From contig NC_087078.1 of assembly GCF_026151205.1 (NCBI RefSeq), positions 13,253,118-13,313,117 of the forward strand: a stretch of DNA of 60,000 nt, read 5' to 3'. The notes under the pieces are model-generated. The model saw nothing but the letters and a program-made list of their open reading frames with translations, made no database searches and was not told where the DNA came from. This document shows positions 1 through 60,000 of this stretch, piece after piece. A program made the position numbers and the translations under genes. The stretch comes from Bolinopsis microptera (lineage: Eukaryota > Ctenophora > Tentaculata > Lobata > Bolinopsidae). Numbering within the stretch: position 1 is the first letter of the stretch; each line of letters opens with the position of its first letter.

Positions 1-239
1 GAAATGCTTGTTATCATCCAAGGAACATATTTACAAAGTTTGAGGTGATTTTGATGAAAACTGTAGGAGAAGATAGATTTTAAAGGCCCGATTTAGAGGT
101 TTTCAGGAGAGCCATTTTAAGGTATTTTTATTATTATATACCAGTCAGTAAACAATATATCGGTTGTATGTTGATAATTATAGTTCCATGTATCTGTTAT
201 ACTAGTTTAGTGAAAATTTAAGATGAAAATTCCAATTTT

Positions 240-960
240 GAGGTTAACCAGGGGCCTAGTATGTTGAATTATTTTAGTAAATAATGCCTAAAAGTTAACC
301 TCATTTTCTACACTTATTGTATACAGTTTAATACTAATGTCTATCAATATCTATTTTTTTAAGTATTATCTTATATTAAACAGTCATTCAAGAGTTGATT
401 CATGCATGTAGTCCTGATGAATCAAAGCAGAAAATTAGGAAAACGGGCCATAAATGGTTAACCTCTTTTTTTTCAAATTTGACCGAAATCATGTCGTTTT
501 TGAACTGACTTGGGTAATATTGAACTGTAGAATCGAATGCAACAACTTCTATTGATGTGGGGCTGAGGGAAATACCTGAATTTGCATGATAAAAGAGGTT
601 AACTTCATTTTAAGCCAAATTATGGTTGTCCCAGTTCATTCTTTCATTGGAATTTGTTGGATATCTTGATTATTTTAACTTCCACCCCTTTTTTGATAGT
701 TATTGCTTCGTAGCTGATTTATATGCGATAAAACAAAAGTTAACCTCATTTTTTAGGAAAATTGGTGGCTGAAATCATGAAAATGTTGGGCAGCCTCAAA
801 CTTCAATTACACTTTTATTGTTTTAAGTCGCCACAATGGAATTATTTTAAGTGTTTTGCCTGATAGTTTAGATTTAATTGCAGCAGACATGAAAATAGCA
901 AAAACGGTTAACCTCAATTTTCTCAAATACTAGTAACATTCAGCAAAAATCAAGTTCACC
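240..960. repeat. Degenerate ~140-165 bp tandem array marked by GTTAACCTC
   Basis: The core GTTAACCTCATTTT or a close variant recurs near 294, 457, 596, 739 and 906, with a reversed copy (GAGGTTAACC) near 240. Spacing is about 140-165 bp. Between cores, pieces such as GAAATCATG recur (near 485 and 770), so this looks like an old diverged tandem array rather than chance. No coding potential is visible. Confidence 0.5.
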
Positions 961-2498
961 ATGCGAAAGCCCTCGAAAAATTGAATGAAATATGTAAAAA
1001 TCGTGAATCTCAAATTTTTTTCACTGGGACTGATTGATTGAAAACTCCCAATTATGGGAGCTGGCATAAGCCGCAATAATATAGATAAAATATAAAACAA
1101 TAGTATTATATGCGAAACTCAACGATCGCTTAACAATCTGAACTCTCCCCCGAAGACAAAGCTTGTGTGGTGAAAGAGCACCAGAAAATATAGCTAAACA
1201 TCTATAACTATATTACTCCTCCTGGTTGAGTCTTCCTCCTTCAAGAGTTTCAGAATCTCTCCGTTATTGACTAGCAGCCTCTTATATTATAATTTTATAT
1301 TCTATAGATTACCGTGTTTTATCACATTGGATTACTATATCATTACAAATTCACACTCAAGTTGCAATTTCAAGTGGCCTTAAACTTAAATCTACATAAT
1401 TGCTCAAATGGTTATAGCAATTGAAATCGGTAATTCAAAATTATTGCATATTTATAAATTGTATACCGAGAATGTTAGCAGTCTCCAAGAAGCCTGACAC
1501 ATTTCCGCAGACATCACCGCATACTTTGCCATATCTCGAGTTCACGATGAGATAGAGCAATGATTGTTATCTTAAACCAAAATAAAGACAATTTCTGATA
1601 AGAATAGTATGGTCTTAACTTTAAAAATTGTCAAGAAGCAAGGAATAACTTTTATTACCCATTCTATTTCACTTGTGTAACCATACCGAGAGACAGATCT
1701 GTGGAATGCTGGCTAAAGTACCAACATTCCTGCGACATTACTAGTACATCATTGCAAGTAATAGTTCCAATTATAAGCTAAAGTGTAGTATTTGCTGTTC
1801 ACTCAAGTCTCAACATAAGACAATACAAAATAAAATAGATCTCGTAAATATGTTACTTATAGAATCGTTTGTACTATTTTGTCCCCAAATTGTGCCTGAA
1901 CTATGTCCCAAAGTTGTGCTCCTACTGTGCCTAGCTAGATTACCAAGTGGCCCAAAGCTTCCAGTGTTCCAATGAAGCCTCGTAATTTGAAGGTTCCAAA
2001 TGGTGGGGTAAATTCGTCTTCGTCCAGCAAGAAACCTGAGAGTAAACTGGCCTTACAGCCTCAGTCTGGGATAGTACTAATTCGATCGCCATGCTATCAC
2101 GTGACCTTTAGAGTTTTGTCATCTTGGAAGCTTCCAGGAAGTTGATTATTGGAACATTGGCCCTTTTCTAAACCCTAACAACACCCCTGAAGCCATACAT
2201 AACCCTAACCCAAACCGTAAAATTGTATAGGCAATGGGAAGCACCAATTTACGTTATGGCGATAAATCACGTGACAGGTCACGTGACTAAACGGTTTTTA
2301 GCCTATATCTTTTGATTTTGACCTGCTAAGTTGACTGTCACTATATGCTTATCGGATCCAGCTCATCAAAACGCATCAGACGAAGTAGGTCTTGTTCATA
2401 TATTCCTCATATAACGAGATACAGAACTGGATGCGACAAATGGCATGGCGATCGAATTAGTAGAACCGCTCAGTCTGGGCTCATAACCAACTATTGCA
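961..2498. other. Non-coding AT-rich stretch, nothing recognised
   Basis: No open frame with recognisable content. Near 2,165-2,220 there is a short patch with CCCTAA-like words (CCCTAACAAC, ACCCTAACCCAAACC), too degenerate to call interstitial telomere sequence. Confidence 0.4.
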
Positions 2499-2905
2499 AT
2501 GGATGAGAATGAGCCCTTCAAAGCAATCCTGCCAAAAGGCGCTCAATTTCGCAGTGACTTAGAACAGAGGCTCAAGAAATGCACCCAGCCGGTTATCTGC
2601 AAGCAGTTTAGGGCTGGGAAATGCCTGCATGGCTTCAACGGGATGAAGTAAGTCTATGGAGAAACCTGCCAATTCGAAAAAACGTATAATTAAGTTCTGT
2701 CATTTTGGTAAGGATGCCGACAAAGGCTGTACAAATGGCAAGTAATGTAACTACTTCCATCCAACCCTATGTATATAGAAGCACATTCAGGAAGAAGCAG
2801 TGTGCAGATAAAGACTGTGCACCTATGTTTACCATAAGAAGGAGGAGGCTAAGAAGAAAGTGACCAAGGAAGTCTTCAAGAAAGAGGCGAAGTCGAAAGA
2901 ATAGC
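2499..2905 (+). pseudogene. Broken CCCH-type zinc-finger protein gene
   Basis: From the ATG at 2,499 a frame of about 50 codons reads into a CCCH-like finger (CKQFRAGKCLHGFNG). Further Cys/His groups follow with stops and frame changes between them: one frame gives GETCQFEKTYN, another gives FCHFGKDADKGCTNGK, then CNYFHPTLC, then QCADKDC, ending in a lysine-rich tail (EEAKKKVTKEVFKKEAK). The order of Cys/His clusters is that of a multi-finger CCCH RNA-binding protein. A GTAAGT follows the first block at about 2,648, so one break could be an intron, but stops inside later blocks argue for a decayed gene or TE-borne ORF. The parent family is not identified. Its neighbour is a truncated Penelope-like element, which supports a repeat-rich setting. 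Confidence 0.4.
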
Positions 2906-3520
2906 TATCCACAAAATCTAAAAAGACAAGGAGGATCCTTTTTTAGAGTTGAGAGAGCTGGTTATATCGATGAGAACCAGCTTCGATGAGCAGATCAAGT
3001 CGATCAGAGGGTGTCTGTCGGCTCAGGACCCGGAACAGTGCAGAGCAGAGTGCAGACTAGCATAGCAGTCAGTGTAGTCGAGCACCACTTTAGGCATGGG
3101 ATTAACCTCGAGGAATGACCCACACTTATCAGTGCTGTTGCTAAATGCACAAGTAAACAAAAAAATTCAAGTAAACAAAAATGTATTATTTATCAACGAA
3201 TCAATACATAAATATTAGACTAATATATAAAGTGTCCAAGTATTTATCGATTTTAACCTAAAGTTTCAGTATCACTACACTACATACCCTACTACCCTAT
3301 CCGAGAAAAGTTTCAAACTACTTAATATTGTCTACTATCATGATCATATTAAAATTAGTATGCTCCCAAAAGATTGTCAGAGGGTGGAGGGGGTACTTTC
3401 AAAAATGTTTACAACCGTAAATGTTCTATTTAGAATTGAAAAATTTAAATTATGTTTTTTACCCTTTTTATTGTTATTTTTCTGTATAATTTGAAAGAAG
3501 AAAATTAACACGAGGGAGTT
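2906..3520. other. Non-coding, nothing recognised
   Basis: AT-rich sequence between the broken zinc-finger gene and the 3' end of the Penelope-like element. No supported gene. Confidence 0.4.
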
Positions 3521-3529
3521 TATTTCTCA

Positions 3530-4740
3530 ACGTTTCAAAACCAATGGTGGTTCCTTCATCAGGAGATGATGAAGTGCAGTGTGAGGGGGTATTTGAATGG
3601 AGTGGTGGTGTCAAGTGATCAGGTGGGAGGTGAAAATACATCAATCATAAAACTAAAAACTCAATCAAACAGGATCAATAACGAGCAGGAGGAGCGGTGT
3701 CAGCAAGAGGGAGGGATGCAGGCTTGGACTTCATGGAGTTGGAAAGTTTAGGAAGGAGGGGGTTCCAGAGGGAATGGATATTGGGGCCTACTAGCTGGCG
3801 GTTGCAGATAGGGTTGCGGATTTTGATGGCTGCGTGCTCGGCAAGGTTCAGGTGGTAGCGGGAGGAGGTTGTGGTAAGGACGGATGTCTGGCTCCAGGCG
3901 ATGGTGTGGTTGGATTCGATGGCGTGCTGGGCGACGGCGGAGTTGTTGAATTCCAGGGTGCTGTCAGAAAGGTGTTTATTGGTGGAAGCCTTGTGCTCTT
4001 TGATGCGTTTGAGGATGGGGCGGTAGGTCTGGCCGATGTAGCTGGCGGGGCAGTCCTTGCAGGGGATGGAGTAGATCGCGTTAGGAGTGAGGTGGGGAGG
4101 AGTAGGAGATTTGACGTTGGTGAGGGTGTCGCGCAGGGTCGTCGCGGAGGAGAAGGTAACATCGATGTCGTAGGAGGTGAGGATCTTCTTGAGGGGTTTG
4201 GACAGGGAGTGGTGGTAGGGTAGGCTGAATCGAAGGGAGGAGGGAGGAGAGCAGGTGCATTTGAACTGGCGGGCGGACATGGTAGTGGGGGAGGAGGTCT
4301 GCTTCAGGTGGATCTGGTTCATGATGCGGTCAACTCTAGGGGCAGGATGGCCGTTCGAGATGCAGATGGAGCGGACGGTTTGGAGTTCAGGTTGAAGGTG
4401 CTGAGGGGAGCAGAGGTTGTAGGCGCGGGTGATGAGGGAGCGGATGACGGAGTCCTTGGTGGAGGGTGCGGCGCAGGAGTTGTGGCGGGCATAGAGGTTG
4501 GTGTGGGTGGGTTTGCGGTAGACGGAGGTGGACTTATCGGGATGGATGAGGATGTCAAGGAAGGGAAGGTAGCCGTCTGAGGATGGGTGCTCGATGGTGT
4601 ACTGAAGGTCTGGGCAGAGGGTGTTCATGAAGCGGTGGAAGGAGTCTGCATGCGGTTGATCACGGAAGGCGCCGATACCGTCGTCCACGAAGTGCCTGTA
4701 GTCATTTGGGGGGTCAGTGAAAGATGATAAGGCTGTAAAT
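3530..4740 (-). mobile_element. 5'-truncated Penelope-like retroelement
   Basis: GC-rich block in AT-rich surroundings, on the minus strand. It contains the C-terminal part of a Penelope-type reverse transcriptase joined to a GIY-YIG endonuclease. Downstream of the stop (below 3,675) is a tail resembling 3' regions of such elements, including the complement of ATCAGGAGATGATGAAG at 3,557-3,573. At its 5' side the frame can be followed upstream of the first Met to about 4,735, where similarity stops abruptly. This is typical 5' truncation. Confidence 0.8.
3675..4735 (-). CDS. Penelope-like RT C-terminus + GIY-YIG endonuclease (partial)
   Basis: Penelope-like elements encode one protein in which a telomerase-related reverse transcriptase is followed by a GIY-YIG nicking endonuclease. 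Here the frame is open from about 4,735 (no start codon; the first Met, at 4,688, lies inside the RT). It begins with FTDPPNDYRHFVDDG, whose VDD is the RT catalytic motif C. Next come FLDILIHPD and TSVYRKPTHTNLYARHNS, the conserved RT thumb region. A linker with Cys residues (KCTCSP) precedes the GIY-YIG region: AIYSIPCKDC, then SYIGQT, then R-x5-EHK, with a downstream E (AEHAAIK) as candidate metal ligand. The C-terminus is LADTAPPARY. About 350 residues remain of a protein usually 700 or more; the RT fingers and palm are gone. The reading frame is uninterrupted, so truncation may be recent. Confidence 0.85.
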
Positions 4741-5400
4741 TTCTAACAAACATTCCCATGGCAGTAATATATGTGTAATAAAACCATCTTAGTTACAATG
4801 GTAGTGGAGTGACTCAGTGGTTTCGGCTCGCAGGTTCAACTTTCTCTTCTTAATAAATTTATTTTTGAAATTCGTTCATATTTTGAGTGATTTGTATGCA
4901 TGTTTGCATGTTTGCTACCTATTTCACTGGTTTTAAAAGACTAATTTGAAATATGTAATTCTCAAGGCAAACTTAGATGAGCATTCCTATAACGATTATT
5001 TTATTATTAAGTTTTCAAATGCCCATTATAGAAATTAAGAACAAAATATTACATAGACCGTAGCATATTTATTTATATCCACTTTGTTATAGATGAACAA
5101 TATTTTAAATTATAGGTAATAAGATCAGTACTGAATCGTACAGACTATCTTTTTATAGAGTCTAGAGATGAGATTGATATTTGTATTTATATATCGATTG
5201 ATTGTTGTTAAATGTGAAATAAACAAATTATTATTTTCCCTAATTATTATTTTCCCTAATTAGTATATCTGGTGTGTTTCTGTAATGGTGGCAAACTACA
5301 AGCACAGAAGACTTGGTACACACATATCTATATTAAATTTAGAGCTATATACCTATGTCATTGAACCCATATGAATCAAGTAGTGCCACGTGGAAGATTG
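4741..5400. other. Non-coding, possible SINE scrap near 4,800
   Basis: Near 4,807-4,845 the words GTGACTCAGTGGTT and CGCAGGTTCAAC resemble a compressed RNA polymerase III A/B box pair, perhaps a truncated tRNA-derived SINE. Nothing else is recognised. Confidence 0.25.
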
Positions 5401-5406
5401 ATGAAC

Positions 5407-5751
5407 TCAGCATGAATAGTCATCCAAAGCAAAGTCCGGAATATCCGATTTGAAGCGCTCCTGGATTGTGGTGAAAAGAGGGATGTTCATGTTGGGAACT
5501 CCTGAAGAACACGGTCTGACGCCCACCTGAGTGCCACTGTGGGGAGCGTAAACTGCTGATCTGGATAATCTGGTAGATTTTGATGTCGTCGAAGGAGCAG
5601 CTGAGATAGGCCAATGCAAGATCACCAAAGGAGTGGGAGGGCGGTTTCTGGGAGGCGGAAACAGAACTATTGGCACCCTGCAGTCCCTTCTAAGTTTCAT
5701 ACATAGCACCCATATCCGCCACCCCCTGTTAAAACGCTCAAAATTCTGCAT
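5407..5751 (-). other. Open frame of unknown nature
   Basis: A 114-codon minus-strand frame, rich in Pro and Ser, overlaps a second 64-codon frame on the same strand. The base composition is higher in GC than the flanks, so it may be an exon or TE scrap. No domain is recognised and splice signals are not convincing. Confidence 0.2.
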
Positions 5752-7034
5752 AATCTGAATACAGAATTATATTTTCTTGCTTAAAACGTATTTGTAACAT
5801 TGGTATAAATTCATAACCTCAATCAGTCGAGTTGTGAAGCAATAAGAAGCAGAGACTTCATCAAATATATTTCGTAATCATCAGTGATATGACGTTTCCT
5901 ACAATAGTTATAGTAAATGGTTAATGTCAATATTAGAGAACCCTGCTTGATTAATATGACGTGGCCTGTGGCCCAAAACTGCATCGAAGTAAAGGCGAAT
6001 AATTTGATGAAGGAGGAACTCTACTATTAAATCTTCAGACAAGCCATTATTCTACACGATTTCCACGCTTTGTTCCTTCTGCCCCACATATCCTATTGAT
6101 GAGAACCAGCTGACAACTGGTCGAAACCTGTCCAGAACACCTCAGACAGGCTAAGCTGCATGCAGGCTGTACCAAATTCCCAGAAAGTTCTGCCAAAAAT
6201 AAATGATTTTGACCCCAAATTTTGTCGAGCCGCGAACTCCATGCGTTAACCCTAAATTTAGTAAGTGATCACTTACCCCCGCACGCTTCGCGTACAAGGG
6301 GTAAGGAACCAAGTGTTGCATATGAACTGTTGTGCGCGAGCAATCAAACACATACGATTATCGTGCTGCATTTTGGGAGTAAAATTGTGTATTAGGGAAG
6401 CGAAATAGAAACAAATGGTGTACGGCATCATGTTCGGCGTCCAAATCCAGTCCGGTCTACTTCAAGAAAGAAATCAAAGATACATTTAATAATGTAAAAA
6501 ATTTAAAAATGCTAGACCCGGATCCGTGAATTCCACGGGCAAGACCCTGGTATATCTGGGGTCCAAGCCGCGCGCAAAAGTCAGTTGGCAGCCCCTGATC
6601 TGTGTCTGGCGCATGTAGACTCGCGCGCTCAGCGCTGCGCGCGCGAAGTATCAGGGCTATTGTAGCCAACCCTAAATCGTCAAAAAAAATAACACAGTTT
6701 CAGTGAGCGCGCAGTCCCCTGCTGATCGAAAATGTCGATTCCTGACCCCTTAATTAGTTAATTACCCTAAATTTGTATTTATTTGGCTACTCTTGACTAT
6801 TTTGCACGAGGAACATGGTTAGATGAGTCTAGAGGCACATAAATTAGTCAAACCTAGTGGAAATTGATATGCGAACTTTTATTTGTTCATAAGGAACAAC
6901 GTGATGAAAACAGTTTTCAAATTGACCAAATCTGTAAATAGTTATGGCAATGCGCACAATAAAAATAAAGTGATTTTTTGCGATTTAGGGCTTGCCATTT
7001 CCTATATAAATGCGCGCGTATCACGTACGTTTTT
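5752..7034. other. Non-coding, nothing recognised
   Basis: No supported gene. A CpG-rich alternating purine-pyrimidine patch lies near 6,622-6,646. Words near 6,099-6,132 (GATGAGAACCAGCTGACAAC) resemble retroelement tails but are too short to assign. Confidence 0.3.
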
Positions 7035-7505
7035 AGTGGCCCTTTTCGTACACGAGTCGTACGAGGAGGGCCACTAAAAAATATACGTTTTACAAAAAAT
7101 GTACGTTTTACAAAAATGTACGTTTTTAAAAAAAGTATGTTTTTTTATAAATGCTATATTTTGTATATTTTATATATTTTGTATATTTTATATATTTTGT
7201 ATATTTTATATATTTTATATATTTTATATATTTTGTATATTTTATATATTTTGTATATTTTATATATTTTGTATATTTTATATATTTTGTATATTTTATA
7301 TATTTTATATATTTTATATATTTTGTATATTTTATATATTTTGTATATTTTATATATTTTGTATATTTTATATATTTTATATATTTTCTATATTTTCTAT
7401 ATTTTATATATTTTCTATATTTTCTATATTTTCTATATATTTCATACTAAAAAATGTATATTTTTTCGAAAGTGCTATATTTTTTATTAGTGGCCCTCCT
7501 CGTAC
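7035..7505. mobile_element. AT satellite bounded by inverted repeats
   Basis: At 7,035-7,075 there is a hairpin: AGTGGCCCTTTTCGTAC pairs with GTACGAGGAGGGCCACT. The same end sequence returns at 7,489-7,505 as AGTGGCCCTCCTCGTAC, inverted relative to 7,059-7,075. Between them sit three GTACGTTTT-type subrepeats (7,083-7,130) and a TATATTTTGTATATTTTA array. This is the architecture of a small foldback or MITE-like element whose interior has expanded as a satellite. Confidence 0.55.
7150..7440. repeat. (TATATTTTGTATATTT)n satellite
   Basis: About 290 bp of 10-bp half-units TATATTTTGT and TATATTTTAT combined into 20- and 30-bp patterns, drifting to TATTTTCTA at the right end. Open frames in all three forward phases are a by-product of the repeat. 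Confidence 0.85.
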
Positions 7506-7785
7506 ACCGTACCAAGTTAAACTTGAAGGGCGCTACACGCACGACGAAAACTCCCTTTAATGTGAGCTGAAGTAGACTACTAGTAGTAGAGCTAGTAGCG
7601 CTTGAAATTGACAGAACTGAAAACGAAATCTGACAATTGTCGCGAAAACTGACAGTTTTGTGTGCTCGAAGTGTCGAGAAATACTGACAGTGCAAGACTG
7701 GGCACACAAGAGTGAGTTAAAACATCCTCCACACAACAAAAACTTGAATACACTAATAATAATCAATTATTAAAAACACACAAGC

Positions 7786-8697
7786 TCATTCTGCAGTCTT
7801 ATTAGTCTTATCAGTACTCTTTATAGCACCGTTTCTGATAAAGTGTAGCTTATCAGGCTGCTCAGTTACCAGTCTTTTCATGTCACTGACGAGTTCTCTT
7901 TGCTTGGCTCTCTGTTCTGGAGATCGATCTGGGCTGATAAAAACAGTTTTAAACTTTTCCGTTGCTCGCAGGTTTCTCGATTTAGCGAGAATCTGATTAA
8001 CAATTGTTGCACTTGCCGCAGTCACTTTAACTGGTCTCACAGCCTTGCCAGGTTTGAGCTTTCCGACTCTACTAGCTTCGATTCTGGGTTTCTCTCCGAT
8101 TGCTGAGAACACTTCACTGACCACGGTGCTGAGCTCCTCATTGTCCTGCTCCGATAAACCAAAAATCATCAGATTTTTGTTTCGGTCTTCCTCCTGTACC
8201 ACAGTTTTCACAGCTTTCTTGATCATTTCAGAACTGACAGGCTTCTGAGATTCTGGACAATTCGCCTGTAATACCGAGCTGAAGGATTGGAATTCAGCCT
8301 TGACAGACTCTCCGACTGACGATTTAACTGACGTCTGCAACGATTCCAACTGTTCATTTTTGCAGGCTAGTAGTTCTGACTGCAACTTAATGATGGTCTC
8401 CTGTGTCTCGAACATATGATGTTTAACTGAATTTGAGGCCATCTTGTAGTCCGTGGATACGACACCAGTGAACTCCTCCAAATATATTAATGCATCGTAC
8501 AACAAGTCACACGCAGTGTCCTTGTTCATCTTCTTCACGCGCGAAGGGGATAGTTGCCCAATTGCTGTGATCTCCATCTCGTTCATAGCCTTGTTGAGAA
8601 GTTCAACTGAGTCACCCCTTAACATGTTGATCTCCTTTTCACCATACTCGCTGGGCGGGATGGTCATGGTCGTGTAACACGGTGATACACAAACCAC
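7786..8697 (-). CDS. LINE ORF1-like coiled-coil/RRM-like protein, 303 aa
   Basis: A single uninterrupted frame from ATG at 8,697 to a stop at 7,786. Residues about 85-135 are rich in Lys, Glu, Leu and Ser with heptad-like spacing (probable coiled coil). Residues about 165-275 follow a pattern widespread in invertebrate non-LTR retrotransposon ORF1 proteins: NLMIFGLSEQDNEE, then EASRVGKLKPGKAVRPVKV, then ILAKSRNL, then VFISPDRSPEQRAKQRELV. In those proteins this RRM-like/C-terminal region binds RNA. No endonuclease or RT follows on this strand: downstream lies the AT satellite. It is either the 5' remnant of a LINE or a stand-alone, possibly domesticated copy. The intact frame in heavily decayed surroundings is notable. 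The assignment rests on pattern only. Confidence 0.6.
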   Translation of the reverse strand: MVCVSPCYTTMTIPPSEYGEKEINMLRGDSVELLNKAMNEMEITAIGQLSPSRVKKMNKDTACDLLYDALIYLEEFTGVVSTDYKMASNSVKHHMFETQETIIKLQSELLACKNEQLESLQTSVKSSVGESVKAEFQSFSSVLQANCPESQKPVSSEMIKKAVKTVVQEEDRNKNLMIFGLSEQDNEELSTVVSEVFSAIGEKPRIEASRVGKLKPGKAVRPVKVTAASATIVNQILAKSRNLRATEKFKTVFISPDRSPEQRAKQRELVSDMKRLVTEQPDKLHFIRNGAIKSTDKTNKTAE

Positions 8698-8699
8698 TG

Positions 8700-10214
8700 T
8701 AGCTGCACGTTACAATCAACAGAGATAAGCACTAAGATAAGAGAGTAAGAAAAGAGCAACGTATGCAATTAGTGTAATACTGAACTGCAAATAATTAATC
8801 ATCATCCAATATTTTACAAATACCACCGTACCCGTTAATGCTAGGCAGTGCGCCATCGACAATAAGACGCGCGCGCTGACCATTGAATGGTTTTTTAGCT
8901 CTTATTTCGGCCAGCACATTATTTTGGAAACAATCGAAAAGTTATAATACTTCCCATATAACAATTTTGTTGAAATTTAATCAGCTTACGTAAACACTTA
9001 TATTCTACTGAACCTAATTTAGTTTGAGCAATTTCGATGGTCAGAATTTGAGTTATCAACGAATTTATACCTATTTTGTCATTTTTAGACCTCTTAATCA
9101 AGGCCAATCTCTCCCAACTAAATTAGGTTCGGTAGTTAAGTATGATTGGAAGGTTCTGACAAATTTTCAGCATGATTCATGTTCAGGAACCGAAGATATG
9201 ACAGAATAATACGACAAAAATCAACGAATTTCGTCAAATTACGCGACTTTTACACCTAATTTTGCTCCAAAAGCCGCGCACCATCAAATATGGCACCTAG
9301 GCGAAACTCACTGATCATTCCAAAAAGGTATAATAAATTTGGTATTGTGAAAATTCTCACAGTCTCTAGAAAACGATGGTACAAAAATTTTGAAAATCCG
9401 AGCAAGTTTATTTTTATCAAGCACCGCCTATTAATGCCAATGTGCAATGCAGCCAAAATTTTCTAAATCTAATTTGTAATTTAGCGGAAACTATTGTCCA
9501 TATTTGTAAATGAACGGAAACTATTGGCTTTTTAAAAAACCTAGTCTATACACTTTAGTGTTTAGCCGGCATGAAACAACTGCTAATATTAAATGGTGCA
9601 GACCCAGTTAAATACTATTAGCTTGTTAGTCTATTTAATTATGTATTATAGTATTCACTATTCTTTCACAATGCTGGCAAGCATGACCGTCGCTCTTATA
9701 TTCACAATACTTTTTACCCCGGCCCTATCACGTACCTATGGCTATATAATATTATTATAAAATATAACCCCTTTATTGTTTTTCATATCAGGCATTAACA
9801 ATTAATAATACGGCAAAAATTTTGCAAAAAACCGGAAGTCTCCATTTCTTTTACTTTCAACGTCAAAAGTTAGGCCCCCAGCCAATAAGGTTTCCTGGGC
9901 TCTAGCGCTCTACCCATAATTATATTATGGGTCCCTGCGGTTTCTTAGCGTTCGCGACTATACCCATTTGTGATTCCACTGTGTGGACGTAGGTATGACA
10001 AATCATATATCTTCGTAAAGTACATCCTCTGACTAGGAAATCACAAGTTTAATCAGTTCTGGAGACTGTTCCTGGACAGAGTTATGACGGTTTAAAACTT
10101 CCGCGCCGCGCAATAGCCCCAAAATGGCTAAAAATATACATCGTCGGAGAATAACTTTGCGTAGGGAATGCGCGAGCACGACAATATAATAGTTAACATT
10201 GATTTTCGGCCGCC
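8700..10214. other. Non-coding stretch with small inverted repeats
   Basis: No supported gene. Two small inverted repeats are visible. CTGAACCTAATTTAGTTTGAG near 9,007 pairs with CAACTAAATTAGGTTCGG near 9,116. ACCCATAATTATATTATGGGT near 9,911-9,931 is a self-complementary hairpin. Confidence 0.35.
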
Positions 10215-10284
10215 GGCACCATAGCCTAGTTGGCTAAGAGGGCGATTGACCGTGCTAGCTGAGGGTTCGAATCCCGGTCTGACC
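10215..10284 (+). repeat. tRNA-like sequence, probable SINE head
   Basis: Contains a good pol III A box (TAGCCTAGTTGG, 10,222-10,233) and B box (GGTTCGAATCC, ~10,264-10,274) at tRNA-like spacing. A functional tRNA is unlikely. The 5' heptamer GGCACCA does not pair with the 3' end TCTGACC, and the T stem closes with only three pairs. A tRNA-derived SINE or tRNA pseudogene fits better. The body after it (AT-rich, no poly-A tail seen) is not recognised. Confidence 0.55.
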
Positions 10285-11003
10285 TTTAATTTAGTTTGAA
10301 CTGAAACAAGTTGTTTACTATTTTCATCAAAAAGCTTCTCTAGTGTTAGGTTAATATTGATTAGTTAATCATATTACAAGTTGTACTATAGGATGAAATG
10401 CATAATTAGAAATGGGAAAGCAGCTATACGCAGAGCGTCGTTATGCTACAATATTATAGTAATAACATTGTTTGTCTCAGATTATTTTTAATACAAGAAG
10501 CGACCAGCATCGCATCTTCATCGATTAGTTCGGAGTCGTCGCTGTATTCAGCTATAACATTGATTTTTAATTGATGCTATAGCAGATATGAGCAGCTTTA
10601 ATCAGTCTGATTTGGTAGGTTTTGGGCTGGGCACAGTTTGTTAAGGATTCTGTTTCTATCTGTTGTAAAACTTAATGGTCTGCTGTGAAAAAAACATTTT
10701 GAAGGCAGAAAGCTCTGGATTGGTCTTTTAAATGCCTTTCTCAACGACAATCCCTCCTTAGCAGTTACTTATATTAAAACTTTTTGTTCGGACTATTGAC
10801 ATGTAGTGTCTGGAGAAGGAGGGCAACAAAGGAGCACTTCTCAGTTGTACAGTGGGCATTTCTAGACGCTGCTATCCATTACCTTCGACATCTGAAACAG
10901 ATTTTAATATAAGCAACTAATTAATAATACGGGTGAGACTTAAGTTTCAGTAAAATTAAATCTGACACTTGTGTGCAGTAGCGAGAGAAAATCCAGTGCA
11001 TCT
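10285..11003. other. Left flank of the palindromic element, nothing recognised
   Basis: Non-coding sequence with no supported gene, ending at the candidate target duplication CAAAC (11,004-11,008). Confidence 0.35.
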
Positions 11004-11008
11004 CAAAC

Positions 11009-11260
11009 TATAATGGCGCAGGAGGGTCAACCTGAAAAGAACATTGCTTGACCCTCCTGCCCCACCGCATGGATCAGGAGGTTCATTTCAGAAACAGTGC
11101 TTGACCCTCCTGCCCCACCACATGGATCAGGAGGTTCATTTCAGAAAAAACAGTGCTTGACCCTCCTGCCCCACCACATGGATTACGGGGGTCACCCACA
11201 AAAACAGTGCTTGACCCTCCTGCCCCACCACATGGATTACGGGGGTCACCCACAAGACCA
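11009..11260. repeat. Left tip: terminal hairpin plus four ~55-bp subterminal repeats
   Basis: The tip holds GCAGGAGGGTCAA and, 21 bp later, its complement TTGACCCTCCTGC (hairpin). Then four units follow, each starting GACCCTCCTGCCCCACC and ending near CAGTGCTT. Two carry GGATCAGGAGGTTCATTTC and two carry GGATTACGGGGGTCACCC. The mirrored set is at 34,138-34,389. Confidence 0.8.
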
Positions 11261-14200
11261 TGTGCGCTGCACTTATTTCTACATCGCGCGCGATACGTGT
11301 GTGCGTGATTACATGAAATATTACCGCGCCCTACGCCAAGTAGACGAAAAGCGTGGTCGAAGAGCGAGAGTCGGTACAATAAATAAAACGAGAGTTGGTA
11401 CATTTAACTGGCATTTTTTAACCGTGGTACAATCAGAATTGAATACAGCCGACACAGGATGAGGGGGGGGGGGGGCAATGACTACTGATGGAGACTTTTG
11501 AGCACCAATGGGGACGAAAATCATAGGGACTGAAGGTCAAATCGCTGGTGAAATTTTCCATTTGTCCCCATAAGTACCCAAAGTTTTGGCGAGTTTTATG
11601 TAGTTTTGATATTATCTTTTATTAAATGACTTCTAAAGGAGACTTTTGGGTACCAATGGGGGCTAAAAATCTTGGAGACTTGAGGTTAAATTGCTGGCGA
11701 AATTCTGCACTTGTCCCCAAAGTACCCAAAGTCATTGGCTCCCCCCCCCCCTCCCCCGGGTGAGGTGACGGAGAAAAATAAACTGAGCTCAAGGCTACAT
11801 TTCCAGATATCCCGCCACGGCACCGTCGCTCATGCTGCAAAGTGTGTTGAGAGATGCCCACGTCATCACACGTAAACTGTGTCACGAATACCTGAAATGC
11901 AGACGTGCAGAACAAACATAACTCTGATCTATATTTTTCATAAAACTTTCAGGATTTGCCAATGAGGGAAAAGACAGCACTGTCCGAGAAGCTAGAAATG
12001 CATGAATCATAGGTGACATGGATAGGGGTAAGAAGTTTTTTTAAAACATGAAAATTGTGAAAGGAAAAGAAGTAGAAATGAGAAAGGGTAGATTTAAAAT
12101 GTTTGAGAATCGATTTTGTGCTGAAGAACTCCGTCCGCAGGACGGGCTTCCGGCTACTTATGATAATTCGAATAAATTTGAGATTCAAACAAGCTACGAA
12201 TACGAATGCTTATAGCAGTGGCAAGCTCTTGTTTGCTGCGCATTGGCTGCAATGTATAACCGCAGTATGAACTGTCAAAATATTTGAATTTGCTTACCTA
12301 GTGGCTTTGTTTGATAAAGCATACCTACTTTATATACCGATAAATCAATAACTCCTTTTGATTCTTCGGTTTGAGAATTGTGCGGTCACACATCTCTGCA
12401 ATGTCTGAAAAGGTGGCAGGGAAGTATTGAAACTTACTTAACACTATATTTACAGTTAAACCTTGAACTACTATAACTAGGGCAGTAGGAAACGCCAAAA
12501 AGTAGATCATCTGACTAAAACAACTTAACTTCATCCAAGAGTCTAGTTAGCAGCATTGTAGCGATAAGATACCACCATAGTTTGAGCTGTCGACACTGAA
12601 ATAAAACAAACAATTTACTTTTCACTACTGCAGGGGAATGCATGTAACATATAAAGAATAAAGATATAATATATTGTATGTTTTTCATCGTGGCCTCAGG
12701 GGAGAAGGGCAGCTCGAAAAACCGAAAAAAGTCTAAAAAAACCGTGTTGGAGCTGGTGAGTTAAAGCTACCGATCTCGATCGTGAGAGTCAGATGATCAG
12801 ATCGCATGTAACGTGAGTTTCGCCCGCCTGAATAAGGCAACATGAAATCATATTGCTGGTGACAGGTCTCGACCAAGATGTAAAATAAAGATACCCCAAA
12901 TTTGTTATTTTTAAGCCGATTCACATCGACCCAAGTCTCTGCTTTGACCCTAAATGCTCAAACTTCGTTAATAGATTGGAAAATCGTGTTATGCTTGTTA
13001 CTAATAACTGTTGTTTGTGAGAGGACATCTCGATTTCCCGGATCAGAGGATCACACCAATGAAGGGTTGATTGTGCATGTGTGAACTTGACTAAATTTTC
13101 AAATTGCCCGATTTTTTTTCAGTAGGTCACATTACTCGTGACGTGCAAATGTATCTTTTGTCTTTTAATAGGTCAAGCTCAGAGCTTTAAAGCTTTAAAG
13201 ACTTCTCCGTGACAAAGACGGCCGACATATATCTTTACTCCAGGAAAAGTCAGAACTCTTTCCACACCACATTCTTAAATGTACACGACAGCAGAACGAC
13301 GATGTAGCCCCACGCCGCAGTAAACTTTAAATTTCTGACCCGGAACGAGCCCAGCAACTGTAGACAGCTGCGTGAGCTATGTACGGTTAGCAGATTTAAG
13401 AGCTTATGCAATAAGCAGTCACCGTTCACTCTCATTTTTGACTTTTCTTCTTTTGAACAACAAATGTCCATTGAATGATGCCAAGCTAAGCGATTATGAT
13501 TAGAAAAGTACCGTGATTTACACTGATGGCTCATACAAGGACTTGTTGGACTTCGTGAATTTGGAGGACCTGCAGCTGTAATCAGTACTTCACTACCAGA
13601 TGTGCGAGGCCGAGGTTCCCGTTTGACAACATTACAAGTGGACCACCCAGGCCGGGATGATCACGCGCTAGTTGACATGAGATCTGATTCTCCCGGGAAA
13701 ATTGGGCGAGATGACCGGTGTCCTGTCAGAGGTCACGGATACAAGGATACAAAAATATAAATATTTTATTGTACAATTACAATAGTCGTATAAACTTGAC
13801 AAATTCGCCTACCATCACGTGACCCTCGTCAACGAGCAAGTGAAAAATGTGTTCACAGCATTTATATTATACGGTAACTACACCATAGATTGACAAGCTA
13901 AGCGTACAGAAAAACGTCCAACTCCTGACTATAATAAAACTCCGGTATAATAGCGTTTTTGACGGAGCAATTTAATGGCCTGGAGTAGGAAACTTTGTTG
14001 ACCGGAATAAATTGATCCGAAAGGCGAAAGATACATATGAGAGGCCATCATAAGATGGTACCAAAATATCTCTGTGAAAAGTCCTTTTTACTTTTTTAAG
14101 CGTCAAAAGTCGGTGCACTTACTTTATCCATCGAAAAAAGGCATCCCCTGGTGGCTCGTAAAGTATCGATTTTAGCTGTCTAGTAGCCATCTTCTGTGCT

Positions 14201-14744
14201 CTCTGGCAGTCTAAGAAGAAACATTATTATATACGACTCTATACAAATAATCTTATTATAAAACAGGATCATACATAGTTAATAGAACTCCATTAAGAAA
14301 ACATCTTAACTACGTAATCTGTGCCTAGTACAACAGTTTCCAACACTTCCTACAGCTAGCAATATCCCTTATTTCATTTAAATCACTCAAATTTCTAAGT
14401 TCTAAGTTTCTATATTTAAGGTCATCAACAAGCATATTTGATATAAGTTTGTATTAGGTCTACCAACACGCCCTTTAAATTTACCACTACTATTTAACAC
14501 AAATTTCTCTTTGTGATGAAAAAGTTTAAAGAAGCTTTACAACTTAACTCAAACTAATGCTTCTGTCTGTCTGCTGCATTTGAGTTTATTTCTAAATGAT
14601 TCGCAGCTTTCGGTAGCTCCATGTTCAGCCCACCATGCCTGAAAAAATTTGGTTCACAATAACTTTGGTTCCCATAAATATTATGGTTACCATAATATAA
14701 GTCACAAATTTTGTTAATTTCAAGTCAACAACAATATTAGTCGT
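11261..14744. repeat. Left palindrome arm, outer part
   Basis: About 3.5 kb with no recognised gene, present in reverse at 30,639-34,137. Several 60-100 codon frames are conserved between arms, but only because the DNA is nearly identical. A G13 run at 11,463-11,475 pairs with a C31 run at 33,905-33,935, showing length drift or miscalling. A second C-rich run lies near 11,740-11,757. Confidence 0.5.
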
Positions 14745-15245
14745 ACCTTAGTTCCCAAAAATTTGTGTGCCATTATATTGAGCACAATTTATTTGAGCCC
14801 CAAAAATTTGGGCAGAAAATTTGAACTCATTTGGGCGACCGAAAATTTGGGCACAAATTCTTCGAAAAATGAACGATTTTCCACTAAAATTTCAGTTAGA
14901 TATTTGCCTTAGTTCATTATTATTCCTTATTATTCCAGTCATTTTCCTTTCAATTTTTTGTTATTCCAGTTATTTCTATTCATTTAAAATATAAGCCTTT
15001 TTACTTGGTCAAGCCATGAATGACAGATTAGAAAACTAAAATTTCAAATATTATTTCACTTTACTTGGATATGAAGAAAAAGCCATCTTTCTATAGATTT
15101 CAGGGCCACAGGCCAAATGCCAAAAGTTTGGTTAGCAAAAAATTTAGCAGACGGAAAAGATTTATGCAATTAATTTGGTCTGCAAAAAATTTGGGCGAGA
15201 GGCCCGCTCAAATTTTTTGTCGCCCAAATTTTTGGGAATTAAGGT
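14745..15245. mobile_element. ~500-bp MITE-like element in the left arm
   Basis: Ends are inverted: ACCTTAGTTCCCAAAAATTTG at the left and CAAATTTTTGGGAATTAAGGT at the right (one mismatch in ACCTTA[G/A]TTCCC). The interior is full of AAATTTGGGC and GCCCAAATTT words. No coding capacity. The mirrored copy is at 30,143-30,638. Confidence 0.5.
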
Positions 15246-16055
15246 ATTTTTAAGACCATTTTTCCATATCATTTAATTTTTTTTAATTTATTCAGCTAGC
15301 TTTTTTTGACTAAAATATTTTCGATCTGGGAAATTATTTAAAGACGAGTCAACATTACATACATCAATTACATAGCATCACATACATTTACCTATAACAC
15401 GCAGTAGCGACTTGTATAAATTTAACGATACTTAAATTCGTTAAATCATATATCATGTATATGCTCTGCTGAAATCTTAGTCTCCTTTAAAATAAGTCCT
15501 CCCATGAAATTTAGTTTACAACAATTTTAGGCAATTGTTTGACTTAATTTATGGTATAATAGATTTTTCGTTCCTGAGGAAAGGGAATTTCGGCGGATAT
15601 AGTAACACCAGAAAATATTGGTTTATGTAAATTGAGTTTACGTTGTTTATCAATGATTCGAGGGCACTGCAACGAGAATTAGAACAATTAATCAAAAATT
15701 ACTGCCTAAACATTTAATGACCAAAACCTAACGAGCTTAACCTCTGTCACTCTTTTTCGGAGATTCAATATCATTTGACACAACTCTATGGATTAACTAT
15801 ATGATTTTTTAAAATAGGAAAACTAATCTGGTTGTATCCTAGCAGAACTGATTATTATATACGTTAAGAACAGTGTCAGCTGGAATATTCAAGTAAGGTC
15901 ATTTGTGTGCTTTCTTTTACAACAGAAACAAGGAATTGAAATATCATTGTAAACTAAAACTGACAAGGGTAATCATAACATAACATTGTGCTCACAGTGT
16001 CACTCCATTCCTGAAAAAAGCCCATTTTCTTCCAATAAGACAACAAATAGAGTAT
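15246..16055. other. Left arm, possible retroelement tail
   Basis: No gene is seen. Near 15,570-15,600 the words TTCCTGAGGAAAGGGAATTT and GGCGGATATAG resemble the 3' tails of Penelope-like elements, but nothing coding is attached. Confidence 0.25.
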
Positions 16056-16345
16056 AAGATTGCTCTATACCGTGTTCAAATGTGTCAACAACGTAGCTCC
16101 AAATTATATCACCAAAATGCATCAACATTAAGAGTCAACCTGTACGTGTACTACGGACTGAACAAGACTATTTCCTCCTAAATGTTCCTACTGTTTCAAA
16201 TTATAGTAAAACTGAGAGAAGCTTTAGTTACTGTGGACCCTTTGTTTGGAATCAGCTTCCTTAGCAATTGAGAACATTAACCGATATCGTCTTGTTTAAA
16301 AAGAGAATAAATACGCATCTCTTTGAAAAAGCATTCATATAAGTA
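16056..16345 (+). pseudogene. LINE reverse transcriptase C-terminal fragment (left arm)
   Basis: Broken frames give the characteristic C-terminal end of CR1/L2-type LINE ORF2: YRVFKCVNNVAPNYITK, then VRVLRTEQDYFLLNVPTVS, then KTERSFSYCGPFVWNQLP, a stop, and LFKKRINTHLFEKAF. These match the usual order (thumb, then FSYAAP-x-LWN-x-LP-like box, then FK-x-x-LK-x-x-LF). Stops and missing parts show decay. The mirrored copy is near 29,046-29,330. Confidence 0.65.
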
Positions 16346-17850
16346 GCATATAATAACTTTAATCATAAAACCCAAACTTCATAAAAATAAGTTCTAATGT
16401 ACATATTCAATATTCATGAGTCGCTTTAGATGGCTTGAACTGAATCTTTACTTAGCTGTCATTAGTTTAGTGCTCAGTGTCAACAAGAATTGTCATTATA
16501 TTTTCCCTGTGATAATATTCAATTTCAAGTCAATATATCATAGTTATTGAATGCCTATATATATCCTGAAGTTAGGACTATGATTTGACCTGCCCATCCC
16601 CTAATTTTGGAAGTTTATATGCTCCTATCGTGAAAATGAGGTTAATTGAATGAAGGCTTTCATGTTATTCTGTATTATCACGTCATCTTACATCACATTA
16701 TCAGGTCCAGTATATCCATAATTAAGACACCAATTGAATAATGAATGTGAATTTGTTTAGAGAATAAAATTTAGGTCGAAAATTTTGATCCTTCCCCCCC
16801 CCCCCCCCCCGCCCCCCTCTGGCCTTATTTCATTAAATCCATAACACCTGATCTTGAAGTTACTCACAAGGCGAGGAACATCCTAGCCTGTCCAGCATCT
16901 GGGAGGTCTACACAGGAAACAGTAGCTCATTTAGCTCTAGGTCACCAGGCTGTGACAGTAGTCTTGATGTCCATTGTCCAACCAGTTCTGCGATTTACAG
17001 GTAACATCTAGGTAAAGAATAAGATTAAGTTGAATGTGCTTATGATGGGACCCCGGAGGGCAAGATCAGGTTATAATAATATAACACCTTGAATTTTTAA
17101 TGTACTATATACTATAATATCTGAAAGAATCTCTTCGAATATTTTTCTGTGACAAGTGGGATCTTGAATCTTTGAATAGAGTTGGTGGTTACTGTCTGGT
17201 GACATTACACACTCACTTAATCTTCCTCTTGGTCCAAGGGATGTTTTAAGAAGGGCATTAATAACTTCCCTTACTGACATACTTACAACAAAATAGCTGC
17301 ATTGCTTTGGACTTTGTCAGTAGAATGCCTGAAGATCGGTTACCCAACTGTCTACTTGAATGACAACCCAAAAATAGGAAGAGATCAAGAGGCAGGTCTA
17401 TAGGAAGAGCTTAAATGTATAGAAATGTTACCTACCCTCCGAAGATGTATAAGTAAAGTAATAAAACAGCTCCCGCAGACTAATCTTTTTGGATGGAGAT
17501 CTCGCTAGAGTAACATGTTACTTGGTTCAATCCAATAACATATAAAATTAAAGAGTTTAAGAGTCCAAAATAGGAATTTAACACAAATATATATTAAATT
17601 CATTCACTGCAACAATCACTTCATAAAATCATGTAGGAGTATTGATAAGATTGAGTTCCAGATCACCTATATATTGCTGTGGATGCTAAAATCCTGACAC
17701 CTCTATAACCCCTAAAAGAAACTATACATGTCATGGGTAATGGATATCATTAGTAGGTAGTTATTGCAAACAGAGTGCTACCAAGTGCCACGTCTTATGA
17801 TTTTCTAGAAATCAGAAACAAAAAGTAAAACTCTAATCAAAATGCTGAGG
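16346..17850. other. Left arm, middle part, nothing firm
   Basis: Non-coding apart from possible LINE decay products. A C17 run lies at 16,794-16,810, next to a short GCCCCCC run; its complement in the right arm is near 28,590-28,615. Confidence 0.3.
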
Positions 17851-18382
17851 CAGGATGAAGCAAAGACTTGAAGAAAAACTAAGAGACAACAGAAATGGCT
17901 TCAGACCTGGTTGCTCTACAACTTCGCACATTCTTGTTCTGTGAAGAATTATATAGGGGTCTAAAGAGTGTGAAGGCCACTATGATGTTTATAGATTTTA
18001 ATAAAGCCTTTGACAGTGTACATAAAGGTTTGCTTATTAAGATTACTTAAAGCAAATGGATACCAGAATACATAGTGCGATTGATCTACACAAACACAGT
18101 GGCTTAAGTAATCACAACTGCAGATGGTATTACAGGGGTCTTCGAGGTCCTGGTAGGATCAGGATTCGGGAGTACTGCAAAGAGACACCTCATACTTGTT
18201 CATCATCGTGATTGACTATATCATGACAGTGGCTATAGATGATGACTCAGACTCTGGTTCACTCTTAAGCCTGCACAGGGTGTAGATGGATTTGTGCTGA
18301 AAATATCGCATATGTCAAATTCTCAGATGATGGTGCCCTTATCACTGATATAATTGAATGGGGCAAAACTACTCCTGGACAG
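17851..18382 (+). pseudogene. Older LINE reverse transcriptase, 5' half of split fragment
   Basis: Broken frames show a second, different non-LTR RT: EEKLRDNRNGF, MMFIDFNKAFDSVHKGLLIK (motif A, Asp in FIDF), LFIIVIDYIMTVAIDDDSDS, and FSDDGALIT (catalytic DD box). The series is interrupted by frameshifts and stops. The fragment is cut at about 18,382 by the PHD/AlkB LINE and resumes at 25,227. In the right arm the two halves are joined (27,040-27,060), so the uninterrupted form is visible there. Confidence 0.7.
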
Positions 18383-18462
18383 TTTTAATACTTTCAGCGC
18401 TGCTATATAACAAATAATTTGAGTTCAGGGATAGCATGTACTAGTACCCCCAAAGGGGAGAC

Positions 18463-20492
18463 GTGAGTTATTTGTTGCTTGATTTGTTTGCTGTGCTGTC
18501 TTTATTAGCTGTGTGTTTGCTTGGCTGTGCGATGTCAGGTACAGGTATAAAAACACCATCTACTGGAAATAGACGTGGCTCTGTGACAGGAACAGGGCCA
18601 ACCGCTAAAAAAGAGCATCATAATGTTGATAAATGCCCATGCAGCCAATCGAATGCTGGAAGCTTCAAGCTAATATGCACAGGATGCAAACAGAACTGGC
18701 ATGCAGATTGTCTGGGACTAAAGGGTATCACGAAGCCGTCAATAATGAAGCTGGAAAAGTGGTTATGTCCATTTTGCTACGTTGCACCCGTACCAACCAC
18801 CATCAAAGATATCTCATACGACAACTTCTGCTACAAATGTCGGAACACCTTGAGTCTACAACAGTCCAATAGTGATTATGAGGTGCACTCTGCCTGTCAG
18901 AATCTCAAGGACATAGAAACCTTGACGAAATCACTATCAACAATTGATGTTGATAAAATGAAAGAGTCGATCCAGGTGATCCAAAACCTCGACCTTCACA
19001 TGCAACACCTGCTAACCAATGAACATGGTTTGAAAGACCATCAAAACCGAGTCAAAAACATAGAAGACCATTGTAAAGGAGAGCTAAGTGAAGATGTAAG
19101 TGGTGTCAAAAAGGCTATTAAAGACCTTCAGAAACAAATCACAGATCTTTCCACCAAAGGTCTTGTCTCATCTACTGCTCCCAAGCTTGACACTGAGAAA
19201 TTGATACATGATATCATAGACCAGCTTGATGAACATACTCGGCAGGAACCGCATATTTCTCTTGAACTGAAGGAAATCAAGCAGTCTCTAGACCAACTAT
19301 CTTCCCAACAGACGACAATTCCTCATGATCAGCCATCATCTGGTTCTGCATTAAATGATAAGCACCTTCTATCAAAGACCACCTTTAAACATGAGGAAAA
19401 ACCTGTGGTAGACACCGTGGAAGAATTCATCGACAGTGATGTTGAATCAGACCTTCTCCAATACTGCGAATCTCTTCAGTTCAGTCAGGAGAATGGGCAT
19501 TCAGTATGTTCTTTTGGAGAGAAGTACAAGTATAGCGGATCCAGAGATGAGAATAAGAAAACCGTGGAGATCCCTGATAAAATTGCTGCACTTGTCCTGA
19601 AAATCAATGAGGAGTTCTGTGCAGAAGGAAACCCTGTAATGAATAGCGTGTTGATCAACCGCTATGAAGAAGGCGAGGGTTATCTGCCTGAACATTCAGA
19701 CAATGAACCGGTGATACATCCAGAGTCTAGCATATTGACTCTTTCCATTGGAGGTGAATGCAAAGTCCTCTTCACTGAAATGAACAACCCAGTTCACACG
19801 CACAAGTGTACTCCAAGATCAGTTTACAGGATGACCAGAAGGAGTCAGGCTCACTACAAGCACTCTATCCAGAAGGGGGTCAGTCACTGGTGCAGTACGA
19901 TATAGTTTCACCTTCAGATCAATAGATGGAAAGAATCGTGCCAGTACTTGTATCTTCTCTGATTCAAATGGAGCAGGTATGAATTTGGAGAGGATCACAA
20001 AAGGAGCTTTGGTAAGTGGCTGCCTGGTCGGAATGTTTGGACTCCTACAATAGATGACATAAACCCATATCTTGCATGTGGATACAAGAACATTGTTATT
20101 ATGTGTGGTATAAATGATGTTAGAGAGACCATCTGTTAAATCTCAGCGTGAAATTTTGCTATTTTAGTCATCTAGAATTCAAGATTGAGCAAATTCAAGA
20201 GGCCAATCCAACTGCCCAAGTATTTCTTTGTCCTCTTTTACCAACTCGAAATGCTGATTTAAATAGGAAAGTTCTTTACTTTATAGAACTTATTCGTCGT
20301 GAGCTACTCCCCAAAAACTTTGGTGTCCAGTTCGTTGATGGCTGTTGATGACTTCCTTGACAATAACACTGGCTTACTTTGCCTACCTTGTCCAGGGAGT
20401 TTGACAGATATGGCCGAACGGATTACCTGCACCTTAATTGGAAGGGAGTGGCCAAACTTGCTACTTTTAATCCGTAATACTGTCCTTGTTTA
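18463..20492 (+). CDS. LINE ORF1: PHD finger - coiled coil - AlkB dioxygenase - SGNH hydrolase
   Basis: The first frame runs 480 codons. A Met at codon 24 (18,532) may be the true start, since codons 1-23 are an odd hydrophobic run. PHD finger: C58, C60, C72, C75, H80, C83, C102, C105. Residues ~145-300 are Lys/Glu/Leu-rich, probably coiled coil. AlkB region: N399-R-Y401, iron ligands H411-S-D413, and distal H467. After a one-base excess in the G5 run at ~19,875 the +1 frame gives RYSFTFR, the R-x5-R 2-oxoglutarate/substrate motif. The SGNH hydrolase continues in that and a neighbouring frame: FSDSNGAG (block I Ser), MCGINDVR (block III Asn), DYLHLNWKG (D-x2-H). CR1-type ORF1 esterases are established; an attached AlkB domain is unusual. 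By analogy AlkB would remove alkyl groups from RNA or DNA bases. At least two frameshifts break the protein; they may be errors or decay. Confidence 0.8.
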
Positions 20493-20496
20493 GGAT

Positions 20497-23400
20497 GCAT
20501 GGAGGGACTGATAGGAGGAAGAGGGGGAGGAGGGACGGTAAAGCTGGTTCAACACTTTATTCTGATGCCGCCAGAGAACAGCCTCGTGTTGAAGGCTATC
20601 AGCCTCCAACATGAATGTTCTTAAAAAAGAGGTCTGTGCCCACTGTTTAAAAAGTATTTACTTAGGTCAATCTATAATTGAATGCTACCACTGTAATTGT
20701 GTCCCATTCACTCTAGATGCTTTAAACACCAGTGGACAAACAAAATAAAAAAGTTGACTTGTACTGCAATAATGTGTCTCCACCTAGCAGTAAAACCGTT
20801 ATAACCCATTTAAGCTTCTGAATGATGCCAATGATGACAACACTGATGCAGATGATGTAATACGTAAAATCTCTGATGTACTTGAAAGCTGTGACTCATA
20901 TTCTGTAAAAGACATAAACCGCACCTTTGCTAACGAATTACAAGTGCAAAAACTCACTAATATTTCAAAATCTTGATGGCAACAAATCAAACTTTGACTC
21001 GCTGGCAATTGAAATAGCTAGGTTTACTAACAAATTCTCTGTAATTGGTCTTGCTGAAACGAATGTAGGCCCTGAAATGAAAAACTTGTACGAACTCACA
21101 GGCTATGAGAGCTTCTATCAAGATACTTCGACTCGAAAGTAAAAGGCTCAGGAGTAGCTCTATATGTCCTGAACTCCTTCATGCTGTCAAAATAACAACC
21201 TTCCCAAGTAACAGAAAATCTAGAAACCCTCTTTGTAACTATAGGTAGTCTAGGAACTCTACTTCTATAGGAGTTAATATACGCGCCCTCCAAGTGGCAA
21301 TGCTGAGCAAGCTCTCCAAGAATTGTCGTCAATACTTGATAAAGCACCAAAACATACACACATTGCAGGTGATTTTTAACATTAATCTCCATAGTAACCA
21401 CAGTAGCATTATTGCACAGTATGAAGATGTCCTATTTAGTAGAGGCTTCTTTCCATTGATATCATTAGCAACTCATGAAAAGCCTGGATGTAATGCCTCG
21501 TGCATCGACAACATCATTACAAATGACCTAGACTCTGTTACTGCCTCTGGAGTCATAACTGATCACATATCTCATCACCTCCCTATATTTACAATATTTG
21601 ACTGGGAAATTAGCAAGACCAAAAATATTCACAAGCACACTCAATACTATGACTATTGTAAATCAAACACTGATAAATTTGCTGAAGTCTTGGGTAACAA
21701 ACTAGACAACGAACCAATTATAGATTTTACTAGCTTTCATGATATCTTTAAAAACAGCATTGACGAAACCTGTAAACTAGCTGTACCCAAAACCACTAAG
21801 CGCACTATGCAGAACAACCCATGGATTACTGGCGGGATTTATAGCCTCAGTAAACCACTGCCATGGGCTGTATGATGACTGGGCGAAAGTCAGGAAAGTT
21901 AAGTGTAAACAAGGCGAAACTGACACAAAAGGGGGCACATGCGTGTGTTCTAGTCTGCTGTAATAAAAGAAACCGTTATGATGACTACAAAGAATATAGA
22001 AAGGCTCTAAAAAAGGTTCGTAAAAAAGCTGTATCTGAATATTATTCTGACAAGTTTCTTGAAACTCAGGGAAATTCCAAGAAAACCTGGGAACTGATAA
22101 ATAAAATTCGTGGCAAACAGAAACGTGATATCAGACCTATATTTACCATAGACAATGAAAAGATAACTGATCGCAGAGTTATAGCTAATGAATTCAATAA
22201 GTATTTTGTATCCCTACATCTAACCTTAATGCAGCCTACACAGAACTAGGAGAGATACAAATAAATCAGCTTCCAAGTTTCTGTGACTTCTTACCTAAAT
22301 CGAATACAGCTAATATATATCTACATGACCTGCTCACCTGAGGAGGTGGCTAAGATCATATCGGACTTAAGAATGGCAAGGCTAGCGACATACCAGTACA
22401 TATAGTAAAGGCAGTATCAGGCAAAATTAGCCCACTACTATCGGTATTGTACAACGAATGTATGCAACAGGGATTTTTTCCAGACGACCTAAAGTAGGTA
22501 AAATAAGTCCAATAAATAAGAAAGAAAATGCTGAGCTTCTTGAAAATTACAGGCCTATCTCAACCTTAGCGATATTCGGTAAAATACTTGAAAAAATCAT
22601 ATTCTCCAGGCTTTACAGTTTCTTTCAGTCGCAAGGATTATTATATGAAAATCAATATGGCTTTAGAAAAAATCACTCGACAAGCCATGCACTCAACTTC
22701 TCTGTCGACTAACATTGAAAAATCTTTAAGAGATAAAAATCACGTACTAGGCATCTTCATTGATTTAAGTAAAGCTTTTGACACAATCGTCATGATAAAC
22801 TGCTTAAAAAACTGAATGATTATGGATTCGAGGGGACTGCAAATAAATTGATAGCCAGTTACCTTTCTATTAGACAGCAATATGTTTTCAGTACTTGGAG
22901 AAGAATCCGAAAAACTGTCTGTAATATTTGGTGTTCCTCAGGGGTCAGTATTAGGTTCCCCTTGCTTTTCATTATCTAAAATGAAATATATAGAGTATCA
23001 GACCAGGTAGTTTATACTTTTTTCCGAGACCCCAACATATTTTGTTGAGTAAATGTTAAAAAACCTTTACGCAAAACTAAAAAATTCTTAAATTGTTCAT
23101 CTAATGAAGATAACTTGCTGCTATAAAAATAAAAAATGTTGTTAAACCACTTTAAGCCAATGTAGAAATGAACCAGATTCAAACACCAAAGAATTAGAAC
23201 TACACTAAAAAATAATAATTAAAAAGGGGGAGGAAAAAAAGTTTTCTTGGAGTCATTATTGCCAAAAACTGAACTGGGATGCTCCCTTAAGAGCGTTTTT
23301 TTAAAAACCCTAAATTGAAATGTGAGATGGTAGATATGTGGAAAAAGACCTGTGTCCAAAAAAAAATATATAAGGACCTTACCACCAAAACCCTTTTTGA

Positions 23401-23950
23401 AACAACCTATGTTTGGAATATTGTTTGGGGAGGGGGGTTCAAATAATAAAATAGAAGCCTATTTAAAAACCAAAAGAAAACTAGAATTCCTTTTGGGGAA
23501 AAGTGCAAAACTTTAATAAGTTCAAAAAAATGTGCCAAAGGGGGCCTATCACAGGGATAAGACCCTAAAGTTTTAACAGATTGTTAGGCAAAGGGGGTTT
23601 CTTTGAACTAGAACCAGAAACCAATCTGAACGAGTATAATTCCTGAGTCCACAATCTATAATTTTGCACTGTTAGGAAATGTTTTAAAATTTTAAAAAGT
23701 TCCAATCACCAATCCAATGTTCTTTTATTCAAAAAGGTCACCAAAACGAGACAAATATTATCCCCCCCACCCCACCTCCTTTCTTTTTTACTCAACTAGT
23801 ATTTTTGGAAATACTGCCGTAAGTCAAACAAGTGAAAAACTTTCCACTCCCATCTTTTTCATTAACTTTAATTTAAAAACTTTTTTAGAACTACAACTAA
23901 ATAGATGCAATTTTGGGTTGGTTTCAATTTGTGCAAAATGTTTTTTCATT
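20497..23950 (+). pseudogene. LINE ORF2: zinc finger - APE endonuclease - reverse transcriptase (frameshifted)
   Basis: A start at 20,497 gives a basic leader (GGTDRRKRGRRDGKAG). Across a frameshift a PHD/RING-like finger follows: VCAHCLKS, ECYHCNCV, H-x2-C, YCNN. APE-type endonuclease: QNLDGNKSNFDSLA, LAETNVG (catalytic Glu), HIAGDFNINLH (Asp/Asn), TDHISHHLPIF (terminal Asp-His). RT: NYRPISTLAIFGKILEKI, YGFRKNHSTSHAL, GIFIDLSKAFDT (motif A), FGVPQGSVLGS (motif B). The FADD box at ~23,010-23,030 is garbled, and KVFLGVII can be read near 23,240. Frames break at ~20,620, 20,750, 21,140, 21,290, 21,860, 22,250, 22,700 and repeatedly after 22,970. The target-primed reverse transcription enzyme of the element; not functional as read. 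Confidence 0.75.
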
Positions 23951-25226
23951 GAAATTGTTGAAGTAAAAAATCAATGAAAAAAGGGTTATTGAAAAACCAT
24001 GAAAAGGGTATCAAAAAAACCAAAAAAACCCAACAAACGAAAAATCATCATACAACAAATTTTAAAATCCGCGGCACAGGACCGGTTTTCTACTTACCCC
24101 TCCCAAACCCCTTCTCCTTCTCCCTATCAGGTTTATTCTTTTAATTTTTTTTTAAATTGATAGCCCGATATATTTTCTTTTTAAAAGAAGTAAATGGCAT
24201 TATACATTGTTTGGTATCGTTGTATGTTTTGGGATAGTGTTTGTGACTGGGTAATACTTATGCTATATATTTTGAGGCTCAACGACGTCTCGTCCCAGGG
24301 GGAGTTGTAGGCGTTTGTGTTCTCCCCACTTGTTGGGAAACCTGCAGGTTTTTCCTTAGCCTTTGGGGCGATTTTGCCCCCCGGGGGTCCAAAAAAAATG
24401 ATTATCAGGACTTACTTTGCACATAAACTATCAAACGACTTGAATGATTCCCCGAAAATTTTTCAACTGCATTTAGCAGTTATAGAAATAACCGGTCGCG
24501 AATGAGGAGCACAATTGGGGTTTCTTTGTTTTGGACTGTTTTCCCCCGGTGGGCCCGACGGGTTTTTTTGTGTATAGGCTGGGAAAAAAAAAACGTTTTT
24601 AAATCATGAGAGACAAATTTTTAATTCTTGACCCTTTGTCCACAGTTTTTGTGGAAAAAAAATTTATGTTAAACGTTATATAATGTGAAGGGGATGTTTT
24701 TCTCCATCAAAAAGCTTTGGTGGATAATAGCAACAAGGTAAATGACCCTTTTTAAACATGCCCCCCAACTATAAACCCGAAAACCCTAGCTCCGAAATAA
24801 ATAAATTTGCTCTACAAGAAACATCAGGCCTGATCCTATCACATTGTGGTCCCCAGGGGTTCGGTAAAGCCCTTACAGCAACTGGGTCCTTTTACCAGCC
24901 ACAATAAAATTGGTCATGCCAGTACTGTCATAAACTGTAACCAACTATTTAAAAATTAGACATCTTTTGCTAAATTTTAAATTTAAGTCATAGAGCAATC
25001 TTCTTAATTAAAAATTTTAAGAATTATATTTTACCCTAACTATGATGTGGTGGCATTTCATACTTAACTAAATTTCAACTTTGAAAGTAAATAGATTATT
25101 AGTGACAACAAATTATAGTTTAAGACATCCATTCTGCATTGTGTTTCCAATATTAGAATTTATGATATGTATTGATTGAATAATTGGTAAGATATTTAAC
25201 TTTTGTTTATTAACTTTTGTTTTAAT

Positions 25227-25480
25227 TATAGGGAAGCAGCAAAAAGTGTGGGTTAGTCTTGAACAACTCTAAAACAAATCTCATGACTCTAAACACTACA
25301 GAGGAGAGTAGACTTTAAAGCTGTTCTGGAAACCAGCTGGAAAACGTACCTTGGGGGCATAGATATCAACAACTGAGAGAGACTTTAGAGAGACTTTTCA
25401 AGAGCAACTATGAAGATCCAAGAGCGTAGGATGCAACTAGCTTTGCCATATAAACTGCCACCTTGAACTAGTTGCTAAGT
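25227..25480 (+). pseudogene. Older LINE reverse transcriptase, 3' half of split fragment
   Basis: Resumes the RT interrupted at 18,382: KKCGLVLNNSKTNLMTLNTT, then a Trp/Gly-rich KYLG-like region in other frames (NQLENV, PWGHRY). A following stretch to about 25,670 can be read as GVLSRGRTVHTYVDSLRAD, TGLSNTG and MEDRNL, resembling a LINE ORF2 C-terminus. Its mirrored copy is at 26,590-27,045. Confidence 0.65.
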
Positions 25481-25670
25481 GTGGGGTACTTAATGAACCT
25501 AACCATGGTGTGCTGAGCAGGGGAAGAACAGTCCATACTTATGTTGATAGCCTAAGGGCTGATACAGGTTTGAGTAACACTGGAGAAAACACGGGACTTA
25601 TGGAGGATAGAAATCTATCGAGACAGTGCATCAATACTCGAACGCTGAAGCCTAAATTAAGAGAAGTTTA

Positions 25671-26142
25671 AAAGTTCACAATCATCATTATTATTTAAAA
25701 TTGCCTCTAATAGCTACTGATAATCAGCTTGATAGTCGTCTTCCAGCCAGTTTATCAGAAATAAATAAAATGCAGAACCTACAAAAGGACTAAAATAACT
25801 CCAAGATATTTTTCATGAAAATTACTAAATTTGCATTGGCGCTCGATTCCAAAGGATTTTTGTTAATGATGCGTTGACAAAATGCGCGGCGCGGAAAAAA
25901 TTATCATTTGAAATTGTTTGTTGTTCAAAAATATTCATAAAATAATCTGTAATATATAGTTCTAATAGTGTATAAAAAGAATAATCTCAAAATATAACAC
26001 TAAACAGAGCAAAAACGAGGAGCCCCCAAAAATCTATTATTTTAACAATTTCCGGGTTTTGAACGGAACCTGTTTATACATATGTATAATTAACAAATTA
26101 AAAAACCCCTAAATTTATTGTCATAAATTTTTAAATTCTTTT
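25671..26142. other. Inner end of the left palindrome arm
   Basis: AT-rich non-coding sequence running into the axis. ACCCCTAAATTTATTG near 26,105 pairs with the complement near 26,176, placing the axis at about 26,140-26,145. A poly-T run (~26,140-26,149) lies at the turn. Confidence 0.5.
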
Positions 26143-28900
26143 TTTTTTGTATATAAATTATTTTTGCAAAATTGAGGGGATTTACAATTAAAAAATTTAT
26201 GGATAAGATTTTAATGGTTTGCGTATTTTGTTTTCATTTTTTAAATGGTTTTTTAAAATCGGGGGGAAATTTGTCAAAATAGAATAATTTTTGCGCGACC
26301 CCTCTTTTTGTTCTTTTAGTTTTTATTTTGAGATTATTCTTTTTTTACATTTTAATTTTTTTTTCGATTATTTTTTTGAATATGTTTTGAACAACAAAAA
26401 ATTTCAATGAAATTTTTTGCCCCCGCCGCGTTTTGCAACGCATCTTTAACAAAAATTTTTGGGAAATCGGCGCCAATGAAAATTTTATTTATTTTCATGA
26501 ATTATATTTTGGGTTTTTTAGCCTTTTTTTTGGTTTCTGCTTTTTATTTTTTCGATAAAATGGGGGAAAGACGATATAAAGTGTTTCGTAGTATTAAAGA
26601 AATTTTAATTTTAAAAATTTAGATTGTGAATTTTTAAAAATTTTTTCTCTTAATTTAGGCTTCAGCGCCCCGGTTTGATGCACTGTCTCGTTGATTTTTA
26701 CTCCTAAGCCGTGATTTTCCAGTGTTCTCAAACGTATCACCCCTTGGGTTTTCAAAAAGTTATGCTTTTTTCCCCCCCCCTTCAGGGCCCCACCATGGTT
26801 AGGTTCTTAAGTACCCACTTGCAACTAGTCAAGGTGAGGTATTGGCAAACATTTGCATTCGCTTTGGATCTTCATAGGGTTCTCTTGAAAGTCTCTCAAA
26901 GTCTCTCTCGTTGTTGATTCTATGCCCCCAAGGTCGTTTTCCCCAGGGGTTTTCCCAGAACGCTTTAAAGTCTACTTTCCTCTGTGTTTTTTGGTATGAG
27001 TTTGTTTTGGTTTGTTCAAGACAAACCCCCAATTTTTTGCTGTTCCTATGCCTGTCCAGGAGTGTTTTCCCCCCTTCATTTATATCGGGAAAGGGGGCCC
27101 CCCTCATCTAAAATTTGCATATGCGTATTTTCAGCACAAAATTTTTACCCCCTGTGCAGGCTTAAGAGTGAACCGAGTTGGTCATATCTATACCCATGTC
27201 ATGATATGTCAATCACGACGAGGAAAAAGTATGAGGGTGTTTTTTTGGTACCCCCAAATCCTGATCCACCGGCTTCGAAGCCCTGTAAAACCTCTATTCT
27301 GGTATACCTTTGTTTTAAGTATTTTATAACTTGACCTTCAGCGTCCGAGTATTGATGCGCGCCCCCATAAAACTCTATCCCCAAAGTCCCCCCCATTTCT
27401 CCGTGTCGTTGAGCCCCGTGTCTGCCGTAGGCTTCAAAAAAAGTCATGGGGTCTTTTTAAGCAAACCTTTTTTTTTCATGTAAAGGTTTTTATTAAAATC
27501 TAAAAAACACCTAGTGGCCTTCCCCTCAGGCCTTTAGCCCTTAAAATTTCTTCAAAAAAAGAATGGCGATTGTAGAGCAACCAGGTTGAAGCATTTGGTT
27601 GTCTCTTATTCTTTTAAAGTCTTTGCTTATCCTGCCAGCATTTTGTTTAGGTTTATTTTTGTTTCTGATTTCTAGAAATCATAAGACGTGGCACTTGGTG
27701 CCTTGTTTGCAATAACTACCTATTGAATCCTTACCCAGACATGTATGTTTTTTTAGGGGTTATAGAGGGTCGGTTTTGCACCCACAGCAATATATAGGTG
27801 TCTGGAACTCAATCTTATCAATACCCCTACATGATTTTTGAAGTGATTTTTGCAGGAATAAATTAATATTATTTGTTTTAAAATTTCCCTATTTTGGATT
27901 TTAAAACCTTTAATTTTATTGTTATTGGATTAAACCAAGAAAAACATGTTACTCTAGGATTTTCTCCACCCAAAAAAGATTAGTTGGGGAGTGTTTTTTA
28001 TTTATTATAATCTTCGGAGGGTGGGTAACTTTTACAATTTTAAGCTCTTCCTATGCCCTGCCCCTTGATTTTTCCCTTTTTTGGGTGTATTCAAGTAGAC
28101 ATTTGGGAAACCGATTTCGGGCATTTACTGACAAGTCCCAAGCATTGCGCTTTTTGTTGAAAAGTATGTCGTAAGGGAATTTATTAATCCCCTTCTTAAA
28201 AACCCTTGGACCAAGGGAAGATTAATGAGTGTGAAAATGTCCCCGACGTAACAAACTCTTTCAAAGTTAAAGTTCCATTTGTCCAAAAAAAATATTCAAA
28301 GAGATTCTTTCAAAAATTTATAGTTTAGTACTTAAAAATTAAAGGTGTTTTTTTTTTATAACTGATCTTGCCCCCCGGGGCCCTAAGCCATTCAACTTAT
28401 CTTTTCTTTCCCCTAGTGTTCCCGTAAATCGCAGAATGGTTGGCAATGGACTAAGACAAAAGTCACAGCCTGGTGCCCTAGGCAAAATGAGCTACTTTTT
28501 CCTGTGTAGACCTCCCAGATGGGACAGGCAGGATGTTCCTCCCCTTTGGGGGAAACTTCAAGATCAGGTTTATGGATTTAAGGGAAAAAAGGGCCCGAGG
28601 GGGCGGGGGGGGGGGAAGGATAAAAATTTTCGCCCTAAATTTTATTTCAAAAACAAATTCACATTCATTATTAAATTTGGGTTTGTCTAATTTGGATATA
28701 TGGACTGTAATGTGATGAAAGTGCTGTAATAAAAATAACATAAAACCCTTCTTTTCTTAACCTTTTTTCAGATGGGGCATATAAACTTCCAAATTTTTGG
28801 GGGGGGGGAGGTCAATATGTCCTAACTTAGGATAATATGGCATTCAATAATAGATATATTGTTTAAAAATTGAATATTATAAAGGGAAAATTTTAAATAC
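26143..28900. repeat. Right palindrome arm, inner part, low sequence quality
   Basis: Reverse copy of 25,227-26,142 joined to about 16,500-18,382. Alignment by eye shows frequent indels and substitutions that lengthen or create homopolymers. For example, CTGAGCAGGGGAAG on the left becomes CTGAAGGGGGGGGGG on the right. Outside this stretch the arms agree closely, so this looks like unpolished consensus rather than evolution. Open frames here are not trustworthy. Confidence 0.65.
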
Positions 28901-31900
28901 AATTCTTTTGACACTGAGCACTAACTAATGACAGCTAAGTAAGAGTTCAGTTCAAGCCATCTAAAGCGACTCATGAATATTGAATATGTACATTAGAACT
29001 TATTTTTATGAAGTTTGGTTTTATGATAAAGTTATTATATGCTACTTAATGAATGCTTTTTCAAAGAGATGCGTATTTAATCTCTTTTTTAACAAGACGA
29101 TATCGGTTAATGTTCTCAATTGCTAAGGAAGCTGATTCCAAACAAAGGGTCCACAGTAACTAAAGCTTCTCTCAGTTTTACTTAATTTGAAACAGTAGGA
29201 ACATTTAGGAGGGAAATAGTCTTGTTCAGTCCGTAGTACACGTACAGGTGACTCTTAATGTTGAATGCATTTGGTGATAAAATTTGGAGCTACGTTGTTG
29301 ACACATTTGAACACGGGTTAGAGCAATCTTATACTCTATTTGTTTGTCTTATTGGAAGAAATGGGCTTTTTTCTAGGAATGGAGTGACACTGTGAGCACA
29401 ATGTTTATGTTATGATTACCCTTGTCAGTTTTAGTTTACAATGATATTTCAATTCCTTGTTTCTGTTGTAAAAGAAAGCACACAAAAGACCTTACTTGAA
29501 TATTCCAGCTGACACTGTTCTTAACGTATATAATAACAGTTCTGCTAGGATACAACCAGATTAGTTTTCTATTTTAAAAAATCATATAGTTTAATCCATA
29601 GAGTTTGTGTCAAATGATATTGAATCTCCGAAAAAGAGTGACAGAGGTTAAGCTCGTTAGGTTTTGGTCATTAAATGTTTAGGGCAGTATTTTGATTAAT
29701 TGTTCTAATTCTCGTTGCAGTGCCCTCGAATCATTGATAAACAACGTAACTCAATTTACATAAACCAATATTTTCTGGTGGTTACTATATCCGCCGAAAT
29801 TCCCTTTCATCAGGAACGAAAAATCTATTATACCATAAATTAAGTCAAACAATTGCCTAAAATTGTTGAAACTAAATTTCATGGGAGGGACTTATTTTAA
29901 AGGAGACTAAGATTTCAGCCAGAGCATATACATGATATATGATTTAACGAATTTAAGTATCGTTAAATTTATACAAGTCGCTACTGCGTGTTATAGGTAA
30001 ATGTATGTGATGCTATGTAATTGATGTATGTAATGTTGACTCGTCTTTAAATAATTTCCCAGATCGAAAATATTTTAGTCAAAAAAAGCTAGCTGAATAA
30101 ATTTAAAAAAATTAAATGATATGGAAAAATGGTCTTAAAAATACCTTAATTCCCAAAAATTTGGGGCGACAAAAAATTTGAGCGGGCCTCTCGCCCAAAT
30201 TTTTGCAGACCAAATTAATTGCATAAATCTTTTCCGTCTGCTAAATTTTTTGCTAACCAAACTTTTGGCATTTGGCCTGTGGCCCTGAAATCTATAGAAA
30301 GATGGCTTTTTCTTCATATCCAAGTGAAATAATATTTGAAATTTTAGTTTTCTAATCTGTCATTCCATGGCTTGACCAAGTAAAAAGGCTTATATTTTAA
30401 ATGAATAGAATAACTGGAATAACAAAAAATTGAAAGGAAAATGACTGGAATAATAAGGAATAATAATGACTAAGGCAAATATCTAACTGAAATTTTAGTG
30501 GAAAATCGTTCATTTTTCGAAGAATTTGTGCCCAAATTTTCGGTCGCCCAAATGAGTTCAAATTTTCTGCCCAAATTTTTGGGGCTCAAATAAATTGTGC
30601 TCAATATAATGGCACACAAATTTTTGGGAACTAAGGTACGACTAATTTGTTGTTGACTTGAAATTAACAAAATTTGTGACTTATATTATGGTAACCATAA
30701 TATTTATGGGAACCAAAGTTATTGTGAACCAAATTTTTTCAGGCATGGTGGGCTGAACATGGAGCTACCGAAAGCTGCGAATCATTTAGAAATAAACTCA
30801 AATGCAGCAGACATACAGAAGCATTAGTTTGAGTTAAGTTGTAAAGCTTCTTTAAACTTTTTCATCACAAAGAGAAATTTGTGTTAAATAGTAGTGGTAA
30901 ATTTAAAGGGCGTGTTGGTAGACCTAATACAAACTTATATCAAATATGCTTGTTGATGACCTTAAATATAGAAACTTAGAACTTAGAAATTTGAGTGATT
31001 TAAATGAAATAAGGGATATTGCTAGCTGTAGGAAGTGTTGGAAACTGTTGTACTAGGCACAGATTACGTAGTTAAGATGTTTTCTTAATGGAGTTCTATT
31101 AACTATGTATGATCCTGTTTTATAATAAGATTATTTGTATAGAGTCGTATATAATAATGTTTCTTCTTAGACTGCCAGAGAGCACAGAAGATGGCTACTA
31201 GACAGCTAAAATCGATACTTTACGAGCCACCAGGGGATGCCTTTTTTCGATGGATAAAGTAAGTGCACCGACTTTTGACGCTTAAAAAAGTAAAAAGGAC
31301 TTTTCACAGAGATATTTTGGTACCATCTTATGATGGCCTCTCATATGTATCTTTCGCCTTTCGGATCAATTTATTCCGGTCAACAAAGTTTCCTACTCCA
31401 GGCCATTAAATTGCTCCGTCAAAAACGCTATTATACCGGAGTTTTATTATAGTCAGGAGTTGGACGTTTTTCTGTACGCTTAGCTTGTCAATCTATGGTG
31501 TAGTTACCGTATAATATAAATGCTGTGAACACATTTTTCACTTGCTCGTTGACGAGGGTCACGTGATGGTAGGCGAATTTGTCAAGTTTATACGACTATT
31601 GTAATTGTACAATAAAATATTTATATTTTTGTATCCTTGTATCCGTGACCTCTGACAGGACACCGGTCATCTCGCCCAAGTTTTCCCGGGAGAATCAGAT
31701 CTCATGTCAACTAGCGCGTGATCATCCCGGCCTGGGTGGTCCACTTGTAATGTTGTCAAACGGGAACCTCGGCCTCGCACATCTGGTAGTGAAGTACTGA
31801 TTACAGCTGCAGGTCCTCCAAATTCACGAAGTCCAACAAGTCCTTGTATGAGCCATCAGTGTAAATCACGGTACTTTTCTAATCATAATCGCTTAGCTTG

Positions 31901-33902
31901 GCATCATTCAATGGACATTTGTTGTTCAAAAGAAGAAAAGTCAAAAATGAGAGTGAACGGTGACTGCTTATTGCATAAGCTCTTAAATCTGCTAACCGTA
32001 CATAGCTCACGCAGCTGTCTACAGTTGCTGGGCTCGTTCCGGGTCAGAAATTTAAAGTTTACTGCGGCGTGGGGCTACATCGTCGTTCTGCTGTCGTGTA
32101 CATTTAAGAATGTGGTGTGGAAAGAGTTCTGACTTTTCCTGGAGTAAAGATATATGTCGGCCGTCTTTGTCACGGAGAAGTCTTTAAAGCTTTAAAGCTC
32201 TGAGCTTGACCTATTAAAAGACAAAAGATACATTTGCACGTCACGAGTAATGTGACCTACTGAAAAAAAATCGGGCAATTTGAAAATTTAGTCAAGTTCA
32301 CACATGCACAATCAACCCCTCATTGGTGTGATCCTCTGATCCGGGAAATCGAGATGTCCTCTCACAAACAACAGTTTATTAGTAACAAGCATAACACGAT
32401 TTTCCAATCTATTAACGAAGTTTGAGCATTTAGGGTCAAAGCAGAGACTTGGGTCGATGTGAATCGGCTTAAAAATAACAAATTTGGGGTATCTTTATTT
32501 TACATCTTGGTCGAGACCTGTCACCAGCAATATGATTTCATGTTGCCTTATTCAGGCGGGCGAAACTCACGTTACATGCGATCTGATCATCTGACTCTCA
32601 CGATCGAGATCGGTAGCTTTAACTCACCAGCTCCAACACGGTTTTTTAGACTTTTTTCGGTTTTTCGAGCTGCCCTTCTCCCCTGAGGCCACGATGAAAA
32701 ACATACAATATATTATATCTTTATTCTTTATATGTTACATGCATTCCCTGCAGTAGTGAAAAGTAAATTGTTTGTTTTATTTCAGTGTCGACAGCTCAAA
32801 CTATGGTGGTATCTTATCGCTACAATGCTGCTAACTAGACTCTTGGATGAAGTTAAGTTGTTTTAGTCAGATGATCTACTTTTTGGCGTTTCCTACTGCC
32901 CTAGTTATAGTAGTTCAAGGTTTAACTGTAAATATAGTGTTAAGTAAGTTTCAATACTTCCCTGCCACCTTTTCAGACATTGCAGAGATGTGTGACCGCA
33001 CAATTCTCAAACCGAAGAATCAAAAGGAGTTATTGATTTATCGGTATATAAAGTAGGTATGCTTTATCAAACAAAGCCACTAGGTAAGCAAATTCAAATA
33101 TTTTGACAGTTCATACTGCGGTTATACATTGCAGCCAATGCGCAGCAAACAAGAGCTTGCCACTGCTATAAGCATTCGTATTCGTAGCTTGTTTGAATCT
33201 CAAATTTATTCGAATTATCATAAGTAGCCGGAAGCCCGTCCTGCGGACGGAGTTCTTCAGCACAAAATCGATTCTCAAACATTTTAAATCTACCCTTTCT
33301 CATTTCTACTTCTTTTCCTTTCACAATTTTCATGTTTTAAAAAAACTTCTTACCCCTATCCATGTCACCTATGATTCATGCATTTCTAGCTTCTCGGACA
33401 GTGCTGTCTTTTCCCTCATTGGCAAATCCTGAAAGTTTATGAAAAATATAGATCAGAGTTATGTTTGTTCTGCACGTCTGCATTTCAGGTATTCGTGACA
33501 CAGTTTACGTGTGATGACGTGGGCATCTCTCAACACACTTTGCAGCATGAGCGACGGTGCCGTGGCGGGATATCTGGAAATGTAGCCTTGAGCTCAGTTT
33601 ATTTTTCTCCGTCACCTCACCCGGGGGAGGGGGGGGGGGAGCCAATGACTTTGGGTACTTTGGGGACAAGTGCAGAATTTCGCCAGCAATTTAACCTCAA
33701 GTCTCCAAGATTTTTAGCCCCCATTGGTACCCAAAAGTCTCCTTTAGAAGTCATTTAATAAAAGATAATATCAAAACTACATAAAACTCGCCAAAACTTT
33801 GGGTACTTATGGGGACAAATGGAAAATTTCACCAGCGATTTGACCTTCAGTCCCTATGATTTTCGTCCCCATTGGTGCTCAAAAGTCTCCATCAGTAGTC
33901 AT

Positions 33903-33937
<35 letters not shown>

Positions 33938-34389
33938 ATCCTGTGTCGGCTGTATTCAATTCTGATTGTACCACGGTTAAAAAATGCCAGTTAAATGTAC
34001 CAACTCTCGTTTTATTTATTGTACCGACTCTCGCTCTTCGACCACGCTTTTCGTCTACTTGGCGTAGGGCGCGGTAATATTTCATGTAATCACGCACACA
34101 CGTATCGCGCGCGATGTAGAAATAAGTGCAGCGCACATGGTCTTGTGGGTGACCCCCGTAATCCATGTGGTGGGGCAGGAGGGTCAAGCACTGTTTTTGT
34201 GGGTGACCCCCGTAATCCATGTGGTGGGGCAGGAGGGTCAAGCACTGTTTTTTCTGAAATGAACCTCCTGATCCATGTGGTGGGGCAGGAGGGTCAAGCA
34301 CTGTTTCTGAAATGAACCTCCTGATCCATGCGGTGGGGCAGGAGGGTCAAGCAATGTTCTTCTCAGGTTGACCCTCCTGCGCCATTATA
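28901..34389. repeat. Right palindrome arm, outer part
   Basis: Near-identical reverse copy of 11,009 to about 16,490. It includes the mirrored LINE C-terminus (29,046-29,330, minus strand), the mirrored MITE-like element (30,143-30,638), a C31 run at 33,905-33,935 and the mirrored subterminal repeats at 34,138-34,389. No gene of its own is recognised. Confidence 0.75.
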
Positions 34390-34394
34390 CAAAC

Positions 34395-35165
34395 TGCTAA
34401 ACTTGGCTTACTGTTTTAAAATCGTGACCTGAAATTGTTGAAATTCCAGCCTCCAAGATCAGAGTTGCTTTTACGTCCTCTTAAGAGGCTATCGAGATTC
34501 GAGATTCCACACTGTGTATGCTCTTTTCTCTGTACTTCCGGGGGTTGTATAAACCTGAAAAATCAAACAGTTCAATACCAGAGAGAATGCTGAAGACTCA
34601 GAAAGTTGTCCAAAAATGTTTTCTTTAAATACACAAATCCGTATTTTTCTCTTTAGTAGCGATTTGAAACAAAATTTACCTTCTTTCGGACTGAATTTTT
34701 AACTGAATTGAAGTATAAACGATGACCTCTACAATAGTATTAATTACTTAGTAAAGTTATCGTCAGAAGTCAAGTTATGGTTGATTTTTAAAGCTTGAAA
34801 AAGCTAAAATTCAAAAAAAACTTTGCTCAATGACGCGCGGCTCAAGAATGCGCGTGTGTTGCGAGCGCAATTATTGCTTACAATTTTCTTTCATTCGGCA
34901 AAAAAACAACTGTGACCAACATACATGTTATAAAACTCTGCCTAAAATCCTGGAATGTTCTGGAATTATAAAGTGTGCAAGGATTTAGGATCGTAATCAA
35001 TTTTCCCGCCAAATCCAAACTTTTTCTTGTAGCATATTATCACAAATACGGCGTGTACAATTTTTGCGCGTTATAAACCTAGATTCGTTCTGGCGAATAA
35101 CGAAGCCTCTAGTTCACATCCAATGAGCGGGCTAGTATCATGAAGGAAAGATTTCGAGTTGAGAA
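34395..35165. other. Right flank of the palindromic element
   Basis: Begins just after the right copy of CAAAC. Non-coding; nothing recognised. Confidence 0.35.
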
Positions 35166-35445
35166 TACGTCAGATGGCATCTTAGAGTATTCAAAGACAG
35201 GACAACACCTGTTATGCTCCAGCTGTACAAATCCCTGATAAGGTCCAGAGTGGAGTACTGCTGCCCGCTTTGGAATCCAAACAAGATCTATGATATCCAG
35301 AGCATACAACGCCAGTTCACTAGACGGATTCTAGGGCTCAGAGACACCGATTATTGGAATAGACTGAAGGAACTGAAACTTACATCACTGCAAAGACGCC
35401 GAGAACGCTACACCATCATACATCTGTGGAAAGTTCTCCAGGGTA
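35166..35445 (+). pseudogene. LINE RT C-terminal fragment, part 1
   Basis: Frame VRWHLRVFKDRT, then PVMLQLYKSLIRSRVEYCCP, LWNPNKIYDIQSIQRQFTRR, YWNRLKELKLTSLQRRRERY and WKVLQG. This is the C-terminal region of LINE ORF2 downstream of the RT palm (CR1/L2-type). The frame is interrupted after codon QG-I by a TA-flanked element at 35,448 and resumes at 37,442. Confidence 0.8.
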
Positions 35446-35447
35446 TA

Positions 35448-37439
35448 TGGTCATGTTAGAGATTGATGGGTCCCTTTTTTACTTTTTTCTAATAAATCAT
35501 CCTGTGTTAGTGGAGCTATACTGTGACATTTGGATACATAGCTTAGGTAGCGAAAAATCACATCCTCCTCATAAAAAAGAAAAGAAATTAAAAGCTCAAC
35601 CTGGAGCGAAACTATAGCCATTCTTGTATTTAAAGAGAGTTGTGATAACTGAGCACCTGTTCTGATAATTAAAACTCTCAAATTATGATCAACGAGCAGT
35701 AAATTTATGGTTTTGATGCAGATTGAACAGTAGAAACATATCAAAAACTGAGGCTCCACCAAAGCTGATACAAACTCAAAATGGCCCTAAAACTGCATTA
35801 ACTAAACCTCCCCCCTCTTCTATGGACTGATTATTCCTAGAAAATCGATGACCCTCTACCGCAACATGTTCGAGGAGATAAACACCTGGGCTTCTTGGGC
35901 CTTGGGGCTACCAACCACAATCCATCCTCATGGACTACGAGGTCTCCATTCACAACGCAGTTTCCTCATGCCTGCCTGCCTAGTATGGGCCGAAAATAAA
36001 CTAGTAGTAAACTATGGCTCAGATCATATCTCAAATTGGCAATGTTACGTATACAAATTTGCAAGTAACAGTTCAGATCATGTCTCTAATTGGAAATGTG
36101 TCGTATTGAAATCAGATCACAATTTCGGACAGATGTCGTTTTTTTTTCTGGTACCCTTAGTCGGACAGATGTCGCTGTCGGACAGATGTCGCTGTCGGAC
36201 AGGAGTCGTGTTACCGGAGCAAATGTCAACTTAGCGTCTAAAAATGTGTTTAAAGTGCTCCACCAGGTTGATACAAACATTTTGAACTCAATCAATGATT
36301 CCATCAGAAAGATATGATAATTGTTAACTCATTTTAATGATCAAACATTCCCAATTATGATCAACTATGGTGGAGCAGTAAATAGAAAATCACTAGTTTA
36401 CGTCTCTAATTTATGGTTTTGATGAAGATTGAACAGTAGAATCTATTACGTATTACATAAGTTCTCACGCAACACTCTGTAATATAGATTTAGCTCCCAG
36501 TGCTCCACCAGGTTGATCTAATTGGTCAATATAATTATTACATACCACTGTACTAGGATTGCTAGCTGAGGGGACAAGATATCAGAGGGATATTTAAGTC
36601 CACGAATTTCTTCCTAAATACAGTAACTAAAGATCCAATTCTGCTCCACCAGGTTGATCCCAGGGGTATCACTACTTTATAAATCACTTAGGGGTGAACT
36701 ATCATACATATTAGAAAGCTATAAGTTCAATTAGTTCTAATTTTAGTACTCTTAAAAGATGGTTTTAAACGTCCAAAATTTAGGCTTTTAAATACGAGCT
36801 CCACCTTTGTTGAGCAGTTTTTGGTAGTCTTAATCACCATAGTATTATGATAATTAGCGTCTGGAATAATATTCACAGATCATTATGAGACAAGTTTAAT
36901 GGCAAAATGACTGATTTTGAACAAGTCAAGTTTTAGAATGAGTCCATCCACTTGAGTTGGGACCTTATGGGACCTCCTAACAAAGCAAATGGTATTAAAA
37001 ACTATGTGCCATTGAGTTTACAATGAAGTTTTGGTAGAAATTATAATATGACCATGTTTTCACTTGGTATAAGTTGACCTATTTTACACTGGCCGCTCCA
37101 CATAGGTTGCACACCAAAAGTGTCTCAACCGAAACAATACGTGTTCCCATTATATGCCTTCTTCACCTGTAGACATTGATAAATACAGATATGCCACATC
37201 CACCTTCCCACAAGTGGAGCACTTTAATTGTGTTTTTTAATGGTCACTGGCTCCACCAAAGTTGATATTTGGATTTTCTGATGACATGAATCTGTAGAGA
37301 AGTGTCATAGGAATACTGTGGTGAAATATTTTCTGCAAGCTAGCTATGGTTTGGATTTTATGAAGTCATAACTGATTGACAGTGAAAAGTAGGTAATTAG
37401 TAGGGAAAAAAAGGGACCCATCAATCTCTAACATGACCA
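35448..37439. mobile_element. 1,992-bp inverted-repeat element with TA duplication
   Basis: Ends TGGTCATGTTAGAGATTGAT (left) and ATCAATCTCTAACATGACCA (right) are perfect complements and continue through GGGTCCCTTTTTT. The flanks are TA at 35,446-35,447 and TA at 37,440-37,441. Removing the element and one TA restores the LINE frame as LQGICPNELDVQF. A TA duplication is typical of Tc1/mariner-like elements; no transposase is seen, so it is non-autonomous. Confidence 0.85.
35594..37266. repeat. About ten dispersed copies of GCTCCACCAGGTTGAT
   Basis: Copies or variants in direct orientation start near 35,753, 36,257, 36,502, 36,643, 36,798, 37,095 and 37,250. Reversed ones lie near 35,594-35,607, 36,360-36,376 and 37,207-37,219. 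They are irregularly spaced (about 90-400 bp) inside the TA-flanked element. A separate 17-bp direct repeat (CGGACAGATGTCGCTGT) lies at about 36,127-36,200. Confidence 0.7.
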
Positions 37440-37441
37440 TA

Positions 37442-37575
37442 TGTCCAAATGAACTAGATGTACAGTTCAGAGAGAATGTCAGACTGGGAGTTAAAGTTAT
37501 ACTCCCTTCTCTCACAAAAACTGAACTTGAAGTAATAATGAATCTCAAAGAGACGGATGGACACTGGATAGCCAG
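37442..37575 (+). pseudogene. LINE RT C-terminal fragment, part 2
   Basis: Continues part 1: PNELDVQFRENVRLGVKVIL, then PSLTKTELEVIMNLKETDG. This matches the usual LINE tail pattern APNDLNIQF-like, R-x-G-x-K, then a Leu-rich end. It stops near 37,575. Confidence 0.75.
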
Positions 37576-37709
37576 ATGATCAAGGGTCGACCGAGGGTAG
37601 GATTTGCGACCGATGCCGAAGAAATTTTGCTTTTAGTAGCAAATGCACACTCAACTCCTTCCTGCTACTGGAATACACTATACACTAGTGTACGTGTAAT
37701 AGTGTATAC

Positions 37710-37872
37710 ATAGTATATTACACACCAGACCTATCCATTCATAAGGAAACATTGTCAATTAGCGGAAACCGTGCTGATGGTCTGGTGATATCATTCATTC
37801 CCAATCAAGTTCAACTGTCACTCAGGCGTGAGGTTCTGGGGTTCATCAACTGAGCTACTAATGGATCAGAAG
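37710..37872 (-). repeat. Candidate tRNA-derived SINE
   Basis: On the minus strand an A-box-like TAGCTCAGTTGA lies at about 37,845-37,857, with a decayed B-box-like segment (GACAGTTGAACTTG) near 37,805-37,818. The body holds an inverted pair TCTGGTGATAT/ACACCAGACC. Flanking 37,676-37,700 is palindromic (TACACTAGTGTA). Confidence 0.35.
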
Positions 37873-39240
37873 TTTTACTCCCCGTTTAATAGTCCGAGTA
37901 GTTATCAAATATTCAGTCAGAACTTTCAATGAAAGGAACAAATCATGAAACTAAATAATAATACACGATTAAATCAGATTGTTATTTGCTATTGTGTATT
38001 CAATACGGTTATTATCACCTTAGTATCCTTGTTTCCTACATGTGTAATAAGTAATATCTCACCCAAGAGGGAGACAGCAAGAACTGTTGGAGTATTCCAA
38101 TACCTCCAGAATGTGTCGCCATACACTGTACTACCATTTATAACCTGAGAACCATGTAAGGAAAGGATTAAATTAAACTCATTAGATTCGAAATAATGGC
38201 GCTTAATAAAATCTAGTATCTTATTGGGTTATTAAACTAACCTGCCTTCAATCAAAGAAACAAGCTTGGGAAGAACTAGATGTAAATTAGGCGCAAGTTT
38301 AATATCGGAGCAGAGCTATTTAATAATACAATGAAACAATAAGTTTTATTTTACATTCCTTTAATCATAAATACCCTAAATAAAATGAGAGCTTAAACCA
38401 CGAATTAGTTAACTAGAGGTAAACTTGAAGAAATGTTCGTTGGTGATTGTATATAATTATTTTAAAAACTTTATTTGGTTGTTAGTATTTTTATTATGGC
38501 AAGTGGTTGAATTTAGGGAAATTCAGTGAGACAAGGTCAGTTTCTATATTGTCTTAGAAAACTAAATGAAGCTCAGATCAAGAAATTTGAGGAATACTTG
38601 GTGAAAGTTTTTCAAGCTTACAACAGAGTTTGTCACATTTGACATGTTAAGAGCCTATCAATAAAGAAATAATGATTATATATTTGACTTGCCACCAACA
38701 TCGCACTGGCTAAGGGGACACATCCCCAAAGGGCCACATCCCCAGATTACTGGTCTTTCGACTTTCGTCAAAGACCAGTCCAATATGTTGGTCACATGTT
38801 TCTGTAAGAACAAAGATATCGACAACAGATGTGGCGGGAGATATAAATTCTCAAAGAAAGGTGTGCTTAGCTATGCTTATTGTGTCTGCCAAAACTGATC
38901 TGTTGCAACACAGTCAAAGACAGATCAGGCCCACCTAACTCAACCTAAGACTCTAAGAGAAAGCAGCCATTGAAACCTTCAAGAAATACACCTAAAAAGG
39001 CTAACAAAGACTAATTTCATATATTTCCTAAGAATATTTAGGTCAATCATTGCATATGAATAATGAACTGTTACTTAACTATCCCGTAAATGGAAAATCT
39101 GACTATTTTATTTATTATCAAGGAAAAGTTTAATGCTATTCATCAAATAGATTATCATCCTATATTGAGTTGTGATCTCATGTATCTATTTTACAAATTT
39201 ATGTCAATTTACTACATAACAATAGTAGTAGAAGTAGTAT
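37873..39240. other. Mostly non-coding; small Cys-rich frame at 38,689-38,898
   Basis: A 69-codon + frame has C-x-C and paired Cys (VTCFCKNKDIDNRCGG, YCVCQN). It recalls C-terminal Cys clusters of some invertebrate TE proteins, but I cannot assign it. Otherwise nothing is recognised. Confidence 0.25.
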
Positions 39241-39244
39241 AAAG

Positions 39245-39625
39245 ATGTCATATGAATGGCTTAGAATTAACAAGCTGAGACGAAATGTTTCAAAATCCTC
39301 ATTCATGGTATTAGACAAATGTCCTAATCTTGATAGACTGTCGATCCCTCTTGATTTGGAAGATGGCAGTCTTCACATAGAAGAAACCAAATCCCAGAAA
39401 CACCTAGGTCTGGTGATAGACAACCTATTAAACTTTCAGGACCATATTGATTATGTAGGATCATGTTACTAGGAGAATAGGAGCATTATATAGGTTTTTA
39501 AAAACTACTTCCACAGAAATATAGAAAAATATTTGTAAACGCTCTTATGCTTCCTCAATTTGATTACATGGATATTATAGCTGATATTACATTTTGAATG
39601 CTTTCGACTAGTTTCTAGTACAATT
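39245..39625 (+). pseudogene. LINE RT thumb/C-terminal fragment
   Basis: WLRINKLRRNVSKSSFMVLD, then KSQKHLGLVIDNLLNFQDHI matches the region after the RT catalytic box in CR1-type LINEs (W-x-x-x-NKL-x-x-N-x-x-K-S, LG-x-x-ID-x-x-L-x-F-x-x-HI). Frameshifted continuations (TRRIGALYRFL, ALMLPQFDYMDII, LQLQK) run to the palindrome at 39,635. Confidence 0.7.
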
Positions 39626-39634
39626 GCAATTACA

Positions 39635-39930
39635 AAAAATTATTTTAATGCAGTCACTCAGATAAGTTTATAACAGGACACATCAACAAAGACACATACT
39701 CTGCCCACAATAAGGGGCCATAATTGTTTCAATTATGAAACTGTATAGAATTATTATTATAATAATAATTCTATACAGTTTCATAATTGAAACAATTATG
39801 GCCCCTTATTGTGGGCAGAGTATGTGTCTTTGTTGATGTGTCCTGTTATAAACTTATCTGAGTGACTGCATTAAAATAATTTTTGTGGGCGATTGTACTA
39901 ATAATATATTATTAGTACAATCGCCCACAA
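39635..39930. repeat. Double snap-back palindrome
   Basis: 39,635-39,884 is a near-perfect palindrome with ~125-bp arms. Its centre is TTATTATTA/TAATAATAA at 39,759/39,760. It passes directly into a second perfect 48-bp palindrome at 39,883-39,930, centred on 39,906/39,907. The start of the LINE-derived segment thus reads forward, back, then forward again. Confidence 0.85.
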
Positions 39931-41440
39931 TTTAATACTCTGTACTCAGATTAAACTAACTCACCTAGCCGGGCCAAAGGGATCGGAGAGGGCGAACAGA
40001 ACTGTTGTATTATTATCTCATGACGTCAGAATGTAGTTCATCTTGAGAAGAAAATATTTCCACTACTCTTCATCACATTCTGAAAAATATTATTCATTGA
40101 TATATAGTATAATTACACAGCAGACTTCTGTTTTGATTTGAACGGGTCATGTTTCATGAGCAAATTAGGAGCCCTTACCACTGCCGTAGATCATAAGTCC
40201 ATATTTTAGCAACCATATTTTGAGAATGCTGCATTCTGGACGGCATTCTTTTTCAGATCAATTCACCTGGACAAAAATAATTATCGAGTAGTTACCCTGT
40301 CTTCACTGCAAAAATTATTCGATGAATGAAAGATTGTTATTATCACTTATCAAACGAGATAGCTACAACAAATATCATCAAGTGTCTAGACGAAAGGTCT
40401 TACCTCTATTTTCTGGTTGCGGGTTGGTTGAACATTTTAAACTTAAAAGTTAGCGAGTGCCAGCGGTATCCATTTGCAATTGAACAATGTTAATGAAAGA
40501 TATCAGCTTAAATTACGTGCATGGCATGACTCTACAAACTGGTTACCTTAAACTCAGTTTCAATACTCAAAACGAAAATATTTACTCCGCAAACATTTAC
40601 AAAGTTTGCAATTTGGATAAAGCTTGGATGCGCGGCTTGACTACTTGACTAGAATTACATTGAAAAATAAAATTTCTAATGTTTTATTTCAATGTTAATG
40701 ACCAAAACTTTATTAAGCCTACCATATACTAGTGTAGCGTAACAATTATATTATATATTAATCATGCCAATACCATAATTATCAATACTGAACGCGTAAT
40801 ATTTGTCATTAGCAAATAGAATAAACTACCGTCCGCGTCAATCATTAATTACAAATAGTCTGCTCCATTAAATAAAACAATATAATCCTTTATGAAATGA
40901 CCACTTGTATATTTGAATAACAATTATTGCCAAAATTGCAAAACTGAAGTTTAAATTAATAATTAAATATAATTTGAAATTAGTCGTTGTAGTATTGCGC
41001 GCGGCGCGAGTGACTGTTCGTTCAACACACTCGCTGCTAATAATGTATGCGTCTAATGCATCATTAATGGAAGGCGCGCCGGTGTAATTTTTGCGCGCGA
41101 ATTTACGATTTAAACGAAAAGAAACTGCAGGGGTTTTGGTGAAATTACGCATCGGCATAGTAGGAATTTATATTAATTGACGATGTCAATTCATCGCAGC
41201 TCGGCGCGGTAAACGTTAAATACTAGTGGAGCCGCGGCAAAGTACTAAAATGCGCGGGCAATTCTAAAATTTATAATGTCGCCGCGCCTCACGTCTTGTA
41301 TTATTAGACAACAACATCAAATTCACTGTCCATATTTTGTAACAAAATCTAAAATTTCATAATACATGGTGTTGTATATGTTTTAATATCACTATAACTA
41401 AAGCGGACAAGCTTTTTATTTTACAACAATATCATTCGGT
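39931..41440. other. Non-coding, CpG-rich patches
   Basis: No supported gene. Short GCGCGCGGCGCG-type patches occur at about 40,996-41,010, 41,072-41,100 and 41,200-41,290. They are rare elsewhere in this AT-rich window and could mark a promoter, but no transcript is evident. Confidence 0.3.
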
Positions 41441-41464
41441 CTCCTTGTCACTGTAACACTTTGA

Positions 41465-42075
41465 AAGAAACACGAAGATTGAACAGCGAGACAGAGAATG
41501 GACAGTGAGACAGAAATTGAACAGTCAGACAGGGAATGAACACCGAGAAAGATTGATAGGTAAGACAGGGAATTGACTCTAAAATAGAGAATGAACACTG
41601 ATGCAGAGATTGAATAATGAGACGGAGAATTAACGTCGAGACAGGAATGAACAGTGATTTAATAGTTAAACAAAGAATGATCACTGAGAAAGAGATTGAA
41701 TAGTTAAACAAATAATGAACGTCGAGACAGATTGAATAGTGAGACGGAGAATGAACGTCGAGACAGAGAATGAACATTGAGACAGATTGAATAGTGAGAC
41801 GGAGAATGAACGTCGAGACAGAGAATGAACATTGAGACAGATTGAATAGTGAGACGGAGAATGAACGTCGAGACAGAGAATGAACATTGAGACAGATTAA
41901 ATAGTCAGACGGAGAATAAATGTCGAGACAGAGAATGAACGCTGAGACAAAGATTGAATAGTTAAACAAGAAAATGAACACTGAGACAGAGATTGAATAG
42001 TTAAACAGAGAATGAACGTTGAGACCGATTGAATAGTGAGATGGAGACAGATCGAATAGTTAGACGGAGAATATC
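41465..42075. repeat. 55-bp minisatellite
   Basis: Units like GAGACAGATTGAATAGTGAG plus GGAGAATGAACGTCGAGACA repeat at exactly 55 bp in the core (ATTGAGACAG at 41,776, 41,831, 41,886). More diverged copies flank on both sides. Long open frames on the minus strand are by-products. Confidence 0.85.
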
Positions 42076-42259
42076 ATAATATGGTTAGTTTAATATCTAA
42101 TATCTAAAATGATTGCACGGCTTTTAAAGTAATATATTATCAAACATTATCTTATCTATGTTATCTAATTTAGTTTCTTTTGTAAATATAGGATGCCACA
42201 TCATTGACGGTATCTGACAGTTTCTTATATATATATTTTATGAAGACAATAGTGAAAAA

Positions 42260-42300
42260 GAGGGAGTGTCACGCCACGCCCACTATAATTGGGCGTGGCT
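42260..42300. repeat. Perfect hairpin GCCACGCCCA...TGGGCGTGGC
   Basis: GCCACGCCCA and TGGGCGTGGC flank a short AT loop at about 42,273-42,299. It could be a transposon end, a terminator-like structure or a GC-box pair. No partner end was found. Confidence 0.55.
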
Positions 42301-42412
42301 TACGAAACTTTCAGGAAATCTAAGTTTGACCCATATCTATAATCTCTGAAATTTTGGTGCAATTTGGAGACGAATTACGTGAGTTATTAAGAGGTTGCGT
42401 GTGGGTAGTCAC

Positions 42413-42666
42413 TTATGGGCCACCCTGTAATAATGCACAGACATCATCGTCCATCACGTCAAACTCAGGATCATTAACGAAGGAAGTTATTCTGTTTGAA
42501 AGCTCCCGCCAATCTCCTTTATAGTCTATGTCCCGTTTCTTCTTTCTTTTATCCCCATTTCCTCCAACCTCATCATCTTCTACTTCTTCATCCTCGTCTT
42601 CTGATGCTGGATAATCGCAGCATTTGTTTACATCTGCATCAGCTGGCCATATCCCAATATCACTTC
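42413..42666 (-). CDS. Candidate terminal exon, acidic/NLS-bearing, unrecognised
   Basis: On the minus strand a strong acceptor (ATTATTTTTGCAG) precedes a frame reading SDIGIWPADADVNKCCDYP, then an acidic run (ASEDEDEEVEDDEVG), a basic run (DKRKKKRD), then DWRELSNRITSFVNDPEFDV and a stop at 42,413. The acidic plus basic pattern suggests a nuclear protein. No family is recognised. It needs one leftover base from the previous exon, while the exon-like block at 43,080-43,291 leaves two. An extra exon or a different donor is therefore needed if they belong together. Confidence 0.45.
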
Positions 42667-43079
42667 CTGCAAAAATAATATCGGATTTTATATTTTGACT
42701 ATTATAAGAATTGGAAGCAAAGCAATAGGGAAAACCTGGCAAACCCTGCGGAGATGTGATTTATGAGTCTGATGGCAGAGAGTGATAACCCACTTTAACA
42801 GACAAAATTATCTTTGTCTTTCCAACCCTGATAACAACCAGGGTCCACACGGATACCTCGCCTCGGAGGTCGAAGTAATGCCCTGCCTTTGATATTGATA
42901 ATAATATTTACTGTTGGAAACTTCATATTTTCTCTACTAGCAGGCTCCACACCTCCTACATCGACGCGGACGCACTGCCATAGCACATGAACGAGTTATG
43001 AACCTCAATTTTGTCTTGTCTATTCAAATTGGAATGTAAACATGCATACAGATCAATTTAACAGACCTTTATCTTTTAC

Positions 43080-43291
43080 GAAGAACAGTATGTTTCTGTA
43101 ATATTCAGGTAGGTCCTCCCATTGCATTTCATTAAACCATCATCAATAGCTTGAAAAATATGTCTGCAGGTGCAAGTTGGTCCTCTGATGTTCAGTTGGT
43201 GGGGCTCAGACCGGTGAGAGGATTTCACATGGAATACTCCATCAACGACCTTGCACACTTTGCTTGACCGTTTACCTTCTAAAATTACTGG
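43080..43291 (-). CDS. Candidate internal exon, Cys-containing, unrecognised
   Basis: Bounded on the minus strand by an acceptor (GTTGAACAACAG) and a donor (GTAAAAG). Reads PVILEGKRSSKVCKVVDGVF, RGPTCTCRHIFQAIDDGLMK, CNGRTYLNITETYCS. The spaced Cys residues could be structural. No family recognised. Upstream lies the 2.6-kb minisatellite, which would be intronic if the exon-like block at 46,175-46,266 belongs to the same gene. Confidence 0.4.
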
Positions 43292-43519
43292 CTGTTGTTC
43301 AAAAAATCAAACCAAGAGAGAACACATAATATTTTGTCGCTTTATAATTCAAATTATTACAAAAAAATACTCGATTCTCCAGAAATTTGCCTTGCACATA
43401 TTATGTAGTGATATAGCACCAAGTTAGTGTCGTCGTTTTAAGCGGGTTTGAAACTTTTAACTCACCCTTATCGTATTTCAGTCGAAGTTTTCTCTCCTTT
43501 TTCCACCAATCCCAGAGAA

Positions 43520-46130
43520 GTTTGAGTGGAAGAGTAATTAATGAGGGAAACGTTGAGTAACACTGATGAAGACAGAGAGTTACCACTAAATGGGAGAGTA
43601 ACTACTGAGCATGAGGGAAATGTAGAGTATCACTGACGAAGACAGAGAGTTAATACTGAGTGGGAGAATAACTTCTGAAGGAAATGTCTAGAGTAACACT
43701 GATGAAGATAGAGAGTTAACACTGATTGGGAGAATAACTACTGAGGGAAAGACAGAGAAGTTAACAGAGAGTTAACTCTCAGTGTGAGAGTAACTACTGA
43801 GTACTGAGGGTCTAGAGTAACACTGATGAAGATAGAGAGTTAACACTGATTGGGAGAATAACTACTGAGGGAAAGACAGAGAAGTTAACAGAGAGTTAAC
43901 TCTCAGTGTGAGAGTAACTACTGAGTACTGAGGGAAATATAGAATAACACTGACGAAGACAGAGAGTTAATACTGAGTGGGAGAATAACTACTGAGGGAA
44001 ATATATAGTAACACTGACGAAGACAGAGAGTTAATACTGAGTGGGAGAATAACTACTGAGGGAAATGTAGAGTAATACTGACGAAGACAGAGAGTTAATA
44101 CTGAGTGGGAGAATAACTACTGAGCAAAATATAGAGTAACACTGACAAAGACAGAGAGTTAACTCTCAGTGTGATAGTAACTACTGAGGGAAATATAGAG
44201 TAACACTGACGAAGACAGAGAGTTAATACTGAGTGGGAGAATAACTAAAATGAGAGAAATGTAGAGTAACACTGATGACGACAGAGAGTTAAAACTGAGT
44301 GAAAGAGTAACTACTGAGAGAAATGTAGAGTTACACTGATAGAGACAGAGAGTTAACTCTCAGTGAGAGTAACTATACTGAGGGAAATGTAGAATAACAC
44401 TGATGAAGACAGAGAGTTAATACTGAGTGGGAGAGTAGCTACTGAGGGAAATATAATAGAGTAACACTCACGAAGACAGAGAGTTAATACTGAGTCGAGT
44501 GGGAGATTAACTTCTGAAGGAAATGTCTAGAGTAACACTGATGAAGATAGAGAGTTAACACTGATTGGGAGAATAACTACTGAGGGAAATATAGAGTAAC
44601 ACTGACGAAGACAGAGAGTTAATACTGAGTGGAAGAATAACTGCTGAGAGAAATGTAGAGTAACACTGATGAAGACAGAGAGCTAGAGTTAATACTGCGT
44701 GGGAGAATAACTACTGAGAGAAATGTAGAATAACACTGATGAAGACAGAGAGTTGATACTGAGTGGGAGAATAATTACTGAGAGAAATGTAGAGTAATAC
44801 TGACGAAGACAGAGAGTTAATACTGAGTGGGAGAATAACTACTGAGCGAAATATAGAGTAACACTGACGAAGACAGAGAGTTAACTCTCAGTGTGAGAGT
44901 AACTACTGAGGGAAATGTAGAATAACACTGATGAAGACAGAGAGTTAATACTGAATGGGAGAGTAGCTACTGAGGGAAATATAGAGTAACACTGACGAAG
45001 ACAGAGAGTTAACTCTCAGTGTGATAGTAACTACTGAGGGAAATATAGAGTAACACTGACGAAGACAGAGAGTTAATACTGAGTGGGAGAATAACTAAGA
45101 TGAGAGAAATGTAGAGTAACACTGATGACGACAGAGAGTTAAAACTGAGTGAAAGAGTAACTACTGAGAGAAATGTAGAGTTACACTGATAGAGACAGAG
45201 AGTTAACTCTCAGTGTGAGAGTAACTATACTGAGGGAAATGTAGAATAACACTGATGAAGACAGAGAGTTAATACTGAGTGGGAGAGTAGCTACTGAGGG
45301 AAATATAATAGAGTAACACTCACGAAGACAGAGAGTTAATACTGAGTCGAGTGGGAGATTAACTTCTGAAGGAAATGTCTAGAGTAACACTGATGAAGAT
45401 AGAGAGTTAACACTGATTGGGAGAATAACTACTGAGGGAAATATAGAGTAACACTGACGAAGACAGAGAGTTAATACTGAGTGGAAGAATAACTGCTGAG
45501 AGAAATGTAGAGTAACACTGATGAAGACAGAGAGCTAGAGTTAATACTGAGTGGGAGAATAACTACTGAGAGAAATGTAGAGTAACACTGATGAAGACAG
45601 AGAGTTGATACTGAGTGGGAGAATAATTACTGAGAGAAATGTAGAGTAATACTGACGAAGACAGAGAGTTAATACTGAGTGGGAGAATAACTACTGAGCG
45701 AAATATAGAGTAACACTGACGAAGACAGAGAGTTAACTCTCAGTGTGAGAGTAACTACTGAGGGAAATGTAGAATAACACTGATGAAGACAGAGAGTTAA
45801 TACTGAGTGGGAGAGTAGCTACTGAGGGAAATATAGAGTAACACTGACGAAGACAGAGAGTTAATACTGAGTGGGAGAATAACTTCTGAACGAAATGTCT
45901 AGAGTAACACTGATGAAGATAGAGAGTTAACACTGATTGGGAGAATAACTACTGAGGGAAATATAGAGTAACACTGATGAAGACAGAGAGTTAATACTGA
46001 GTGGAAGAATAACTGCAGAGAGAAATGTAGAGTAACACTGATGAAGACAGAGAGTTAATACTGAGTGGAAGAGTAACTACTGAGAGAAATGTAGAGTAAC
46101 ACTGATGAAGACAGAGAGTGAACAATGAGT
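43520..46130. repeat. 64-bp minisatellite, ~41 copies, with 850-bp higher-order repeat
   Basis: Units run GGGAGAATAACTACTGAGGG, AAATATAGAGTAACACTGAC, GAAGACAGAGAGTTAATACT, GAGT. Marked variants recur at fixed distance. For example, the GATGACGACAGAGAGTTAAA variant at ~44,274 and ~45,124, and TGAGTCGAGTGGGAGATT at ~44,491 and ~45,343, show an ~850-bp block duplication. Confidence 0.9.
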
Positions 46131-46174
46131 AGGGGGACATAAAATATGAAGTGCATGATAGTTGAATTACTCAC

Positions 46175-46266
46175 ACTGTAAGTTTGATGTTATTCGATGA
46201 ACCAACAAATCTCACATAGGCACAGAATTTAGTGATCGTTACATCGTTTGCAACACCAATAAAAAC
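46175..46266 (-). CDS. Candidate internal exon, unrecognised
   Basis: Between an acceptor (TTTTTCAG) and a donor (GTGAGT) on the minus strand, the frame reads FIGVANDVTITKFCAYVRF then VGSSNNIKLTV. Bounded open frame with good splice signals, but the phase does not join simply to the block at 43,080-43,291. An alternative donor three bases upstream (ACA/GTGTGA) would fit phase 0. Confidence 0.35.
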
Positions 46267-46354
46267 CTGAAAAATGGAAGTAATGATGTACTATTATCTC
46301 TACTATAGTTCAGAGAATTGTTTCTGTCTGTACGACCGCCCACGTGCAAATTAG

Positions 46355-46573
46355 ATGAGAAATAGGAAGTTGCATAGTAACCATGGTAACGAAGATTGTT
46401 GTTCCCACGTGCACGTGCAAGGATTTGAGAGAGGCATTTTGATCGGTTTTTGTTATTACGTGGTGTTAAGTGCGAGCTATATTTTAATTGGCTGTATCTT
46501 CGGTTGTGATGAATATTTTTTTGATGCGATAGAAACTGACTACCAAAGAATAGTATTAGCTTCCTCCCTGTGA
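46355..46573 (+). other. Open frame with one hydrophobic segment, doubtful
   Basis: A 72-codon frame containing GILIGFCYYVVLSASYILIG, which would span a membrane. It lies opposite the candidate minus-strand gene. No family and no splice support. Confidence 0.2.
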
Positions 46574-46787
46574 CCACGGGTTTTCTAGTATAATTATGTA
46601 GGGGACAAGGTTACAACGAAACAGAACATCTTACAATCATCAAAAAGCGAAGATTTTATATCAAGATTAATATACAATGTAATATATTATATTTTATATA
46701 ATATATTGATATTATATAAAGGATCATAGCAAGTATGTTGAACCTGATCATAACAATTTGAGGTTTCAATACTTACGTCTCACATAC

Positions 46788-47042
46788 CTAAAGCCAGTCA
46801 ATATCTGTTTCAATGTTTCTATCATGGCAGTCCAGAGTAACTATAGCTGTATTCTCTTGCATGTTTATTATCAGTTTCGCATCAATGAGGCAGAAGGAAG
46901 TCACTGACGAAACGTATGCATTCAGCATTGCACAACTTGCAATGCACCTATTATGTTGGTAACCGTTGATGCTGTCTGCCAATTCATCACAGCAGATGAA
47001 AAAGCACTCGAAACAACGACCATGTAGCTCTTTCAAATTCAA
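46788..47042 (-). other. Open frame, possible exon of the minus-strand gene
   Basis: 84 codons, Cys-rich at the start (GRCFECFFICCDELADSING) and ending LDCHDRNIETDIDWL, with the stop directly before a GTATGTGAG donor-like site. If spliced, the frame must differ. Not recognised. Confidence 0.25.
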
Positions 47043-47543
47043 GCTGTATAACTATAGTCTATAATGCATATTATAATATGATCTACTGATGCAGGCGAAG
47101 CTAGGTCAGGAACGCAGCAATGTGAAGTGTGAACCGACGAAACCGGAAACAGGTAACCAAAGATCTCTGAATTCTCTGGTCCATTATTCAGTTCTGATGT
47201 TTCACACACACATACCTAAAATGAAGTAAATGTTATGAACGGCTATTTTTAAAAGAATACTAGAACTTGTATTATTTTTCTTCCCAATCTATATAATATT
47301 TTCATATTATATAAGATAACTGTATCGAGTGTACTTCTATATAACAAGAATCAGCTCTACAAAAGAGAATTGGAGTTGCTAAAAAATAGCAAAAAAAACC
47401 AAATACATCTAAGTTGAGGTCAAACACAATGAAAAGTTTTCCAATGTGAAATTAATAGAAACATTTCCAACGGAAGTTTTTTAGAGGGTGAGACCTTTTT
47501 TAAATAAATTGACTGTCTAAAACAGAATTGCATATACTGCATA

Positions 47544-49084
47544 GGCTCAATAAAATGTGACCTCCAGATCAGTAAAATTAGGGGCGCTGGGAGAGCTGCA
47601 TAGAGTCCACTAGTATTTAATATTAGCCTGTACTGGCTCAATAAAATGTGACCTCCAGATCAGTAAAATTAGGGGCGCTGGGAGAGCTGCATAGAGTCCA
47701 CTAGTATTTAATATTAGCCTGTACTGGCTCAATAAAATGTGACCTCCAGATCAGTAAAATTAGGGGTGCTGGGAGAGCTGCATAGAGTCCACTAGTATTT
47801 AATATTAGCCTGTACTGGCTCAATAAAATGTGACCTCCAGATCAGTAAAATTAGGGGCGCTGGGAGAGCTGCATAGAGTCCACTAGTATTTAATATTAGC
47901 CTGTACTGGCTCAATAAAATGTGACCTCCAGATCAGTAAAATTAGGGGCGCTGGGAGAGCTGCATAGAGTCCACTAGTATTTAATATTAGCCTGTACTGG
48001 CTCAATAAAATGTGACCTCCAGATCAGTAAAATTAGGGGCGCTGGGAGAGCTGCATAGAGTCCACTAGTATTTAATATTAGCCTGTACTGGCTCAATAAA
48101 ATGTGACCTCCAGATCAGTAAAATTAGGGGCGCTGGGAGAGCTGCATAGAGTCCACTAGTATTTAATATTAGCCTGTACTGGCTCAATAAAATGTGACCT
48201 CCAGATCAGTAAAATTAGGGGCGCTGGGAGAGCTGCATAGAGTCCACTAGTATTTAATATTAGCCTGTACTGGCTCAATAAAATGTGACCTCCAGATCAG
48301 TAAAATTAGGGGTGCTGGGAGAGCTGCATAGAGTCCACTAGTATTTAATATTAGCCTGTACTGGCTCAATAAAATGTGACCTCCAGATCAGTAAAATTAG
48401 GGGCGCTGGGAGAGCTGCATAGAGTCCACTAGTATTTAATATTAGCCTGTACTGGCTCAATAAAATGTGACCTCCAGATCAGTAAAATTAGGGGCGCTGG
48501 GAGAGCTGCATAGAGTCCACTAGTATTTAATATTAGCCTGTACTGGCTCAATAAAATGTGACCTCCAGATCAGTAAAATTAGGGGCGCTGGGAGAGCTGC
48601 ATAGAGTCCACTAGTATTTAATATTAGCCTGTACTGGCTCAATAAAATGTGACCTCCAGATCAGTAAAATTAGGGGCGCTGGGAGAGCTGCATAGAGTCC
48701 ACTAGTATTTAATATTAGCCTGTACTGGCTCAATAAAATGTGACCTCCAGATCAGTAAAATTAGGGGTGCTGGGAGAGCTGCATAGAGTCCACTAGTATT
48801 TAATATTAGCCTGTACTGGCTCAATAAAATGTGACCTCCAGATCAGTAAAATTAGGGGCGCTGGGAGAGCTGCATAGAGTCCACTAGTATTTAATATTAG
48901 CCTGTACTGGCTCAATAAAATGTGACCTCCAGATCAGTAAAATTAGGGGTGCTGGGAGAGCTGCATAGAGTCCACTAGTATTTAATATTAGCCTGTACTG
49001 GCTCAATAAAATGTGACCTCCAGATCAGTAAAATTAGGGGCGCTGGGAGAGCTGCATAGAGTCCACTAGTATTTAATATTAGCC
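47544..49084. repeat. 91-bp satellite, 17 near-identical copies
   Basis: Period exactly 91 bp, starting GGCTCAATAAAATGTGACCT and ending AATATTAGCCTGTACT. The clearest variation is GGGGCGCTGG versus GGGGTGCTGG: the T form occurs in units 3, 9, 14 and 16. The array stops abruptly at AATATTAGCC, followed by CpG-rich unique sequence. Confidence 0.95.
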
Positions 49085-49300
49085 GCTCGGCGCGGCACAG
49101 TAGCGCATCTCGCCGATATAGCTGTGTGAAGCCTCATTGAGTGCGCGGCGCGGCACAGTAACGCATCGCGCTACAAGAATTTATATCACGTTGTGACCCC
49201 CACTGTCGTTTCACTATAGAGTTTCTACGATACAGGGGCAAGGGTGAGCCGCGCACGCGTGCGCAGCGAGTCATACAACTTATGACATGGCGACAAGTAG
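49085..49300. repeat. CpG-rich patch with repeated GCGCGGCACAGTA
   Basis: CGGCGCGGCACAGTAGCGCATC (49,089 on) and GCGGCGCGGCACAGTAACGC (49,143 on) form a short direct repeat. GCGCACGCGTGCGC near 49,249-49,262 is a perfect alternating palindrome able to form Z-DNA. Confidence 0.6.
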
Positions 49301-49415
49301 GAATTGGCGTAAAATTAAAATAAACTCATGATACACAATACAACGCGTTGCATATTTCTTTTCACGCGTGAAAATTTTATATTTTCCCTTATACTCTGTG
49401 TAAAATTACCACAGA

Positions 49416-49519
49416 CTATCATGTTCATAAAGATTGGAGGAATGACAGGCTGATCGTTACTGGGCTGCACTCAGCCTGTCATTCCGCCGAATCTCTATTC
49501 ATGTTTATGAACATGATAG
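49416..49519. mobile_element. MITE-like hairpin, ~104 bp
   Basis: CTATCATGTTCATAAA at the left pairs with TTTATGAACATGATAG at the right. The stem resumes inside as GGAATGACAGGCTGA with TCAGCCTGTCATTCC. Short non-coding terminal-inverted-repeat element or structured RNA gene; no target duplication resolved. Confidence 0.6.
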
Positions 49520-51235
49520 CCTTCACATAGCCATGTGTATACATGTACTGCGTGACGCGCTTGTTTCACAAGTAGAATATATCTATATATTTCCTTTGCC
49601 GCCTTCGGCGGTCGCGCGCTACTGCAAGCGAGAGGGCTCTGGTTAGAGCAAATGATAGCCTAAGGTCCCCAGGTAAGCTGATCACCGCCCGGTAAGGTAG
49701 AAATTGTTATAAATGGTCAAAATGTTTGATTTTTGCGCGTAATTTATTTTTGTTACTTTGATGATATATTAAGTAAAATACAATTTTTAAGTAAAATACA
49801 ATTTTTTATTTTCCACAGAAGAATCAATACATATTGAATTATAAATATTCGATAATTCCATTAATAATCATTAAAATTTGCTTTGTCATTTGTAAAATCA
49901 AAAACGAAAAGCCGTACGCTGAACTGTGAACGCGCGCGGCGTTTTTTCTGCAGCTGCCTAGCTTCAAGCTTGTAGCTGCTAACATCAAAGCCGCCGCGCG
50001 CGCCCAGTGCTGGGGTGCATTCTCATTAACAATTAAACTTGGTCAAAGATAGTTATATACAATTCCTAAATTAAATCAATAATCATGTTAATATGAGTAT
50101 TCAACACTACTCGACAACAAATATTTGCCGGCCCATCAACGATTCAGTCGCCGAAACAAAAATCAAATGTTTGCTTTTTCGTTTCGGGGACTGTTTGAAC
50201 TCAGTACTATATCCGACTAATCATACTTTATAATGGTTAAAATACAAAGTAAAAAGATTTTCCTCGATGGGCCGGCATTCGCATCCGCGAAACGTTTTGA
50301 GTACGACGAACGATGACACCACCACCAGCCGTTAATTAATAAGTCCATGGGTGACGGGATAAAGTTAAAGTTATTATTATTATTTGCAAATTCTTACATA
50401 CATCTAGTATTAACGGGTGATACTCGTAAAATATTTGTTCCATACATCAGGACCGTCGACGAGTCCAACTCGGCGCGCGTCCTGGTAGGTTATAAACCTA
50501 CAAATCTAGTAATAATAGTCGACGATAACTAAGTATCTTCTAATTCTTTTAAATCTGAGTCATATGTAATTGATGTATCGAAAGGATATTCCCTTTTTTA
50601 CCACCTTACCATTCTGATTGATTTTGCACATGACTGGCATGTTTGAACTAGAGAAGGGGTTCCCACAGTGGTAGTTTTATAAACCACTTTTAATTTATTG
50701 TCCTATTATACCTAGTGGTAGTTTTATAGACCACATTTAATTTATTAACTTATTATACTTAGTATTTATTTTTGGTGACTGTATCACCCAGTTTTAACAT
50801 TTGATAATTGTACAGTTTATTGACGACACATTGACTGATTACTGAATGTTATTTTATATTCTAATTTATATTCTAGATATTTTATTTATTTTTCAACAGA
50901 CGACAACTTCCTGTTTTTTTCTTCTATATTAGTTACTCATATCTCTTGTACAGACTGTTTTACAAGGACATTGACAGATGATACTCACATTAGGCATTCA
51001 TTATTGCATCTAAATTATTTCACTTGCATTAGGTCTAGAAATTTATTCTCTGGTTAACAGATTTCAAATGTTTAATTAATTTGTAGTATGACAGTAAGGT
51101 ATATAAGAAGTTATTTAATTTTGCTTGGGCTATTATATTGACTATTGAGGTTTAATGATGATATGGAATTTGAATTTTATATAAATTTACACTATATGGT
51201 TGGGGCATTTTGCATAGTAAATATGGTTACTACTC
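49520..51235. other. Non-coding, nothing firm
   Basis: No supported gene. CGCGCG patches lie near 49,610 and 49,930-50,005. Words GGTAGTTTTATA[A/G]ACCAC recur at about 50,670 and 50,708, a local duplication. Confidence 0.3.
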
Positions 51236-51236
51236 C

Positions 51237-54200
51237 TATATAGGGGGGGGGGGGTGTCACGTCCGTCATAGGCGGACATAGGCGGACATAGGCGGACATA
51301 GACGGACATAGACGGACATAGGCGGACATAGACGGACATTAGCGGACATTAATGGACACCTAAATTGCTAAATAAAATGTTCAATTTTTGCTGTTATAGG
51401 GGGATCATGTTTTTTGTCCGTTCGGTACCCTAAAAAAACGGACAAAAAATAGAGCGGACAAAAACGGACAAAAATGGAAATAACATTTAGATGCTTCCTC
51501 CTCCTACTCTTCCTCCTCCTCCTCCTGGGTCTTCCTGATCTTCCTCAGTCCTCTTCCTCCTCCCCTCCTCAGTCCTCCTACTACTCCTCCTCCTCGTCCT
51601 CAGTCCTCCTCATCAGTCCTCAACAGTCCTCCTCCTCCCCAGTCCTCCTCCTCCTCCTGAGTCCTCCTCCTGGGTCCTCCTCCTCCTCTTCATCCTCCTC
51701 CTCTTCCATCCTTCTCCTCAGTCCTCCATCCTCCTCCTCAGTCCTCCCCCAGTCCCCCTCCTCCTCCTATTCAGTCCTCCTCCTTCTCCTCCTCCTCATC
51801 AGTCCTCCTCCTTCTCAGTCCTCCTCAGTCCTCCTCCTCCTCCTCCTGAGTCCTCCTCCTCCTCCTCCTCTTCCCTCTCAGTCATCCTCCTCAGCCATCC
51901 TCCTCAGTCCTCCTGGGTCCTCCTCCTGGGTCCTCCTCCTCCTGGGTCCTCCTCCTCTTCATCCTCCTCCTCTTCCTCCTCGGTCCTCAGTCCTCCTCCT
52001 CAGTCCTCCTCATCCTTCTCATCAGTCCTCCTCCTCCTCAGTCCTCTCCCAGTCCCCCTCCTTCTCCTCCTCCTATTCAGTCCTCCTCCTCCTCCTCAGT
52101 TCTCCTCAGTCCTCCTTCTTATTTCTCCTAAGTCCTCCTCCTGAGTCCTCCTCCTTCTCTTACTCCTGAGTCCTCCTCCTCAGTCCTCCTCCTCCTCCCT
52201 TTCAGTCATCCTCCTCAGCCATCCTTCTCAGCCATCCTCCTCAGTACTCCTCAGTCCTCCTCCTTCTCAGTCATCGTCAGTCCTCCTCGTCAGTCCTCCT
52301 CAGTCCTCCTCCTCCTCCTGGGTCCTCCTCCTCCTCGGTCCTCCTCCTGGGTCTTCCCAATCCTCCCCAGTCCTCTTCCTCCTCCCCTCCTCAGTCCTCC
52401 TCCACCGTTCGGTACCCTATATTTTCAAAACGGACAAAAAATAGAGCGGACAAAAACGGACAAAAATGGAAATAACATTTAGATGCTTCCTCCTCCTACT
52501 CTTCCTCCTCCTCCTCCTGGGTCTTCCTGATCTTCCTCAGTCCTCTTCCTCCTCCCCTCCTCAGTCCTCCTCCTACTCCTCATCCTCGTCCTCTGTCCTC
52601 CTCGTCAGTCCTCAACAGTCCTCCTCCTCCCCAGTCCTCCTCCTCCTGAGTCCTCGTCCTGGGTCCTCCTCCTCCTCTTCATCCTCCTCCTCTTCCTCCT
52701 CAGTCATCAGTCCTCCTCAGTCCTCCTCCTCATCCTTCTCCTCAGTCCTTCATCCTCCTCCTCAGTCCTCCCCCAGTCCCCCTCATCCTCCTCCTATTCA
52801 GTCCTCCTCCTCCTCCTCCTCCTCCTCCTTCTCAGTCCTCCTTAGTCCTCCTCCTTCTCCTCCTGAGTCCTCCTCCTCCTCCTCTTCCCTCTCGGTCATC
52901 CTCCTCAGCTTTCCTCCTCAGTCCTCCTCCTCAGTCCTCCTTCTCCTGGGTCCTCCTCCTCCTCTTCATCCTCCTCCTCTTCCTCCTCGGTCCTCAGTCC
53001 TCCTCCTCATCCTTCTCATCAGTCCTCCTCCTCCTCAGTCCTCTCCCAGTCCCCCTCCTTCTCCTCCTCCTATTCAGTCCTCCTCCTCCTCCTCAGTTCT
53101 CCTCAGTCCTCCTTCTCATTTCTCCGAAGTCCTCCTCCTGAGTCCTCCTCCTCCTCTTCCTCCTGAGTCCTCCTCCTCCTCCCTCTCAGTCATCCTTCTC
53201 AGCCATCCTCCTCAACCATCCTCCTCAGCCATCCTCCTCAGCCATCCTCCTCAGTACTCCTCAGTCCTCCACCGTTCGGTACCCTATATTTTCAAAACGG
53301 ACAAAAAATAGAGCGGACAAAACGGACAAAATGGACAAAAACGGACAAAAATGGAAATAACATTTAGATGCTTCCTCCTCCTACTCTTCCTCCTCCTCCT
53401 CCTGGGTCTTCCTGATCTTCCTCAGTCCTCTTCCTCCTCCCCTCCTCAGTCCTCCTCCTACTCCTCCTCCTCGTCCTCAGTCCTCCTCATCAGTCCTCAA
53501 CAGTCCTCAACAGTCCTCCTCCTCCCCAGTCCTCCTCCTCCTGAGTCCTCGTCCTGGGTCCTCGTCCTGGGTCCTCCTCCTCCTCTTCATCCTCCTCCTC
53601 TTCCTCCTCAGTCCTCAGTCCTCCTCAGTCCTCCTCAGTCCTCCTCCTCATCCTTCTCCTCAGTCCTTCATCCTCCTCCTCAGTCCTCCCCCAGTCCCCC
53701 TCATCCTCCTCCTATTCAGTCCTCCTCCTCCTCCTCCTCCTCTTCAGTCCTCCTCCTTCTCAGTCCTCCTTAGTCCTCCTCCTTCTCCTCCTCCTCCTCC
53801 TCCTCTTCCCTCTCGGTCATCCTCCTCAGCCATTCTCCTTAGTCCTCCTCAGTCCTCCTCCTCAGTCCTCCTCCTCCTGGGTCCTCCTCCTCCTCTTCAT
53901 CCTCCTCCTCTTCCTCCTCGGTCCTCATCCTCAGTCCTCCTCCTCATCCTTCTCATCAGTCCTCCTCCTGCTCAGTCCTCTCCCAGTCCCCCTCCTTCTC
54001 CTCCTCCTATTCAGTCCTCCTCCTCAGTTCTCCTCAGTCCTCCTTCTCATTTCTCCTAAGTCCTCCTCCTGAGTCCTCCTCCTCTTCCTCCTGAGTCCTC
54101 CTCCTCCTCCCTCTCAGTCATCCTCCTCAGCCATCCTCCTCAGCCATCCTCCTCAGTACTCCTCAGTCCTCCTCCTTCTCAGTCATCGTCAGTCCTCCTC

Positions 54201-54916
54201 CTCAGTCTTCCTCAGTCCTCCTCCTCCTTCTGGGTCCTCCTCCTCCTCCTCCTCCTGGGTCCTCCTAGTCCTCCTGGGTCTTCCTGATCCTCCCCAGTCC
54301 TCTTCCTCCTCCCCTCCTTAGTCCTCCTCCTCGTCCTCAGTTCTCCTCATCAGTCCTCAACAGTCCTCCTCCTCCCCAGTCCTCCTCCTCCTCCTGGGGC
54401 CTTTTCCTGGGTCCTCCTCCTGGGTCCTCCTCCTCCTAGGTCCTCCTTCTCCTCCTCAGTCCTTCTCATCCTCCTCCTCAGTCCTCTTCCTCCTCTTCCT
54501 CCTCCTCCTCCTCAGTCCTCTTCCTCCTCTTCCTCCTCCTCCTCCCTCTCAGCCATCCTCCTCAGCCATCCTCCTCAGCCATCCTCCTCAGTCCTCTTCA
54601 GTCCTCCTCCTCAGTCCTCCTCCTCCTCAGTCATCCTCCTCAGTTCTCCTCCTCCTCCACCTAGGTCCTCCTTCTGGGAAAAATTCTCAAAATGTTTGTC
54701 CGCTAATGTCCACCAATGTCCACCAATGTCCGTCCGAGTCCGCCAATGTCCGTCCGGGTCCGCAAATGTCCGTCCGAGTCCGCCAATGTCCGTCCGAGTC
54801 CGCCAATGTCCGTCCGTGTCCGCCAATGTCCCAAAAAACACGTCCGTTGTCTCATAGAATCCAAAAAGGACAGGACATAGGCGGACATAGACGGACATGA
54901 CACCCCCCCCTATATA
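51237..54916. mobile_element. Inverted-repeat element filled with CCT-rich minisatellite
   Basis: The left end TATATAGGGG...GTGTCACGTCCGTC and the right end GACGGACATGACAC...CCCCTATATA are inverted copies. Inside each end are matching subterminal arrays: GGCGGACATA units at 51,269-51,350 and, inverted, ATGTCCGTCCGAGTCCGCCA units at 54,700-54,830. Between them lies 3.2 kb of TCCTCCTCAG-type repeat. No transposase. Confidence 0.65.
51419..54670. repeat. CCT-rich minisatellite in three macro-repeats
   Basis: Each macro-repeat begins with a leader GTTCGGTACCCTA, then GCGGACAAAAACGGACAAAA, then ATGGAAATAACATTTAGATG. Leaders start at about 51,419, 52,407 and 53,274. The body is TCCTCCTCC, CAGTCCTCC and GGGTCCTCC words. 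The G-rich strand (GGAGGA) can form triplex or quadruplex DNA. Ser/Leu/Pro frames here are not genes. Confidence 0.9.
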
Positions 54917-55399
54917 TCATATTATTTGATTGGTATTCGATTTCTAATTATTTCCCTAGGAATATGATTATTATATCTCAATTTGGCTTTAGGTAGGGTG
55001 CCCCGCTAAAAGAACTGGATTCTTCCAGGAAGCATCCCGTGCACAGAGCTTGGTCTACATATATATTAAATTATTAACCATTCATTCTGTATGTGCACGA
55101 CAATTTATTTCAATCAATCAATATCTAGGCAAATTGAGATCCTTGACTGAAGCCTGCAGTCAAGAAGCCTCAATAGAAGTTACAGTTGCAGTATGGTGAT
55201 GTAATACTGTAATAGTAGTTTCTAGCAAAATTTGAAGATATTGATAATGATTTTAAGTTTAATAACACTACTTTTAAGATAAAACGTATACCCAGCATGA
55301 CAGCATTTAATCTCAACATCCCAGAAATGTACCTTGTGCTTGAAAAGATATCGGTAATACTAATGCAGAGAGTTAAACCGAATACACTACAGAGAAGCT
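54917..55399. other. Non-coding, nothing recognised
   Basis: AT-rich sequence between the CCT-rich element and a LINE fragment. Confidence 0.3.
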
Positions 55400-55640
55400 C
55401 TAACTATGCTCACCAAATTTAGAATTAAAATATCTGAACATTTCTTGCAGACAGGTTGGAGCCAATCCTAGCAAGGACTTGTGAAAAAGTAGTAAGATTT
55501 TGAATACAATCCTTTTCTTTATATCCAACCAGTAAAGATTGATCAGGTCATCCTCAACATGGTTGTTTTTATATTTCTCAGAGTCTAACAAGTGACTATG
55601 TGAGTGGGCGGGCTGCAGCACTCTAGTTGTCGGAACCTAT
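55400..55640 (-). pseudogene. LINE RT C-terminal fragment
   Basis: Minus-strand frame DDLINLYWLDIKKRIVFKIL, LLFHKSLLGLAPTCLQEM follows the LINE pattern L-x-WL-x-x-x-x-RI-x-FK-x-LLL-x-x-K-x-LxGLAP-x-YL. Both sides are truncated or frameshifted. Confidence 0.65.
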
Positions 55641-55790
55641 CTACAGTAACAACTATCTGTTTGGTCTACTGAGAAACCTTTTGGTAGATCCATGAGCACT
55701 CAACAACTATGATGACGAAGTATCTTGCTGTCCTGTTTGTCAAAGAATTTATTGAGCAATTACAGTTATCCAGACATGCCACAAATAGAA

Positions 55791-55815
55791 GGGGGGGGGG
55801 GGGGGGGGGGGGGGG
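55791..55815. repeat. G25 homopolymer
   Basis: An uninterrupted run of 25 G, next to the left end of a MITE-like element. Length is likely imprecise in any assembly. Confidence 0.9.
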
Positions 55816-55819
55816 TTCT

Positions 55820-56112
55820 CTACACTTTCTACACAGGCAAAAGCGTAGTATAAAAAAGTGTAGTGTAAAATAGCCTAAAAAGTCTCAAAAAGTGACTTTT
55901 TTCTCACCAAAGGTATGTTTTACCACTGTTTTGCCTTTGGAAATGTACTATGTGAAGACTGATGGGAAAATAACCGTAAATAATAGTAAAAAAGAAGATT
56001 TTGAGAAGATGAATTGGTTTAGTGTAATTTTAGTTGTAAAAAAGTGTAATTTAGTGTATCTTTTTTACTACCCTTTTTACTACACCGTACACAAAAAAAG
56101 GCAAAAGTGTAG
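55820..56112. mobile_element. ~293-bp MITE-like element
   Basis: Ends CTACACTTT and AAAGTGTAG are inverted. Inside, GTGTAGTGTAAAA and TTTTTACTACACCGTACAC form further inverted matches, and GGCAAAAG occurs near both ends. No coding. Confidence 0.5.
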
Positions 56113-57152
56113 TAATTAACAAATTGTTCAGGTCAATTGAGGTTATTCCGACTTAGATGCTTTTTAGTTTCAATTAGTTTTCCCAAGAATGTAAGGTTAG
56201 AGACACATCTCCACTATTGTCAACTTTGCAAACCACACTAAACGCTTAATGGTGCAAGAGGAGTTGGACCAGACAGGTGTAACATAGCGACTACTTTAAC
56301 GCCGTCTTATTTCGCCTCTCTCTTCCACACTCAACCACCACTTAAGCGTTCATCTATGACACACCCCACAACACTTACCATCATCCTTGATTACACATCT
56401 TGATTCCACCGGCATCCTCCCACAGGACTGCCATACCCCAGAGGTAGGCAAAGCATTCATATGCTATCCTCTCGTGGGCCAAGCAGGCCCAGCCTCTCTT
56501 TAAAAAATTATTTTTAAAAAAGTTAGAGACTGTACATGTAGTTTTTAAAGATCCTGATATTCATTGAAAACTAGTGTGTTGTAGCTTATGATTCCAGACA
56601 AATTGGCATGTACCGTACCTATGCAGGAGTCGGTAAAAACCCCCAATTTTATGTTAAAGATTATATGTTTTATAAATATCATATATATTGGAGCTTCTGC
56701 TTCAAAAATGGAGGGTATCGTGACACTTTTCACTGGTAACTGATTGGGTCCAATGATAGAACATTCTGAAAACAACTTCAATTCAGGGGTGGCATCTTGG
56801 AGCGTAAGGGTGGCACTTATGCAGTGTATGTTATACTACTGCCTGGAGTTCAAAACTACTGATAATGTTACTAATTGAGTTTGATTTCACCAAAATTTAT
56901 CTAAATCAAAATTCTAACTTCACAATCAAATATCCCAAGATTACCCTCCATTTACCATCTTACATCAGCCAATTCGAGTGAAATATTTATGATTACAATG
57001 CAAATACATTTAAATTTCTCAACTGGAAGTTATAAATATTAAAAAATGTTATGAAACACAAAATCATCTTGTTCCTATGATATTAACCTGATAGCTCTGG
57101 TAATGTTCTGTAACATTTCCATTTATTTAACTCACTGTTTTCCCCCACTTAG
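56113..57152. other. Upstream of OGDH, nothing recognised
   Basis: Non-coding. Would contain the OGDH first intron or promoter; no core promoter element can be picked out. Confidence 0.3.
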
Positions 57153-57343
57153 TTGTTGTAGATGCTTGGATAACAATGTATGCTGTGAGAGGAAAACTGC
57201 TCCGATGTATACCAGTACGTCATGTGCTGCGTACAGCATTCAAGTCGAGTGCTGCAGCGGAACCCTTCCTCAACGGATCATCCTCCACTTATGTTGAGGA
57301 CATGTATGAGAGCTGGAGAGAAGATCCGTCCAGTGTACACAAA
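57153..57343 (+). CDS. ogdh: 2-oxoglutarate dehydrogenase E1, exon with start codon
   Basis: OGDH is the thiamine-diphosphate E1 subunit of the mitochondrial 2-oxoglutarate dehydrogenase complex, which converts 2-oxoglutarate towards succinyl-CoA in the citric acid cycle. A candidate acceptor (CCCCCACTTAG) ends at 57,152. The ATG at 57,176 gives 56 codons to the donor at 57,344. Residues 1-25 are Arg/Lys-rich without acidic residues ([20 protein letters not shown]), a typical mitochondrial presequence. [20 protein letters not shown] then [11 protein letters not shown] is the conserved N-terminal signature that binds within the complex. The exon ends in phase 0. If the acceptor is used, a 5' untranslated exon lies upstream. 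Confidence 0.9.
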
Positions 57344-57799
57344 GTAATGTTTTTTATTTCACTTTTTTGTTACTGAGGCTCATTTTGTGGTATTAAGACA
57401 AAGTGATAGTTGGTATTTTATTAAAGATTGCACAAGCCAACTATTAACAAAATCATGACCATTTTATTTCTCAAAAGTATGCTATATTTTAAATCAGATA
57501 TATCTATAAAATCAAGAAGCATCATTAAAAAACATGCAAAACTTTAAATTATGCTATTTTAGGAATTCCAAAACTTTTATCGATAGAACTATTGCATTGT
57601 GTACAAACATTGTACGAATTGACTTCCCTGTCCATGAATATAAAGTATTAAGTATGGCAGCTGCAGATGACTAATATTTAATTGTTCACACCATATCCAC
57701 TATCCAGTCATTGATGAGGAAGATTATTTTCCATAGCCTCCATTAATCTCGTAACGGTATTACAAAACATTCAACTGATAACGGAAGATCAAATTACAG
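57344..57799 (+). other. OGDH intron
   Basis: Starts GTAATG and ends AATTACAG, phase 0. No repeat or gene inside recognised. Confidence 0.8.
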
Positions 57800-58015
57800 T
57801 CGTGGCAAATCTTCTTCTCCCGGACGGAAGGAGGAGCAGGACCTGGAGAAGCGCATGTTTCAGCACCCAACATGCCTGTCTATCCCATGTTCGCACCAAG
57901 CGCTGCAGTTCCAATGACGGAAGCTTCGGCTGGCGATGCAATACAAAGCACCAGAGCCGGACAGAGTATGATTCTGAAACATCACAACTTTCAACGATTA
58001 CTGAGAGCATATCAG
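57800..58015 (+). CDS. ogdh: 2-oxoglutarate dehydrogenase E1, second visible coding exon
   Basis: 72 codons in phase 0, from acceptor AAATTACAG to donor GTTAAT. Reads SWQIFFSRTEGGAGPGEAHV, then a Pro/Ala/Met-rich linker (APNMPVYPMFAPSAAVPMTE), then QSMILKHHNFQRLLRAYQ. It corresponds to the region of animal OGDH between the N-terminal SVHKSWD-like segment and the RAYQ helix. The linker is variable in the family. Continues directly in frame from the first exon (SVHK-SW). Confidence 0.9.
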
Positions 58016-58348
58016 GTTAATGTAACCCGCTCTAGATTGTGTTGTAAAACATTGTGGATTATTGTAATTGTGATTATAATTATTGTAATTATAATCAAAA
58101 TAAGAATAAGAATAAGAAAATAATTATAATTATAATTAGATGATTCAACAAGTTGTGAAACGTTATAAAATCAGTTTTATAAACTACTAACAGAATATAC
58201 TAATAAAACTTATAGATTAAATTAATATGGATTATCTTGACGATTTATAAAGTTATAATTGTAAAAATAATAATAAATCATTGACTACAGTTCGTAATTT
58301 TCTGTCCATTTCAAAAAGTATTTTTTATTAATGATCATTTCTCTGCAG

Positions 58349-58451
58349 TCTTCTGGCCATCACATAGCGAAGTTGGATCCACTTGGTATTGGCTCTGCGG
58401 ATCTTGACAGCACGGTCCCAGATATACTCACTCTGGAATACTACAACTTTA
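58349..58451 (+). CDS. ogdh: 2-oxoglutarate dehydrogenase E1, third visible coding exon
   Basis: Acceptor TTTCTCTGCAG, donor GTAAGT; 34 codons plus one base, so the next exon starts in phase 1 and lies beyond the window. Reads SSGHHIAKLDPLGIGSADLD then STVPDILTLEYYNF, the conserved GHH-x-A-x-LDPLGI block of OGDH. In most animal OGDH proteins the residue before GHH is Arg (RGHH); here it is Ser. That could be lineage variation or an alternative exon. Confidence 0.9.
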
Positions 58452-60000
58452 GTAAGTCTGATGCTGTCTTGTCTAAAATTAGTTTGTGTGTCTTGTTTTT
58501 ATACACGCATCTCAAAAATTCATTTGTTTGTCTTGTTTTTATTCACGCATTTCAAAAACAATCACTACATGTTTATTGTTTAATGGTTCATCTGTTTTGT
58601 AGGTGATTTCACAAAAATAAAACTTGTGGTGCATTGTTAGTGTTCAGATTGCGATTACGGTTAAGCTGGTCCAGAGGTGCTGCACCTGTGCTGCACCGTT
58701 CATCCACATTCCACTTGTTAGTTTATCCTGTTTTTTGTTTCAACTATTCTTAATTGTTGTGCTCGAGATCAGAGATGTCCTCAGAAATTAGTGGGTGTTT
58801 TGTTTCGTGAGTCATAGAAAGACATTTATTTTCCCCAGAACTTTGTGCCCCACTAAAGCCCTAACACTAAGTCTAGTCCTTACCTTAACTTAGCCCAAAC
58901 ATTCACCCTTACCAATACCCTAGTCCAAACACTCACCCTTACCAATACCCTAGCCCAAACACCCACCCTTACCAATACCCTAGCCCAAACACCCACCCTT
59001 ACCAATACCCTAGCCCAAAGACTCACCCTTACCAATACCCTAGCCCAAACACTCACCCTTACCAATACCCTAGCCCAAACACTCACCCTTACCAATACCC
59101 TAGCCCAAACACCCACCCTTACCAATACCCTAGCCCAAACACCCACCCTTACCAATACCCTAGCCCAAACACCCACCCTTACCAATACCCTAGCCCAAAC
59201 ACTCACCCTTACCAATACCCTAGCCCAAACACTCACCCTTACCAATACCCTAGCCCAAACACCCACCCTTACCAATACCCTAGCCCAAAGACTCACCCTT
59301 ACCAATGTCCAATACCCTAGCCCAAACACCCACCCTTACCAATACCCTAGCCCAAACACTCACCCTTACCAATACCCTAGCCCAAACACTCACCCTTACC
59401 AATACCCTAGCCCAAACACCCACCCTTACCAATACCCTAGCCCAAAGACTCACCCTAACCAACACCTTAACTGATGCACGACGTCCTGGGACTGGACGAC
59501 AGTTACTCAAGAAGCCAAGGGACAAGAAGAAATGATTTGATTGATAACTTATTTATTGATAAATTGGTTACAAATCTTGAGTCGCCTTCTTTTTGACATC
59601 CCATTTATTTATCTGCTTCAGGTGGAGCTTGAATATTAATGCAATAGAATCTGCCCAGAATCTAGCAGTTTATTGTATAATATTAATAACGTGAGAGAAA
59701 TTGTTTACCTGCTACATATAAATACATACTATGGCCTCAGGCCTCTCAATATAGCTAGAGGGGCCACAGTTTCGGCTAGAACTTTGAGAAGCTGACTATT
59801 TCAAGCTGCTGCAGTAAATTTAGGAAACGATATATTTAGGACTCATGAAAGAAGAAAAACCCGAGGATAAGTTTTAGTCATCAATACGATCACGTAAATA
59901 TAAAAGGACGGTTGCGGTTAATTTTAGTTCATGAGAAATCCTGGGGTTTCCTGCGAAACCAATAATTATGAAATTTTGTATAATGCCATTATTTAAAATA
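58452..60000 (+). other. OGDH intron, runs off the window
   Basis: Starts with the donor GTAAGT. No later OGDH exon is recognised before the window ends, so this intron is at least 1.5 kb. It contains the 30-bp minisatellite at 58,893-59,466. Confidence 0.75.
58893..59466. repeat. 30-bp minisatellite, ~19 copies
   Basis: Unit AATACCCTAGCCCAAACACY plus CACCCTTACC, with C/T alternation in CACYCACCC and occasional AAAG for AAAC. One 5-bp insertion (TGTCC) near 59,307 breaks the phase. The 30-bp period is a multiple of three, so frames stay open on both strands. Inside an OGDH intron. Confidence 0.95.

Follow-up and report, generated by a model that had tools for sequence, protein, structure and literature searches.

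A LINE family in the genome of the ctenophore Bolinopsis microptera encodes an ORF1 protein in which an AlkB-type dioxygenase domain is fused between a PHD finger with a predicted coiled coil and an SGNH hydrolase. The architecture recurs with preserved active sites in intact copies, the AlkB domain is under purifying selection, and the family has moved recently. Domains of this kind elsewhere remove methyl groups from DNA or RNA, and finding one so well kept inside ORF1 suggests an element that clears its genetic template ahead of copying. Judging from sequence comparisons, the AlkB domain is thus an enzyme domain kept under selection by an element that moved in the recent past.

The LINE copy in the window and its relatives in the genome

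The window, by which we mean the whole 60,000-nucleotide stretch that was analysed, contains a complete but damaged copy of the element, with the following parts:

18381..25224, + strand: whole LINE copy, damaged, about 6.8 kb (blastn against the intact sister copy L021, 92.7% over 7016 columns)
18381..18423, + strand: 5' leader ending AATTTGAG, a probable spliced leader (identical to a leader-plus-GT unit that is arrayed in tandem at other places in the genome)
18532..19895, + strand: 5' part of ORF1, intact, 454 codons
18634..18777, + strand: PHD finger (PF00628, 26.0 bits, aa 58-105 of the GTG frame)
18778..19407, + strand: coiled coil with linker, predicted by homology from the modelled relative P0001 (helices 101-269)
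19420..19921, + strand: AlkB 2OG-Fe(II) dioxygenase domain (PF13532; fold of P0001)
within 19420..19921, + strand: AlkB motif positions, HSD at 19693, third His at 19861, RYSFTFR at 19898 (past the frame shift)
19922..20480, + strand: SGNH hydrolase remnant, frame-shifted, with DSN at 19961, GIND at 20107 and DYLH at 20421
20486..20610, + strand: arginine-rich C-terminal tail of ORF1 (GGTDRRKRGRR)
20611..23200, + strand: ORF2 remnant with many frame shifts and stops; its start codon and the ORF1 stop overlap as ATGA
22536..22956, + strand: reverse transcriptase pieces YRPIS, IFIDLSKAFD and GVPQGSVLG (PF00078, E 1.2e-7 and 0.016 on two pieces)
25196..25224, + strand: 3' terminus of the LINE, with roughly two copies of TTAACTTTTGTTTTA and without poly-A

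The open reading frame at 18463-19905 matched the Pfam profile of 2OG-Fe(II) oxygenases (PF13532, 2OG-FeII_Oxy_2) with 53.6 bits and E 4.5e-14 against a cut-off of 31.2, and its PHD finger exceeded the cut-off of 24, so that the resemblance is not due to chance. The residues named in the original prediction, NRY (399-401), HSD (411-413) and H467, counted from the GTG at 18463, are exactly where it placed them, and RYSFTFR is present one frame over. Because P0001 aligns from its first residue onward to the ATG at 18532, this codon is a likelier ORF1 start than the GTG. Past the frame shift, SDSNGAG (19958), CGIND (20104) and DYLHLN (20421) lie in broken frames, and reverse transcriptase follows downstream, in agreement with the predicted position of AlkB between PHD and SGNH in a LINE ORF1.

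Aligned to L021, the window copy is free of indels in 18601-19800; the number of indel events is 14 in 19801-20800 and rises to 34 over the whole of 19801-23000. Identity is approximately 98-100% in most 200-base bins up to 23000. The indels past 19801 disrupt the SGNH part and ORF2; these breaks may be true decay or assembly error. The window copy is a damaged member of a LINE family with intact, near-identical copies in the genome. The start of its ORF2 (20611-20730), like other ORF2 N-termini, is Cys/His-rich, with a C1 zinc domain scoring 16-19 bits, below the cut-off. Elsewhere in the window, we noted by eye a long frame resembling a GIY-YIG-bearing retroelement end (3675-4688, - strand) and another resembling a transposon-like coiled-coil protein (7786-8697, - strand), together with tandem arrays at 43523-46130 (period 64, 40 copies) and 47544-49084 (period 91, 17 copies, 99% alike).

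A search of the genome (264.65 Mb in 232 contigs) with the window ORF1 gave at least 90 matches; among those listed, the closest other copies had 97-98% identity and a frame of 709 aa that stays open. From the 90 matches we took 20 long loci of 9 kb each (L021-L040) and 8 short ones, mostly for their long frames, and the counts of intactness consequently describe a selected sample. An unbroken ORF1 frame of 709-751 codons was found in 19 of the 20 long loci (L029 carries one stop in ORF1) and an ORF2 frame of 1,112-1,150 codons in 13, while the ATGA overlap was present in 17 (all except L037, L038 and L039). Pfam scans of L021, L033 and L039 detected AlkB in the first two and PHD in L021 and L039; the ORF1 of L039 gave no PF13532 match at E 0.01, yet it keeps the motif residues. 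All three ORF2 proteins matched RVT_1 (124.5-132.5 bits), and the endonuclease profile Exo_endo_phos_2 was above its cut-off in L039 alone (33.9) and below it in L021. The combination of an endonuclease and a reverse transcriptase in ORF2 is that of an APE-type LINE. LINEs of the CR1/L2 lineage end in short tandem repeats without poly-A, and the 3' end of this family, a short tandem repeat that also lacks poly-A, is like theirs in this respect.

The near-identity of L033 and L034 (99.7% over 6,955 columns) and of L024 and L025 (99.9% over 3,201 columns) indicates that the family moved recently. Scans of viral contigs with query A1 (66 pattern matches) and of genome contigs with P0001 (26 pattern matches) confirmed no relative, and the DNA copies considered here thus come from the window's own genome only.

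Within one LINE subfamily, different leaders are joined to the same body at the 5' ends. Among the 20 loci and the window copy, 12 of 21 carry one leader, 4 another (in two sequence variants) and 5 neither; in L024 leader and body meet 5 nt further inward. With GT behind them, both leader ends also occur in tandem arrays, one at C1:14.49-14.55 Mb with at least 83 matches, mostly 434 bp apart, and one at C3:13.51-13.53 Mb with a spacing of mostly 591 bp. Such arrays are expected of spliced-leader RNA genes, which suggests that the leaders are probably spliced leaders and that the LINE RNAs are probably trans-spliced before retrotransposition. The spliced leader that the available text of PMC8527503 gives for Hormiphora, another ctenophore, is similar to the leaders that end in AATTTGAG.

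Conservation and selection of the ORF1 domains

The window ORF finds 46 database relatives, down to about 28% identity, one of them from Mnemiopsis leidyi, and 42 of the 46 carry PF13532 in precomputed annotation. The HxD...H iron triad and the R-x5-R 2-oxoglutarate motif of the AlkB family are both present. The original prediction noted these positions as kept, and they are: in 27 of 27 ORF1 proteins from the same genome (counted apart from L029 and the window copy) and in 97-99% of the covering rows among 80 relatives (counted apart from the free-standing AlkB-like proteins P0068-P0072), with mismatches in one to two rows per position.

The catalytic residues of the SGNH domain are found in nearly all covering rows of the 80 relatives (Ser 66/66, Asn 61/61, Asp 56/56, His 55/56) and, each, in 27 of 27 ORF1 proteins from the genome; the profile PF13472 stayed below its cut-off in every protein scanned, including L021 and L033. 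A protein search with the SGNH part only, which does not select for AlkB and covered lengths of 0.55-1.75 of the query, returned 20 proteins, 13 of them new, and all 20 carried PF13532. In the genome itself, 150 SGNH and 150 AlkB matches were scored. Frames of 600 aa or more hold 81 of these SGNH matches, and for 79 of the 81 an AlkB match ends 0-9 nt upstream (the other 69 of the 150, in shorter frames, were left out of the pairing); the two exceptions are C11:15168996-15169553 (frame of 1474 aa) and C1:9182125-9182682 (782 aa). Both P0036 and the short locus L055 also have AlkB, in subfamilies that the window query missed. Copies lacking the domain, which would have told against the original prediction, are thus rare among long frames. 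With the SGNH part, a PDB sequence search gave no LINE esterase and a single match (E 0.26), and 4c1b was not among the 50 matches listed in the fold comparison; these results are compatible with kinship.

To measure selection, we calculated dN/dS by the Nei-Gojobori method with Jukes-Cantor correction and 200 codon bootstraps. The values for AlkB in four separate subfamily comparisons were 0.075, 0.144, 0.152 and 0.206, with all intervals below 0.33, and the value for ORF2 of L021/L024 was 0.074. Over 66 pairs with usable dS, which are not independent of each other, the median was 0.144 (range 0.063-0.458). The intervals of close pairs include 1 because there are too few changes, and such pairs are uninformative (L024/L027, 0.39, 0.10-1.88; L033/L035, 0.28, 0.04-1.37; L043/L045, 0.31, 0.11-1.44); in the most distant subfamily pairs dS is saturated, and their ratios were left unused. 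Purifying selection, for which the original prediction proposed a test, is therefore seen in four lineages. A chance resemblance or a decaying passenger domain, which the break of the window copy past 19895 might suggest, is already contradicted by the Pfam E-value, by these ratios, by the 79 of 81 frames and by the confidence of the fold model (pLDDT 92-98 over most of the domain in P0001).

The domains of ORF1 do not seem to share one history. L039 and L047 are similar in AlkB and SGNH (dS 0.30 and 0.24) with a saturated PHD part, the pattern is reversed in L033/L038, where SGNH is saturated, and nearest neighbours disagree between the ORF1 domain trees. By these comparisons, modules of ORF1 have apparently been swapped among subfamilies (L039/L047, L033/L038, L021/L024).

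A first look at the whole genome gave 587 PF13532 candidates, of which 150 were scored, with 151 matches. Many lie in repeated frames of 551, 593, 611, 644-646 and 707 aa, and a few in frames of 3,226-3,388 aa. For five matches whose positions were checked, a dispersed leader-plus-GT site is found 730-769 bases upstream, which makes more AlkB-bearing element families likely. AlkB may be one of the commonest enzyme domains in this 265-Mb genome.

Possible function of the AlkB domain

The PDB sequences nearest to the window AlkB part are ALKBH2 chains (E 2e-4). The modelled fold of P0001 is the jelly roll of solved AlkB proteins, and its best Foldseek matches are ALKBH2-DNA complexes. In profile scores, ALKBH2 comes nearest, and ALKBH8 (45.4 bits) and NMAD-1 (37.8 bits) fall below ALKBH2 and ALKBH3. 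This suggests that the domain is nearest ALKBH2/ALKBH3, by a similarity score and not a tree, in a comparison that covered two thirds of the AlkB paralogues.

We propose that the bicistronic LINE RNA gives rise to two proteins: ORF1, which runs from a PHD finger through a coiled coil and the AlkB dioxygenase to the SGNH esterase and an arginine-rich tail, and ORF2, which combines the endonuclease with the reverse transcriptase. The AlkB domain would work as an oxidative demethylase of the ALKBH2/ALKBH3 kind that multimers of ORF1 keep bound to the element's RNA, inside the ORF1 ribonucleoprotein. Its targets would be methyls on the Watson-Crick face (m1A, m3C and similar marks), either in the RNA or in the newly made cDNA strand. 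As in other ORF1 proteins of the esterase type, the esterase and the tail may provide contacts with membranes or RNA, and the PHD finger may recognise chromatin. As marks of the m1A/m3C type stall reverse transcriptases, the element would keep its own template readable. According to the available text of PMC12140624, common reverse transcriptases are impeded by m1A and m3C, marks that can be taken away by treatment with AlkB, and template clearing would thus be the simplest advantage. We put the probability that this ORF1 protein clears m1A/m3C-type methyls from the element's RNA or cDNA at roughly 0.45.

The same likeness to ALKBH2 can be read differently. ALKBH2 is a DNA enzyme, its DNA complexes head the fold matches, and a PHD finger adjoins the domain in ORF1; the enzyme might repair or demethylate DNA instead of RNA, be it cDNA that has been alkylated, the target site, or chromatin that the PHD finger selects; we consider this reading unlikely. 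It is rather improbable that AlkB is a nucleic-acid-binding module only, its catalysis incidental, taking the place of an RRM, which ORF1 proteins of the esterase type do not have, because the metal and 2-oxoglutarate ligands are among the most conserved columns and a mere binder would not need them. Another substrate, such as tRNA (as for ALKBH8), a protein or a host restriction factor, would be in line with the scores of ALKBH8 and NMAD-1; these are the lower ones, however, Pfam scans of ORF1 showed no RRM or methyltransferase partner, and we regard this reading as very unlikely.

The original prediction had the domain act on the element's own RNA or cDNA, with m6A among the marks. The first part stands as an inference, and m6A has lost ground, since profile scores and folds are nearer ALKBH2/ALKBH3 than ALKBH5. 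Erasure of m6A from the LINE RNA as an escape from host reading has been proposed for orchid Gypsy elements, whose ALKBH5-like protein demethylates m6A in vitro (available text of PMC9289625). However, human L1 is helped by m6A, as far as the available text of PMC7873242 goes, and together with the subfamily likeness this makes m6A erasure quite improbable here.

Under the preferred reading, template clearing, a catalytic demethylase kept through deep divergence would mean that methylated bases in LINE RNA or cDNA truly hinder retrotransposition in this host. The family would then lend itself to a natural genetic test of that barrier, with copies that are intact, an active site that is defined and a biochemical assay that is simple. 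A wider picture, which we hold tentatively, is a ctenophore LINE radiation with its own template-clearing enzyme, its RNA demethylated before copying, as a natural counterpart of the AlkB pretreatment in laboratory protocols, and the domain shuffled among subfamilies as a module.

Comparison with known retroelements and AlkB proteins

ORF1 proteins are the least understood component of LINEs. In connection with the esterase, the original prediction pointed to CR1-type ORF1 proteins. Like the esterase-type ORF1 proteins of ZfL2-1 and CR1, the ctenophore protein has a coiled coil followed by an SGNH-type esterase, with an arginine-rich peptide, whereas those proteins, in the available text of PMC3905857, are without AlkB. 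Its N-terminal PHD finger is like that of the PHD-type ORF1 of CR1 and L2 elements (PMC4120745). In the accessible part of that source, the table has no PHD together with an esterase and gives esterases only in two vertebrate groups, the five ORF1 types include no oxygenase ('2OG', 'oxygenase' and 'Alk' do not occur in the text), and PHD, AlkB and esterase together match no row among types I-V of Metcalfe and Casane.

The full-text literature searched, which leaves most subscription papers and Repbase outside its scope, yielded no LINE with AlkB. The nearest known case in it is the ALKBH5-like ORF of orchid Ty3/Gypsy elements, likewise retroelements encoding an AlkB-family demethylase, with RNA binding as well as m6A demethylase activity in vitro (PMC9289625, available text). 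There, the element is an LTR element, and the protein is a separate ORF of the ALKBH5 subfamily, recent and narrow in distribution; in the ctenophore, the element is a LINE, and the domain is fused in ORF1, nearest ALKBH2/3 and spread over many diverged subfamilies.

AlkB domains also occur in the replicases of plant RNA viruses, where RNA repair has been proposed. The ctenophore domain likewise belongs to a selfish genetic element, but the viral context is a replicase, and TM-scores and identities to, for example, Grapevine virus T are low. With ALKBH2 and ALKBH3 it shares the double-stranded beta-helix fold, the HxD...H metal triad, R-x5-R and the Glu after HxDx; it differs from them in sequence (21-23% identity in fold alignments) and in being fused in ORF1, with a coiled coil on one side and SGNH on the other. 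The element would extend the list of ORF1 types by a new one and give the AlkB domains of plant viruses and orchid Gypsy elements a counterpart in an animal.
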